64,000 bases of DNA from Perkinsus marinus ATCC 50983. Lineage: Eukaryota > Perkinsozoa > Perkinsida > Perkinsidae. Shown here piece after piece: positions 1 through 64,000 of this stretch. Location of the stretch: contig NW_003217086.1 in NCBI RefSeq assembly GCF_000006405.1, positions 9,061-73,060 on the forward strand, read 5' to 3'. Below the pieces are notes generated by a model, which did no database searches, was not told where the DNA came from, and saw only the letters and a list, made by a program, of their open reading frames with translations. A program made the position numbers and the translations under genes. Position 1 is the first letter of the stretch; the number at the start of each line of letters is the position of its first letter.

Positions 1-3000
1 TCTTCGCACGCAGCAGACAATCGTACATCCGACGATGGAGGTTCCTGGCAGCTGTGATGCCACCAATAGCCGTCATGATCTGGCCGAAGAATAGAGCGAC
101 CAGTTGGGAGAGGCAGATGACACCATATATCCCCATATAGTAGGCCACATTACGGGCAGCAGGGGACTCGGGATGAGCCGACCATTTAGACAACCACCAC
201 GCTGCTGTAACTCTGAAGCCTTCACTAGAGGTGAACATACCAATAATGGTGATAGGCCAGGTCATAGCTTTAGCATACAACCTGACATCAGAACGGCATG
301 AGCCTCGAAGCGACGTGATAACAGCACAGAAACTTCCTACTACAACTACCGTGCTTACTTGACAATTCTCCACTGTACAGCGCCAGTGGCTCTCTCCTCC
401 GTTTTCACCAATGCCTTCGTCGCCTCCTTCTCCTTAGCCATCTCCTCACTACTGTCCGCTGTAGACTCAGTAGCAGAGCCACCAGAACTGCTATTGGACT
501 TGTCGTTATTCATACTGGCATCATCTGACTTGGCCAGAGATACCAACCTCCGGAACTCAGAGCAGTTCTCAGTGAGGTCGGCAGGAGTACCAACACCAGC
601 AAGACCACCCTTGCCATCCATAACGATAACCCAGTCGGCTGCATGCACGAACTCTACTCTATTGGTGACCAACACTCTTGTACGACCCAACATCATGCCC
701 TGTATACCCTCTTGGAAGGCCGCTCTGAGGCAGACAGGAGACTTCACATTAACAACCTCACAGTACTAGTTCTCACTCTACTACTATTACTACCTAGCTA
801 CAGATGCATCCAAGGCACTGATGGGATCGTCCATAAGGACCAGTTCATATTCAGAGTACATCGCTCTGGCCAAAGCCAATCGCTGCTTCTGGCCACCCGA
901 CATGTTCACACCTCTCTCGCCGATCTCAGTAGCGTCACCTGAGGCAATATATATGGCCGGAGGACCGAGAGAAGTGGAAGGTCACCTGCTGGGAAGATGA
1001 GGAGGTCTCTGGCCAGCTGACTGCATTCGATGGCTTGCTTATATCGTTCCTCATCATAGGGCTCTCCAAAGAGGATGTTGTCCCTTACAGTAGCATTGTA
1101 TATCCATGCTGTCTGCGGTACATAAGCCACCCCTTCTCCAGCGCTCCTATTCGCCACACTACCAGCCTACCAATACTACCACTACTAATCTTAGTTCAAC
1201 ACGTGCATCCTACCAGCTTGGGCATCTGACCCATGATGGCCTGCAGGAAGCTAGACTTGCCACTAGCCGAGGCTCCTATCACGATCGTGAGCTTATCTCT
1301 AGGAATAGTGACATTGATGTCCAACCTGACGGAAACAACATTCACTCGAAATGCACACACCAGCAGAGTAGCCACAGTACAGCTCAAAAGTGCGTCGAGG
1401 CTTGGGCGTCGACAATTCCCCATGGCCATGTGCAGACACCCACGAGAATGTGGCATCTGTGATAGCCTGAACTCAGTGTAATGCACAACCATAAGTGCTA
1501 CTGGGGTACTACTACCAAGTGGTCGGTCGGGGACAAATCGTCCACCTTCGATGCGGTCCTAATACGAGTGGACTCGTCCAACTCGGGGAGTTTAAGGAAA
1601 CTCTCTATACGATTGATCGACACTATGCATGCCGAAATCTGGTTAAGGACGTTAGGCAGCTGCATTAGGGGGAAGCGGATGACGTTGAAAAGACTTAGCG
1701 ATGTGAAGGCTTTCACCTGACACAACCAGCAACAGCAGCATACGACGACTATATAGCATAATCGCCTACCGCAGTTAGAGGAGGGTTGCCCGGTATGAGT
1801 ACGTAAGCCCCAAAGGACACTACCGATACCAATACTGGTATAGCGTTGATGAGGAAGCTATTGAAGGCTCTGCAGGAAAACAAGTACATCCAACCCAAGT
1901 GGTGACACCACAATACCTGACTTCCGCATAGTCCTTCAGTTTAGATAGTTCCTTATCCCTAGCTTCCTCTGTCTTCAACTTAAAGCTGTCCTCCCAAGCA
2001 TAACACTTCACAATCTGCATCGCCTCCATCGTCTCTGACACCTAACCTCAGACATTCCCCCTTTGCCCTCACCAACACTTCCCATCCTCACCAGTCGCAG
2101 CCTCTCATCGGTGTACCCCTGAGCGGCTTTGATCTTCAAGAAGAGCCAACCAATGATCTTCTTCTGGACCGGTACCATCACTACCAACACCAAAGCACCC
2201 ATCACCGATGCCATGCCCAGCTCCTTATACAGCAGTATCTGTCCAATACAGGCAAGTCTCCCTCACTGGCCTCCCCCCTAGAAACTCTACCATTGATATT
2301 GCAATCCTGAGTGGACCACTCCACGCTGTATTGCCAACATTGCATAGCATCTGCAGGGCGTCAACGTCGGAGCTGATCATGTTGGAAACCTTCCCGCTCG
2401 AAGTGTTCTGTCTCGAGGCGATCGATAGCCTACCAAAAAGAAGGGCGCTGAGTAGTCGAGACCACCAATGACACTAGTACCTCATAGACTTCCTGAAAAT
2501 GGCCGACATTAGCGTAGCCCTGACCTGGCAACCGACTCTCATAGAGTGCCTATAGAGGAAGCAGGATCCTAGTCCCCGACCAGTGAATTAGCAGCGACGC
2601 TCTACCAGTGTGGGAAAATATGCACATGGTCAACTACATGTGTAAGTGACATTCGTGGAAAATTGAGGAATTTCTCATTGGTTTCTGTACACTTCTACTC
2701 GAGTCCGTATATAAACTTGTATAATTAGTGAGGAAGCTCCTGGTTTCGGCTGAGGAAAGCGATCATATATTCCAACACTGCGCCCTACTGAAAGTATTGT
2801 GCTTCCCCGAGAGCTCCAAAGACTTGTGTGAGGAACATAAGGACGGCGACAGTGAAAGCCAATTCAACATAGCCTACAACGACAATACTCAAGGAAGCAC
2901 TATGGCCTATGGACTTACTCCATTCTCCCGTTACTGCAGCTTCGTAGAGCGTACTCAGCATCCAGCCCATGAGCATGGGCAGGGCAACCTGCGACCCGTC

Positions 3001-4427
3001 GTTGGTCGTCTTCCTGAAAACGTGTCCTTTCTTGTAAATCCCTCAGCGGCTGTCACTACCATAACGCTGCCTTCAGCATAGGAGACCACCAGATGCCCAC
3101 ACAGGTCTTGAAGAGATGCTGATTTCGCTTTTCCTAAGCCGATACCACACCAACTCCAAATTATGTACCTCCCCTCAACCTACGAAATCAGTCTCGAGCC
3201 GGTTGACTATGGGGTCCACACGATCATACGATGCCAATTCGGGCAAGTCCCCATCCATCAACGGCCGCTTATATCTGTCATCACATCAATGAGGTTCATA
3301 CTCATGCACCCGAACGCCTACCCTAGTCGGAGCAACGGAGTCATCCACCCAAACGTGAGGTCCGATAACCAGCTCGCAGCTTCCTCGGGGTTCCTCTGCC
3401 CGCCACTCGGCTTCTCTAGAGCGTACGATCAGAGTTCGACCAACTGTCAGCAACTTACCCTCGACTCCTCCTCCACTGGGCACCTCTCCAGTGTGGTCTG
3501 CGGCAGCCAGTAGGGGCGCTTCAAGGTCAGTCCCTGTGAGAGGCATGATGGCCAGCAACTACGCGTGTGGGGGGACCCTACCTGACTCGTTGGAGGCCCT
3601 AGCGTTCGAGGGCCAGACAAAAATAGAAAACAGAAACAAAACTGTTGCTGCTGCAAACTGCAGACAGTAGAGGACGAAGAAGTAACTGTAACTTCGGAGG
3701 ATCTAGGGAGGAGACGGTTGCCGTTGAATCGACCCAATTCCAATATCACATGCATGGCAAAGTACATCTTGATCACCAAAGCCGAGAAGTAGAAGACATA
3801 TGCAAATCTCATCCATCCGCCCCCCGGAGGCGATCCTATCCGTCTTTCTGCGATTAACGTGATAAGAGTGAGCCCCCAGGCAAATACGCCAAGACCGCTG
3901 GAGAAAATCTGGCAAGGGGGGACGTATGCTGAGAGATGGGATGCTAGGGGGGACTTGCCTCGTAAGGAGCCAGCTTGGGTGCTTGCACTAATTCACTCTG
4001 ACCTACGCGTGCATTCAGTTGACACAGCGGTATAACCATCAACACCTGAAATCGGCAGCTGTGGTAATAATATTTTTTAATCAGAAAATACGGTTACTAC
4101 TACCAGTGCCATGAGCTCCTTGACTCCATGCCAGAAATGAGATCTCAGTTTCCACCGTCTCCCTTCGCCTTTCCGGAACACTTTCCACAGCTTGCGTAGA
4201 CGTATCAAACAAGTGATGACGAGGACAATGTGGGCTAAACCGATGAAAAAGACGTCTTCAAAGCAGGGGGTAAACCCTCGCAGTGCGAAGTACCTAAAGG
4301 CGTTACTGATAGGAGCCGGTCAATAGTGCGAGAACTACTGATTGAGTTTTAGGCTAAAGAGCTCCTGCCACTCCCAGGGTTCGCAGAAATCACTTATAAA
4401 GGTGGTAGAAGGGGAATGCGCCGCCAT
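1..4427 (-). CDS. ABCC/MRP-type ABC transporter, multi-exon, 3' end cut by window
   Basis: Full-length ABC exporter of the ABCC (MRP) class, expected in a membrane and moving amphipathic or conjugated substrates. The chosen ATG at 4427 opens an exon containing [17 protein letters not shown], similar to MRP N-termini; a 45-base GT-AG intron leads to hydrophobic TMD0 exons at about 4280-4080 and 3890-3650. TMD1 exons lie at about 2976-2785, 2440-2220, 2214-2040 and 2041-1820. NBD1 follows: Walker [10 protein letters not shown] (about 1290), Q-loop region [20 protein letters not shown] (about 1120), signature [14 protein letters not shown] (about 900-860), Walker [13 protein letters not shown] (about 840-790) and H-loop region [14 protein letters not shown] (about 680). 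The residue after the Walker B Asp is Asp, not Glu, as is common in ABCC NBD1. TMD2 begins at 230-1 with WWLSKWS, an ABCC hallmark. NBD2 is outside the window. The stretch 2480-2780 looks like intron. Exon borders are read by eye. Confidence 0.85.
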
Positions 4428-5877
4428 AATGGGCTCGGTGAATTGATAAGGAATAGCACTGTAGGATAAGCGTTGTCGCTGAGAGGGGCCACCACTCGCT
4501 GCCTCTCATCGCTGATGGGGGCCACTCCCAGAAGCCACACCCGTTGTTGAGGACTACCAGTAACTCAATACGAAGCGCGGAAAGACTATTCAAACAACAT
4601 GCCGGTGGGAGGACCATCTCCTTCCGTTCTATACAAGAGGAATGTGATGAGGCATGCTTGTATGACTGCTCCTAGTAGGGCTGTGGAGTCTCCATTATAG
4701 TGACGCCCATCTGGATGGGCATCCCTAAAGCTGTTACTTTCCATCCTACCCCATCGCTAAGCAGCAGGCTTGCTCTCTTATCAGATCTCAACGTAACCGC
4801 GTGCATCCCAGTCCCCTATCATTAGTGCTCATACGCACGATGGTATCTCAACTTTAGAGAGAGTTAGAAATTCGAGGTCTTCCGGATCTTAGTGCTCAGC
4901 CGATTGAAGTGTCAGTTGTCCCCGATTCGCCTTGTAATGGAATACGAAGTTTACTTCGGCTGCAACCTCGTCGGCACCATTGCTGTGATGATGGTATTTT
5001 TCTACACCTATTGCAATGCCAAGCCCATAGGGAACAAACTGGAGTGATGAGGAGTGTACTATTGAGCGAGGTGAGTGCAGGAGATGATTGAAGTCGTATG
5101 TACTGAAGGGCTTCAACCTGGACAGCTTCTACGAAGGACTACCGCTCAGGGTGTTGAATTGGACGTGAAATTCTCATAGATGGAAGATGGGGTCGATTTC
5201 GTCTGTTTAGGTTCGACATTATTGGGACTATTTTGGTGATGAACTGGATGTGGATTCCCGTATCGGATTTGGAACTTCAGCAGCAGGAGCGCCATACCTC
5301 GTTTTTCGATGAATTAGTGTCGTGTTAGAGCTCTAGGACGGTTCGTAGGTGGAAACCCTCCGTGTGATAACCTCAACTCATTGGAAGGCCTAAACAGTGA
5401 CCTTGCTCCGTCGGCAGAACGGTGTTGACAATATCAGCTATACGTCTTCGAGTTGGAGATGGAGGCGCGGCCCGATTTCACTGTAGTGAGTGCAGCTAAT
5501 ATAAATAACAGCTAACATCCACAACCCGGCTCACCAACATGAATCGTTATATCATAGTTTATTTTGAAGTTTCCTTGTCTTTTATGCACTCGATGCAGAC
5601 TTAACGTTATCGGTAGGAACATCTTCTATTATGTCCGCGATTAGGATGGCGTTCGAAGACAAAGAAGCGAAACGGTCCTATCAGGACTTCGGAATGTCAC
5701 TCCTTAGAGTCGGTGTAGCCGCTACAACGTGGAGTGCACGTGATTTTATATCGGCAATGAAGGCCAATGAAGGCAGTGATATTTACGGTTGATGTTGTTG
5801 CAATCAGAAAATATCTTCGGAGATATCCAGGTTGCTCTCCTGAAAATCTCCGTGATAGCTGAACTTTTCAAATAAAC
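4428..5877. other. Unassigned stretch upstream of the ABC transporter
   Basis: No recognisable gene. Short minus-strand frames at 5116-4889 and 4740-4560 have some hydrophobic character, but neither has a convincing start or a family I know. The stretch may hold the 5' region of the ABC transporter or a small unidentified gene. Confidence 0.3.
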
Positions 5878-5949
5878 TGGACGTACCGGGATTTGAACCC
5901 GGGGCCTTCTGCATGCGAAGCAGACGTGATACCACTACACCATACGCCC
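5878..5949 (-). tRNA. tRNA-Ala (anticodon CGC)
   Basis: A 72-nt cloverleaf on the minus strand. The acceptor GGGCGTA pairs with TACGTCC (one G-U), the discriminator is A, the anticodon stem TCTGC/GCAGA encloses TTCGCAT giving anticodon CGC, and the T arm is CCGGG-TTCAAAT-CCCGG. No intron. Confidence 0.93.
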
Positions 5950-7002
5950 TGATGAATTTGTTATGCAGAACCGGCAGTCTATAGTTAGTCAATGCGACTA
6001 GGTTCTTCAACACACTCGAACGTCATGACCTTTGGTCGTAGTCTCTGGAGAGAGCCGACTCGAGCTTCCCTCTCTAGTAGTGACCGAGCGCTCCGGTAAC
6101 GTATCCGAGTCTAGGCATTAGCTACTTCGAACTGCACGGCCACTACCAGCTGCCTCCCCGAAAAATACCAGCGAGTGCCCGACGCGATTCCTCGGAGCTC
6201 ACGAGCAAATCGCTCCCAAGTTTCTCTCCACGACAGCAACTTAAGAGAACGAGAGAATCTCTGTCTGCTCAAGTCCTCATATTGAGAACCTCAAAGGGGA
6301 TGGGTACACATCATAATGAAGCACAGGCTTTGGGACGTCACGCAAGGCGAGGGAAACCGGTCTATGCTATTTACCTCTGTCGGGCCCAGTGCGTTCGTTG
6401 ATACCAGTCGCAATGTGAACCAGAGGCTTTATCCGAAACACGCCAGCGAGCCTCAATTTCACAACGGAGCTCATAGAGCGAGTTCGCGCGCGCTGGGGAA
6501 GGTAGAGAATGGGCCAGCTCTAAATTAGAGCTGGCCCATTCTAGAGCCTCTAATGCCCACATCTAGTGCCAACTGCTGCTGTCAGCAGCCCATGACTGAT
6601 ACTTATCCTTACACACATCATGCTCTTGTGTGATAAGTAGTGCGAGGACACCCCAGGAGCAGTGACCTTCCCACACATGAACACGCCTAACACGTGCCAG
6701 TACTTATCAGTTACACTGTTACTCTCCATTATCAGAGCTAGTACATGAACTCCCTTCCTCAGAGTTACATTATATTGACAATCGACCGATCCACAGAGCA
6801 AACCAATGTCCCGGGTTCGATCCGAACGGTCGGCATCTCTCAAAACTCACTATCGTAAACACAAGTCCGCATTGAGGGAGGCCGTTAGATGGTGGAGAGT
6901 AGTGATCGATAATACACGAAGAGAAGCAGATCTTCTTAACAGCATACCCGATTGGCGCTTCCGTTGAGACCAAAAACTGCCGTCGCATTACCCACGAGGA
7001 TA
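5950..7002. other. Intergenic region with a perfect hairpin
   Basis: No supported gene. It contains the 18-bp-arm hairpin listed separately and a lone B-box-like GGTTCGATCC near 6810 that does not fold into a tRNA. Short frames here lack family features. Confidence 0.4.
6506..6542. repeat. Perfect hairpin, 18-bp arms, 1-nt loop
   Basis: The left arm 6506-6523 and right arm 6525-6542 are exact reverse complements around a single A at 6524; arm sequence AGAATGGGCCAGCTCTAA. It lies about 460 bases beyond the 3' end of the Rab6 gene. Confidence 0.95.
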
Positions 7003-8514
<1,512 letters not shown>

Positions 8515-11500
8515 ATGGGAGAAATGAGCACCACGAAGTCAACTCTGCCAGATCACCATCTTTCCGAAGAGATCTATGCTGAAGGCACACGTATCAATGG
8601 GCTCTACGATGAGGCTAGACAGCTCGAGGACGCAGCCGCTAAGAGAACACGCCTTTTCAACGAGAAACTATCACGCTTAGAGGAAGAACTACGTCGAACT
8701 ATCCTGGAAGCCACTGAGAACTCTAACATGTATGAAGTCCGTATTCGAACCCTTGACGAGGAAGCAGGCAATCTTAAGGCTTTGCTGAGGACCAGCGAGA
8801 GGCAGTCCTCTGACCTGGCAGGAGAAAACGCTAAACTTAAGGAGGAAATAACAGAGCTCAAGATGAAAACTGAGAGCTTCGACAGAAAAGCATCTGAGTA
8901 TAGGACCGAGGTTGAATCCATGGTAGGCTTGCGGACCTAATTCGCATCTTACATCGTCCAACCTAGAGATACGGTGTGTGAAACATGTTGTGAGAATTCT
9001 CCATCGCCTATTCAATGAAGTCGTTATTTCCACAACCACACAACTACTTCTCAGATAAAACTGTCAGAGCACGACAAGGCTAGATGCAAAGATCTCGAAA
9101 TGCAAATCACAGACCTGGAAGACCTCAGAGCTGGGGAGCGCTCCCGCGATCTGGCCCGGATCCGCGAACTCGAACGGGGGCTCGAAGCTGCCCAGAGGAA
9201 AGCTGATGAGCTGAAAGAACGACTGAATGAGCCGCGCTACACCGAAGGGCCGGACTTCGGGGTCCAGGCGGACCTCCCTGATGTGGAGATGGTAGGGGAA
9301 TGCGAGAGGTTGAAGAGCTTGCTCCGTAGAGTCTCTGAGGGTGGTTACGCTGACGGCTCGCTTGGCGGGGTTCCGTGTAACCGCTCGGGTGTCTGTGAGT
9401 TAAGACTGCCAATTGACTGGAGTAGCCGACCTTATGCTGTTGAAGTTGAGGTCTCGGTAGACAAGGATAGATGGTCAGCAGCAGGCATGCTGCAGTTAGG
9501 AGACGGCTCAGAGAAGGGGTGCTCCCCAACTGACGGCGACGTCCCCTTGGAACTTCTCATGATCGTGGACCGCACTGGAGAGGAGGTCGTCGGGCAGTTC
9601 CTCATGAGCCTATCAGACCGCGGCCTTTTCACTATCGGTCTCGAACGGAATAATCGCGGTTGGGACCTCAGGGTGCGGTTGCGGTATGGATCTCGAGTGC
9701 CGCAGTTAGAGCGTCTCCTGAAGAATGCACAGGAGGAAAACTCCATGCTGTTGGCTGACGTGGCCAAACTCAGAGATCTAGAGAACGCGTTGGAGAGCGC
9801 TCGAGCTGAGCGGAGCCTTCTAGTCGGCGAGAGGGACTCAGCCAGAGAAGAGCTGCGTGCAGCGAAGACAGCGTTAGCGGCGGAGAGGGATGCCAAAAGA
9901 CGCCTGGAGGAGGGCGGAGCGGAGCTTGTACCGAAAGAACCTTCCCGCTTTGAAATTGATGTGATGTTCGATCAGGAGGCCACGACTAAGTCCAGAGTTG
10001 AGGAGGAGCGGAGGAGGGGGGACTCCCTACAGAGAGAGGTAGATAGGCTCAGACATAGTCAGCAGGTGAGACGTGGCTCGATATGTAGCTGAACCATGTT
10101 GGTCCCAGGATCCCTATCGACGGGAATCCGGTCAGGCTGAGAGGCGCGATGGTCAATATCAAAGTCGCGTATCGAAGAGCCTCATGGGTGGTGAAGAGGT
10201 GGACGTTTTCAGGAGATCGGTGGGTATCGTGAGTACGCAGATGCGGCATCGTCACTTTAGGACACTACACATCCTGAGGGCCACCGAGGTAGAATGACCG
10301 ACAACAGACACAACCTGCCAGCCACGGTAGGCTGTTGTCAAGCTGCTGCTGTTCAGCATCATGCGGTTCTCTGGTGTTCCCTCCGGGCCTTCCATAGAAA
10401 TCACCACCCTGCTGCCTCAGACCAATGGATACTCGCGCAGTTTAGACCCTCACTATCCTCCTTCCCCCCTCCACATTCTACAGTCGGAGATAGACCGTCT
10501 AAGGGATGAGCTCAGTGCCTATGAGAGTGGTTGGGTAGGAGGAAGGATAGTGCCGAGCAGTGTGGGGGAATATGTGTTGGTGACGATATGGAAATTCTGA
10601 GGAAATTTCTCATTGGTTTCTGTACACTTCTACCGCAAGTCGTGTGTTAACTTCTAAGAAAACTCTTCAACTTCACTGAGGAGATCTCCCAGCACTGTTT
10701 CGGAGTACCGTTCACGCTCTGCCTGGTGATAGGCTCCCGACCTAGCGGCTCTTCTGGCGTCTACCCGGGACAGGGCGACGAGGGCCGAGATGGAGGTGGC
10801 TGAGCTGCAGGCTGTAGTCGAGGGTCGCGGAGTAGGCTCGGGTCATGTTGCCCTTTGTGTCAAGAAAGGGATCTCGCAGGTATCGGGTTTAACGCCGATG
10901 TTGGATGGAGAGAGGAGGAGGGGAGATCAGGCCGAGAGAGAGGTCCTCAGGCTTAAGGAGGAGATACGTAGGAGACAGGTAGCCTCTCTAGGGTAGAGGG
11001 GAGGGGACACTCGGGCTGGTCTAGGAATATGGTCGGGATAGCGAGGCGTTGATGCGTCGAGCCGAGCGGGCTGAGGAGGAAGTGAGGCGGTTGAGGTGGG
11101 AACTTGACAGGTGCCAGCAGGCTGAGGTACGCGGGATTCAGCGTGGGATACCTCCTATGTTCCACACTAAGTCGTTCGCTCTGCTGTTCCTCTGCTCTAC
11201 CCCCAAGCCCTCACCGAGCGAGAGCGTTTAGGTTAGCGATAGTGTTTATACCGAGAACGCCGAGATGGAGATTCGGCGGCTACGGGAGGAATACGTAGGA
11301 GTATCACAGCTCGATACTGGGATGGCTATTCAACGTGCTCAGGCCACTCTGATGCATCGAGAGCAGCTCAGTGCTGAGTGGACCGAGGAGGAGATCAGGC
11401 GTCTTAGAGACGAGCTGGAGGCCTTCGAACAGGGACATGTAGGCTACTGCCCTTTCTGATCTCCGTCCACAGTAGACTCTCCGCAGAACCCCGACCTTGC

Positions 11501-12343
11501 CCGAATCATTGACCAGGAGAGGGCAAGAGCAGCACGGGCAGAGGCGGAGGTGCGAAGGCTCCGGGAGGAACTCCGGAGGGTGAGAGGCACACCGATGTCT
11601 TGGCTCACGCAACTGGTCGTCTCTTGTCCTCAGTCTGGAAGTGCTCACGTCAGCGTCGAGCTGAGAGGTGCTCCCGACCAGCCCAGGGTGAGTACATGCA
11701 GTAGACCTTATAGGTAGCGGTTACAGTGTTCTTCCGGTTCATCAGAGTCCCTCTCCCGATCTCTTGGAGCTGGAGAAGGAGCGTCGCCGTGCCCAACAGG
11801 CGGAGGCCGAGGTACGCCGTATGCATGAGGAGCTTCGCATAATAGAAGGATCGGAAGTCATTCCAGACCCTCGAGAACCCCAATGACAGTATTTGTTCAG
11901 TGTCCCGACATAGTCCCAGCCCTTGATGCTGAGCGGAGGCGGGCGGAGCGAGCTGAGAGGGAGGTCCTGCAGCTCATGGAGGATCTCCGAGTCGCTCAAG
12001 TAGGAACTTCTCTGCTCACCTCCCTCCTCTACCTCCCGCGCCTGTTAGTCTTGTGGGTCCTGTTCGTTGGGCCCAATCCTAGACGATGAGCGCCGACGGG
12101 CTGCGTGTGCTGAGAGGGAGGTATGTCGCCTCCAACGAGAACTCTGTGAACTACGAGTAAGGGCAACGCCTCATTCTGATTCCATTCAGTGTGTCCCTTC
12201 AGAATCTCGGTCTGAGCTCTGACCAGTCGAGTGACTTCGACATGGTCCTCCATCTACAACAACACATCCAGGTCCTACGTAATGACCTCGACAGAGCTCT
12301 GCGAGACCGTTACGAGACTTCCCGAGCCCCTCTTCCTGCCTAG
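8515..12343 (+). CDS. Long coiled-coil protein with repeated heptad exons
   Basis: The ATG at 8515 opens a 140-residue coiled-coil exon (KLSRLEEELRRTILEATE). After an intron, 9060-10066 encodes more coiled coil (ARIRELERGLEAAQRKADEL), a roughly 120-residue globular insert rich in beta-type sequence (about 9390-9700), and coiled coil again to LRHSQQ. From there small exons of 25-35 codons follow, split by short GT-AG introns: SEIDRLRDELSAYE (about 10485), LDGERRRGDQAEREVLRLKE (about 10900), MRRAERAEEEVRRLRWELDR (11050), EEEIRRLRDELEAFE (11385), ARAARAEAEVRRLREELRR (11520), KERRRAQQAEAEVRRMHEEL (11775), DAERRRAERAEREVLQLMED (11920) and ERRRAACAEREVCRLQREL (12085). The last exon ends ALRDRYETSRAPLPA with TAG at 12341-12343. 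The parts between 10070 and 10900 are less certain. No domain names a function; a scaffold or tether is possible. Confidence 0.7.
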
Positions 12344-13327
12344 GCACATGCTCATCCTTGTTAGTGTACTTGATGTGTTACTGTTTGTCCTGGTGTCCTT
12401 TGATCCCCGTTTCGTGTGTATTGTGAGTCGTAAATTAGCACCCGCGGTTACTCAGGGTTGCTCTCCGACAAGTAACGAACGAGAGCGGTACGAGCGGATT
12501 GTACCTGTACTCCTAATCTCATCATCATCCTCGGAAGAGACGGCGCCAAACTGCTTTCACCAATTCAGCACAATACAATCGACAGCTATATTAATATGAT
12601 ACCACCACTAGCTAGAGTTGATACAAATTCATAGCCCACTATCGGGGCCTCAGTTTATGATGCAAATAATAAACCATCAGCACTCTTCTGCTCTGGCGAT
12701 AGTATCATCATGATACCCTCGTTGGTGAATGAATTGTACAGAGTAAACTCAGCACAGCGTTCGTACCAATGAACTGTTTCAGCTAGGCAGTGCTACTTCA
12801 TCAGGTGACTTGTCTCCAATAGCCATATGCTCAACTTTCCCCTTTTCGAATTGCCCTCAATATTCCATCCTTGAATTCGCATACTCACTCTGAGTCTTTC
12901 ACTCATACTGCCCGACGCGTGTGCCGTCCGGGTTGAACCACAACAGTACACGCCTAAAATGTCGTTGTGAAGGTGAACAGGGCTGTGCTACAGTTGCTTG
13001 ACAGCCGTCTAGACAAGATCGCCTCGTACTATAAGTAGCTAATCACCAAACTAGGTTAAGGGCGGCGCGTGGTACAACAGCGCGTCGTCTCCAGGCTTCG
13101 CTGGCGGGTGAGATGGCTGGAATATGGTGGGTTTGTATCGGCGTGTCACCCGCATGTGAGCACAGTGGGAGACTTACAAGGAGGGTGAACGACGAAGAAC
13201 AGAATCGAAGATAGAGGTCAATGCAATAGCAGGTTACCCCAAGCGACATGATAAAAATATTAACATACTTGTGTGAATCAACAGCAAGGCCGTAGATGTA
13301 CCCTCACAGTGGAAACGTAATTTTTAC
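12344..13327. other. Intergenic stretch, no gene seen
   Basis: No frame here has convincing coding character. The region lies between the 3' ends of the coiled-coil gene and the ZNRD2-like gene, which converge. Confidence 0.5.
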
Positions 13328-13897
13328 TCAGTGTTTGGACAACCTATCAATCATCTCGGAGCAACTTCCCATGGCCGCTATAATACGGTCGATCGAGCCA
13401 ATATCAACAGCATCGTCTAGCCTCTTCGAAAGGTAATTCATCTTCTTCTCAAGAGACTCTGGAAGGCATTCAATCACACAAACGTTCTTCCCTCGTATGC
13501 GATAAAGATGAGGCAACTCACCAGTCGCTGTTCGCCTCCATCCTGTGGACTTTTCTTCAGTTTTCACTTCAACAGAATCAGCCTTGTCAGTGCACGCCGA
13601 CTGCTGCAATTTCTCTTCCCTCTGCTCGACCGGACTTGTTGACTGCTGGGGAATACCGTTATTGATTTTCGGTGCCTAAACAGGGGAGGATACCCGAAGT
13701 GATCAGGCCTGGCTAGGTAGTACCTCATCAGTGGGCCATTCAGTATGGCAACCAACACACATCATCTTCACTCGATCAGGACTCCGCATAAGGGGGATGC
13801 AGCATTGTGGACAGGATTCACCGAGCATTGCCCAACCCTTGAGGAGGTACTCTCCAATAGCTGCTGACGTGTCGGATGGCATGATGATAGGAATCAC
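13328..13897 (-). CDS. ZNRD2/SSSCA1-type (autoantigen p27) zinc-ribbon protein
   Basis: Two exons. Exon 1 from ATG 13897 (a second in-frame ATG at 13882 gives MPSDTS) encodes IGEYLLKGWAMLGESCPQCC followed by PLMRSPDRVKMMCVGC. This is the N-terminal signature of the Sjogren syndrome/scleroderma autoantigen 1 family: a GEYLLKGW-type helix and a CxxC...CxxC zinc ribbon. A 48-base intron (GTACTACC...TTTAG) follows Thr-Asp-Glu. Exon 2 is Lys/Glu-rich, then has a C-terminal half (LPHLYRIRGKNVCVIECLP, LSKRLDDAVDIGSIDRII) ending DRLSKH at 13328. The family is small and poorly characterised. The C-terminal extension is not something I recognise. Confidence 0.75.
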
Positions 13898-14032
13898 AGT
13901 CTAAAGCATACCACAACATGGTCAACTTTCGATCGAATAGTGTAAGAACAACAGATGTGGACATCTTGAAATGCGACGGTTAATGATAATGGTATTAAAG
14001 CGAATCTCAGCAAGTGCCTCATTGAGGCGAAG

Positions 14033-15825
14033 TCAAGCACTCCTGTAAGCGATAATGATGATGTTGAGGAATATGAACATGGCCAAGATCAGTATGCACT
14101 TCATCACACGGCTCGATCTGAAAAACATGACATGATGACACACTGCAGCTTTATCAATACTACCGTTGTGCTCTCTCAGCCTGAGTCAACTGGACGTTGG
14201 CCTCCCTCGTTTGGTCAACCGCGTGTTCCATATTATAGTCGATACGGTCGAGCACCTATCACCATCACGTTCGCAAGGAGCCATCTCAATAGCCGCTGTT
14301 GATACCGTGCCTTGGTCAATGACCAGCACCGCGAGTTCCTTGAATATTTGGTTCAACTCTATTATCGATTGAGCGATCTTGCCAATCTCCTTGGACCGCT
14401 GTGTTGCATTGACTTCCAGTGCCTGCCGACGACTGTAGCAATAGCTCAACCGCACCACGATAAATGTCGTATTCGATGAGAGTATTAATGCCGCGAATTC
14501 GTCTATAAGACACTCCCCTTGAACAAGTCCCATTATCACCTCTAGTTCAAGGACTTGCTGATCGTCGAAGCCAGCATCATCGAGGACCCCCTTCCCCCGG
14601 CTTTCTCCATCGTCTTCCCAAAGATTCACATTTTGCCTCTGTCGAACCTACATCATCAACGAACGAGTGATATCAGCTAAATGCTTTGCATATAGGTATT
14701 AATAGTAGTAGTAGTAGTACTTCCTTCAAAAATTTCCCTTGCATGGATTTGAACTCGCCACTCAGCCCCTGCATCCGATTTGCCAATGCCCGAGCGGCGT
14801 TTTTTCTGAATCAACAGAAGAGGTGACAAAATAATCTCCTCTAGACTGCATAAGCATATAGAGGAATTCGCCCGAGTAATTGAGATCCTTCCCGGTACAT
14901 GAACACACTTGAACACTCTCCATAAAAGACTAAAACTACGACGGTTTTTTGTCCCTTTTCTACGACCTACCTCACTAATTATCGAACGAGTAAGCACCAC
15001 CCATAGTCCGTATTACCGGCACTCCTCCATCTTCGAATCTTCACCTGGGGTGTTCCGGACGAGATCCTTCAGTCGAATCTCGCACTTTCGAAAGAGCTGA
15101 TTGACTGCTGTTGATATCGCATCCAGCTGAGAGCGCACAGAATGAGGTCGATCTGGACCATTACCATTTCAGTCGAAAGCTCCAGCTGGATGTCACACAG
15201 GACAGCAGTCCCAGAGTCCAAACCATGCATAACGCATCCCACCACTTCCTGTGGAAGTACTACCTCTGCATCTTGTAAAGACTCAGAGCCCGAATGATCA
15301 TCGAAAACCTTGAGGAGCCTCTTCTGCTGCACACTTCGCAACTGCGATAATCGTTCCTTAATTTGAGTGAGATAGTCACTGATCTCCGTCTGGATATCGA
15401 ACCACTGACAAAGACCACTATAGAGCTCAGAGAGGCTTTACTCCAGACTACTTGAGGCGGCAACGTTGCCATTTCCACATCCACCACCTCATGATTAGAG
15501 ACGTTGCTTCCTGTCGAAGTCAAGAGGTACCGGTTGTGATTGTTCGATTGTCTTCCAAGTCCCGAGCTTGCAACTGAACTGTGACGATAAGGAGCACACT
15601 CTCCCCCTGATCGACGAAGGCCAAGAGCCGTGCACTCGCCTTTAACTTGCCTGTGGATGTATTGGATCTCGTGGTGCTTCCTCCTGAATCTCCTAGAAGG
15701 GAATACCCTGCAAAGCGGTTCTTCCGATGCTTGTGGTCGTTACGATACTTAACGAAGAGGACTGTCAGGTTGCGGACCGGTCCACAGTCCATCACACAGG
15801 CGTTTTCATTTACGGGCGACATCAT
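14033..15825 (-). CDS. STX16: Syntaxin-16/Tlg2-type Qa-SNARE, multi-exon
   Basis: Membrane-anchored t-SNARE of the trans-Golgi/endosome. The N-terminus (ATG 15825; another in-frame ATG at 15792) has NLTVLFVKYRNDHKHRKNRF, resembling the N-peptide of Tlg2 that binds the Sec1/Munc18 partner Vps45. The following exons give the Habc region: WFDIQTEISDYLTQIKERLS (about 15415), VNQLFRKCEIRLKDLVRNTP (about 15100) and ARALANRMQGLSGEFKSMQG (about 14790). The SNARE helix is split by a 48-base intron: RSKEIGKIAQSIIELNQIFK then VLDRIDYNMEHAVDQTREAN. A C-terminal anchor CILILAMFIFLNIIIIAYRS precedes TGA at 14033-14035. A TAG trinucleotide run near 14700 lies in or beside an exon end. Exon joins around 14900-15300 are approximate. 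Confidence 0.85.
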
Positions 15826-16612
15826 AACTGCATTTCGGCGCTACATTAGAAATGGATGCGATGAACAGCGTTGCACTTCTAGGAAGAGATATCCCTCGTT
15901 ATAAATCCAGCCTGGCCCTACTCTCCACAGTTCACAGGGAAAGCTCGTGTGAAATTCAAGATCCCAGAGCAAAGGACGGACTCCAAAGAAAGACAAATCG
16001 AAGTGTCACACAGGTGAAAACTGTTATACAAGGCTACCAGATTCCTAAACTGCTATAGAAGACAACCATCGCACGTATCTTTTCCTGAAAACGAGGGCTC
16101 TCTGTTATCAATTGAGGACAGCAACGGTAAATGCTGCCGATACCGGGCATCCAATCCAGCTCTTCACTAACGTTAGGAGTTGTTCTAATTGAGGTTCCGT
16201 CCGAACAGCATGACGTCCGATATGCACAACTCAGTTGACACCCCCCCCCTCCCCCCCCAAAGAGCTGTTCCCCATTGGACCGAATCGGGTTGCTGCCGCC
16301 TCTAAATGAAAAGTTTTCATTGAAAACCCCTCCGGCTCGAGAGTGTTAGGTCGGAGAACCAGGGCATCACTCTGCGGAGGTTGGTTTACCGACTGCGCCT
16401 GAGAATTCCAAACGGTCTGTGTTGCCACTAGTCTCAGACTAGTAGTGGTATTGTCTAATTCGTAGATTGGCAATTAAACATTCCATGGCGCGCGAATGCG
16501 CCAAAGGGTGTCACGGACAAGATTTCGCTGGCGCCACGCACCCAAAGAAAAGTCTCAAGTGTTCTCGCCGTCCGATAGGTGTACAAAGTTTCTATAAGAA
16601 ACCAAATAAACC
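15826..16612. other. Intergenic region with poly-C tract
   Basis: No supported gene. A C-rich tract at about 16238-16258 is interrupted by a single T, and a small imperfect inverted repeat lies near 16425-16450. Confidence 0.4.
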
Positions 16613-16684
16613 TGCACCGCCCGGGAATCGAACCCGGACCATCTGCTTGGAAGGCAGATATCCTAACCATTAGACTAGCGGTGC
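16613..16684 (-). tRNA. tRNA-Gly (anticodon TCC)
   Basis: A 72-nt cloverleaf on the minus strand. The acceptor GCACCGC pairs with GCGGTGC, the discriminator is A, the anticodon stem TCTGC/GCAGA has loop CTTCCAA giving anticodon TCC, and the T arm is CCGGG-TTCGATT-CCCGG. No intron. Confidence 0.95.
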
Positions 16685-16898
16685 TTACATACAATCTATC
16701 GAGATTCGCACTTTGTTCACACTCCTAGGACCGCATGCCGATACCGATCCATGAATCAAACCTAGGAACCAATTCTTGTCCATTATCCCTCGAACGATGA
16801 GGCAGTTTATTGGGCGAGGTTAGAGTGCGGCGCACAAGAACTAGACCGGAGTGGCTCCACGATTTTACCCAACCCTCCTCATCCCAAGTTATCCAGGA

Positions 16899-16962
16899 GG
16901 CCTATGTTGCACCGCGGGGATGTATAGCGATAGATCATTGCTAAGTAGGTGCAACATAGGCC
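16899..16962. repeat. Inverted repeat, 15-bp arms, 34-nt spacer
   Basis: GGCCTATGTTGCACC at 16899-16913 is the exact reverse complement of 16948-16962. The larger spacer sets it apart from the tight hairpins elsewhere in the window. Confidence 0.85.
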
Positions 16963-17194
16963 CAACTACAACGGTGATGTCGCAGGCAACTTCGGCGGCT
17001 CGGGAAAGATAGCCCATCGCCTACAATTGCAGGCCACAACTTGTAATTCGATTATCAACTCTCGATATCATCGAATGGATGCTGCTTGACAGCAGCTGTG
17101 AGCAGGGTTAATAGTCGGACCGGTCGATCGTCCCTCAACACGTTGGCTATTATTTGATGTTGCCCACCGTGTGCTAGCAACCTTACGACAATAG

Positions 17195-17960
17195 TCAACA
17201 TCTTTCACCGAACCGACTGTTCAAGGTAGATAACAAATCAGGCATGTTTTCTACGTGGTGGACTAGCAAGAACTGACTCTCAAATCCAGCATATTGAATA
17301 AGAGGGCCGTCGATATCTGGGCCCAATAATATTCGTGACTTGAACGTTAACAATCTGGACCCTTATAGGATATGTGCTCGTCCAGAACTATCCTGGCAGG
17401 ACATCGACGGCGGAGAAATGCGCGATCGCGTAAAACGATACTTCAGTCTCCGTGCTGTTTCTGCGAATCTCCAAGTTGGAAGTCGCATTCATCCTCAAGG
17501 AACAGGTTTTTGCGTCGGTGTTGAGAAGATCCACAAACCTTCTCCGTATTTTTCGAGGAAGGGCATCCAGAATAGCGATCCCAAAAGAGTCTTCAACTTG
17601 TAGAGTAGTTCTCCAAATGATTGTGGGATCAAATACGTCGCAACGTATAGCCACTTCTCGCACAAGTGGACAGATCCCCTGGACTAGGTCCAGCAGCGAA
17701 CACTCCAGAACACAGGAAAGCACCTTCGGCTCGACAGTACTGTACTGTCAGTACACCACAGTAGAAGCAGCAGCAAGTGAATGGGTGAGTCCTTTATTCT
17801 TCATATCCCCATCATCGTGTACGTCTTGTGCGCCCAACGGCAACACGACTGCTGTGATCAGATGCAGCGCAGAACCCGAAAGCCTACCATTCCGATGCAG
17901 CACAATGATCAGGAATCCTGATTCAGGATGAGCATTACGGAGAGATCTTCGGAACACTCT
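17195..17960 (-). CDS. Unidentified multi-exon protein
   Basis: Three minus-strand stretches with coding character join in order. The first is about 17957-17790 (GFLIIVLHRNGRLSGSALHL). The second is about 17720-17390 (VREVAIRCDVFDPTIIWRTT, ALPRKIRRRFVDLLNTDAKT, TEVSFYAIAHFSAVDVLPG). The third is about 17317-17195 (FESQFLLVHHVENMPDLLST), ending at TGA 17195. GT and AG dinucleotides are available at each border, but the start is not resolved. I do not recognise the family. The sequence looks globular, with no signal peptide or membrane segment in the parts read. Confidence 0.45.
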
Positions 17961-18390
17961 TGAAAATCTTGGTTCAACATATCTTCCGCGTAAAAAGAAT
18001 TACGACCTGAGACGACACATAAGCCGTCGTAACCTATTCCATAACCTCCTAACAGAAATACACAGGCTGATTACTTATACACACACATCAGAAACCTTTT
18101 ATGTTATGAATAACGATAGAGGGACTCGACATCTCTGCAGGGAAGAGTCACTCCTATACCACTCCTCCGTCTCCGATACGAACAGATATCCCACTCCTCG
18201 GAATTCGCGCTTACTTCACAAACGCAACGATTGAACGATGAAGCTGAGTGAGACACTAACATAAAGTTCATTATGCTAAGACGAATCAAGCTTAACTTAG
18301 ATGCATACAATCTAAATGAGCGCCCACTCACCGTGGAGCACTCAGGATGTCCTATTCAAAGCTTGTATACACAGCGAGATACGACAAGAC

Positions 18391-18816
18391 TTAAAGGCTT
18401 GGGCAAGGATAAGGCTTACCAACACAGTCAGAGTCGGTACTCTGGAAGCAAAGACTTCCATCGTCCTTCTCTAGGATGCCAAAGCACACAGGAGGACTCT
18501 GCCAAGACTTGCAGTACGAGCCCCACTTCGAATTCTTGCAACTACTCAGACCGTTGCAGACATCCTCGCAACTGGGAGGAACCACTGGGCAGGAGACGGG
18601 CGTGTAGGCAGAATCATCACAGGAAGAATCGGTTGGTTGGAAGCAATAGCCATCACCCTTTTGCAGAAGACCAAAGCACACACCATTGCCCTTACAGTAA
18701 GAGCCCCAACCGTAGCTTGCACAAGCGGGAGTCTCATCACACAACTGCTGGCAGTAATCATCAGAGCTTGCAAAAGCTAGACCAAGCAGAGTGGCCACAA
18801 TCGCGAAAGATTTCAT
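18391..18816 (-). CDS. Secreted protein with two Cys-rich repeats
   Basis: An intronless 141-residue protein from ATG 18816. Residues 1-17 (MKSFAIVATLLGLAFAS) are a signal peptide. Two tandem repeats follow, at about residues 19-75 and 82-139. Both share the pattern Cys-x3-Cys-x5-Cys, a Trp-Gly-Ser-Tyr-Cys-Lys block, Val-Cys-Phe-Gly-x-Leu, Lys-x-Asp-Gly, Cys-Phe-Gln-x-Thr-Asp-Ser, then two cysteines near the end. The conserved even spacing of cysteines implies disulphides in an extracellular or vacuolar product. I do not recognise a named family; a Perkinsozoan-restricted secreted family is possible. Confidence 0.75.
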   Translation of the reverse strand: MKSFAIVATLLGLAFASSDDYCQQLCDETPACASYGWGSYCKGNGVCFGLLQKGDGYCFQPTDSSCDDSAYTPVSCPVVPPSCEDVCNGLSSCKNSKWGSYCKSWQSPPVCFGILEKDDGSLCFQSTDSDCVGKPYPCPSL

Positions 18817-18879
18817 GGGAAAATGAGAACAAAAGGAAAAAATCCAACACTGACAAGAGCGTTCAGATATATTGAGAAA

Positions 18880-19787
18880 CGTGTGAGACTGAACCGGGCA
18901 GATATTGTAGCTGGTGAGGAATCGGAGATGAACTTAGCTTAGCGAAGCGAATCATATACAGCCTACAGTACTCACATTATGGGACATTGAATGGAATATG
19001 GAACAACCGCGATATTGCTTCACATGGACGTGATATTGGGAGCAACTAGAGAGATAGATCGAACTGTCACCGTAGTGGCGCATCGCTGGACACCTCATCA
19101 TTTCGTACCTTCTGAAGGTATAGCGACACGATGGTCATGAATCTAGCTAAGGCTACCGCGACCTCGAAGCGAATCCCGAGAAAGCCCATGAATCAAGATA
19201 CTCTAGGCGAATACAAGAGGTCAGTGGACGAGTGTTGTAGGCGGCAATGAACCCCAGAGCACCCTACATACAGCCCGCCGCTTCGCATCTATTGTATGTA
19301 CTGGAGAGCCTCGTGGAGATGATGAAAGTGGATGATCATTACGGTGATGACGACGAGAGGAGCCTCACTAGCTATCACGCCCAATGAGGAACAGTACGCA
19401 GACAGAAAAGGGTGTAAAACAGTGCCAGTGTCTACTTGGAAGGATGACAACTGTAAGAAATGCAGCTGAACCTTATCAGGAGGCCCCATCGCCCACTGAC
19501 ATAACACAACACAAGCCACAAACTAGACGGTTTTGCCGTTGCTATAGCTACTAGCCTCAGGGCCACCATAACAGAGATCCAACTTGGAGGAAATCAGCAA
19601 TGACCTCACGTGCAACAGATGGGCGAAGACGATATAAATGATAGTGGTGATGCCCATGGAGGAAGGAAGACTGTGTTATCAATGTACACGCCAACTTGCA
19701 GAGTGGTAGGTCAGATATAGGCCCTAGGATAACTAATGTTGGTAATGAACAATACTACATTTAGCAGAGGAGCATCTACAAGGCTCT
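18880..19787. other. Unassigned stretch
   Basis: No supported gene. A minus-strand hydrophobic frame near 19660-19290 could be part of a small membrane protein, but no start, splice pattern or family could be established. Confidence 0.3.
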
Positions 19788-21278
19788 TCACCGAGACGCA
19801 CTGCCTGGTTGGGCTGACACCGCAGTCCCCTTCTGGAAAAGTCGGTTGAGCTCCGTTTCCCTGTCGCTTTCCTCATCCGAGCTGCTGTCACTAGAACTGC
19901 TCCCCCCACTACTGGAACTACTAGAACTACTGGAGTTAGCCCGACGTCTCCTCTGGGCCTCCTGTAGCTGCGCCAACGCCCTCTGCTGTGCTACTATCTC
20001 CCGAGCGCGCTCCTCATTCTCCTTCACCTTCTGATTACGAAGGTTCAACAATCTCGCAACATACCGCTTCAGATTCCTCTGGTCCCTCGGAGTCATCATA
20101 TCCACATCTAGCTCTTGCAGAATTCCCGTTACAGGATCGAGCACGACTCCAGGACAGTTACGCAGCTTCTTATCCACTACTTGGCAGAGGTCCTCAGGTG
20201 TCAGCTGATTCATATCCTCCTCCAATTTAACCTTTTCCTCCGCCGTCAAGGGCAAAGCCGGCCCCCTAGTGCCCCCTACAGACCCTCCCCTCACCGAACT
20301 CTCCTTCGTGACCGAGCCGCTTCCGCTGGCCCGAGGGGTCTCACTGAGATTCGACACGAATTGCGTCAACTCCGATATCTTGTCCTGGAGCTGCTCTATC
20401 TGGGCCGTCAATTCAGACTCCGTCGCCTTCGATCCACCACCACCAACAGAACTCTTACTCTTCTTACGAGCTTCCTTGCTTCCCTCCTTATCCTTGCCCT
20501 TATTAGCCATAGGTTGTTTGCTGCCTTTATGCCCCCCAGCCTTTCCTCCACCGCTCGACTGATGCCTGTGTGCGCTCGACGCTGGAGTCACCTCCTTCAC
20601 CGGCTCCTCTATCACCGGGTACTGGGCTTCCACATACTCCGCATTCTCAATCCGATACGAGGCATCGAACATCAATTCCGTGCACAGTTTATTCAACCGC
20701 TCCGCCGCCTTAAAAGGCTGCGAATCTTTAGGATAATTTCCCAACGCAAATCGTACAAGTCGACGCAGATCTCGTTCCAATTCCAAATGCGTTTTGTACT
20801 TCCCCTCCTCCACCATACGCCTCACATGCCCCAAATCAATCGGCAACTGACATGCACTAAAGCTGACCCCCTCGATCTGCCGAGGTAGAACCGGATGGCT
20901 GAACCAATAAGCTATACTATCAGCACCGGAAAATCCTTTGTCGGCTTCTATCGTGTTCAAGACCCCCAAGAAAACTGATTGGAAATGGGCGCCATCATCG
21001 CCGATTCTCGATACTGCTCCTCTAGGCATCATAATCCGTGCCCCTGGATCCTTGCCACTCATCAAAATGGGACTCCCAGAAGCGACAATCGGCGCCGCTG
21101 AGACGTTCACAGGCGCACTGCTCTTTTTCGTAGTCGGAGTTCGCCTCATAGAGGGGCTTTGGCCCACTCTCTGCCCATCTACACTGCTCATCTTCATACT
21201 TGAGCTTGCGGAGTCCGACGGAGAACTCGCGCCCTCTCCCTGAATTCCACAAATAGTTCGAGAAACGGGTTCGTCCAT
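19788..21278 (-). CDS. BET-like protein: atypical bromodomain plus NET domain
   Basis: A large exon; the first in-frame ATG at 21278 gives MDEPVSR, and the frame stays open a few codons upstream, so it may be joined to an earlier exon. About residues 95-220 form a bromodomain-like region (HFQSVFLGVLNTIEADKG, then LPIDLGHVRRMVEEGKYKTH and DLRRLVRFALGNYPKDSQPF). A coiled/basic linker follows. About residues 335-415 match a NET domain (LTAEEKVKLEEDMNQLTPED, VVLDPVTGILQELDVDMMTP). The C-terminus is a Ser run followed by acidic Asp/Glu. Bromodomain plus NET is the BET architecture of acetyl-histone readers in the nucleus. The canonical YNP triplet, whose Asn binds acetyl-lysine, reads Asn-Tyr-Pro here, so binding may be altered. 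Only one bromodomain is visible. Confidence 0.65.
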   Translation of the reverse strand: MDEPVSRTICGIQGEGASSPSDSASSSMKMSSVDGQRVGQSPSMRRTPTTKKSSAPVNVSAAPIVASGSPILMSGKDPGARIMMPRGAVSRIGDDGAHFQSVFLGVLNTIEADKGFSGADSIAYWFSHPVLPRQIEGVSFSACQLPIDLGHVRRMVEEGKYKTHLELERDLRRLVRFALGNYPKDSQPFKAAERLNKLCTELMFDASYRIENAEYVEAQYPVIEEPVKEVTPASSAHRHQSSGGGKAGGHKGSKQPMANKGKDKEGSKEARKKSKSSVGGGGSKATESELTAQIEQLQDKISELTQFVSNLSETPRASGSGSVTKESSVRGGSVGGTRGPALPLTAEEKVKLEEDMNQLTPEDLCQVVDKKLRNCPGVVLDPVTGILQELDVDMMTPRDQRNLKRYVARLLNLRNQKVKENEERAREIVAQQRALAQLQEAQRRRRANSSSSSSSSSGGSSSSDSSSDEESDRETELNRLFQKGTAVSAQPGSASR

Positions 21279-21413
21279 ATAATAAGACAAGTTACTACGG
21301 AACCGGTGATCGCTTTAATTTTGGGCAAGCGAAGAAAGATGAAATGCAATGAAAGTTGGCCATTTCAGAGCAGCCCGAGTTGATTCTACAATTTCGAATG
21401 TCAAAACGATCAA

Positions 21414-21916
21414 CCCCCCCCCCCCCCTCCACCACCACCATATACTACCCTTTTCCTTTTCCCCAAAGTGCCCATCCTCATAGTAGGCGACTTCTCGCTG
21501 GCTCCGTCGACGGTACTGCTGGAGCGAGCTGCCACGGTAGACTCTCTAGTTCTTCGCCGAGCCGAAACCGCAGCCGCGAACGACAGTTCCGCTCGAGGGG
21601 AAGCTGGGGGAGTCTTCACTTCCTCAATCGCGAATCCAGAACCCTCCAAAGCCTCGCGGACCGATCCAAGCTCGGGTATGGAGAGGAAGAGTTCTCCTCG
21701 AAATGTATGACCGACAGGCTCTCGGTTAACAGAAGGATCTAGCGAGACCGCCGCCCTAGTCACACTAGAGACCACAGGCTCTGGCTCAGCTGCCTTCTCA
21801 GGCTTCACCGATGCCGCGCCTTCCCCCACAGCTGGAAACGCAGGTTTTAAGTCTACTTCCGGAACGCCTGTCTCGGCCACAGGACTTGTCGCCTCCGGTG
21901 TAGTGATATTGCTCAT
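21414..21916 (-). CDS. Uncharacterised exon or small gene next to the BET-like ORF
   Basis: A real ATG at 21916 opens about 160 codons rich in Ala, Pro, Glu and Ser (FRGELFLSIPELGSVREALE, AIEEVKTPPASPRAELSF), ending in a basic LGKRKR that resembles a nuclear localisation signal. The frame then runs into a G homopolymer at about 21430-21413 and stops. A donor GTAGTA just after the basic stretch would splice the G-run out, and joining to the BET-like exon is likely on position and strand. I could not find a pair of sites that keeps frame, so it is listed separately. Confidence 0.4.
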
Positions 21917-22070
21917 GCAGTTTTAGGATAAACCCTCTGAATGACCGCTTCAACCAGTTGGCGCTCGTACTAACCCGGTCCCATGAACGCAACAGTAAAC
22001 GTTGAGACACCATCTGTCATGTCACAATGAGCATTCCAGAAATAATCGATCGCCCTATACTATCACCTAA

Positions 22071-23200
22071 TTAATGAGTCTTCGTATATTTTTCGGACTG
22101 CTTAGCACCCTGGCCTTTGTCCGGCCCCTCATCCTCATCGGTATACCCCACTAACTGCTCGATAGTGCCCAACAAACCATTCTAGTGGTGGTTCATGCTT
22201 CTGAACGGCCGACGGAGAGCTCTCGTAAACGATACATTGATAACTTCATCCAATAAGAAGAGGCATACCTATTCCAATGAAGATCCTTGAAAAACTCCCC
22301 GAGTCGGTGAGCGCCATCAGACACAGCACCTAGCTCAGCATTAAGGGATGAACCTAGCCCATCTTATCGTGGATGAGCCCGACCTGGGAGCCAAGCAGTG
22401 GGACTCGATGGCCTCTAATACGGCCCATTTCCTTGCAAACAACGTCAAAGCATACAAAGTGATTGTACATCACTATTGTATCATCACAATACTCATCGTA
22501 GCTATGATGCTACGATAAAAACTTGATTGAGCTCGGTTCACAGGCGGTGCATGAGCTTGCTATAACCCCCACCTGTTCCATCTGTTCGCGACCTGCCAAT
22601 CACTATGCAGCAGAGTAGACCTGAAACGCCGCTATTACCGAGATCCTTCTCATGGGCAGGCACGATCTTCTCGTCACCCTCCGTGTTCCCTCTTATACTC
22701 CTATAAACCATCAAAAATACACCAGCCTGAGTCACCACGCGGACCGCAGAGGTGATTCGACCAATTATAGTCATCACTAAGCGGGAGGTCCTTGAAGTAG
22801 AGCAAGACGCCTAGGGAGAGCCAAGTATTGAGGGGCATCGGCCGCGACTCGTTATTCCGCTTAGACTGGGCTATAGTAGGCGTAAGGAGGCCCTGCATCA
22901 GCATGGAACTAGAGCTGAGGTGATTATACCAGTCGCACATATTGTAATTCATCGCGCAAGGTCTCCTCGTAACCAGCGAATTCCCCTTTTCAATGGATAC
23001 CAGGGAGAGGCATTCCCTAGGTAAGCAAACACACAAGTAGTAGTACCGCATATCACTGACCCATGTATCTGACCTACTGAGAACACCGTCCCCATGCAAG
23101 AAAAATAGACTACAGGCGTAGTGCCGCAGAAGTCGTGTGAGGGAAGCGATTGGCCAGGCGAGGCGAGCGAGAAATTCTTTAGCGGGGCGAAGCACTTCAT
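22071..23200 (-). CDS. Unidentified multi-exon protein, probably membrane-associated
   Basis: Minus-strand coding-like fragments include about 22900-22700 (RPMPLNTWLSLGVLLYFKDL), 22777-22640 (RVVTQAGVFLMVYRSIRGN), 22340-22275 (SLNAELGAVSDGAHRLGEFF) and a last exon, LLGTIEQLVGYTDEDEGPDK..KYTKTH, stopping at TAA 22071-22073. Two segments are hydrophobic enough to span a membrane, and the tail is charged and Lys-rich. Start and exon joins are unresolved and the family is not recognised. Confidence 0.35.
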
Positions 23201-24147
23201 TTCTTTTTCTTAGCGGAGCGAAGATTTGACCTTATTAGAATCTGAGTTTGGATTGGCCAGTTCACCAGTCGCTGAGGAGTCTTGTTATGCTGCACGGCAC
23301 TTGATTAACTTCACAGCAAGAACCCAGGAGGGTGACGACCAACACGATAGTGAGTATGAATCAAGGAAGGGCGTGAAATAGTCTGATCCTGTTATCGGGG
23401 CAATCTGAGGAGAACCATGCATGGTGAATGCTCTGGCCTATTATAGAGTAGTATAGGCCGCCTATACTACTCTTACTCTGATGAAAGTAGATATTGGCAA
23501 GAGCCCTATCGAGTGGATCCATCCTCCTTCTTATCAGTACAGTGTTCACGGCCAATTTGTCTCTGTGTTGTTAATAGTGTTCTGTCGAAGACCCCATGGT
23601 AGTTGCATTATATGTCCACTCCTTTCTTGCCGACTTTATGATGCTACTCCTAAGAGGAAGAGGTACTAGTGAGCCGCTCTACAGTTCGGTTGGTAGTGTT
23701 GCTCTATTGAGTTATCTCTAGTGACGATAGTTTGTACAGTACTTGTAGACCTAGGCTATCGAAAGGAGTATTTCCGATGGGGAGGGGGCGGCTTGCTCCC
23801 CCCGATGTAGAGCTGTATAGGGTATCATCCAGGAACTTTCTAAACTTCCTGGAGGAATTCTCTTTGAAATTTTCACATGCCTAAGAACACATTTTTCAAT
23901 CAGTCGTCACATTAGGAACTTTCCCCACTGTCCCCCGCGTTTAATAGAGGGATCAGCTCGCTGGTGATCGTCGTTTATTAAGTACCGCGTTCTCGATTAC
24001 TTAGAACTAAACTGTTGATTGAAAAACTTGAGCTACTTGATTTGGAAGATGTTGTATATCTCTCCAATAGACCGGCCTTCTATTCGGAGTCGTTGGCAAT
24101 TTATCGACTGACAACAGCATCATTCCTCGGCATTCCATCACAGGTGC
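23201..24147. other. Intergenic region with a short-loop hairpin
   Basis: No supported gene. It contains the hairpin at 23445-23473 and a G-rich then C-rich patch near 23780-23805. It presumably includes the promoter of the carboxypeptidase gene. Confidence 0.4.
23445..23473. repeat. Perfect hairpin, 13-bp arms, 3-nt loop
   Basis: AGAGTAGTATAGG at 23445-23457 is the exact reverse complement of 23461-23473, around the loop CCG. Confidence 0.9.
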
Positions 24148-27100
24148 ATGGGCACGGTTGATTCTCTCTGCGTTCATCCTCGGACTACAATGCACACTAA
24201 GGAGCTATGGTCAGCGAGTTGAGCCAGCGCCGAGCGGTCCTTATAGGTAATCTCGCCACAATGGACCCTGAACTTCCTCGTGTTACTACTGGACATGTGA
24301 AAAGCGTGGTTTTCTGTTAAAACGGTTTCCAGATACCTGAAGTACGTGCAGATGGTCGAGCGGATCAACGACGTGGCTGAGCGCTATCCCGATATTGTGG
24401 AAGTTTTTGATGCCTTGGAGGTTTGGCCGGGAATAGCAGACTTTTCGAAAGAAGATCTGCTCTGTGGGAAGGAACGGTAGTTTGACGACTTGAACCACAG
24501 AAGAGATCAACTAAGTGAAGTCTCTCGTATCAGGTGCAAGTTTTTGGTCATGCGATTGGGTAATAGGGCGGTCCAGAGCGACACCACTCCGGAGGTGAAA
24601 TGTTCATCATCGATTCTCGTGAGATTGTTCTGTGAAGGTTTTCTTCTCTGGAGAGCTCCACGGTAATGAACGTGTCGGACCGAATACGCTTATTGCGATG
24701 GTGTCGGAGTTGGCCAGAAGATACTACTCGGGAGAGCCTGAGGCCGAGAGTACCAAGGAGGTCCGATGGTAGTAGTGACAATTCTTCGGTGAATAGTCGC
24801 CAACTATGATAGATCTAATCCATATCGTATCTAGTATAGCTCTATTGATATGAATATAGATTTCATTCTTACCATACATGATGTCGTTCATTTATGTGCT
24901 AAAGTGAGCTACTCCATTCTCTGCAGGTTGATCGATAGTCGGAGGACATATATTATACCCATGGCCAACGCGTATGGGTACTACCATAGTGTTCGTTATG
25001 AGAAGATACGTCAGCGCGATGCCAACCGGGACTTTCCCTATCAACAGAGGAGTTGCATGGCGACTATCACGGCGAGAGTCATCAATGAGCTTTTTCGGAG
25101 GTAACTTTGGAGATCTTTTGAAGTGGAGTATTCACGTCCTTAGGCATCTATTCCAGTTGTCTGTTACTTTCCACGGTGGAGTGAAGATGCTCTCTTATGC
25201 ATGGGGTAGCAACAACCATATCAAGGCGGGGAAGAGTACTAATGCTCCGGACCTAGCAGCTATAGTGGACGTGGCAACTCTAATGCGGGTAGGCCGCCGA
25301 GCATAGCCCTCAGCCTTGAAGTGTCTGTGTTTGTAGGACTCTGCTGGTCGTACCGCTGCGGGGGATTTCTGGTACCCCATGGGTACTATGACCGACACAG
25401 TGTACGCCGTGAATGGAGGCATGGAGGTAGTTACAAGGAAGGGGTTTCCTCCTCAGACAGATGTCGAATAATGAGCGTTTGGGTTGGCCGAGAATAGTTA
25501 CTCGAAGGCTATTAGATGATATGCCTGATAGTCTCGGTGTAGGACTGGTCGTACGGTGCTGGCTTCGAGGAGGACCCCGACCCGATCAATCAGTGTGAGC
25601 CGCCCACATACGGTGGATATCCCCGAGATCGGACGGACTACTCTGAGTTCAAGAACATCAGGTTAGAACACAGCAGCTTGTATGCTTTACATCAGCCTAG
25701 TAGGTCCGTCACCTACCTGGTGGAGATGTCCTCTGACCACACCCCTAGCGCCGATACGTTGGGTAACAAGGAGGAGATGTGGATCGAGAAGACTGAGAAT
25801 GGTAGTAGCGAATGACGATTATGGTGACCTTCTTTTCAGGTAATCATATTAATCGGAATGCCCATTTGTCCATGAGTGTTATGGAGATGGTAGCGCCTAG
25901 TATTATGTGGCGCATTGGTGATAGCGATGGGATGGTCCAAGATGGAAAGCTGAGGAACGTTTCCTGGTAGAGAGATCGTCTGTGTCGTTAGTGAATTTTC
26001 TGACATATCGTGTGTTTATCCACCAGGTATGCCCTCGGCTGCAATACCGTGGATGCGTTGGAGGTGTGGTTGCTGCCTGGAGAATGCTCGGCTGAGGCAG
26101 AGGTCATGATGGGTCTCGGGGCAATGCGGCAGTGGCCACCACCGGGCGCTTATCGTTTGGGAGGCACCCAGTTTTCAAACGTAATATTCAGTCGATTGAT
26201 TTGGTCGTAGCTCCAGATCGCAGGTAACATGCAGACACTTGTCCTTATGGAACGGGGAGGAGCTGAGTGATGCTAACGTGAAGTCTTTGGATGGCATAGA
26301 GCTGCCCGAGGTAGCATGGGAGTATCTGTTCTAATGTGATTGTCGCCTTTCAGTCGCTCCCAGGAGGAGATTATTGTCTCACCGCGGTAGCAGAGTTTGA
26401 CAAGAGTTGGAATAAGACAGATTCCCCGGACCCCAACGTGCCGCCATGGAGCCACTTGGTCAACAGTCGTGTCCAAGATCATTACTCATGGCACTGTGAA
26501 GGGCCTTCGAGGTAATGCCCGGGGCTGCTCTGACTGGGAGTATGATCATTTACGGTAGGATCCAATCGAGCCGGCGTAGGATGTACGTGGCGACGCCCTC
26601 TAGTGCGAGTATCACGGTGAAGCGAGCTCCTAGGCCTACCGCTTACGCAGCGTCTGAGTCGCCGAGTGAGGTTCCTCCTTCCCCCACGAAGGCAGTATGG
26701 CAGACGGTGCGTATTACTATGGAGTTCCTGAGGATGCCCTCTAGGGTACCAATGATAGTCGAGATCGACCCGACTGGGAAGAGAGGCTCCTTGAAGGCGA
26801 AGCTTGTGGGTAATCAACGCTTGGCTCGTGGCACGTACATGCTAGCCGTTCATGAGTTCGGTGACCGAACCAACAGGGGGAAGAAGACTGAGGTACTCAC
26901 GGTGGAGGTAGAGAGGCAAGATCAAAGCATCGATGAGGAGTTCACCTTCGATACTATCAGCGGAGCAGATCTCTCGGGTCATGGGATCGTCTTGGAATGG
27001 TACCCGAGGAAGCTACGGACTGGAGGGGGCGAGGTGGGGGATGGTGGAAAGGACTACGCTTGGGCGGTGATACCCACCATTGCTGGTGGAGTAGATCCGG

Positions 27101-27777
27101 ACTCGGAGCTCGACTTGATCTGTGAGTGGTCCGGTGGCCAGGGGTATGTGGAAGTGGTCTCCAAAGATGTCGAGGGCGTCTTGTGTGGTGTTAACAGAAC
27201 CCGAGCGCCGGTCGAAATCCGAGCCGATTGCTGCTCTGAACTTCTCACAGCAGGGGAGCCCTTTGGGGTGACGATGGACGAGTCGGAGAAATTGGCAGTA
27301 AACTTCAGATTCGGCGAGGCTGGTCGGAGTGCGTGTAGAGCATGCAGTGCCGGTGATAAGCTCATATTGCGCATGGCTCATAAGGACCACAAGGACTGTG
27401 TACTGGGACGCTTCTCCGCCGAAGACAGCGAGCTAGCTGGAGAGGTCGATTGTAGCGTCTTGAAATCTCATATCGGCAGTTCCTTAGCTGTGACGGGTAT
27501 AGCATCCAACTTCGCTGCATTGCTGATGGTGATTGGTGGCTTATCTATCATATGCTGGCCCGTGGCATGGTGTGTGAGTAGATATAAGCGGTTACGGAGG
27601 AGGGAGGAAGGCTGGCGAAAACTCGGTGGTAACCGGGAAATGGTGTCTTTGAGGGGAGCGGACGACGAAGGTTCTTTGGTCGAGAGCCCGGTGGAGTCTT
27701 CTCATGGTGGAATACCGACTGACGGTGGAGATTCTGGGGTGCCACGTCGAGTATTTGAGCGAGGTCCTATGGAATGA
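24148..27777 (+). CDS. M14 zinc carboxypeptidase with C-terminal membrane anchor
   Basis: Many exons with short GT-AG introns. The first visible exon has a hydrophobic RLILSAFILGLQC (signal-like) and splices to YLKYVQMVERINDVAERYPD. Family landmarks in order: VFFSGELHGNERVGP (zinc ligands of HxxE, about 24640); RRTYIIPMANAYGYYHSVR then RDANRDFPY (about 24940-25045); QLSVTFHGG (third zinc His, about 25160); FWYPMGTMTDTVYAVNGGM spliced to EDWSYG (about 25365-25540); SVTYLVEMSSDHTP (general-base Glu, about 25715). Later exons carry a beta-rich region. Near 27480-27570 is a membrane segment (NFAALLMVIGGLSIICWPVA) followed by RYKRLRRREEGW and an acidic tail, with TGA at 27775. This predicts a type I membrane peptidase with its active site outside the cytosol. 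The start codon is unresolved because the signal-like frame has no ATG; an upstream exon is likely. Confidence 0.82.
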
Positions 27778-28272
27778 GTTGAACCATTTGATACTATTCG
27801 TGTATTTCCATTCCTGTCACCTTTTCTGAATCACGAAGATGGCGGTGTTGGAAACGCGTACGCCTGGGATGGGGGACATGCGCTGGAAAACTGAGAGCAG
27901 GATTAGGAGTAAGCATGTCGAGAAGTGGGATTGGAAGCGTCATGTGTTGAGTATCAACGGAGGCAGGATCAGTCGCTATTGGGACGAATGTTAGCAGAAT
28001 GATTTTCAAAGACACGGAGCCCACATTCATTATGTGGATCATGTTCTGACTCGGATTTTCTCGTTTCAAAGCAAGTTGGATGGATATCGAGTAGCCTCGA
28101 GATTTCTCTCCTGGACTCTCCCAAGACTAAGGCATCCTCAACGAAGTGGAAAAACTCGCTATATCCTACGTGTTCAACGAACTTCACTTTAAAACTTAGA
28201 GGATTAGACTGGCGCAACATAGGTCTCCAGTTGAACCGTGCATCTCTGCGACAACATGAATATCATTATTTA
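27778..28272. other. Intergenic, one short ATG frame
   Basis: A minus-strand 83-codon frame from ATG 28220 to 27969 (FVEHVGYSEFFHFVEDALVL) has some coding look but no family and no supporting context. Nothing else is seen. Confidence 0.25.
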
Positions 28273-28358
28273 CGACAGCGGCAGGATTCGAACCTGCGCG
28301 GGCAGAGCCCAGTGGATTTCTAGTCCACCTCCTTCCTTAACCACTCGGACACGCTGTC
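28273..28358 (-). tRNA. tRNA-Ser (anticodon AGA)
   Basis: An 86-nt minus-strand tRNA with a long variable arm. The acceptor GACAGCG pairs with CGCTGTC, discriminator G, anticodon loop CTAGAAA giving AGA, variable-arm stem GGGC...GCCC, T arm GCAGG-TTCGAAT-CCTGC. The discriminator G and long variable arm are both serine identity features. Confidence 0.95.
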
Positions 28359-28541
28359 TTGTATGTGATATAATTCCTTCGCAATTTTTTACTATCGGGA
28401 ATCCCGATTCGGGATGCATCACGATATTGATCGGATATTCCCAAACAAACCTTATCATCACACACTTATAGTCCGGGTCAGACTGCTTGTTAGTCACAAG
28501 ATTCAAATCTACGCGACCAAAGACAATAGATCGCTTAGCAA

Positions 28542-28611
28542 CTATTCCTGATCCAATTCTGCATTCACTCCGACCTGCTATTCCTGATCCAATTCTGCAT
28601 TCACTCCGACC
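28542..28611. repeat. Tandem duplication, 36-base period
   Basis: A unit beginning CTATTCCTGATCCAATTCTG and ending CTCCGACC occurs twice, at 28542-28575 and 28578-28611, as exact copies separated by two bases. Confidence 0.9.
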
Positions 28612-29035
28612 CGCTACCCCGTTAAAATGATACGTTCTACAGAAGCGAATCCAAAGTTCATTATATTTGTAGTCCATGTACAGGCAGACTCAATAATGAA
28701 ATGGTTGACAGAAAGAAGTTAATAGAATCTGATTCAATGGAAGCCCTCCCGCATAAAGCAGCTTAGTCACGAAACATGAAAGAATAATGCTTCCAGTAGC
28801 AACAATCTTCCCAAGAGTAAACCTGCCCCCCGCTCCAACCCTCCCACCATCAAGTGATTGACAACACAAATGATGGCCATTCACTGACGACACGATTTGA
28901 AAAAAATGTCGGGCTACATCCTACGAATTTTGGACAAAAAAACTTGCACCGACTCGACACATTAACTTGCAGGACAAACAGATGGCCTGCTATACCCATT
29001 ATCGTAACCTGAATGAAGAGTTAGGAACTATTTAT
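28612..29035. other. Intergenic, downstream of fumarase copy 1
   Basis: No gene seen. This is the 3' flank of the first fumarase. Confidence 0.5.
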
Positions 29036-30846
29036 CTAGTGAGAGAAAGTCATCTTCTGTTCGCTAGCATTGCCCATCTTGAAGAAGTCGTTACCCTTAT
29101 CATCAACAATGATGAAAGCGGGGAAGTCGACGACATCGATCTTCCACACGGCCTCCATGCCGAGCTCCTCCATATCGAGACACTCAACCTTCTTGATGCT
29201 CTTCTCAGCGAGAATAGCAGCGGCACCACCGATGGAGCCGAGATAGAAACCACCGTGCTTCTTGCAGGCATCAGTCACCATATCGCTACGGTTACCCTTA
29301 CCGATCATGATCATGGAGCCACCGTTGGCCTGGAAGGGCTCAACGTAAGGGTCCATGCGGTTGGAGGTGGTGGGTCCGAAGGAACCGGAAGGCTTTCCAT
29401 CAGGCTTCTTGGCAGGGCCAGCGTAGTACACGGGGTACTTCTTGATGTAGTCGGGAAGCCCCTCGCCGCTCTGAAGCATGTCCATCATTCTAGCGTGGGC
29501 GATATCACGAGCAACGATGATGGTACCGGTGAGGGCAACACGAGTCTTAACAGGATACTTGCTCAAGGTGGCGAGAGCCTCCTTCTGGGGCAAGTTCAAA
29601 TCGATCTTAACAGCCTCCTCATCGTCACTAACAAAGTCAGGCATGTACTTGGCGGGATTCTTCTCGAGCTTCTCAACGAAAACACCCTCGGGGGTTATCT
29701 TCGCAAGACTCTGACGATCAGCCGAGCAACTCACACCAAGGCCGACAGGACAAGAAGCACCGTGGCGAGGGAGACGGACAACGCGTACATCGTGCGCGAA
29801 GTACTTGCCGCCGAACTGAGCACCGATACCGAGTTCCTGGCAGTTCTTGAGAAGTCTCTCCTCCCAGTAAAGATCCCGGAAAGCACGACCGGTAGAATCA
29901 CCAGTGGTGGGAAGACCATCGTAATACTTGGTGGACGCCAACTTGACAGTCTTCATAGTCTGGTCGGCAGACTGACCGCCGATAACAACGGCGATGTGAT
30001 AGGGAGGGCAAGCAGAAGTGCCGAAGTGAGCGATCTCCTTCATAAGGAAGCTCTCAAACTCCTTCTCCTTAAGGAAGGCCTTGGTCTTCTGGAAGAGTTG
30101 GAATTTATTGGCAGATCCACCACCCTTGGCAATGACATGGAACTTGTAAGCGAGCTCATCACCAGGATGACCGGCGTAGAGTTCGATCTGAGCGGGCAAG
30201 TTGCAGCCAGTGTTCTTCTCCTCGAACATGCTCAAGGGAGCGACCTGGGAGTAACGGAGATTATCTTGGGTGTAAGCATCATAAACACCCTTGGTAATAG
30301 CCTCCTCATCAATACCGCCAGTAAGAACGCGCTCGCCTCTATAACCGTAGACACAGGCGGTACCAGTATCCTGGCATGAGGGTAGAACGAGACCAGCAGA
30401 GATGCAGGCATTCTTCAACAACTCGAGGGCAACGAAACGATCATTGGCAGAAGCTTCCGGGTCCTTGAGGATTTTCTCGACTTGCGCAAGGTGAGCACTT
30501 CTAAAATAATGCTCAACATTTCTGATGCAGGTCTGAGTGAGCTTAGCGATGGCCTCGGGCTCAACCTGAACGAGAGGAATCAACGATAGTCTCCTTTGAA
30601 GTCTACAAGAGATCTAATCAGATCCCTTACCTTGAGGAAGTCCATCCCATCGGGACCCTTCACGACTGACACTCCTTCCTTGGTGAGTAGTTCATACTCC
30701 ACAGGCTGAAAGAGAATGGATATGAAGTAACCAAGAACAATAGGATACGTGAGAGGAACACCTACCTTCTCGTTGGCGTGTTCCTGGAACAAGGGACTAT
30801 ACTTGTCGAAGGTGAATGAAGAAGTTGAACGCACTTGAGGACTCAT
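29036..30846 (-). CDS. Class I (4Fe-4S) fumarate hydratase, copy 1
   Basis: Interconverts fumarate and malate; the class I enzyme is iron-sulfur dependent and oxygen sensitive, seen in protists in place of class II. Three exons: from ATG 30846 (MSPQVRS...[15 protein letters not shown]), a second exon [20 protein letters not shown], and a large third exon 30570-29036 starting [13 protein letters not shown]. Introns are GTAGGTG...TTTCAG and GTAAGGG...GTTCAG. The three cluster cysteines expected for the family are visible in [17 protein letters not shown] and [19 protein letters not shown] and [16 protein letters not shown] are further family blocks. The reading frame is open upstream to another ATG at 30954, giving an optional 36-residue hydrophobic/basic extension. 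The second copy lies about 650 bases upstream on the same strand. Confidence 0.93.
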
Positions 30847-30954
30847 TGTTGTAAGGGGTTCGCAAGAAAGAACTGATGATAGGAATCCCTCAGTGGTGAA
30901 GAATAAACTAACAAACCTTACGAACAAAAGAAACCACAAGTTTCGTCGTTGCAT

Positions 30955-31498
30955 ACTGATGCGGAACTCAAGGGACTAGCTCATAGCTTCGCTAGATTCC
31001 GCTGAGGACTATTTCGCACAGGGTGGAGCTGACAGCTAAGAAGCTCCCATAGTCTTGATTTTCGACATCGGACAAGCTGAGGTCTAGTCATTCATTGTGA
31101 GGCACTCCTCCAGATTCCTTCTGAGAAATACTCCAACGAAGAAGCATACGAAAAAGGGTGTTGCAGCGGTCTTTATCTCAGTAATCATCAGAATGTGCAG
31201 TTCCCACTAGCTTCAACAAATAACATCGCGACAGTCGAATCACGATTCATTTTCCAGCGTATTCGTCGTCTAGTCAATAGCTCTATAGATGCCCCTCCTC
31301 TACACTTGTGGATAATCCAACATTGCAATTCTGAAAGGAGATACTCTGCCGTATCAACATTATGAACAGAAAGCGTCTTACCGACGGCTGCGAATGAATG
31401 TAACTATAAAGATAACACATCAATCTTCGCTATGATATTGCGAGTATAAATGCTATACGGTCACAACAGACTGATACAATTACTTGCATATGAACGAC
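30955..31498. other. Spacer between the two fumarase genes
   Basis: Contains the 5' flank of copy 1 and the 3' flank of copy 2, with no gene seen. The two 3' flanks diverge right after the stop codons. Confidence 0.5.
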
Positions 31499-33377
31499 CT
31501 ACTGAGAGAAAGTCATCTTCTGTTCGCTAGCATTGCCCATCTTGAAGAAGTCGTTACCCTTATCATCAACAATAATGAAAGCGGGGAAGTCGACGACATC
31601 GATCTTCCACACGGCCTCCATGCCGAGCTCCTCCATATCGAGGCACTCGACCTTCTTGATGCTCTTGTCAGCGAGAATAGCAGCGACACCACCGATGGAG
31701 CCGAGATAGAAACCACCGTGCTTCTTGCAGGCATCAGTCACCATATCGCTACGGTTACCCTTACCGATCATGATCATGGAGCCGCCGTTGGCCTGGAAGG
31801 GCTCAACGTAAGGGTCCATACGGTTAGAGGTGGTGGGTCCGAAGGAACCGGAAGGCTTTCCATCAGGCTTCTTGGCAGGGCCAGCGTAGTACACAGGGTA
31901 CTTCTTGATGTAGTCGGGAAGACCCTTGCCGCTCTGAAGCATGTCCATCATTCTAGCGTGGGCGATATCACGAGCAACGATGATGGTACCGGTGAGGGCA
32001 ACACGGGTCTTAACAGGATACTTGCTCAAGGTGGCGAGAGCCTCCTTCTGGGGCAAGTTCAAATCGATCTTAACAGCCTCATCATTATCACCAACAAAAT
32101 CTGGCATGTACTTGGCGGGATTCTTCTCGAGCTTCTCGATGAAGACACCCTCGGGGGTTATCTTAGCGAGGCACTGACGATCAGCAGAGCAACTAACACC
32201 CAGGCCGACAGGGCAAGAGGCACCGTGACGAGGGAGACGGACAACGCGTACATCGTGCGCGAAGTACTTGCCGCCGAACTGAGCACCGATACCGAGTTCC
32301 TGGCAGTTCTTGAGAAGTCTCTCCTCCCAGTAAAGATCCCGGAAGGCACGACCGGTAGAATCACCAATGGTGGGGAGACCATCGTAATACTTAGTGGATG
32401 CCAACTTGACAGTCTTCATAGTCTGGTCGGCAGACTGACCGCCGATAACAACGGCGATGTGATAGGGAGGGCAAGCAGAAGTGCCGAAGTGAGCAATCTC
32501 CTTCATAAGGAAGCTCTCAAACTCCTTCTCCTTAAGGAAGGCCTTGGTCTTCTGGAAGAGTTGGAATTTATTGGCAGATCCACCACCCTTGGCAATGACA
32601 TGGAACTTGTAAGCGAGCTCATCACCAGGATGACCGGCGTAGAGTTCGATCTGAGCGGGCAAGTTGCAGCCAGTGTTCTTCTCCTCGAACATGCTCAAGG
32701 GAGCGACCTGGGAGTAACGGAGATTATCTTGGGTGTAAGCATCATAAACACCCTTGGTAATAGCCTCCTCATCAATACCGCCAGTAAGAACGCGCTCGCC
32801 TCTATAACCGTAGACACAGGCGGTACCAGTATCCTGGCATGAGGGTAGAACGAGACCAGCAGAGATGCAGGCATTCTTCAACAACTCGAGGGCAACGAAA
32901 CGATCATTGGCAGAAGCCTCCGGGTCCTCGAGGATCTTCTGGACCTGTGCGAGGTGAGCACTCCTGAAATAGTGCTCAATATCCTTGATGCAGGTCTGCG
33001 TGAGGTTAGCGATAGCCTCAGGATCGACCTGAAAAGTTGAATAATGTGACCCAGACTCACTCAAGAGCGCCGATGACATTCACATCATCTGATCCGAAGT
33101 GATCGGACATTCGCGTACCTTGAGAAAGTCAAGTCCATCGGGTCCCTTAGCCACAGAGACACCTTCCTTCGAAAGGAGCTCATATTCGGGCTCCTGAAAC
33201 CAGAACAGCAATCACACAACACCGCAAAGGTTATGAATCTATATCGGAGAGAGTTATTCTAATGTCCACAACGACTAGAGTCCCAACGGGTAAGGCTTCC
33301 CGAAGTTCTACCTCGCCGTTGGCGTTTGTCTGGAAGAGGGGGGCGTACTTCTCGAAAAATGCCGACCCGGAACTCAT
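31499..33377 (-). CDS. Class I (4Fe-4S) fumarate hydratase, copy 2
   Basis: Same reaction and three-exon plan as copy 1: ATG 33377 ([22 protein letters not shown]), exon 2 [20 protein letters not shown], exon 3 from [13 protein letters not shown] to the stop at 31499. The intron positions match copy 1, but intron sequences and lengths do not. The cluster cysteines are retained. Exon 3 is almost identical to copy 1. I see scattered changes such as Thr/Ile in LPT-GDSTG, Ser/Cys in ADRQ-LAK, Ala/Val in SIGG-AAIL and a final His/Gln, plus a cluster at the extreme 5' end of the exon. Exons 1 and 2 differ at many residues. An in-frame upstream extension to 33515 exists but looks acidic and not like a targeting sequence. 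Confidence 0.93.
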
Positions 33378-33515
33378 TAAGAACAGATTCGAGATAACTG
33401 TAGCATCATTATGAACGTCTTTCCAATGCATGTTGCTCAGGTCGCACACTCCCTGTGGGAATCTCAACTCAACAGAGACGAGCTGCAAATCGGATAGCGT
33501 CGCTAAATCTTGCAA

Positions 33516-34376
33516 TCTTAAGGTTACTCAGTGGTCGTCATCTAAGAGCATAATTTCTGGTGAGCGGAAGGACAACAGTCCTGTAGTGTGAGTGAAATGT
33601 CGCGCAAGGAGGGGTGCACCCTTGAAAGACATATGACACAAGTGAAGTGCGCGCGCCCGTAAACGGTTTTTGAGTGTTGCAAGGCGGAAACCGAAGGTGA
33701 AACAAACCTTGAGTTGGACCATACAGGTCTACAACGTGGATTGAGTACGGCTGTGAGGCCGAGCTCAACCACGAGAGTCGAGGGGTCCCTCGACGGGCCA
33801 GAATAATTTTTTTTATTCCCTTGAATATGGCGATGCCTTCATACTGATCCCACCAACATTTGGAGAACCGGACAGGTATGTCCGGCTTCCATCTTAGGTG
33901 GGCCCTTCGCGCAGCTACGTGGGGGTCACGAGATCAATTGAAGGCATTGGTAGCACCTGATGTGGTCGGACCGTGTGTGGCCCAAAAAGTTTGGGTCATT
34001 ACGGTTGAAAATACCGACGGGCCGACCAATCACGGTGCTACCTCCCGCAACCCCGTATTCGATGGGATTTCACAGGATAGGCCCTATAACTCAGGAAGGC
34101 TTTCTTAAGGAAGGAGCTCAAGGTAAGGTACCTACTCTCAAGGTACACCTAAAGGAGCTCCTAGTCTAGGAGGCCTAACATCTAGGAGTCCTAGATTATA
34201 GGCCCGTAACAGCAGAGAATAGTTCCTACAACTAGCGTTGTGCAGAACGAACCCCCACGTGAGGGCGTGCTAGAACCCGTGACCTCGCGGTAGCATGTGT
34301 GTGTGTCCTACACTCACGCAGCTCGTGTTATGCGCGTGTCTCACGCGACCACGCAGCGCGCTATGCCCCAGCACGT
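33516..34376. other. Intergenic region upstream of fumarase copy 2
   Basis: No supported gene; frames at 33528-33772 and 33860-34170 show no family character. A T-run lies at about 33809. GGAGCTC and CTAGGAG motifs recur in direct and inverted form between 34110 and 34195. Confidence 0.35.
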
Positions 34377-34421
34377 TGCTGATCAGCATACGGTGCTGAT
34401 AGCACCGTATGCTGATCAGCA
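34377..34421. repeat. Perfect hairpin, 21-bp arms, 3-nt loop
   Basis: Arms at 34377-34397 and 34401-34421 are exact reverse complements around GAT. The arm contains its own smaller palindrome TGATCA. Confidence 0.95.
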
Positions 34422-34457
34422 CCGTTAGATCGTGACCAGCGACGCTAGAGTCTAGCC

Positions 34458-34506
34458 ACCCACTGGAGATCACAGTCTAGTGGCTAGACTGTGATCTCCA
34501 GTGGGT
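34458..34506. repeat. Perfect hairpin, 23-bp arms, 3-nt loop
   Basis: Arms at 34458-34480 and 34484-34506 are exact reverse complements around TGG. It lies 36 bases from the preceding hairpin, with unrelated arm sequence. Confidence 0.95.
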
Positions 34507-34955
34507 TTTCCGACTGTCGACCGATCTGACATAGTTTTTAGGCCAGAGAATCTGCAAACGAGTTGGATACGACTATTAAACTGGGAAGGAATCATTGTAG
34601 TAGCTGAAAGCAACATCAAATCATATTGGAGAATGTCGGATTACGTAAGAGTGGACGGTTAAATTAGAAATGTTGGATGGGGAACTACCTGCTCAGCGAG
34701 CTCCGGCGGATCAGCGGTGAGCGCAATAAGACGCAAAACTGGTCGGAATTCGGGAAACACTCGGCTGATCACATCATGTAGTTGGAATGAAAAGTTGTAC
34801 CCAAATTCGAGCATCGTATTGATCAGCGATTAGCTCCTACCATATCGTTCTCCATCATCTTCAAGATGACATCCTCTATCATAGCTCTCATCATATCACT
34901 CCTCGTCGCTCGTATTGTTGTTGCTAGGGTTGTTGGAGTGATGTGTGTGTGTTAC
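34507..34955. other. Intergenic, no gene seen
   Basis: Nothing supported. It lies between the hairpin pair and the minisatellite. Confidence 0.4.
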
Positions 34956-35275
34956 ATCTTGGAGTGATGGCATAACCGCCCCGCCTGGAAAAATTGATCA
35001 TACAAAGGTATATCTTGGAACGATGGCATAACCGCCCCGCCTGGAAAAGTTGATCATACAAAGGTATATCTTGGAACGATGGCATAACGGCCCCGCCTGG
35101 AGAAATTGACTGTTCTAAGGCACATTTCGGAGTGATGGCATAAACGCCCCGCCTAGAAAGATTGATTGTACTAAAGCACTTCTTGGAGTAATGGCATAAC
35201 CGCCCCGCGCGGAGGATTTAATTGATTGTACTAGCGTATATCTCGGGGCGGTGGCATAGCTGCCCCATAGCAATC
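34956..35275. repeat. 56-bp minisatellite array, about 6 copies (plus-strand GGCATAACCGCCCC)
   Basis: Unit starts (ATCTTGG or close) fall at 34956, 35012, 35068, 35124, 35180 and 35240, so the period is 56 with one 60-base unit. The best-kept core is GATGGCATAACCGCCCCGCC. Copies differ by point changes, most at the right-hand end. The same unit occurs in reverse orientation at 46166-46440. Confidence 0.93.
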
Positions 35276-36217
35276 TTGTTGGGAGAGGACAGTGCTGTGA
35301 AATCGTTGGAAAATCCTGAGATGGTATCAAAAATGGTGACGCGGATCGACCACGAGAAAATGACTGTGAGAGATTGAGACCGACTACTACACTTTCTCAA
35401 TCCCAAACGCAGCGCAGCGACAAATTAGGAAGATAAAATTTGATTTACGTAGGATGGAAGGAGTTTGTCGCGGAATGCAAGTTGAAACTCGAAATGAAAG
35501 ACCGCCCGCGAATAAATGTTCAAGCTTGCAGAGGAATTTACTAAATTCAATTTACGAGTTCGGAGACCCAAGTTCGAATTCAACGAACACAAGACCAATT
35601 CCTACCAACCAAGTACTCTTTCTACCGAACTTGCCTTCTCCAACGACATTGCAGTAACTGATACTGCACAAGAGTTGTGCCACAAGTGAGATTGCAAGGC
35701 ATGGGGAGGACATTCAGCAACCGGTAACCTCCCCATCTAGACATTCACAGACAGACTGGGTTCATTGAGCCATCGGTCATCAAGCTGCGGCATATTATGG
35801 TTCGGGTGATGTAGGAACAGTCTGCATCGTTCAACGATAACACTGCGACGCCGAGCGAGTCGTCGTCGCGGCCCACAGTGCATACCCTCCCAGTTGAAGG
35901 GCGAGACATACTGGCCGGCAGGCTACAAAGGGATGAGACCCTGGGATGTGGTTCTTCCTAGACCCAGATAGTAGACATTAGCCTTGTAACACAGTACCGT
36001 TGAGTGTCCATTGTTGCTGTGCCATGGCGATTATCCGTTACTCTAACGAGATATCTTGTTCCGTTGATTAGTAGTGACGAGGACCGATTGATATACGTCC
36101 GGTTTGACCCGACGGAGACCTAGGCGGCCCAGGCCCTAGGGGGTCATCTCCAAATGATCCTCGAAACGAAGGGAGCTGTTGGGGGAAGTGGAATGGCGCT
36201 TCTTCCGAGCTCTCATT
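35276..36217. other. Intergenic, no gene seen
   Basis: No frame has coding character or family features. It lies upstream of the CKK-domain gene. Confidence 0.4.
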
Positions 36218-36246
36218 TGTAGCAACACAGAGCCTGTGTTGCTACA
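36218..36246. repeat. Perfect hairpin, 13-bp arms, 3-nt loop
   Basis: TGTAGCAACACAG at 36218-36230 is the exact reverse complement of 36234-36246 around AGC. It lies 24 bases before the ATG of the CKK-domain gene, so it may fall in its promoter or 5' leader. Confidence 0.9.
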
Positions 36247-36269
36247 GGGTCTTGAAGGTTCACAATAGC

Positions 36270-39200
36270 ATGTCATCTACTAATACCGATCGGAGAATAT
36301 CTCTCTCGGAACGGTTGAAACAGATCAGGCAGCAGAGGCGGGCGCTGGAGGAACTAACGAGCAAAGATCACAGCGAACATGAGCCGGGTAAAGGCGGAAG
36401 TTCCTCCTAATGAAGGAACTCCCTTGATCTTTCAGAAACCTCCGTATCGTGCCAGTCCTCAACAAAGAGGGATGATTCGGCCAGAGCGAGCAGGTAGGAG
36501 CCTAGGTGACAGTTGACCTGACTGCTCGGAGCGATGGTTCATAGAGCATTTCAATCTCGTCTCTATCAGATTGAGCAATGGATGGGCGCGGTCAGAGCGG
36601 GGAGCGGTATCAGATACACTATCTCTCGGTAATTTACGTCTTTTAAAGACACGTTTATCTCTCAAAGTCCTCATCGAACCCGTTCTTAGGAATCAGCGCT
36701 GAGGAGTCTGCCGTGTCAAGTGCTCAGATTGCCGCCACCCCACCGTGAGGAGCATCTTTGTTACCAGTATGCCACTCGTTGCTCTAGAACTATCACCTAC
36801 ACTGTGTCTGCACCTAGCAAGGCTCTCATAACAGATCAATTACCCGTCGACATGATATTGCACTCACAATCGTCGAATCAGTCCAAGGAGGCGAGAGGTA
36901 CCGATGGTCTTCTGCCTCGGGAGGCATGCTGATGCCTCAGTGTCTGGTGATCTGCAGTCTCATCGCTGTGGACGGAGTGCTCAGTATACTGAAGGAGACG
37001 ATGATCAGGACTGTCAGGGCCCACCTGGGCAGTTATCACCCACAGCTGATGGAGTATCCCGGCGGCGAAGTTTGAGGGAGAGCCGGTATAACTTTGAACA
37101 TGAATGCGACAATCAAAGCTCTACTGTGACTACTACAGCTGAGCAATATCCCCACCGTGTGTCCGAGGAGAGGTCGCCGGAACAGTTGCAAGAGACACCT
37201 ATGAGCTATCTTGACGGTGCACAAGATGACCGTGGTGATTACCTGAACTCCTCTAGCAGTGGTCGGAGATCATTCTCCCCTGGTAAAACGGTGGTAGAGG
37301 CTCTCTGCCACCGTTCTCTACTAGAGAATGGCGCCGGTGATAGTGACGAGTCGAGCATTGAGTATCACGCTAAAGATGGGGAACAATCCACCACAGGCCC
37401 CATGTACTCTGATGAGCGGATAACCGAGGGAGGAGAGTATAGTGAGAGCTATGAGGTGAATTGCGTATATAGGGACGACGACGACAAGGATGGGCCTCCG
37501 GTCGAAGGTCAAGGCAGGGAAAATAGTGGAACCCTGGATGAGAGTGGTAGAGGAAAGCAGTCCGAGTATGAGGTGAAGTACGAGCCCTATCCCCACGATG
37601 TCGGATATGGAGATGAACGGCCGCAGAATTGGGCCGGCCGTCGGGATGCCGCAACCGAGCTGAAATAAACCCCAACGGCTTCGAAAATATCATTAGTCCT
37701 ACGTTATTGCGCCGAGAAGAAGATCATTCTACCTTCAAGCGAAGAGCAAATCCGGACCTTCGCAGCGTCCGGGACACATACGATGCTTGCAAGGGGAAGA
37801 AATTGGATAGTGAGCAGGGTGGGTCCATCAATGGGCTCAACAGGGAGAGTGAGGCCGAAGGAATAGCATCCTCCTTGGGATACTACAATAGGACGGTCTC
37901 TGATGAGTTGTATGATAGGATCGGCTATCAACAGACGTACTTACCAATCGAAGACCATGAGCGTAGCGAGCAGACCCATTACGCGCGATCGGAGGGAGAA
38001 GACGAAGAACAGAGTCAAGGATCGGTTGAGCAGTATGATGCTGTCGATACGGGTCACGGCGATACGGTTAGAGAGATGGGAAGTGAGCATCGCTCAGCGT
38101 ACAGCTATTGTGAGGCTCACAACGAAGTCGCCACGGACATGCAAGAGAAAGAAAATTGTGATGATGGTGCGGCAAGTTCGGCCAACAAGGAGCAGAGCTC
38201 TCAGGAGGATGGGGTCATCGTCCTTTCGCGGGGACATGATGGGAATACCAACTCGGCCGTTGGGACGCATGTCGATTGTTGGGGTGCCGCAGACCACAGG
38301 AGTGGGCATTCAGAAGAGGTCAGCAATATTGGGGAATCGAAGCCGAATGGACCTCGTCAGTACGACAAGCCCCATGTGCAGGAGGAGCGGGCAGCTCGAG
38401 AGAGGAAGCAAGCAGTCGACGAGAAACACGGAGAAGAGGTCGTGACTCAATCGATTACTGGCTGGCATCTCAGGGGTGAGTTCTGGTGTTCCGAGCGCGG
38501 GCCAGGTCCTTTCAGAGTCATTCGATCCAAGGAGCGATCCCTTTGCTCTCCCTGGAGTAGAGCTACTGGAGTTGTCAACTCGTGACGCATCAGCTGAGGT
38601 AACTTCGACTGACTTCAAGTGAGCTGCTCGTAGTCTTGAAGGTTGCCTAGGACACTCCTTCCTGTCAGCCCCTGTGAACTTCGTACAGAAGTCATTCGTG
38701 AGCCATGCGGGTTGTCCGAAATACGAGACTTTATCGCAGCGCAGATGTGGCAGGAGAGGACGGAGGTGAAGTTGCGGATGGAGGAGAGCCGAAGGCTTCG
38801 TGCAGTAGTTGTTGAGGAGCTGAGGAGACGCCCAGACGAAGCAAATAGGAGCGAGATTGAAGTGGAACGGTTTGATCCTGATGCTGCTACTAGCTTGCTC
38901 GATGCCACGACGGAGGAAAACGAGTCGGCTGAAGAGGAAACGGCTGATGATTATGTGGCGTATCGGACGAGAGGAGGAGTGCTAGTCGAGCTGGACCCTG
39001 ATATCAATAGATTTGGGGATCCTGAATCAAAGTCTATACTAGAGGACTTCGTGGAGCGGAAACAGCGAGAAGCTGAGCAATGGAAACGTTCTCCGATACA
39101 AGCCAGGCCGAGTTCAGCTGTGAGTATAGCTATGCCCCTCTATTGAGAACCGGTTGACTACCAATCTCTCATGGATTGAGTACATCTGATGGACTTATCG

Positions 39201-39963
39201 TCGGGTTTCGATAGAATCCTCAGGCTGTCGAGTCCATTTCACGACTATCACCAAGTGGGAGTTCAAGAACGCTGGCTCTATCAGAGGGACCTGGGAGCAG
39301 GCTGTCTCATGGTCTTCAGTAATCTCGCATCTCAATACGACAGCTTGCTTTTCGCGTGCTTTAGGCGTCCGTCCTCATCCGTATCGTCAGAGAGACACGC
39401 TCCTTTGAATCGTGTGAGTAGCATGCACTTACAAACCGCCAATTTGGGGGATAACAGGAAGATCGTCGTCAATGCCATAACTTGGGTATAAGGAGTGTCT
39501 GCCGCTCTGTCTGAGCTCTACCCTTGTCGCATTTCCAGGCTTTGCTCGGTGGTACTGTGAACCAAGAGAACAGGGAAGCAGTACTGAGTGCTACTATCAG
39601 CAGGTTCAAGAAATTAGTCATCCTGTTCAAGGACGAAGTCAGCGGACGTCAGGTTTATCGGTACACTTTGGTGTGCAACAAGCAAGAGGGAAGATGGGGC
39701 ATACGGATACTGTCCGTGCGGCCCATCTTGCCAACTTTATCTACATTCCTGTATCAGCAATCATTGAGATCTCTCGCATTTTTGTTCTCATTATGAGAAT
39801 CTCATATTAGAGTGTGCGGATCATCTATGCGTATTTCTGGCTCTTTTCTAAGTCTTGTCTGGTCGCTGACGAGACTAATACGCTAGAAGATGCCTCGGGC
39901 ATCTTCCCAGAACAAGTGCCCTCCTGTGCCATCATGCTTACCTACTCGCACTTCATCTCGTGA
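36270..39963 (+). CDS. Large disordered protein with C-terminal CKK domain (CAMSAP/Patronin-like)
   Basis: The CKK domain binds microtubule minus ends in CAMSAP/Patronin proteins. The ATG at 36270 begins MSSTNTDRRISLSERLKQIR. Several hundred residues of low-complexity acidic, Ser- and Glu-rich sequence follow (exons about 36900-37660 and 37680-38570), then a charged helical part (about 38690-39120: MWQERTEVKLRMEESRRLRA). The C-terminal exons read NRKIVVNAITW (about 39450), then after a short intron ALLGGTVNQENREAVLSATI, KKLVILFKDEVSGRQVYRYT (about 39540-39670). The last exon FPEQVPSCAIMLTYSHFIS ends at TGA 39961. NRK-I--NAI---LLGG-VN, then -ILFKD------YRYT and F-Q-P---M---- is the CKK pattern. 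No calponin-homology domain is seen. Exon joins in the middle are approximate, and a split into two genes cannot be excluded. Confidence 0.6.
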
Positions 39964-41550
39964 TCAACTTTTGGAGTCGCTGTTCTTGAGCCTGTCGATT
40001 CCTTTGTATTCGTCAGGGCACTCTACGGCTTCGATTCGGGTGAGCAAGCGTTCAGGCGCTTACATTCGATGTCTAGCTCCCCTGCTATTCTCGAGGAGCG
40101 CCATATATCGAAAGCCTACCGGTGGGAGCTCGCGATGTCAATCGAAGATGGCCATCAAAAATCTCTGCTGTTTCGTTAGATACACCTCCAGCACGAGATC
40201 ATTCAGGGAGATTCCTGGCCACCGTGCCTTGGACGCGGCGACTGACGCAGTTAGCCTCCGGCCACACCTATTGAAGGCCTCCGTCCGGCCGAGAAGCTAT
40301 ATATGACCATTTCCAAGTACCCTTCATGTCGTTACTCGTTGCACCTTGAGTTTCTCCAACCGTTGATTTATCAGAGAAGGGCGAAAGTTTCGCCGATAAT
40401 ATACAATGCATGGTTTCGCCGCGAAACCATGCGTTGTATATTATGTAGGGGAGATTTCAGCAGCAGAGATCAATTCACAGTAAGATTGAGTAGAACCTTG
40501 TCAAAATCACATTCCAGATGCTGGAGTCCATAAGAAATAATGTCTAATTTACGTATAGTCGATTTACATCTCAATCCATGTATATAACTTGTATTGTTCA
40601 GTCAAATAACTTTACTCTATCGCACAAACAGTTCGTCCGCAGTTTAACTGCTGTGAGCCTATGACAAAAGCAGGTTCGCGAATTCTTCGAGAATTCGACA
40701 ACTTCTGCGAAGTTTGGGTCATTCATATTTCAGTGCCAGTCAAGCCCTCTGGGCCAAGGGTCAGACTACTATAATCGAACTTCCCTGATCATTGACCTGA
40801 TGAGTTAGCAGTGCTAGCTACTCAACGTATTTTTGTGCAGCTCAGGCTGTGTCTCGCGCTTGCAAAGATTATAATCATCACTTCACCTACGGCTCCGTGG
40901 GAATAGAGGAATCTCCGGTATTACTGCAATTGCAGAGAAGAACTCGAGGAATTTTTCGAGAGGCATTCTCTTATGAGTTCCTCCGCATTCCCCAACTACT
41001 GACTAGCAACGAGAACCCGAGCGGATGAAAGGGTTCGAACACAATGGGAAGATAACGAACCTTATGCAATGAGCCTTGTGAAGTTGCGATCTACGAACAA
41101 TATAAATTTCGGTCATACACTCAATATCAAATTGATTGGAATAGTCGGAACCTTTCAACGAGATTTCAGTGATCAGCATCAGACACGGGAGCGCGCGCCG
41201 GAACGGTTTTATGTCACTATGGAACTACCATGATGGTAGTCCCATGATAGGACCTTTGAATGAGGTAGTGGCGACGCCTATTCCAGTAGAGTAATTCGAA
41301 CATCCACGTAGAAGCTCGGAATATCCTGTCACTGAGTAAGTGTCAACATCGGAATATCCTGGCAATAAGCTCTGGGGATCTCAGGGTTAGGAATACTTTA
41401 AGTGAAAGCCTCGTATTACACCCGAATATCTTACGGTCCCACAAAAGGTATAGGCCCTTCATCATCATGTCCAATCGATGGCCGCCGCTGAACTAGTGCA
41501 CATGATAGTTGGCTATACTTGGATCATCAGTTATTTCACACGTGTTAACC
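39964..41550. other. Intergenic with near-perfect hairpin
   Basis: No gene supported. It holds the 24-bp hairpin at 40396-40444 and an 8-bp hairpin near 41225-41241 (ACTACCAT-G-ATGGTAGT). Confidence 0.45.
40396..40444. repeat. Near-perfect hairpin, 24-bp arms, 1-nt loop
   Basis: 40396-40419 and 40421-40444 are reverse complements except one T-G wobble position, around a single C at 40420. It lies about 430 bases past the stop of the CKK-domain gene. Confidence 0.95.
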
Positions 41551-42465
41551 ATGCGGATCATCCGATTAGCCCCCGTGTTCGTCTCCATCATATGTACGGT
41601 CGGTCAGGATACCGACTCGTGCTCTACGCCTGATGGCGCTAATGTCGGACGAGGGCCGACCCTCTTCAACAACCTCAATACATGTGTAACTACAACGGGT
41701 GGCTTCAACGATGCTGCTCTCGAATGCGTAGCGGCAAGCACCAACATCAGCGAGCTGTGTGCAAGTTGCTACTTCGAACTCTATTCGTGCGGTGCAACGA
41801 CGTGCCAGCAGCCCTGCACGGAGCAATTCTCTGCAGACTGTGTCGGTTGCAGCATGAATGTATGCGGCGATGAGCTGCAGGTCTGTACAGGGACGCCCGG
41901 AGCTGTCCTCCCACCTCCCTTCACTACAAGCGATTTGACGTTGCCCACATCGGCTCCCGACGGTTCTGTTGTCAATCGGGTTCCCCATGGCCTATACGTT
42001 CTACCCGATTCAGACGAAGTTCATGTTTCGGTGAATATCGATAACGTTGCCACCACTCTCGATACTGTCATTAAGATCAATACGGACTCTCCGCTCATCC
42101 CACGAATAGATTCTCAGTGTGCTGACATGCCCTACACTTTCGATGCGAACAGGTCAGCAATCGCTGTGGACTTCGCCGAAGCGGTCTGTCTCAAGAGCGT
42201 CTATGATGACCTACGCACCGTGGCCCCTGGGCTACCGGTGAGTCTGTTAACGATGCAGTACGACAAGGCCGCTAACACTCTATCCATGCCGTTGCTATCT
42301 GTATTCGTGCTCGAGAAAGATTCTAACACTTCTAGTCCCATACCTCCGTCGAACTCTTCAACCACCGTGCCTCCACTGGGTGCGGAGAATCCGAACTTAT
42401 CAGCGTCTACTGACGCCATGTGTCTGTCGTTATCCTGTTTTCTCACTATACTTCTTTCTTTTTGA
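41551..42465 (+). CDS. Cys-rich secreted protein, probable GPI-anchored surface protein
   Basis: Single exon. The ATG at 41551 gives signal peptide MRIIRLAPVFVSIICTVGQ; an in-frame upstream ATG-less extension to 41509 exists but places the signal internally. About residues 22-120 hold 14 or more cysteines in a compact block (LCASCYFELYSCGATTCQQP, CVGCSMNVCGDELQVC). The C-terminal half is hydrophilic, with predicted N-glycosylation sequons (Asn-Thr-Ser, Asn-Ser-Ser). The last 16 residues (AMCLSLSCFLTILLSF) are hydrophobic with no basic tail, as in GPI-anchor signals. I do not recognise the family. Confidence 0.7.
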   Translation: MRIIRLAPVFVSIICTVGQDTDSCSTPDGANVGRGPTLFNNLNTCVTTTGGFNDAALECVAASTNISELCASCYFELYSCGATTCQQPCTEQFSADCVGCSMNVCGDELQVCTGTPGAVLPPPFTTSDLTLPTSAPDGSVVNRVPHGLYVLPDSDEVHVSVNIDNVATTLDTVIKINTDSPLIPRIDSQCADMPYTFDANRSAIAVDFAEAVCLKSVYDDLRTVAPGLPVSLLTMQYDKAANTLSMPLLSVFVLEKDSNTSSPIPPSNSSTTVPPLGAENPNLSASTDAMCLSLSCFLTILLSF

Positions 42466-42709
42466 ATTCAATCCTGTGAAAAGTATTCGATATTCTCAGT
42501 GTGGTGATCGTTATATATACAGTAAGTACTCGATATTCCATAGGCAAGTATAGATGGATATGCAGATCATATGCGGATGTTGCGTTTGGTTGTACGAGTA
42601 TCATACAGGAAAGTGCACCTTAGGGTGATATCATTGATAGGAATTACTAAGCAGCGCAAGATAGTGTTGGGTAATATATGAAAAAAAGCGACATGTACAT
42701 GAGTTGGTG

Positions 42710-45700
42710 CTATTCCTCACCAATCGCCTCAACTTGTTGCTCGTGGAGTTTCTCAACCCGCCTAAATGACATGGGAGAATAAGAAGATTTCTGTTCTCCA
42801 CACGACCCACTCATAAACATCATTTGCTGCTCTTTGAAGATCATCAACCATTTGGAGACACTCATGCATCTCAGTTGACACCTGATACCAATTCATCTTG
42901 GAGAAAGACCAGGTATAGTTACGTCGATGCCCATTGTCTGTATCTTGAACAAGGCTTTTCCGGCCATGTGCTCGATAGAGGGCATTATCTCCTCAGAGGA
43001 CTTCATCAATCTTCGTGAGATCATCAATGCCTGAATGGGAGACCTTGGTATCAACGAACAACTTCCATGGTTACCGCTAGGCGGATAGCCGCGGTAACTC
43101 ACCAGACTTCTCCGATCGGTTGACACGCTGGCACGTTTTAGATCAGCAACGGCTTGGTCCATGTCGAACTCGGTGGGGTCTTGCATGCCATCAGTCATCC
43201 CAATAGACACTTCAAGAGGTTCTCCTGTGCCACTTCGAGCAGCGCTCTGCAATGAAGTGAATGATAGACGGAATCGCAGAGTAGTGTAATCCACCCTAGT
43301 CGCATCCTTCCCGTTATTGGCTTTGTAGAAGATCTTAGCGTAAATACTGGGAGCATACCGGGCGAGTCTCCTCTTCACTTTCAACTTAACCATGAACCAT
43401 TTCTTGAGCTGCGCCACGAAGGACATCCTGAAGGTATTTATAAGGACAGCAAGTAGCGTAGGATGGACGAAGATGTGAGGCTCGACTCATCGCCTACACA
43501 TCGTTCTCTCCCTCCTCAATGCCTCTACCATTCGATACCTGATCGGACCGCAACCTACAGCCGGCAAAGAACGGGCGATTCCCCCGCTTACCTCATCACT
43601 GAGTCCAGCTAGGATGATGGCGAACATTTGGTTGGCCAGAAGGAAGTACACAACCACAACGTAGAAAAGCACTGCGACGGTCCCTACCTGCCGAGACACT
43701 ATCGCTTCGGGGAAGGTGACATTCCACTCACCACTGGTCTCTCAGCATAAATAAGATTCAGATCAGCATCTCTCAGGAAGCCGCGGGACAAGAAGAGGAA
43801 TGTCTTCCCGAAAGTGGACAACTGAATGATGGTGGTCGGTCAAGGCAAATCATCGCGCCTGTACCTCATTGATGGAAGCCCCAAAAGCAACGTTGAACGC
43901 CGTGACAAAAGCGACGAATGTCGTGACGAACAGAACGATAAATGCTCCCCATTGCCGACAACCACCACGGAGCGACTTCAGTAGAAGTTTGATGTGAGGT
44001 AGAGGGGCGATGAACTTGAATAACTTGAGAAATATAGAAACTGGAGCAAACGATCTCCTACGAATCTTGGTGCTCGCCACCTACGTGCGGTCAGCGCGTA
44101 GATCTGCTCCGTTAACTGATTGTCAAGTGCAATCTGCTGCAGGTCAGTGTAAACATTGGAGTCCTGGAGTTCAAGGACTCCGAACTGTATTGCCGGCGGA
44201 GCGAAGTTATTCGTCCCGACGTCTAGGTTCTAGGAGTAGTTTTGCAGTGATAGTTGTAATGATTCTAGCATTACCGATGTCGTTGCGGATCCGGTGGTGT
44301 ACGTGATGCGTGTTGCAGGAGTCGCTGAATAGATCTTGAGGCGAATTGCAAAGGCGGCGATGAGGAACACAAGCACGATCCAGTCTATGATATTCCACGG
44401 GTCTCTGTGAACAACAGTGCATCTTTTTGAACGATTAAATAGCTCTCTAGCGAGAAAGCGCCAGGGAGGGGATGAAAGCTTCTCAACATTTACTTGAAGT
44501 ATTTCCACCGGGCCTTGGCAAGCTCTGTGGCTGCCTCTGCAACGTAGTAAAGCATGAACATGACAACGATTACTTCTCCTGCCGTGGTCATAATTCTCAA
44601 TACGGACGCGACCGGTCTCACCGAAAGTTGTCATCCACTCGCCGATACTTCCGATGCCCTCAGGGGTGAGGAAAACCCTAGGCTGTAGGGTAGTGACGTG
44701 GACCTCGGGTGAGACCAGCCCAGATGGACTGAACTCTATCGTAACGAGCACCTAGTATATAATGAGAGACCAGATGGATGTGGCAGGTTGCCTCACCACA
44801 CCGAAGAGACCGAGGTTATTGTTCCAGACGCCCATCTCTAAGAACACCGCTCGAGTCGATAAATCGACGAAGTTGGCGATCTGGAGGAGTTCTGTTCGCC
44901 TGTCATAATCATCGGGATCGGTGGGTAGCTGCACCATGTATCCACCCGGAGGATACGTGGCGAACCTGACCTCTCGTCATTCAGAATTCACAGGTCTCGA
45001 ACTGCTACTTTCCTTTATGGTTAGGAAGACTAGTGCTGACACCGTTGCTGTCAGTCGTAGCGTCATCATACTCGAACCAAATGTATCTATAAGGCCATGG
45101 AAGCCCCAGGGTTGGTCTTGGACAATAACCTGGCGTCGATCGCATTCCTCTGTATCTCTTCATCAGTCGGAACTTCTGTTGTCGCGGATTGCACGACTTC
45201 TTCACCTGCCTCATTAGGCTCCCGAACATTTCTATGCGCCAAGTTACCACGGCCGAGCTTAATCACATCGTCTATGGTAATTGACTGGCCAGTATCGTCG
45301 ATGAGCTTCACGCCGTATGGCTCCTTCTGCATGTTCGAACCGGAGAACGGACCGAAGCAAGTTATCGTCCACAACGAGAACATAGAACCGCCCTGAAGCC
45401 GTGCTTCACATATGATGCGAAGGTTCGCCGCAACACCTCGCAGCCTTGCGACGCCGTAACACGTTGCTGCCTCAGTCTAGGGGAACCGAACATCCAATTA
45501 TCAGCATCGATTGGTATTAAAGCCGCCCCACCCGAACTGCTCAGCAGATCTCGGGCAAGCTGGGCATCAACATTCTCGGGGAACAGAGCCCTCCGTAGGC
45601 CTTGCCGTATATACTGAGACACTCCGTGATCCGAGCTCACAGCGCTTTTTGATCTCGCCAGTACTCTCCAGAATGATGGTTGATCATGAACCTCTCTGAG

Positions 45701-46138
45701 CATACCATTAGCCGAGAATTTATCGCGCACTGGCAAAGGGCATCAGGTGATGCGCTCAATCCATTGAGATGAGACGCTTTCCTTACGATGCTGAGTCAAG
45801 CTGACTGTGTTCTGGTTGAGGCTCGCCAGTACTGTAACAGTGAAGGTTATCATAAAGATCAGAAACATGACGAAAAATACCCACGGTTTGATGCATATTC
45901 GAGTGGATACTCCGTGCCTGAAGTGAAGTTGGCACTAGTATCTAGTTCCTCCCCCACTCATTTACGTGGGCTTCTTCATCTCCTTTGGTGCGGTTACTGT
46001 AGGTACCAGTAGCTGAGAGGTTGGCCGTATAGTCGCCCGTTGAGTTCGAAGTAAATTCCGTGGTAGGGAGAATCGTGGCTTTCGGGATTCCATGAGAGAT
46101 TGACTCACCTGCAATGTATAGCAGTTCAGCGGTTGTGT
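42710..46138 (-). CDS. Polycystin-2/TRPP-like cation channel, multi-exon, 5' end unresolved
   Basis: Landmarks from N to C: THGVSTRICIKPW leading into S1 (VFFVMFLIFMITFTVTVLAS, about 45850); the polycystin extracellular domain (REVHDQPSFWRVLAR, FGSPRLRQQRV, TITCFGPF); GGYMVQLP and FVDLSTRAVFLEMGVWNNNL (about 44950-44800), a block typical of PKD2; S2 (VIVVMFMLYYVAEAATELAK); S3 (DPWNIIDWIVLVFLIAAFAI); S4-S5 (IFLKLFKFIAPLPHIKLLLK, AFIVLFVTTFVAFVTAFNVA); pore (TFGKTFLFLSRGFLRDADLN, about 43790); S6 (FYVVVVYFLLANQMFAIILA). A cytosolic tail with helical segments ends RVEKLHEQQVEAIGEE at TAG 42710. Introns are about 45-60 bases. The most upstream codons (TTAELLYIA) splice to APKEMKKPTHGVSTR, but no ATG is seen before the minisatellite at 46166, so the first exon is missing or lies beyond it. 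Confidence 0.82.
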
Positions 46139-46165
46139 TGGACACTGTTTGAACTCGAGAGATTT

Positions 46166-46440
46166 CTCTGGGTGGGGCGGCTATGCCACCACCGCAGGAT
46201 ATGCCTTAGCGCAATCAATTTCCCCGGGTGGGGCGGCTATGCCACCACACCAGGATATGCCTTACGGCAATCAGTTCCTCAGGCGGGGCGGCTATGCCAT
46301 TACTTCCAGATATAACTCAGTACAATCAATTCCTCAGGCGGGGCGGCTATGCCATTACTTCCAGATATGACTTAGTACGATCAATTCCTCGGGCGGGGCG
46401 GCTATGCCACTACTCCAAGATATACCCTAGTACAGAATAA
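46166..46440. repeat. 55-56-bp minisatellite array, about 5 copies (plus-strand GGGGCGGCTATGCC)
   Basis: The core GGGGCGGCTATGCC starts at 46174, 46230, 46285, 46340 and 46395. The unit is the reverse complement of the 34956-35275 array: GGCATAGCCGCCCC against GGCATAACCGCCCC, with matching flanks such as GATCAATT. It lies just upstream of the first visible exon of the polycystin-like gene. Confidence 0.93.
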
Positions 46441-46672
46441 TGATGGCCAATCACCCATAAGGATTAATTATAGGGGACTTATCACGATGGTGAGGAATCC
46501 ACCCCTGGTGGAATCCTCATTCGTCTTCAGAATGACTCAGCTAGGCACCACAATGATTCATTCAAGCGTTAAAAGATTCATTGGTGACGCGTGAACAACA
46601 CTGTAAAAGCTAGACAGTAGTACTCCCCCGGTTTGTGCGTACCATGACGCACAACGCCAAATCGTGAAGTCA

Positions 46673-46677
46673 TCGCG
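46673..46677. repeat. Target-site duplication, left copy
   Basis: TCGCG directly before the LTR, matched by TCGCG at 48780-48784 directly after the other LTR. Confidence 0.9.
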
Positions 46678-46860
46678 TGTTGAGGTTATGAGCAACACAA
46701 CAGAACTTGAGCCAAGATGGCTACGTTAATAACAGACCCCTCCTCTAGAACTTCTGCTACAAGTGCCTCTATAAGATTATGATAATAGCTAACGGCAAGA
46801 CTAGACTCTTGCACTCTTGCTATTCCTCTATAAAGATCAAGTAGTAAAGATTTCTCTACA
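46678..46860 (-). repeat. 3' LTR (183 bp)
   Basis: Plus-strand copy begins TGTTGAGG and ends CTCTACA; identical by eye to 48597-48779. It contains a near-match to the spliced leader at 46706-46727. Confidence 0.95.
46706..46727 (-). other. Spliced-leader-like sequence in 3' LTR
   Basis: On the minus strand the last 20 bases read CGTAGCCATCTTGGCTCAAG, preceded by AA. Against the alveolate leader beginning ACCG this is 21 of 22 matches, with C to A at position 2. The following bases are TTCTG, not a GT donor. Confidence 0.85.
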
Positions 46861-46882
46861 TCTCGGTCCCCCAAGGTGGCGG

Positions 46883-47707
46883 CTATAGAGCAGACACCTT
46901 CCTCGAAGACTCATCAGAAAGCTGCGTAGGACTTTTCAACTTTAGAACTGATATTCCTTTTGGATCGACAGCAATGGTCGCAGGAATATGCGGGGGACCT
47001 CCTATCTTCAAAATACCATCAGAAGTGAAATACATAGGTACAACAGTTCTATGGTCATCAAGAAGCTTATATTCATGGACAAGAAGAAGATCATCATTAG
47101 TCCATGAGACCTTACTACCAACTCTCACCGTACCATCTTCATCTTTCCAGGCTAGGAAAGTGTGACCAGAAGACACAATTCGCACTCGCCTCTTAAGTGG
47201 AAGGTCTTCCGCGATAGGTGGAGATGACAGTCTCTCCCTTTTATGACCTCTGGGGATAGATGAAGGCAGATGGTCTTCATCTGGCTCACCAAACTGATGT
47301 TCATCTTCCGAGCTGAAATAGGGCTTCAAATGATCCTTGTGGAAGACCTGTCGAGTACCGTCAGGAAGTTGAACCTCATAACATTGCCCGCCAATTGGAC
47401 CCATAATGACACCCCTAATCCACTGGGAATCCAATTTATGTTGGGGCTTACGATATACGCAGACAGATTCGCCTCGAACATAATGTTCTCGTACCTCTGG
47501 GCCTTTACTCTTCTCTCTTGATCTAGTCCATGCATCCGACCAAACGCTTAATAGCTGTCGACGATGGCGATCCAACCGAGATATCTCAGAGAGTATGGTC
47601 GAGACTCTAGCCTTGTTAGGGAAGGAAATAAGTGATGTCACATCCTCATGAGTTAGCGGCTCCTTCAGAACTTGACTACGAATCGAAACGTCAAAAGGGA
47701 GCCTCAA
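46883..47707 (-). pseudogene. Integrase C-terminal fragment of the LTR element
   Basis: A 274-codon frame opening inside the end of the integrase core (in-frame upstream residues AYKLGISPHEILFGFKLRLP are typical of the core's last segment), followed by a chromo/GPY-F-like C-terminal domain (WIRGVIMGPIGGQCYEVQLP, then VFHKDHLKPYF). A basic linker (LPLKRRVRI) and a further roughly 90-residue tail end in SSRKVSAL 22 bases from the LTR. The catalytic DDE residues are absent. The frame is offset by one base from gag. Confidence 0.75.
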
Positions 47708-48594
47708 CTTGAATCCGAAGAGAATCTCATGAGGGGAAATACCGAGCTTATAAGCGTCGACTCCTTATCAATACGAACAAAGTAATCTTCTACTCGCTCA
47801 TCTTCTCTCTGCACTAATCGCTCCCAACGTAATAAGGCCTCACCTTTATTGAAGGTTCCCAAATATCTTTCATCAAGGTACTTCCAGATCTCAGTTATAA
47901 TCTCAGCGCTTGATGCCCCCTCTCGCAACTTCTCTCTAATCATAACATTAATCTCATCTTTGAGAGGTCCCGAGAAGTTACGAAGAATATAATAAAGCTC
48001 AGCATCTCCATGCAAATGATAAATAACAACAGCATCTGAGACTTTCCGCTTCAATATTTCATAGGGTAGTTCAGGAGTTGGTCGAGACCATGGAGCTCCC
48101 AACACGAGATCCAAACTATTCCATTTAACTTTATAATCATTCCTAGAACCACCGGCCTTAACACCACCACCAGAGCCATCACCACTTCCCATCTCACCAG
48201 TTTTGCCAACCAAGAATAATTCCAAAGCATTATGTAAATCCTCGTGGCGATTAATGGGCCACTCGATACCTTGCGATCGAATAGACACTATCACTTGCTT
48301 CGCTAGATACTTCGCAAGAGAATTAATCCATTCCCCACTCATGCCCTCAACTTGAGCGGCATCAATAACGGCCCCATAGATTACCCTAGCTTTCTCCTCA
48401 ACATCTACAATTTCCGTTTTAGAAGCCCAACGCTGCAATTTCGCCCTCATAATTGATACCTCCTTATTGAAGGCATCCCTCTTTTCAACCTCTAGATAAA
48501 GACGTTGCATCTCCATCCCCAGGTCCACACCTACAATAGGTGCTATTACGGCACTTGCGAATACAGCGTCGGCAGATCCTGCATCGGGTACCAT
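47704..48594 (-). CDS. Retrotransposon gag-like protein, truncated by fusion
   Basis: A 296-codon frame starting ATG 48594, four bases after the 5' LTR. The region LPYEILKRKVSDAVVIYHLH ... LLRWERLVQREDERVEDYFV matches the pattern of retrotransposon gag domains (Trp-Glu-x-Leu-x-Gln, Glu-x-Val-x-Asp-Tyr). An N-terminal helical, Lys/Glu-rich part precedes it. The last 20 or so residues come from out-of-frame integrase sequence after the deletion junction (about 47752-47768). No CCHC zinc knuckle is left. Confidence 0.75.
   Translation of the reverse strand: MVPDAGSADAVFASAVIAPIVGVDLGMEMQRLYLEVEKRDAFNKEVSIMRAKLQRWASKTEIVDVEEKARVIYGAVIDAAQVEGMSGEWINSLAKYLAKQVIVSIRSQGIEWPINRHEDLHNALELFLVGKTGEMGSGDGSGGGVKAGGSRNDYKVKWNSLDLVLGAPWSRPTPELPYEILKRKVSDAVVIYHLHGDAELYYILRNFSGPLKDEINVMIREKLREGASSAEIITEIWKYLDERYLGTFNKGEALLRWERLVQREDERVEDYFVRIDKESTLISSVFPLMRFSSDSS
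48576..48593 (-). promoter_or_regulatory. Primer-binding-site candidate
   Basis: TGGTACCCGATGCAGGAT begins three bases after the 5' LTR with the TGG needed to pair with a tRNA 3' CCA end. It would pair with a tRNA whose T stem ends CCTGC and acceptor ends ATCGGGT. It overlaps the gag start codon. Confidence 0.6.
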
Positions 48595-48596
48595 TT

Positions 48597-48779
48597 TGTT
48601 GAGGTTATGAGCAACACAACAGAACTTGAGCCAAGATGGCTACGTTAATAACAGACCCCTCCTCTAGAACTTCTGCTACAAGTGCCTCTATAAGATTATG
48701 ATAATAGCTAACGGCAAGACTAGACTCTTGCACTCTTGCTATTCCTCTATAAAGATCAAGTAGTAAAGATTTCTCTACA
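48597..48779 (-). repeat. 5' LTR (183 bp)
   Basis: Identical by eye to 46678-46860. It ends against the TCGCG duplication. Confidence 0.95.
48625..48646 (-). other. Spliced-leader-like sequence in 5' LTR
   Basis: Same 21-of-22 match as at 46706-46727, in the sense orientation relative to gag and about 30 bases before the gag ATG. Confidence 0.85.
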
Positions 48780-48784
48780 TCGCG
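48780..48784. repeat. Target-site duplication, right copy
   Basis: TCGCG, equal to 46673-46677. Confidence 0.9.
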
Positions 48785-48853
48785 CTTCGCTCCGCTCTCA
48801 TCAGCCCAACTCGCTGAACGGGATTGTTATGCCATCGCAGGGTTTGCTCGACA

Positions 48854-51436
48854 ATGTCCTACATTGGCAGTCGGGTTCGTGAGGTGGACGGCAGGAAGGT
48901 CGTAGAGATGTCATCTCCAAGTAGTGCCGCGGTGAATACTGACCTCATACAGAAGTTTTTGTGTCAGGTGATTCCTGTGCCCCGACTACCTGTGGTGGAC
49001 TCGAGCCCTCGCCCTACGCTTCACCATCTGAGGATACTATCGATCATACCACGGATGCCGTGGCAGTGATTGACGAGGCTCACTTCACCAGTAGGACTCC
49101 TCTTATACCTCCTATTACGGCCAACAAGAAGGTACCATGGGCGTATCTTGTGTGCTCCTCGAGATGATAGGAATGTCGCATCTACTCATATTCTTCCCAA
49201 GACTCGGTGTACTGGCTGACGGGTCCAGTAGTGTATATATACTTTTTTTGACGCGTCCAGTATACCATTGACTCTCTGGCTCAGCAACGATTGACTCTGA
49301 TTTGTCAATATCTACTGGTTGGAAAAATTATACCAGGATCCTCACTATTTCAGTCTTCCGCTGATTGTTATTTCCGTGGTTACTCTCCTCCGATTTGCTC
49401 CCCTCTCTCTTCAGCTCTCATCCTCATTGGTACGGTTACCCATCAGCAAGCGGTCGAGTCAGAAGTGCACCCACAAGAAGAGAAGAGCCGCATCCTCCCA
49501 GCGAGGTATTTGAAAGTCACATGTTGTAGTTGTAGCTCTTACCACCAGGTATTGACTACGTCACCTTTGCTACAGCTTCTGGACGCAGTATTCCAGTGGT
49601 CAGCCGATATACGAACGTGAAGGTCATCGGTACTGGCAGTTATGGCACTGTACTATCAGCCAAAGATGCTGTAGCAGAGGTCACGGGGATTGGACCCATG
49701 GAAGTCGCTGTGAAGTAAACTTGTGAACTTTTGGTGGTATTTATGTCGGAAACTATCTTCAGGCACACTGTTCTAGTCGAGGACAAATTGAACGTCGAGG
49801 ACTGGCCGGATATCGTTCGAATGTATCACAAGTTCATCGACGCAGTGCCGGAATCGATTTCATCGCTTTCAGAATTAGGGAAGTAGAGTTACTCCGTGAC
49901 TTCCACCACGAAAATATCCTGCCGATCAGCGACATGTAAGTGGATGTTCTGTGTTGGAACCTTCCCATGCAGCCTGATAGATTCCCTCAACCCAGCGGTT
50001 ACGCCATGACCAGCATTGGTATCGTCACGCCTATGTACAAAGGAGGCACACTGGCGACGTAGGTTTCTGGGTGGTCCTATTTAGGAGTACCCATGATGTA
50101 CCAGATATCAGCCGCGCTCACTGGCTCAAGTCATGGCATTCACTCGGCAGATACTCTGTGCTCTTTCCTTTATGCATAATAACAATGTAATAGACTGCAA
50201 CAAGCGCTTCTGGACTAGTAGCCGTTTCCCTCTAGGTCCTTCATCGCGATATCAAGAGAGATAACATTTTCGTGACAGAGGATGGCCGTTCGGTGGTCCT
50301 GGGGGACTTCGGCTTAGCGCGAGGTCCTATCTGGGAATCATTCGTGGTGTATACAGAAATTGACTGGGAATTGCAAAAGCTAGAAGAATCTCAGTGTTAG
50401 GACGATTTACTCATTCTCAGCCTCTCCATACCCCTTGGCTAGACTCTCCACCCCTTACCGTAGCGTTCCTGGTGACCGAATGGGGATGAGGTCGTCGACG
50501 TCTGGCAGCACTGCTGAGGTCATGACCACGCGCATCGTGACAGCACCGTATCGAGCACCGGAACTACTGTTGAACCACGATCACTATGATGGTCGGATAG
50601 ATGTAATAAGAAATACCACAGTTGGCTAGGCGATAGGTAATCGTTTTTGACTGTCGCTGCGAGGAGTGAGGTACTACGTGACGAGTGGCTAGGTTGACTA
50701 GTATATCATGCAAGACTGGAAGGATTGTATTGCGAGGAATCATCGGTGTTCTTTTATATGGTAGGTGTTCGCTACCGGCTGCGTGGTTGCTGAGCTCATC
50801 TTCGCTCCGGGTAGCAGCCGGTCTCATCTATTCAAACACGATGATACTAATAACAAGGATTTGGAATATCAATATGTATGCATCTCATAGGTGTTGTGCT
50901 CATCATTACTGGCCTCTCTCTCAGACTAGGGACTGTCTGGCACAGCAGTTGGTGATGGACTGCCTTCTTAACGGGGACGATGATACCGATGAGGCCTTAG
51001 AGAGCCGCATAGACGCTATGAGTAGTCGTTGCAAAGCGTCTGTGGGTGGTAGCTCCTATGTTCATCAGGCGACTGGCTTGATCACGGTCCGAGGGCGAGG
51101 TATTTGAAGCAGTTCCAGGGTCTAACGGTATCGGAGGACCTTAGGAGAGCCGCTTTGATGGGATCTTGTACTGTACAGAAGGTTCGGGAGAAATTTGCAA
51201 TAATACAGGTGGGAAAGTTGTATAGTTTTCCGACGTAGTTTTCTTCTCAACAGGCTGAAAATCCAGGACCGTTGGTGATGCATGTGCTGAGATCCCTGCT
51301 GACTTTCGATCCTCGCCAGCGACCCCAGTCTCAAGAGATGCTACTCGAATTCGACGAAGTATTCGACATGGGTTTTGAAGGTTATTGCGGAGAAGGCGAG
51401 TACAGCGGCCCTTCAGAAGACGATTTAGAATTGTAA
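48854..51436 (+). CDS. CMGC-like Ser/Thr protein kinase with N-terminal extension
   Basis: A possible start ATG at 48854 (MSYIGSRVREVDGRKVVEM) opens a Ser/Thr/Pro-rich extension; the first joins are uncertain. The kinase domain begins about 49585 (YTNVKVIGTGSYGTVLSAKD, Gly-rich loop), with MEVAVK supplying the ATP-site Lys across a short intron. It continues with IREVELLRDFHHENILPISD (alpha-C Glu, about 49870), QILCALSFMHNNNV, FHRDIKRDNIFV (HRD, about 50240), VVLGDFGLAR (DFG, about 50300), IVTAPYRAPELLL (APE, about 50540, CMGC-like) and GCVVAELIFAPGS (about 50775). It ends with LVMHVLRSLLTFDPRQRPQS and an acidic tail to TAA 51434. All catalytic residues are present, so it should be active. 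Substrate and subfamily are unknown. Confidence 0.78.
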
Positions 51437-52164
51437 GGTCTCCGGTTCAATTCCCGGACTCGTCATCTGGCCTCTCTATGCAGTGAAATTGAAACTGGCT
51501 TGCCCACCGAGTCTAGCCGTTACGTTTGCGCTAAAGAGATCTTGTGGAACCTGATGTTGGACAGTCGGAAGACTCTCAATTCATCAGGAAAGATAGAGGC
51601 CCGTCGGGTCACAGGTAATACAGGCGGGATTAGCGCTATTAATATGATGCCGTCCCTTGCTATGTGTTCAGATATCTTTGAGCATGATCGATTCACGGCT
51701 GGTAGTGGGATAGGTCGTATACACCAACTGGCTGATGAATTAAGCCGCAAATACTTAAGTAGTTCAACGAAATCACCGCGGTATCGTCATCAGCTTGCTC
51801 AGGTCGGCGAGTGGTACCGACTTCTGCTCATCCCGATTGAGCGAACGTTCCTTCATTACAGCTGAGTTACTATATTTCCTTTGCACTGGGGCTCTATGTT
51901 ATATATAAGTTTTGATTGCTGCTGCCGTTTGTTTCCGGAAGACACCTAAGAGCTATTGTGGAATAATATGCAACCATTCGCCTACGTGGTAGCACTGGAG
52001 ATCCACGGCTTGTCTTTAACTCTGTTACGAATTACAAACAACCTGATTGATTGTCCCCTGAGCTCCCCTGATACTCTGGCTTGGCATCAGCGAATGCTCT
52101 GTGAGTGTTGTGTTAAACAGTGGGTTAGATGGACGTCGGTTAGTTTAGTCTGTAACGATCAAAA
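51437..52164 (+). other. Short coding-like region, unidentified
   Basis: A plus-strand frame to 51865 (IFEHDRFTAGSGIGRIHQLA, KSPRYRHQLAQVGEWYRLLL) has coding character, but no in-frame ATG near its beginning and no family I know. The rest up to 52164 is featureless apart from being the presumed promoter of the SNAP gene. Confidence 0.3.
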
Positions 52165-53466
52165 ATGTCTATGGTCGAGGAAGCAAGAGATCATGTGAAG
52201 AAGGCTCAGGAAGCGTAAAGGGCCAGCGGCCTTTAAAGGACAGTATTTCGCACTGAGTCCTTGCTCAGGTTACATCCGTCAATTTGGCGACTACAGTTCT
52301 CTCCGGACTACTTAGTAGCCGCTCTGGAACTCTCTCAAGCGGCAGCGTGTTTCCAATCAGCTTCCTTGAACGACCAAGCGGCCAAAGCATGGCTGAAGGC
52401 AGCAGAACTTAGGAAGACTAACCTCCGAGAGTAGGCTCGTTGAATTCGTCCGCGCTGTCGATAGGCTTCTGATGAGACTCGTTCATCTACGTTTCCATGC
52501 ATCCATCTTAGTTTCCAAGGAGCTGCTCGTAACTTCGAGTCGGCTGGGCAGCTGGTGCACAACCCGGAACATTACAAATCGGCTGCTGATTCTTACTTGG
52601 CAGCTGGGAAGGCTGACCAAGCTGCTCGTGCCTGGACTAAGGTGAAGTGGATTTTGTTGATCGCTGGCCTCATGGCTATATGCAGGTAGCGGGGATACTA
52701 GCGAAGACGGATCCTGAAGGGGCCACTGATGCGTATAGAAAAGTGGTGGACATCTATAGGGCCGACGGAGATGTCAAGCATGGAGGAAATGCCTATGCAT
52801 TGGAAGCATTGCGAGTGTATGATATCGTGTGTAGAAGAAGCTGTGGCAGTGTTTTTCGAGTAGATACCAGGACTGGTTATTGTCACGGCATGAACTCGAG
52901 AAGTGGCTGGAAGCATCGAAGGAGAGCAGTACACTCCTTGAAGCTGCAGGGCTCTACGCATCAACCCATAAGGAGCTGCTAGCTCGAGTGAGTCGTTATC
53001 AGGTCGGGGAATGTAGTCGACAGTTAATCTCAGGTGGTCGTGCTACTCTCGACGGGTGACAGTGTAAGGGCGGACGAAGTCCTGGCATCTTGTCTTAACG
53101 TAGCTGGCATGGTTTCGTGACATGGACAGGTTTCGACGTCTGGTCAGGTGAATGGATTTCTAGCCTCTGAGGAGATGGCTGCTGGTGAGGGTATGGTCAT
53201 CGCCTACCGTAACAATGACGCTGAGGCCTTACAGGATGCTGTGAATAAAAACTGTGTCAAGTAAGACCACCAGTCTAAGTCCCTCACATCATCCTGCTCG
53301 CGATGGTAGGTTTTTGCCTATCGAGATAGTCAAAATAGCGAAGTCGTTGAAGGTCGCGGAGCTCCCATCCCCGTCTCGGTCACCTGGGGGGAACCCAGGT
53401 CCAGAGAACGATGCTACAGATGCCGCTGAACCTACTCCAGAGGGACTTGGTGCGTTATTACTCTAA
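52165..53466 (+). CDS. SNAP, NSF attachment protein, gamma-SNAP-like
   Basis: Adaptor that links NSF to SNARE complexes for their disassembly. The ATG at 52165 gives MSMVEEARDHVKKAQEA. The following exons give the helical TPR-like repeats: AAACFQSASLNDQAAKAWLK (about 52340), GAARNFESAGQLVHNPEHYK and AADSYLAAGKADQAARAWTK (about 52525-52640), VAGILAKTDPEGATDAYRKV (52690) and ASKESSTLLEAAGLYASTHK (about 52915). The last exon FLPIEIVKIAKSLKVAELP is followed by a Pro/Gly/Glu tail ending GLGALLL at 53466. The pattern of Ala-rich helices with LRKTNL and DPEGATDAYRKV is closest in my reading to gamma-SNAP, but alpha is possible. Confidence 0.78.
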
Positions 53467-54066
53467 TTCTGATGTTATCGCGTTGTTGAGTTGTTGTCGA
53501 GCAGTGGAGTCTGACACGTTCATACGCCTAGAACACGACATATAGACTTCAAGCTGGCTGACACAACGATTCATGTGTGCTGAGGTTACCGAAATCAACG
53601 ACCTTGAGACGAGTAGCCATGTCCTTCTTGCTTCCGTCATCCAATGTTCATTCACCGTCATCGTGTTTCCATATGTCAGCGAGCGATCTTACACTATGAC
53701 GTCTTGGAAATAGGATTACATTTGATAATAGGGTTTCTACGGTGGGTTCGAGCAGTCTTGGCCTATGACTCTTAGATTTGATGGATCCAATCTGCTCTAC
53801 CACCAGATCGATTGATATACTAGACTGAATACCAAAAGTGGACTCTTGAGTTCACGTTCAATTTTCAGACTTCCCGTGAGATGGTGCGCACAGTGGGTGT
53901 ACTTCCCATTTCTGAGGTCACTCAGGCAAATCAACACTCAGTCTAATACTTCGGACTAAGTATTAAGTGATGTTGGAAGTTCATCGGAAAAAGAAAGCTG
54001 TTAATAAAATCATTGTCATCGTATGCTAGCGTTCCATTGTCATCAGCATATACGACATTCAGGGTC
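53467..54066. other. Intergenic between convergent SNAP and ALDH genes
   Basis: No gene supported. A small palindrome lies near 53947-53966 (AATACTT...AAGTATT). Confidence 0.45.
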
Positions 54067-56172
54067 TCAAATAATCTTTTCGTCAACAGGCCACATGATG
54101 GTCTTAGTTTCGAGGTAGTTCTCAAGTGCCTCCGCTCCCTGAGGAAGAACCAGTCCAGTCTCATCATCCACAGTCCGGCACCCCACCTTCTCGCGGCCCC
54201 ATCCAGACAACTTATAGCCACCAAAAGGAGCAGCGGCATCGAAGTTATCGTAGCAGTTGATCCACACTGTACCTGACATCATCACCACCACGAACATCCC
54301 ACCCTGACTCGGCACGTTATCGGCTCACCCGCCTTGAGCTCCCTTGCTACTTTGGTAGCCTTGCCGATGTTGCGAGTACATATGCCCGCAGCCAAACCGA
54401 AGGAAGTATCGTTGGCCCTTCTAACGGCCTCTTCCATAGTCTAAGAGCAGACAGCAGCAGTCCGAACAGGGCGGAGGATAGCGTATGTCTCACGTCAAAA
54501 GGAGCAATCTGCATAACTGGTCCGAATATCTCTTCTCTGGAGATCCTCATATGGTCTTTCACGTTTCCGAACACCGTCGGCTGGACAAAGTACCTAACAA
54601 GAGTTCACAGCGCATCAATGACGACCTGTTTAGATCGCCTCATCAGGCTCTCGACAACTGCGTTGTCCTAATACCTACCCCTTGTCTCCCAAACGCTTCC
54701 CACCGCAAAGGAGATCGGCACCCTCGTCGATGCCGGACTTGATATACGACATTACTCTCTCAAACTGAATCTTGTCAACCTAGAAATGGGTAGAGTGAGC
54801 AACTCAGTGGCATATTGTTGAACGTCACCTGAGGCCCCTGATCGCAGGTAAGGTCACGAGGATCCCCAACTTTCTTATTCTTAGCGCGCTCAACAGCCTT
54901 CTTCACGAACTCATCATAGACACCACGCTGTACGTAGATACCTGAACACCATGGTCACAATACAGAGAAGTCAAAACCTGATGTTGGCTTCTTACGGCTA
55001 GCGGCACAGCAGCATTGACCGTGATTGAGGAACAGACCGATATCAGATGCCGCTAGAGCCTGGTCGAGATCAGCATCATTGCACACGATTAGAGGGGACT
55101 TCCCGCCCAGTTCGAGGGTAACCTGAGAGGAGTTCAGTCGCCGTGGCGGCAATAGGGTGGGCACCTTCTTGAGATTTGACTCGGCACTAGCCTTGACGAT
55201 CTTAGGGCCTGTCACACTGCTGCCGGTGAATGCCACCTTGTCAACATCCATATGGCGTGCCAGGATCTCGCCTACCATTATCAATTATAGACAGCAGACT
55301 AGACCAACCGTGGAGTTTACCAACATCAGGGCCGCCATTGACAATGTTAACTACTCCAGGAGGGAATCCAGCCTCCTTGATAAGCTGTCCGAAGAGGAGC
55401 CCGGTAAGAGGTGTCTTCTCAGATAACTTCATCACGACCGTACCTACAGCACCGACGCTGCATCATTGATCAACAGCAGGCATGGTGTAGGCCTACATCC
55501 AGCTGCAAGGGCCGGAGCCAGCTTCCATGCTTGCATGAGCAAGGGGAAGTTCCAGGGAATGATCTGCCCAACTACCCCAATGGGTTCCTTAACGGTGAGA
55601 CAGATGTTGTGGCCGTCGACCGGTACGACATTCCCGAGCACTTTGTCAGCCCAGCCGGCATAATACTTGTATATCTTCTTACACAGGTTAATATCAGCTG
55701 CCTTGGCCACCGTAATTGGTTTCCCGTTGTCCAGACTCTCAAGTTCAGCGAGACGGTCCTCATGGAGTTCGATCAGGTCAGCAAGCCTATAAAGGCAGTC
55801 TCTGCGGAAAGACCCATCAGAGTCTTTCCAAGTCTCGAACGCTTTCCTCGCTGCCTTCACCGCGATGTCAATATCCTCCGCACCGGCAATTTCGACCTTC
55901 TCGATAGGCTCCCCATCTACTGGATTGATGGACGTCAGCGTTTTACCAGACTTGGCCGAGACGAACTCATTGTTGATGAAGAGCTTTGTCTGGATCGGGA
56001 GGCTCTTGCTTGGGGGTGTTAGGCCGTTGGCGGTCATGATAAGATTGGATCCACTATGAGAGGCAAGTAATGCGCAATCAGCACGCATGCGCTTAAACGT
56101 GCTGCTGGCCACCCCCAACGAGTGACGCGCCAGAGTGGCAGCAGGATAACCAGTGCGAGGAGCTCCTACCAT
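54067..56172 (-). CDS. Aldehyde dehydrogenase, mitochondrial ALDH2-like
   Basis: NAD(P)-dependent oxidation of aldehydes. The ATG at 56172 gives an Arg/Ser/Ala-rich N-terminus ([20 protein letters not shown]) typical of a mitochondrial presequence, then [20 protein letters not shown]. Landmarks: [20 protein letters not shown] (about 55560), [16 protein letters not shown] (Rossmann region, about 55220), [20 protein letters not shown] (catalytic-base Glu, about 55100), [11 protein letters not shown] (nucleophile Cys, about 55010), [16 protein letters not shown] (about 54520), [20 protein letters not shown] (about 54250). It ends [18 protein letters not shown] at TGA 54067. Seven or more short introns interrupt it. 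All catalytic residues are present. Confidence 0.9.
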
Positions 56173-58124
56173 CTAGGGTGCAAGTTATCCCCCGGCCGAC
56201 CATGAACAGCCGTCAATACATCTAGCGCCAATGGCACAGGTTGCCCTGGGGTTTAGATAATGTAGCCTTGTCGGCTGGCCCAAACCCGAGAGTAACTGAT
56301 GGAGCTCTGCACGCCTTGGATATGAGATCCCAAACTGGTTATTTGAGGAATGGAGATGGGTGCAATGCGCGAGACCGACCTTGCTCGCATCACAATGGTA
56401 ACGGTGTCATCCGACGCGACTCGCGTCACCATCGGTGTCACGACATTGTGCGCGGGAAAGCCCAAGAGCGTGACGGCGGAGCATATACTGTCACTTCGCG
56501 CTTTTCTGTGCGTTCGTTGTATTATTTCTCTACAGCTACATCGGCCGAACTCTCGAGACACATACCGTTCGGGATATCGTAGCTCATATATCCTGCAGAA
56601 AGTATGTAAGTGCCCTTCACCCGAGCCGATGTCGTGTATTGGCCGAAACTGTGAAGACGCGATGGACCGTCACTGACGGCGAACGAACAGAAAATGTGCC
56701 GATTTTCTTCCAATAGTATAGTCGATGCGATTTCTGTTATCAAGCGCCAAACGGTTGCAACTTCCGACCCGACGAAGCGGGCAGGAAGGCCTAATCACAA
56801 AGGAGCATCCAGGACTTACGCAGCTCCAGAATCGACTCAGACTCGCTGTCCGCCCACACCACCACTAGAACTGATACTATTCAGAAGTCTATTTGGCGAA
56901 TGAAGCCACTATGATTGCGAATAGGGATCCCACATATACGAGCAGAGGCATTAATCTAGCGCTTGGGTGTAGAATAGAAGATCGTTATATTAGCGAACGA
57001 GGAACTCGGTTTAGCGACGTGGAGATTCCAAATCCCCGAATTCGGACCTCCGTTTCGGGTGATAACCAAAATGTCGAGTCATGGTGAAGCCCTGAACGTT
57101 GCAGTCGATTCTCTGTGGATATGCCCAGTATGAAGACGATGAGAGCTCTGCAAGTTCCCTTCCTGCATTCTGTGGTACTCGTGGGCCTAGCACAATTACC
57201 TTATACCTAGCTTGAACCGTTCGGGAGAGTTGTGGTGTTCCCCCACGGGAAGACTAAAACGCAAACGCTCATAAACTTCATTAACATATGGAATGACCCA
57301 TCCAAAGTTCCGTGGCCTCTACACCAAGTAGTCGAACTCTGCTGAACTTCGATGATCTAATTGATGGAAGGGTGATGATACGACAGGCAAAGGTAGAAAC
57401 GTCCACTGTACTGCTATAAAAAGGGCACTTTCCTTATGAGTGTGATATCCGAAAGAAATTGCAAGACCAAAAATGACTCGCCGTTGCTGATACAGCTTCG
57501 TTTAGGTAAGGTCTCGCTCGCAGGATGGTAGAAGATTCAATGTGGGGATGAATACTACTGATGATGGAGCCGTGAGTGGCCTCTTTCTGATAGCTCCGCT
57601 TTAGCGTAGACTCTTTAATATCTGTTACCTTTGATACTACTGGAGTATGCTAGCCATAATGGAGAGGATAAGTGGACCCTTCATCATCTGATTCTGCCGA
57701 GTAGTGAGTCTACCGTGGAGCAGGTCAGAACACCCACTACGATTTTCGTTGAGACGTAGAGGTCTGAGACTCTACCTGAGAGATTACATTCGCCGCACTC
57801 TCTAATACTCTTATTCGAATAGCTCATCATAAGATGACGAAACTCTGACCAGTGTAAGAACGGAGCAGATCGGCCCACATCAAGGGAATAAGCCTTCCTT
57901 GCTCGAGGAATCGTGGTAAAGCCCCAATTGAAGGTTAATACTGTGGCTAGCGGCGGACCGTGGGGTAGAGTAATATCATTGAATTGATATGCATTGTACG
58001 AGATGTTAATTCCTATCAAATCAAAACAAAATGCCCTTCTCGCTCGCCTTTCTAATCGATTTGAATGGAGTGAGCTATACACTGGCCGCAGCACGGTGGT
58101 CTCCGTAGTCACAGCCTGTCGAAG
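56173..58124. other. Unassigned region between ALDH and RPS18
   Basis: Minus-strand stretches at 56743-56522 (VKGTYILSAGYMSYDIPNG) and 56500-56300 have some coding look and might be exons of one unidentified gene. Frames at 57193-57011 and 58160-57684 are weaker. No family recognised. Confidence 0.25.
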
Positions 58125-58806
58125 ATGTCTCTCCCTATTAACCAGGGCGACTTCCAGCATATCCAGCGTATTTGCAACACTAACGTCGATGGACGTGTCA
58201 AGGTTGCTTACGCTTTGACCGCTATCAAGGTGCTATTCGGGATAGGATAATATACAACCCCACTTGCTTCTATCCTTTCTGTTGACTTTTACTGCTCGAC
58301 TTATTTGAAATACTGTGTACCATTCGCGTTGTACTGTATCGCTCGCCGTGTTCGAATGTATTTTACTACTGCGACGTTGAATCGCGATGACTATTGTTGT
58401 TATGTAGGGTATCGGCCGTCGTTTCGCCACTCTCATCTGCAAGAAGTGTGAGGTCGACACCAACAAGCGTGCTGGCGAGCTCACTCAGGAGGAGATCCAG
58501 AAGATCGTTCAGGTCAGTTACACGAGCAGCCCGGATGAGTTCCGTCGCCACCTTTTTGTTGTTCAGGTCATCTCCAACCCTCAACAGTTCCGTATCCCCC
58601 AGTGGTTCCTCAACAGACAGCATGATCCCGTCGATGGTACTTACTCTCAGAAGTACTCCAATCTTTTGGATGCTTCCAAGCGTGAGGATTTGGAGCGTAT
58701 GAAGAAGATGCGTCTCCACAGAGGTCTCCGTCACTACTGGGGCATCAGAGTCCGTGGCCAGCACACCAAGACCTCTGGTCGTGGTGGTGTCCATGCTGAT
58801 GACTAA
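58125..58806 (+). CDS. RPS18: 40S ribosomal protein S18 (uS13)
   Basis: Small-subunit head protein. Three exons: ATG 58125 gives [20 protein letters not shown] to AYALTAIK; exon 2 from about 58408 gives [20 protein letters not shown] to IQKIVQ; exon 3 from about 58567 gives [40 protein letters not shown] and [16 protein letters not shown], ending with TAA 58804. The first intron is about 178 bases and the second 54. The order and motifs match eukaryotic S18 throughout. Confidence 0.96.
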
Positions 58807-58969
58807 GCAGAGAGTAGCGATCATAACAGTAACGATTGCTGCTTATGGTTGAAAGGTCTACACTTCGAAGGCTTTGTACTCCGCCGGCATATCTGTGTCT
58901 TGTGTTGATAGTCGTTATTATCAGTCTTGTCCAAGGGGGTAAGCGGATTCTCGTAGGATATCATATACA

Positions 58970-60851
58970 ATGTCCGGTTTTAGAGGACGGCATCGCAACA
59001 GACAGCGCAAGAGAGTTCACCATTGGGCAGTGTGGACTTTTCGCGAGAAGGTGACTATGGCAGCATTTTGCCGTAATCTCAGTTCGTCGTGTAGGTATGT
59101 TCGGTAAGAATACTCCTCGTCATGGTCGTATCTGCAGTACTATTATGTTCATTATCGCAACCTGGTATCTTTTTCCCTTCAATCGATGTCGGAGTCTCCG
59201 AGCACATTTCAGTGGTTCCTTCTGGTCCTCATGATGGTGAGGTTAGTGCCACCTCTAGCTCAGTGGTCGAGTCTGTACGCACGATATCATCGAGTGAAAT
59301 ACAGAGTCTGATAAAGCGGGTCAAGAGCAATGCCCATCGAGCGGCAATTCGTGTCGTGGACCTCCCCGCTGAGTTTGATCCCGAGAGGCTCGTCCAGAAG
59401 TACCCTGAATGCGCCGAATGGCAATGGAGCAATGAATACAAGGTTGAATTATCGTGATGAACATCTCATCATCCCCTAGTTCAGTTCCCGAGAGACATAA
59501 GACGTGTATTGCGAGACTCGAGTGACGCTGATTGGTGTCTGGTACCGTTCATGACCAAGTGTTGGTTCAACCAAGTTGCCGGGTACCGTCTTGATAAAAT
59601 GGCAACAGCGGCATTGAAGGTGCCAACGATCGCGGCTTCTCTTCACGACCGCCATCTCAGGCACATCTCGTTAGGTCGTACACTTCATCCGAGACGACCC
59701 AGTTTTTTTCGAGGCTTGTCCGTCGAGGAAACAGGTCACGATTGATGCCTAGCTGTTTGTCTATACACGAGTGAGTACATCAGGTTTGGATATTCGCATC
59801 GGGAGTGGGCCCTACTATGCTCGGACCCAATTGGAAAGATATCATAAGTGGTCAAGACGTAGTTCTACTCCTGGCCGAAGGTCATTGAAATCTCCTCAGC
59901 TTCGTACCAATCATAGGCCATCAGGTGATCAGCTCGGTGGTTTCTATAATGCCAGCAAAGATATCATAATACCGGCAACGCCGAAGATGAGGGCACCTCA
60001 TCATGGTTATCACAGAAACCTCTTGGCCTTGTTCCGGGGTTCGACCGATTTACACCTCCGAGACGCCGAGGGACATGAAGTCCGTCGTCAGAATGTCTTG
60101 AGAGAGGCTCTGTTCGACAATTTGGGAGGAACGTAGGTCATCATCACTGCCTGATGAAAAGCGAAGACGAATGTCACCGTTCATTTGTAACGCTCAACAC
60201 TACAACTCGCTCCTATAGAGGTTCTCAACACTAGTGACTCGCAGCATGCATCTCTCAAGAAATTGTAGTCATCGAACTATTTCCTTGCTCACACAATCGA
60301 TGCGAATGCTTCTGTGGCTCAGGGCAGCGGACGTGCTCGTTGCTGCATTCTCCCCGACTTATGATGCTGAAATGAAAGACTCGATATTCTGCTTTATACC
60401 TCGCGGCAATACCCCATGGACGAGACGAATCTTCGACGCTATTATCTCGGGTTGCATCCCCGTTGTGAGGCTCTCATGAATACCAAACTCCAGCCTACTT
60501 CGTCAGTCGCAGGTCCTGTCCAACGCTATAGTATTCCCGTTTGAGTCCTTGCTCGACTGGTCGCTGTTCACGATCAAGCTTCCAGAGAGCTACGTCGTGA
60601 CGCAACCCAAAAACATAATCGGTCTCCTGCGTCGTATAGCGGCGGATCCCCGGCTCCTGTTTCCGCTACAGGAAAATCTCCGTGCTGTGTCACAGATGCT
60701 CACCGGGGGAAAGGGTGGCGAGGACTCCTTCACCCCATTAGAAGGTGTACTTAGTGCTCTGAGTGAAGGGAGAGGAGCGGTATCGAAAATCGAGAGGAAA
60801 ACAAACATACGGCTACAACTTTCTGGTCACAATCGACGGTATATGGGTTGA
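58970..60851 (+). CDS. Exostosin-family (GT47) glycosyltransferase, type II membrane protein
   Basis: The ATG at 58970 gives a basic cytosolic tail MSGFRGRHRNRQRKRVHHWA. Across an intron with acceptor near 59095 comes a signal-anchor (VRILLVMVVSAVLLCSLSQ), the usual Golgi type II layout. The lumenal part has VDLPAEFDPERLVQKYPECA (about 59370), VLRDSSDADWCLVPFMTK (about 59505), a middle region with LLALFRGSTD (about 60030) and the exostosin C-terminal block DSIFCFIPRGNTPWTRRIFD with AIISGCIPVV (about 60380-60465). FPFESLLDWSLFTIKLPE follows, and the protein ends at TGA 60849. Likely transfers sugar to surface or wall glycans; donor unknown. Exon joins between 59650 and 60350 are approximate. 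Confidence 0.82.
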
Positions 60852-62016
60852 TGAAGGAAACACTGGGAGACAAGTCGGGCCGAGCTTTCACGCTGGAGCT
60901 GTGCCACATCCTCATGCCTCCCTGTTATGGTCAGATGCTTTGTAATTCTTTCCTTCAAAATGCTTGAGTTATACTTTCAGTGAAGACGTGATTAAAGGGA
61001 TAAAGGCTTGGTGGTCTCGGTTCTCTGTCCAGCGAGGGGGATGAATAATTAGCCACGTACGCATGCACAGTCTCGCCGAATGGACAGGAAAGTAATCGAA
61101 CAAACCGAACTACATCTCAAACCCCACTGCGCGGCTTCGTTCGCGCATGGTCACCGTATCATGTCCAATGCAAAAGTGGGAAGCCCCATCTGCAGTAGCT
61201 GATGATCAATCTTGTTGCGAAGAAGAATGTATGAGCTACAACCTGTGTCTTGAGAAAGGATCGTACGAACTGTACGTAGGAGGAGTGTTGAAAGTGGCCC
61301 GTGAAATCTTGTACAGTATATATATATTGTATATAGCAAACTAGAGACTTTCGAGATAGTTTTTGAAACTTTCGGGAGGTCTTCAGATTCATCTCATACC
61401 CATATGGGGGCTCAAGCACCGCGATTCTCTCCGCTATTCAGCGCGAATAGCGCTGGTGTCCAACGTGTGTTCAACCGAGGCATAGCACATGTTGAATTAT
61501 CATTCGCTCTGTAGAATAATTTTGCTACCTCGTTACTTTTGTTGCGCTGTTCACCATGACACGGTTAGAGTCGTTCAATATTAAGTCCTGGATTAGACTA
61601 GTTGAGTTTTCTTTCCTCCTGACATCATCGACAGAATTGTGTAGGTATCGGTGTTGATGACAGTAGTCCATCCCCTTGGGATGGTACTAGTCGAACCTTT
61701 GACAGTGTCAAATTGACACTCATCTCTTTCACGCGTGATAAACTGCACTGTGTCACTCAACGCATCCGAGATGAACAACACAATGATAAATGCCAAACAG
61801 CAACGGAAATGTATACGACGAGCAGTGAATGCTATAAGGGCCTGTTTTTGATAAAGGGATTCGTAGGATCGATTTGAACGCCGCTTTTCACCGATGATAA
61901 CTATGGTGAGCGTGATGGCAACAAACGCCGTTTTTTCTGGGGGTGTGGTATCTGAATGTGACGTGGTCGTCGAACAGCACTAGCTTTCGGAAGGGAAACA
62001 TGGCGAATATAATCAA
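60852..62016. other. Unassigned stretch
   Basis: No gene supported. A minus-strand frame near 61840-61593 starts with a hydrophobic segment (AFIIVLFISDALSD) and could be a small secreted protein, but it has no in-frame ATG close by. Confidence 0.25.
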
Positions 62017-63243
62017 CTAACGACTCACTGATGAGACTCGCTCTCGCCTATCTTTCGGTCGCCATTTGTTGTTGTACGGCCTGGTATGCAAGCTCAGCTT
62101 GATCGTCATAATGCTCTGACGAGGTTCTTCCCTGCTACCACCCCCATGCGGGGGCTTGTAGAATTCGGGACATTTCAGCAATTGTAGTGCTTTATCACAA
62201 TCATATCTGATGACGTGTGAACATTTTGCCAACATGTAACGATTACTCGCCTCACTTCGCCAAGTGTAACACTCCCAGTGCCATATCAACTGAAAATGGT
62301 GCTCGATAATCCATCGAGGCTTTACCAGAGAAGCTGCGCAGACGACTGAAAGAGATCATTCCCGACTCGAAATTGTCTTCCCGCGCCACCTTGAACGTCT
62401 CGACCCATCATCGACTCCGTCCTGAACATTGTTGTGGGGCTTTCTCTCGATGTGGACAATTGTCTGTGCGGGCCACTGGTCCTCGGCTGTCTCCAAATAC
62501 TCGTCGATATCATCCGATGTGAGCCCGTTCGCCTCGGCTAAGTTTGGACTCCAAACCTGAGGTTCCGAGTGGCCAATAGCCAGAGAAGTGGGAGGAGATA
62601 CTCACACATTTTGACCGAACCACCGGATGACCGCGCCTCCATTCCCCGTAGGGTTGACACCAGAGCTTCGGGATCTCAGGCACTTGATATCCCGGACCAA
62701 CAGGAACGCTCTTATTGCCAGTTATTTCGAGCCTGTAGGCTTCCTGCCTCCTCTTTCGGCACGGACCGCACGAGTAGGATATGCCTGTGAGGTGAACATT
62801 CTCGGAGGGAGAACCGAATATACAGTCTCGCAGCGACCTTGTATTCCAAGCGCCTCGCGTGTATCCAAGCTGGACGGCCGGAGGTCTGCGCAATCGGTGT
62901 GATAAATGCGATTGCAGATGAAGCACCGAGCTCCCTCGCTAGGCCCGGCGGTCTGTTGCCGCTTCTCAGCATCAGGCGTCATCGAGTTCAAGCAAGGAGT
63001 CAGTCCAACGCCCAATACCAGAGGGTCGCCAACGGGAGGCCGGTCTGAAGAAAAGGGACGCAATCCAAGAACAGAACTCATATCCTTCTGTGCTCCCACC
63101 CGAGCTTGAAGCTGTACGAGCGTTGAGTACGTGGGCCTCGGTGAGGTTCGTTCTATCGCTACGTCTACGCTTCTTCTCCCCGATGACAGCCGAGGTCCGA
63201 CGGCGCTGAAAGTAAATGTCGCACATCCGGAGATTGGCATCAT
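62017..63243 (-). CDS. Unidentified multi-exon gene fragments
   Basis: Coding-like pieces on the minus strand: about 63243-62730 (including ARCFICNRIYHTDCADLRPS, a Cys/His cluster that could bind metal), about 62570-62390 (LAEANGLTSDDIDEYLETAE, QWPAQTIVHIERKPHNN) and about 62289-62017 (YMLAKCSHVIRYDCDKALQL, PYNNKWRPKDRRERV), stopping at 62017. Exon borders and start are unresolved, and it may be more than one gene. Confidence 0.3.
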
Positions 63244-64000
63244 TTCGGAACTGGGTTTCCAGGCATAGGCGCTATCCGCTTTATAAGGCTTCAGCCAGGA
63301 TGGCCAAAAATACGAGAATGGATTCGAGGATTCTCACGCCCGACTCACTCTCATTGGAACTACTATACCACCGCACAATGCGCATGGGGAGGACGGCTCG
63401 GATTTCGGAGTTCTCGGTAGAAACGACTGCCGAGATGGACCAGAGCCCGATGGAGAGATCGGACTCCATGAGCTGGAATGATCGGCGCTGCCTTCGCCGA
63501 CCCTAAACGATTCCGACACCATGTGAGTCTAAACCTTGAAGAGAGGAAGAAATCGAATCGATCGGAACCTCAGAGTCGATCCAGTACGAGATTCGCAAAT
63601 TCCAATCGCCCTAGGCGAAGAACTGAACGAGATACTAGCTGTAGATAGCCTGCTGGAATTCACCATGCAGACGCTGAATAGGACGACGACTCGCACAAAC
63701 AACTAGCTCAATAGCGAGCCGTCCTTGGACGATCACGTTTGGGAGTACGCAAGCGCACGACTACCAGTATTTCCCTCCTCGTCGCAAGTGTCTCGCGAAA
63801 TAGCGATCCAAGGAGTTCTCGATCTACGTGGTAGTTTCCGAGAGGTCATCGAGTTGAATCCGTGTCAGGAGTTGATGAGGGCCCAGCAGTGTTTGACAAA
63901 CACTCAAGTTGGACCTCTAAACCTCAATCGTTTTTGTGCGACAAGAGCCTCTCCGGCACGCGTATCACATGCCGTGCCGTCTCATGCAGCCAATGCATGA
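63244..64000. other. Unassigned right end of window
   Basis: Plus-strand stretches at 63540-63706 (LGEELNEILAVDSLLEFTMQ) and 63725-64000 (open to the edge) look partly coding, but no start or family is visible. Confidence 0.25.

What the first reader, a model, noticed from the sequence alone, without database searches (positions are those of the whole stretch)
48597..48779. Spliced-leader sequence built into the LTR of a retrotransposon
Both LTRs carry, in the sense orientation relative to gag, a sequence matching 21 of 22 bases of the dinoflagellate/Perkinsus trans-spliced leader. It lacks the GT donor that follows the leader in SL RNA genes, so it looks like the 5' end of a mature trans-spliced mRNA and not an SL gene. 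About 119 bases of LTR precede it and about 42 follow before the LTR ends. One reading: the element's RNA is trans-spliced, so the leader became the start of R and is copied into each LTR during reverse transcription. Another: the LTR captured a leader and uses it as a start or processing signal. Dinoflagellates are known for leader relics in retroposed genes, but I know of no LTR that carries one.
Basis: partly seen in the sequence, partly recalled or inferred. Interest (0 to 1): 0.86.

Follow-up and report, generated by a model that had tools for sequence, protein, structure and literature searches.

The report
Host RNA leader inside retrotransposon LTRs
In a Perkinsus genome (a relative of dinoflagellates), many unrelated LTR retrotransposons carry the cell's own spliced-leader sequence inside their long terminal repeats, which suggests that their RNA is trans-spliced by the host and that the borrowed leader is copied back into DNA when they replicate.

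Summary
The window holds a 2.1-kb internally deleted Ty3/gypsy-type element (minus strand, 46678-48779) with two identical 183-bp LTRs and a 5-bp target duplication. Each LTR carries 21 of 22 bases of the Perkinsus spliced leader (SL). It is one of many. In the same assembly, 134 SL sites that are not SL RNA genes were examined. They fall into 26 flank families; 8 families (96 sites) contain LTR pairs, 18 pairs in all. LTR leaders match both SL RNA types of the cell; two other one-base-deleted forms searched were absent. Partial extra copies end at the leader's 3' end, and three of the junctions, plus one junction shift, lie at an AG, as expected if element RNA was trans-spliced and then reverse-transcribed. 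Best reading: the leader is the start of R, donated by SL RNA and copied into both LTRs. No RNA was examined, so trans-splicing is inferred; other junctions do not fit AG. The feature is a minority trait: 19 of 150 integrase hits have a same-strand leader nearby (3 opposite-strand). It may explain the >100 intronless leaders reported in P. marinus in 2011. I found no report of it in the open-licence papers searched.

The parts
48780..48784 (.). target-site duplication CGCGA (minus-strand reading), 5' side
48597..48779 (-). 5' LTR, 183 bp, TGTAGAG...CTCAACA
   Evidence: 183 of 183 identical to 3' LTR
48647..48779 (-). part of the 5' LTR before the leader, read as U3
   Evidence: position; U3 role inferred
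48625..48646 (-). spliced-leader sequence in the 5' LTR, read as start of R
   Evidence: 21/22 to the L-type leader; role inferred
48576..48593 (-). primer-binding-site-like TGGTACCCGATGCAGGAT, overlapping the start codon of the gag-side ORF
   Evidence: same sequence beside the C343 and C227 elements; matching tRNA gene not found by exact pattern
47704..48594 (-). gag-side ORF, 296 aa
   Evidence: 39% to the N-terminal part of a 1890-aa frame on C343; no Pfam match
46883..47707 (-). ORF of 274 aa matching the C-terminal part of pol; the region between (RT, most of integrase) is missing
   Evidence: weak Integrase_p58_C and SH3_Tf2-1 below cut-off
46861..46876 (-). G-rich stretch just before the 3' LTR, polypurine-tract-like
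46678..46860 (-). 3' LTR, 183 bp
46706..46727 (-). spliced-leader sequence in the 3' LTR
46673..46677 (.). target-site duplication CGCGA, 3' side

Best explanation
The window element is a young, internally deleted member of a group of Perkinsus Ty3/gypsy-type LTR retrotransposons whose R region begins with the host's spliced leader. Proposed cycle: (1) transcription starts upstream in U3; (2) the host spliceosome joins the leader of SL RNA to the element's pre-RNA, as a rule at the AG that ends the resident leader copy, so that the leader is replaced and does not grow; (3) reverse transcription from the PBS runs through U5 into the new leader; (4) the leader encoded near the end of the RNA by the 3' LTR gives the homology for first-strand transfer; (5) the leader is thereby fixed at the U3-R border of both new LTRs. 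Once in an LTR it perpetuates itself, rewritten from SL RNA. Shown: the anatomy, its recurrence in many LTR families, both leader types, partial copies that end at the leader's 3' end. Inferred: steps 1-5 as a process, and any function.
For: 134 non-SL-RNA leader sites in 26 flank families, 96 of them in 8 families with at least one LTR pair, 18 pairs. In 14 elements measured, the leader is at LTR position 83-322 and 21-138 nt before the LTR end; 9 of 14 have exact 4-5-bp duplications, 13 of 14 a TGG within 5 nt after the 5' LTR, which sets the sense. LTR leaders come in the cell's L and S forms (28 exact S-pattern matches, SL RNA genes included), while forms lacking one G (0 exact; all 40 near hits are also S-pattern hits) or one C (0 at <=2 mismatches) are not found. 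Four families hold both forms. Extra partial copies end at the leader's 3' end; L023 starts after GTAG, L130 after the AG at the U3-leader border, L131 where its sister L160 has TTAG; in C281 the leader sits just after TGCGAG, kept by C39, both LTRs agreeing in each. PMC3229502 (passages) describes AG-edged truncated relics as the mark of trans-splicing followed by reverse transcription.
Against: No RNA data. GCTCAAG or CTCAAG-like additions (L124, L130, L137, L153) have no AG at their left edge; L119/L120 and L067 junction shifts do not fit AG. In C176 only one LTR has the stack though the U3 parts differ at 1 of 248 bases, so tandem slippage is possible there. Most integrase hits (131 of 150) have no same-strand leader nearby, and L037 with the same PBS has none, so the element type does not need a leader. 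The first entry of a leader into an LTR is unexplained.
Confidence: 0.6

Rival explanations
1. Encoded mimic: transcription starts at the leader itself, so the element RNA bears a leader-like 5' end without trans-splicing; the sequence is kept by selection as a start, capping or translation signal.
For: The leader is shared by LTR families with unrelated flanks, as a selected motif would be; its position inside the LTR fits a start site; PMC4330643 (passages) notes a special cap on the dinoflagellate leader, which a mimic could exploit.
Against: Partial copies ending at the leader's 3' end, an AG-bounded junction shift in both LTRs of C39 and C281, and both SL RNA forms inside one family are not expected; the first three bases vary and often differ from SL RNA.
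Confidence: 0.2
2. Passive relic: leaders entered LTRs in a few rare past events (cDNA capture or template switching) and spread with the elements; they now do nothing and are not renewed.
For: A minority of integrase hits have a leader nearby (19 of 150); decayed copies exist (L003, L004, L056); leader-free relatives exist.
Against: 26 flank families, 34 exact L-type and 28 exact S-type matches (these counts include SL RNA genes), in LTR pairs up to 100% identical: many independent events or upkeep are needed.
Confidence: 0.15
3. Chance match, or a misread SL RNA gene.
For: None found here.
Against: 112 sites against 1 for the reversed control; 0 in window shuffles; the SL RNA genes examined differ: GTA after the leader and a poly-T tract 80-81 nt from the start.
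Confidence: 0.02

Closest known systems
Cer1, Ty3/gypsy element of C. elegans (PMC3315495, passages)
   Same: An LTR retrotransposon with an RNA that is trans-spliced to a host leader (SL1).
   Different: Only the spliced 2.4-kb mRNA was found with SL1 (and also without it); the 8-kb genomic RNA was not trans-spliced. The passages seen mention no leader in the LTR.
Leader relics in retroposed dinoflagellate genes (PMC3229502 passages; PMC12014239 passages; the original 2008 paper only cited there)
   Same: Leader plus truncated leader copies in DNA, read as trans-splicing followed by reverse transcription; truncation after nucleotide 7 at an AG, as in L023.
   Different: There: single genes. 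Here: the leader sits at an inner position of both LTRs of autonomous-type retroelements, where it would be rewritten at every cycle.
Intronless leader sequences of P. marinus (PMC3101222, sections 14, 15, 16, 22 read)
   Same: Over 100 genomic leaders without the SL intron, most starting with T and in tandem repeats, not functional SL RNA genes; here 61 of 110 sites start with T and many are repeated 5-6.5 kb apart.
   Different: Those sections give no LTR explanation; that those sequences are LTRs was not tested here.
Ordinary Ty3/gypsy LTR retrotransposons
   Same: TG...CA LTRs, 4-5-bp duplications, TGG primer site, RVT_1 and H2C2 integrase in relatives.
   Different: R normally derives from the element alone (recalled); here its proposed start has the sequence of a host RNA.

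Membership tests
Ty3/gypsy LTR retrotransposon | two near-identical LTRs with TG...CA and a 4-6-bp target duplication | tested here: met
   183/183 identical, CGCGA
Ty3/gypsy LTR retrotransposon | PBS after the 5' LTR and purine tract before the 3' LTR | tested here: met
   TGGTACCCGATGCAGGAT and CCTTGGGGGACCGAGA
Ty3/gypsy LTR retrotransposon | PBS complementary to a tRNA of the host | tested here: inconclusive
   exact pattern search found none; mismatches, introns and tRNA fragments not tried
Ty3/gypsy LTR retrotransposon | gag and pol with RT before integrase | tested here: not met
   the window copy lacks RT and most of integrase; its relative on C343 has gag, an RVT_1 match below the curated cut-off, and H2C2 integrase in one 1890-aa frame. 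Filed as a deletion derivative, not as a complete member
SL RNA gene | leader followed by a GT donor, intron and poly-T tract | tested here: not met
   TTCTG follows in the window; 6 real SL RNA genes found elsewhere
trans-spliced retroelement with leader in R | leader at the same inner position of both LTRs, in sense | tested here: met
trans-spliced retroelement with leader in R | element RNA starts with the leader of SL RNA | not testable with these tools
   no transcript data at hand
leader relic by trans-splicing and reverse transcription | truncated second leader starting just after an AG | tested here: inconclusive
   fits in L023, L130 and L131, not in the GCTCAAG/CTCAAG-like cases; the window copy itself is single

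The most novel reading that the evidence does not exclude
A retroelement life cycle in which the 5' end of R is donated in trans by the host spliceosome in every generation: the host leader serves as cap donor and as a common homology handle for strand transfer in otherwise unrelated LTR families, and the first three bases of the LTR copy record how reverse transcriptase meets the capped end of the leader.
Probability: 0.45. Interest if true: 0.92.

Novelty: new variant of a known kind. Interest (0 to 1): 0.82.

Why it matters
If true, trans-splicing is not only tolerated by a retrotransposon but built into its replication, with part of the LTR rewritten from a host RNA. It would give the orphan leaders reported in P. 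marinus in 2011 a plain explanation, provide a DNA record of trans-splice acceptor choice and of the leader's capped 5' end, and make it testable how a host's leader shapes LTR evolution. It also bears on which reverse transcription produces leader relics in dinoflagellate genes.

Tried and rejected
Rejected: chance; SL RNA gene; CpG decay as the cause of the position-3 changes: among the 100 listed L-type sites C3 is T in 23, A in 11, G in 4, while G4 is A in none (1 of the 110 sites, an S-type one, has A at position 4).

Led nowhere: copia-type RT (RVT_2) gave nothing, but its control genomes gave nothing either, so absence is not shown. Primer tRNA by exact pattern: none. Leader pattern in IMG/VR: one contig, with no LTR-like direct repeat. 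Lower divergence of the leader than of its flanks is not used as evidence, because sites with more than 3 mismatches were never collected.

Limits: 100 of 112 L-type sites are listed. For the 57 S-type hits 40 stretches were fetched and one site per stretch used. Position counts leave out one LTR of each of 18 pairs and 6 near-duplicates (134 to 110). RVT_1 and integrase searches scored 150 of 206 and 150 of 218 candidates. 11 of the 26 families are single sites of undetermined nature; some may be retroposed genes. The C34 leader pair (SL RNA genes) and the C281:23135-24287 tandem were not counted as LTR pairs. Pairs C286 (9.6 kb apart; stretch cut at its end) and C176 (3' LTR rearranged after the leader) are less certain.

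Full report
The element. On the minus strand at 46678-48779 lies a 2.1-kb element with two identical 183-bp LTRs (TGTAGAG...CTCAACA) flanked by CGCGA. After the 5' LTR come a primer-site-like TGGTACCCGATGCAGGAT and an ORF of 296 aa whose start codon overlaps it; a second ORF of 274 aa and a G-rich stretch precede the 3' LTR. The first ORF matches the N-terminal part of long frames on C343 (39%) and C227 (37%). The second matches the C-terminal parts of frames on C227, C343, C70 and C137. On C343 an RVT_1 match (below its curated cut-off) and an H2C2 integrase match lie between these parts. The window element is therefore an internally deleted gag-pol derivative. The three database relatives of the gag-side ORF come from Perkinsus olseni (70 and 67% identity) and P. 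marinus (67%), so the host is taken to be a Perkinsus; the species was not established.

The leader in the window. AACGTAGCCATCTTGGCTCAAG lies at 48646-48625 and 46727-46706, at LTR position 134 with 28 nt after it. The P. marinus leaders are ACCGTAGCCATCTTGGCTCAAG (22 nt, L) and ACCGTAGCCATCTGGCTCAAG (21 nt, S) (PMC9399869, passages). No donor follows.

The genome. In the 54.5-Mb assembly the L pattern has 112 sites at <=3 mismatches (34 exact; reversed control 1) and the S pattern 57 at <=2 (28 exact; control 0). I examined 140 sites (100 L, 40 S). Six are SL RNA genes, with GTA after the leader; in the five measured the poly-T tract is 80-81 nt from the start, close to the 80-83 nt SL RNA of P. 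marinus (PMC3101222 section 15). The other 134 fall into 26 flank families, 15 with at least two sites; 8 families contain LTR pairs and hold 96 of the 134 sites. There are 18 pairs, 14 of them 5-6.5 kb apart. In 14 elements measured, LTRs are 167-416 bp, the leader is at LTR position 83-322 and 21-138 nt before the LTR end, 9 of 14 have exact 4-5-bp duplications (not C132, C221, C271, C281, C39), and 13 of 14 have TGG within 5 nt after the 5' LTR (not C251), which makes the leader sense in those 13. In 8 pairs an integrase match on the same strand lies inside.

How widespread. Of 150 Integrase_H2C2 hits (218 candidates), 19 have a same-strand leader within the chosen distance and 3 an opposite-strand one; with frames of at least 1000 aa it is 9 of 94 against 0, with shorter frames 10 of 56 against 3. 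Of 17 gag relatives 6 have a leader in the 1.5 kb upstream; in 11 the best local match was reached by shuffled sequence (2 of 60 shuffles or more). One of the 11, L037, shares the window element's PBS. The feature is recurrent but a minority trait.

The window's own LTR family. L003 lacks 13 nt of the leader with flanks kept, and L004 carries a decayed leader at the same place. L056, found through L004, is more decayed. Clustering joins the window LTR with LTRs on C199, C333 and C343.

Why trans-splicing is favoured. First, leaders match both SL RNA forms. S differs from L by one missing T; the form lacking one G has 0 exact matches (its 40 near hits are also hits of the S pattern) and the form lacking one C has 0 at <=2 mismatches. 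Four families hold both forms, such as L151 (S) beside L107 and L022 (L). Second, extra partial copies in L023, L124, L130, L131 and L137 end at the leader's 3' end, and L153 has a similar ACTCGAG there. In L023 the copy starts after GTAG; in L130 after the AG formed at the U3-leader border; in L131 at the place where its sister L160 has TTAG. In C281 the leader sits just after TGCGAG, which C39 and C96 keep, and both LTRs of C39 and of C281 agree. PMC3229502 (passages) describes AG-edged relics in dinoflagellate genes as the mark of trans-splicing followed by reverse transcription. Third, variation is concentrated at the leader's 5' end. In 38 nearest-neighbour comparisons of L-type sites position 3 differs in 17; the mean is 1.2 for positions 4-22, 2.5 upstream, 1.9 downstream. 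In 9 S-type comparisons position 3 never differs. Over 110 sites position 1 is T 61, A 33, G 12, C 4, while the SL RNA genes examined start ACC. A blocked, misread or untemplated end of first-strand DNA would explain this; that is inference, and the S-type result does not support it.

Results against. Additions of GCTCAAG or CTCAAG (L124, L130, L137) and ACTCGAG (L153) have no AG at their left edge. The junction differences of L119/L120 and L067 do not fit AG. In C176 the stack is in one LTR only, although the U3 parts differ at 1 of 248 bases, so slippage in a tandem repeat is possible there. How a leader first entered an LTR is open. No transcript was examined.

Literature. PMC3101222 (abstract, sections 14, 15, 16 and 22) reports over 100 P. 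[quoted passage not shown] Its discussion mentions reverse-transcribed mRNAs or recombination for leader exons next to genes, not LTRs. Cer1 (PMC3315495, passages) has a trans-spliced subgenomic mRNA but a genomic RNA that is not trans-spliced. Searches (listings) and passages of PMC3229502, PMC3942190, PMC12014239, PMC9399869, PMC4558846, PMC9911081, PMC7789003, PMC11067881, PMC4330643, PMC6050394 and PMC8045281 showed no LTR carrying a leader. The library holds open-licence papers only, and I read none of these whole, so an earlier report cannot be excluded.

Verdict. The best mechanism (0.6) is host trans-splicing of element RNA, with the leader as start of R and renewed by reverse transcription. 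An encoded mimic (0.2) and a passive relic (0.15) remain. Because the window LTR encodes AAC where SL RNA has ACC, the choice comes down to a read-level test.

Noticed in passing
L166 (IMGVR_UViG_3300045993_001077), 1936-2913: A contig classed as viral, AT-rich, holds two exact dinoflagellate leaders on the minus strand (2746-2766, 2893-2913); one ends 45 nt before the ATG of a 254-aa ORF. It looks like a dinoflagellate mRNA with its leader captured as cDNA in a large-virus genome; that reading is an impression, not tested.
   Followed up: partly
L-type LTR leaders, position 3 (sites): Position 3 of the leader is a hot spot of change (17 of 38 nearest-neighbour pairs) in L-type families but not in 9 S-type pairs. 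Unexplained.
   Followed up: partly
48576-48594: The primer-binding-site-like stretch overlaps the start codon of the gag-side ORF (ATGGTACCC...), also in the relatives L036 and L037.
   Followed up: no
G000 C281:23135-24287: Three leader copies in a tandem of about 566 bp, an array derived from leader-bearing LTR sequence.
   Followed up: no
G000 C228:8611-13194 and C247:32367-36950: Leader-bearing LTR sequences facing each other in inverted orientation about 4.5 kb apart, the same arrangement on two contigs.
   Followed up: no
window 46164-46434: Tandem repeat of about 55 bp just downstream of the element.
   Followed up: no
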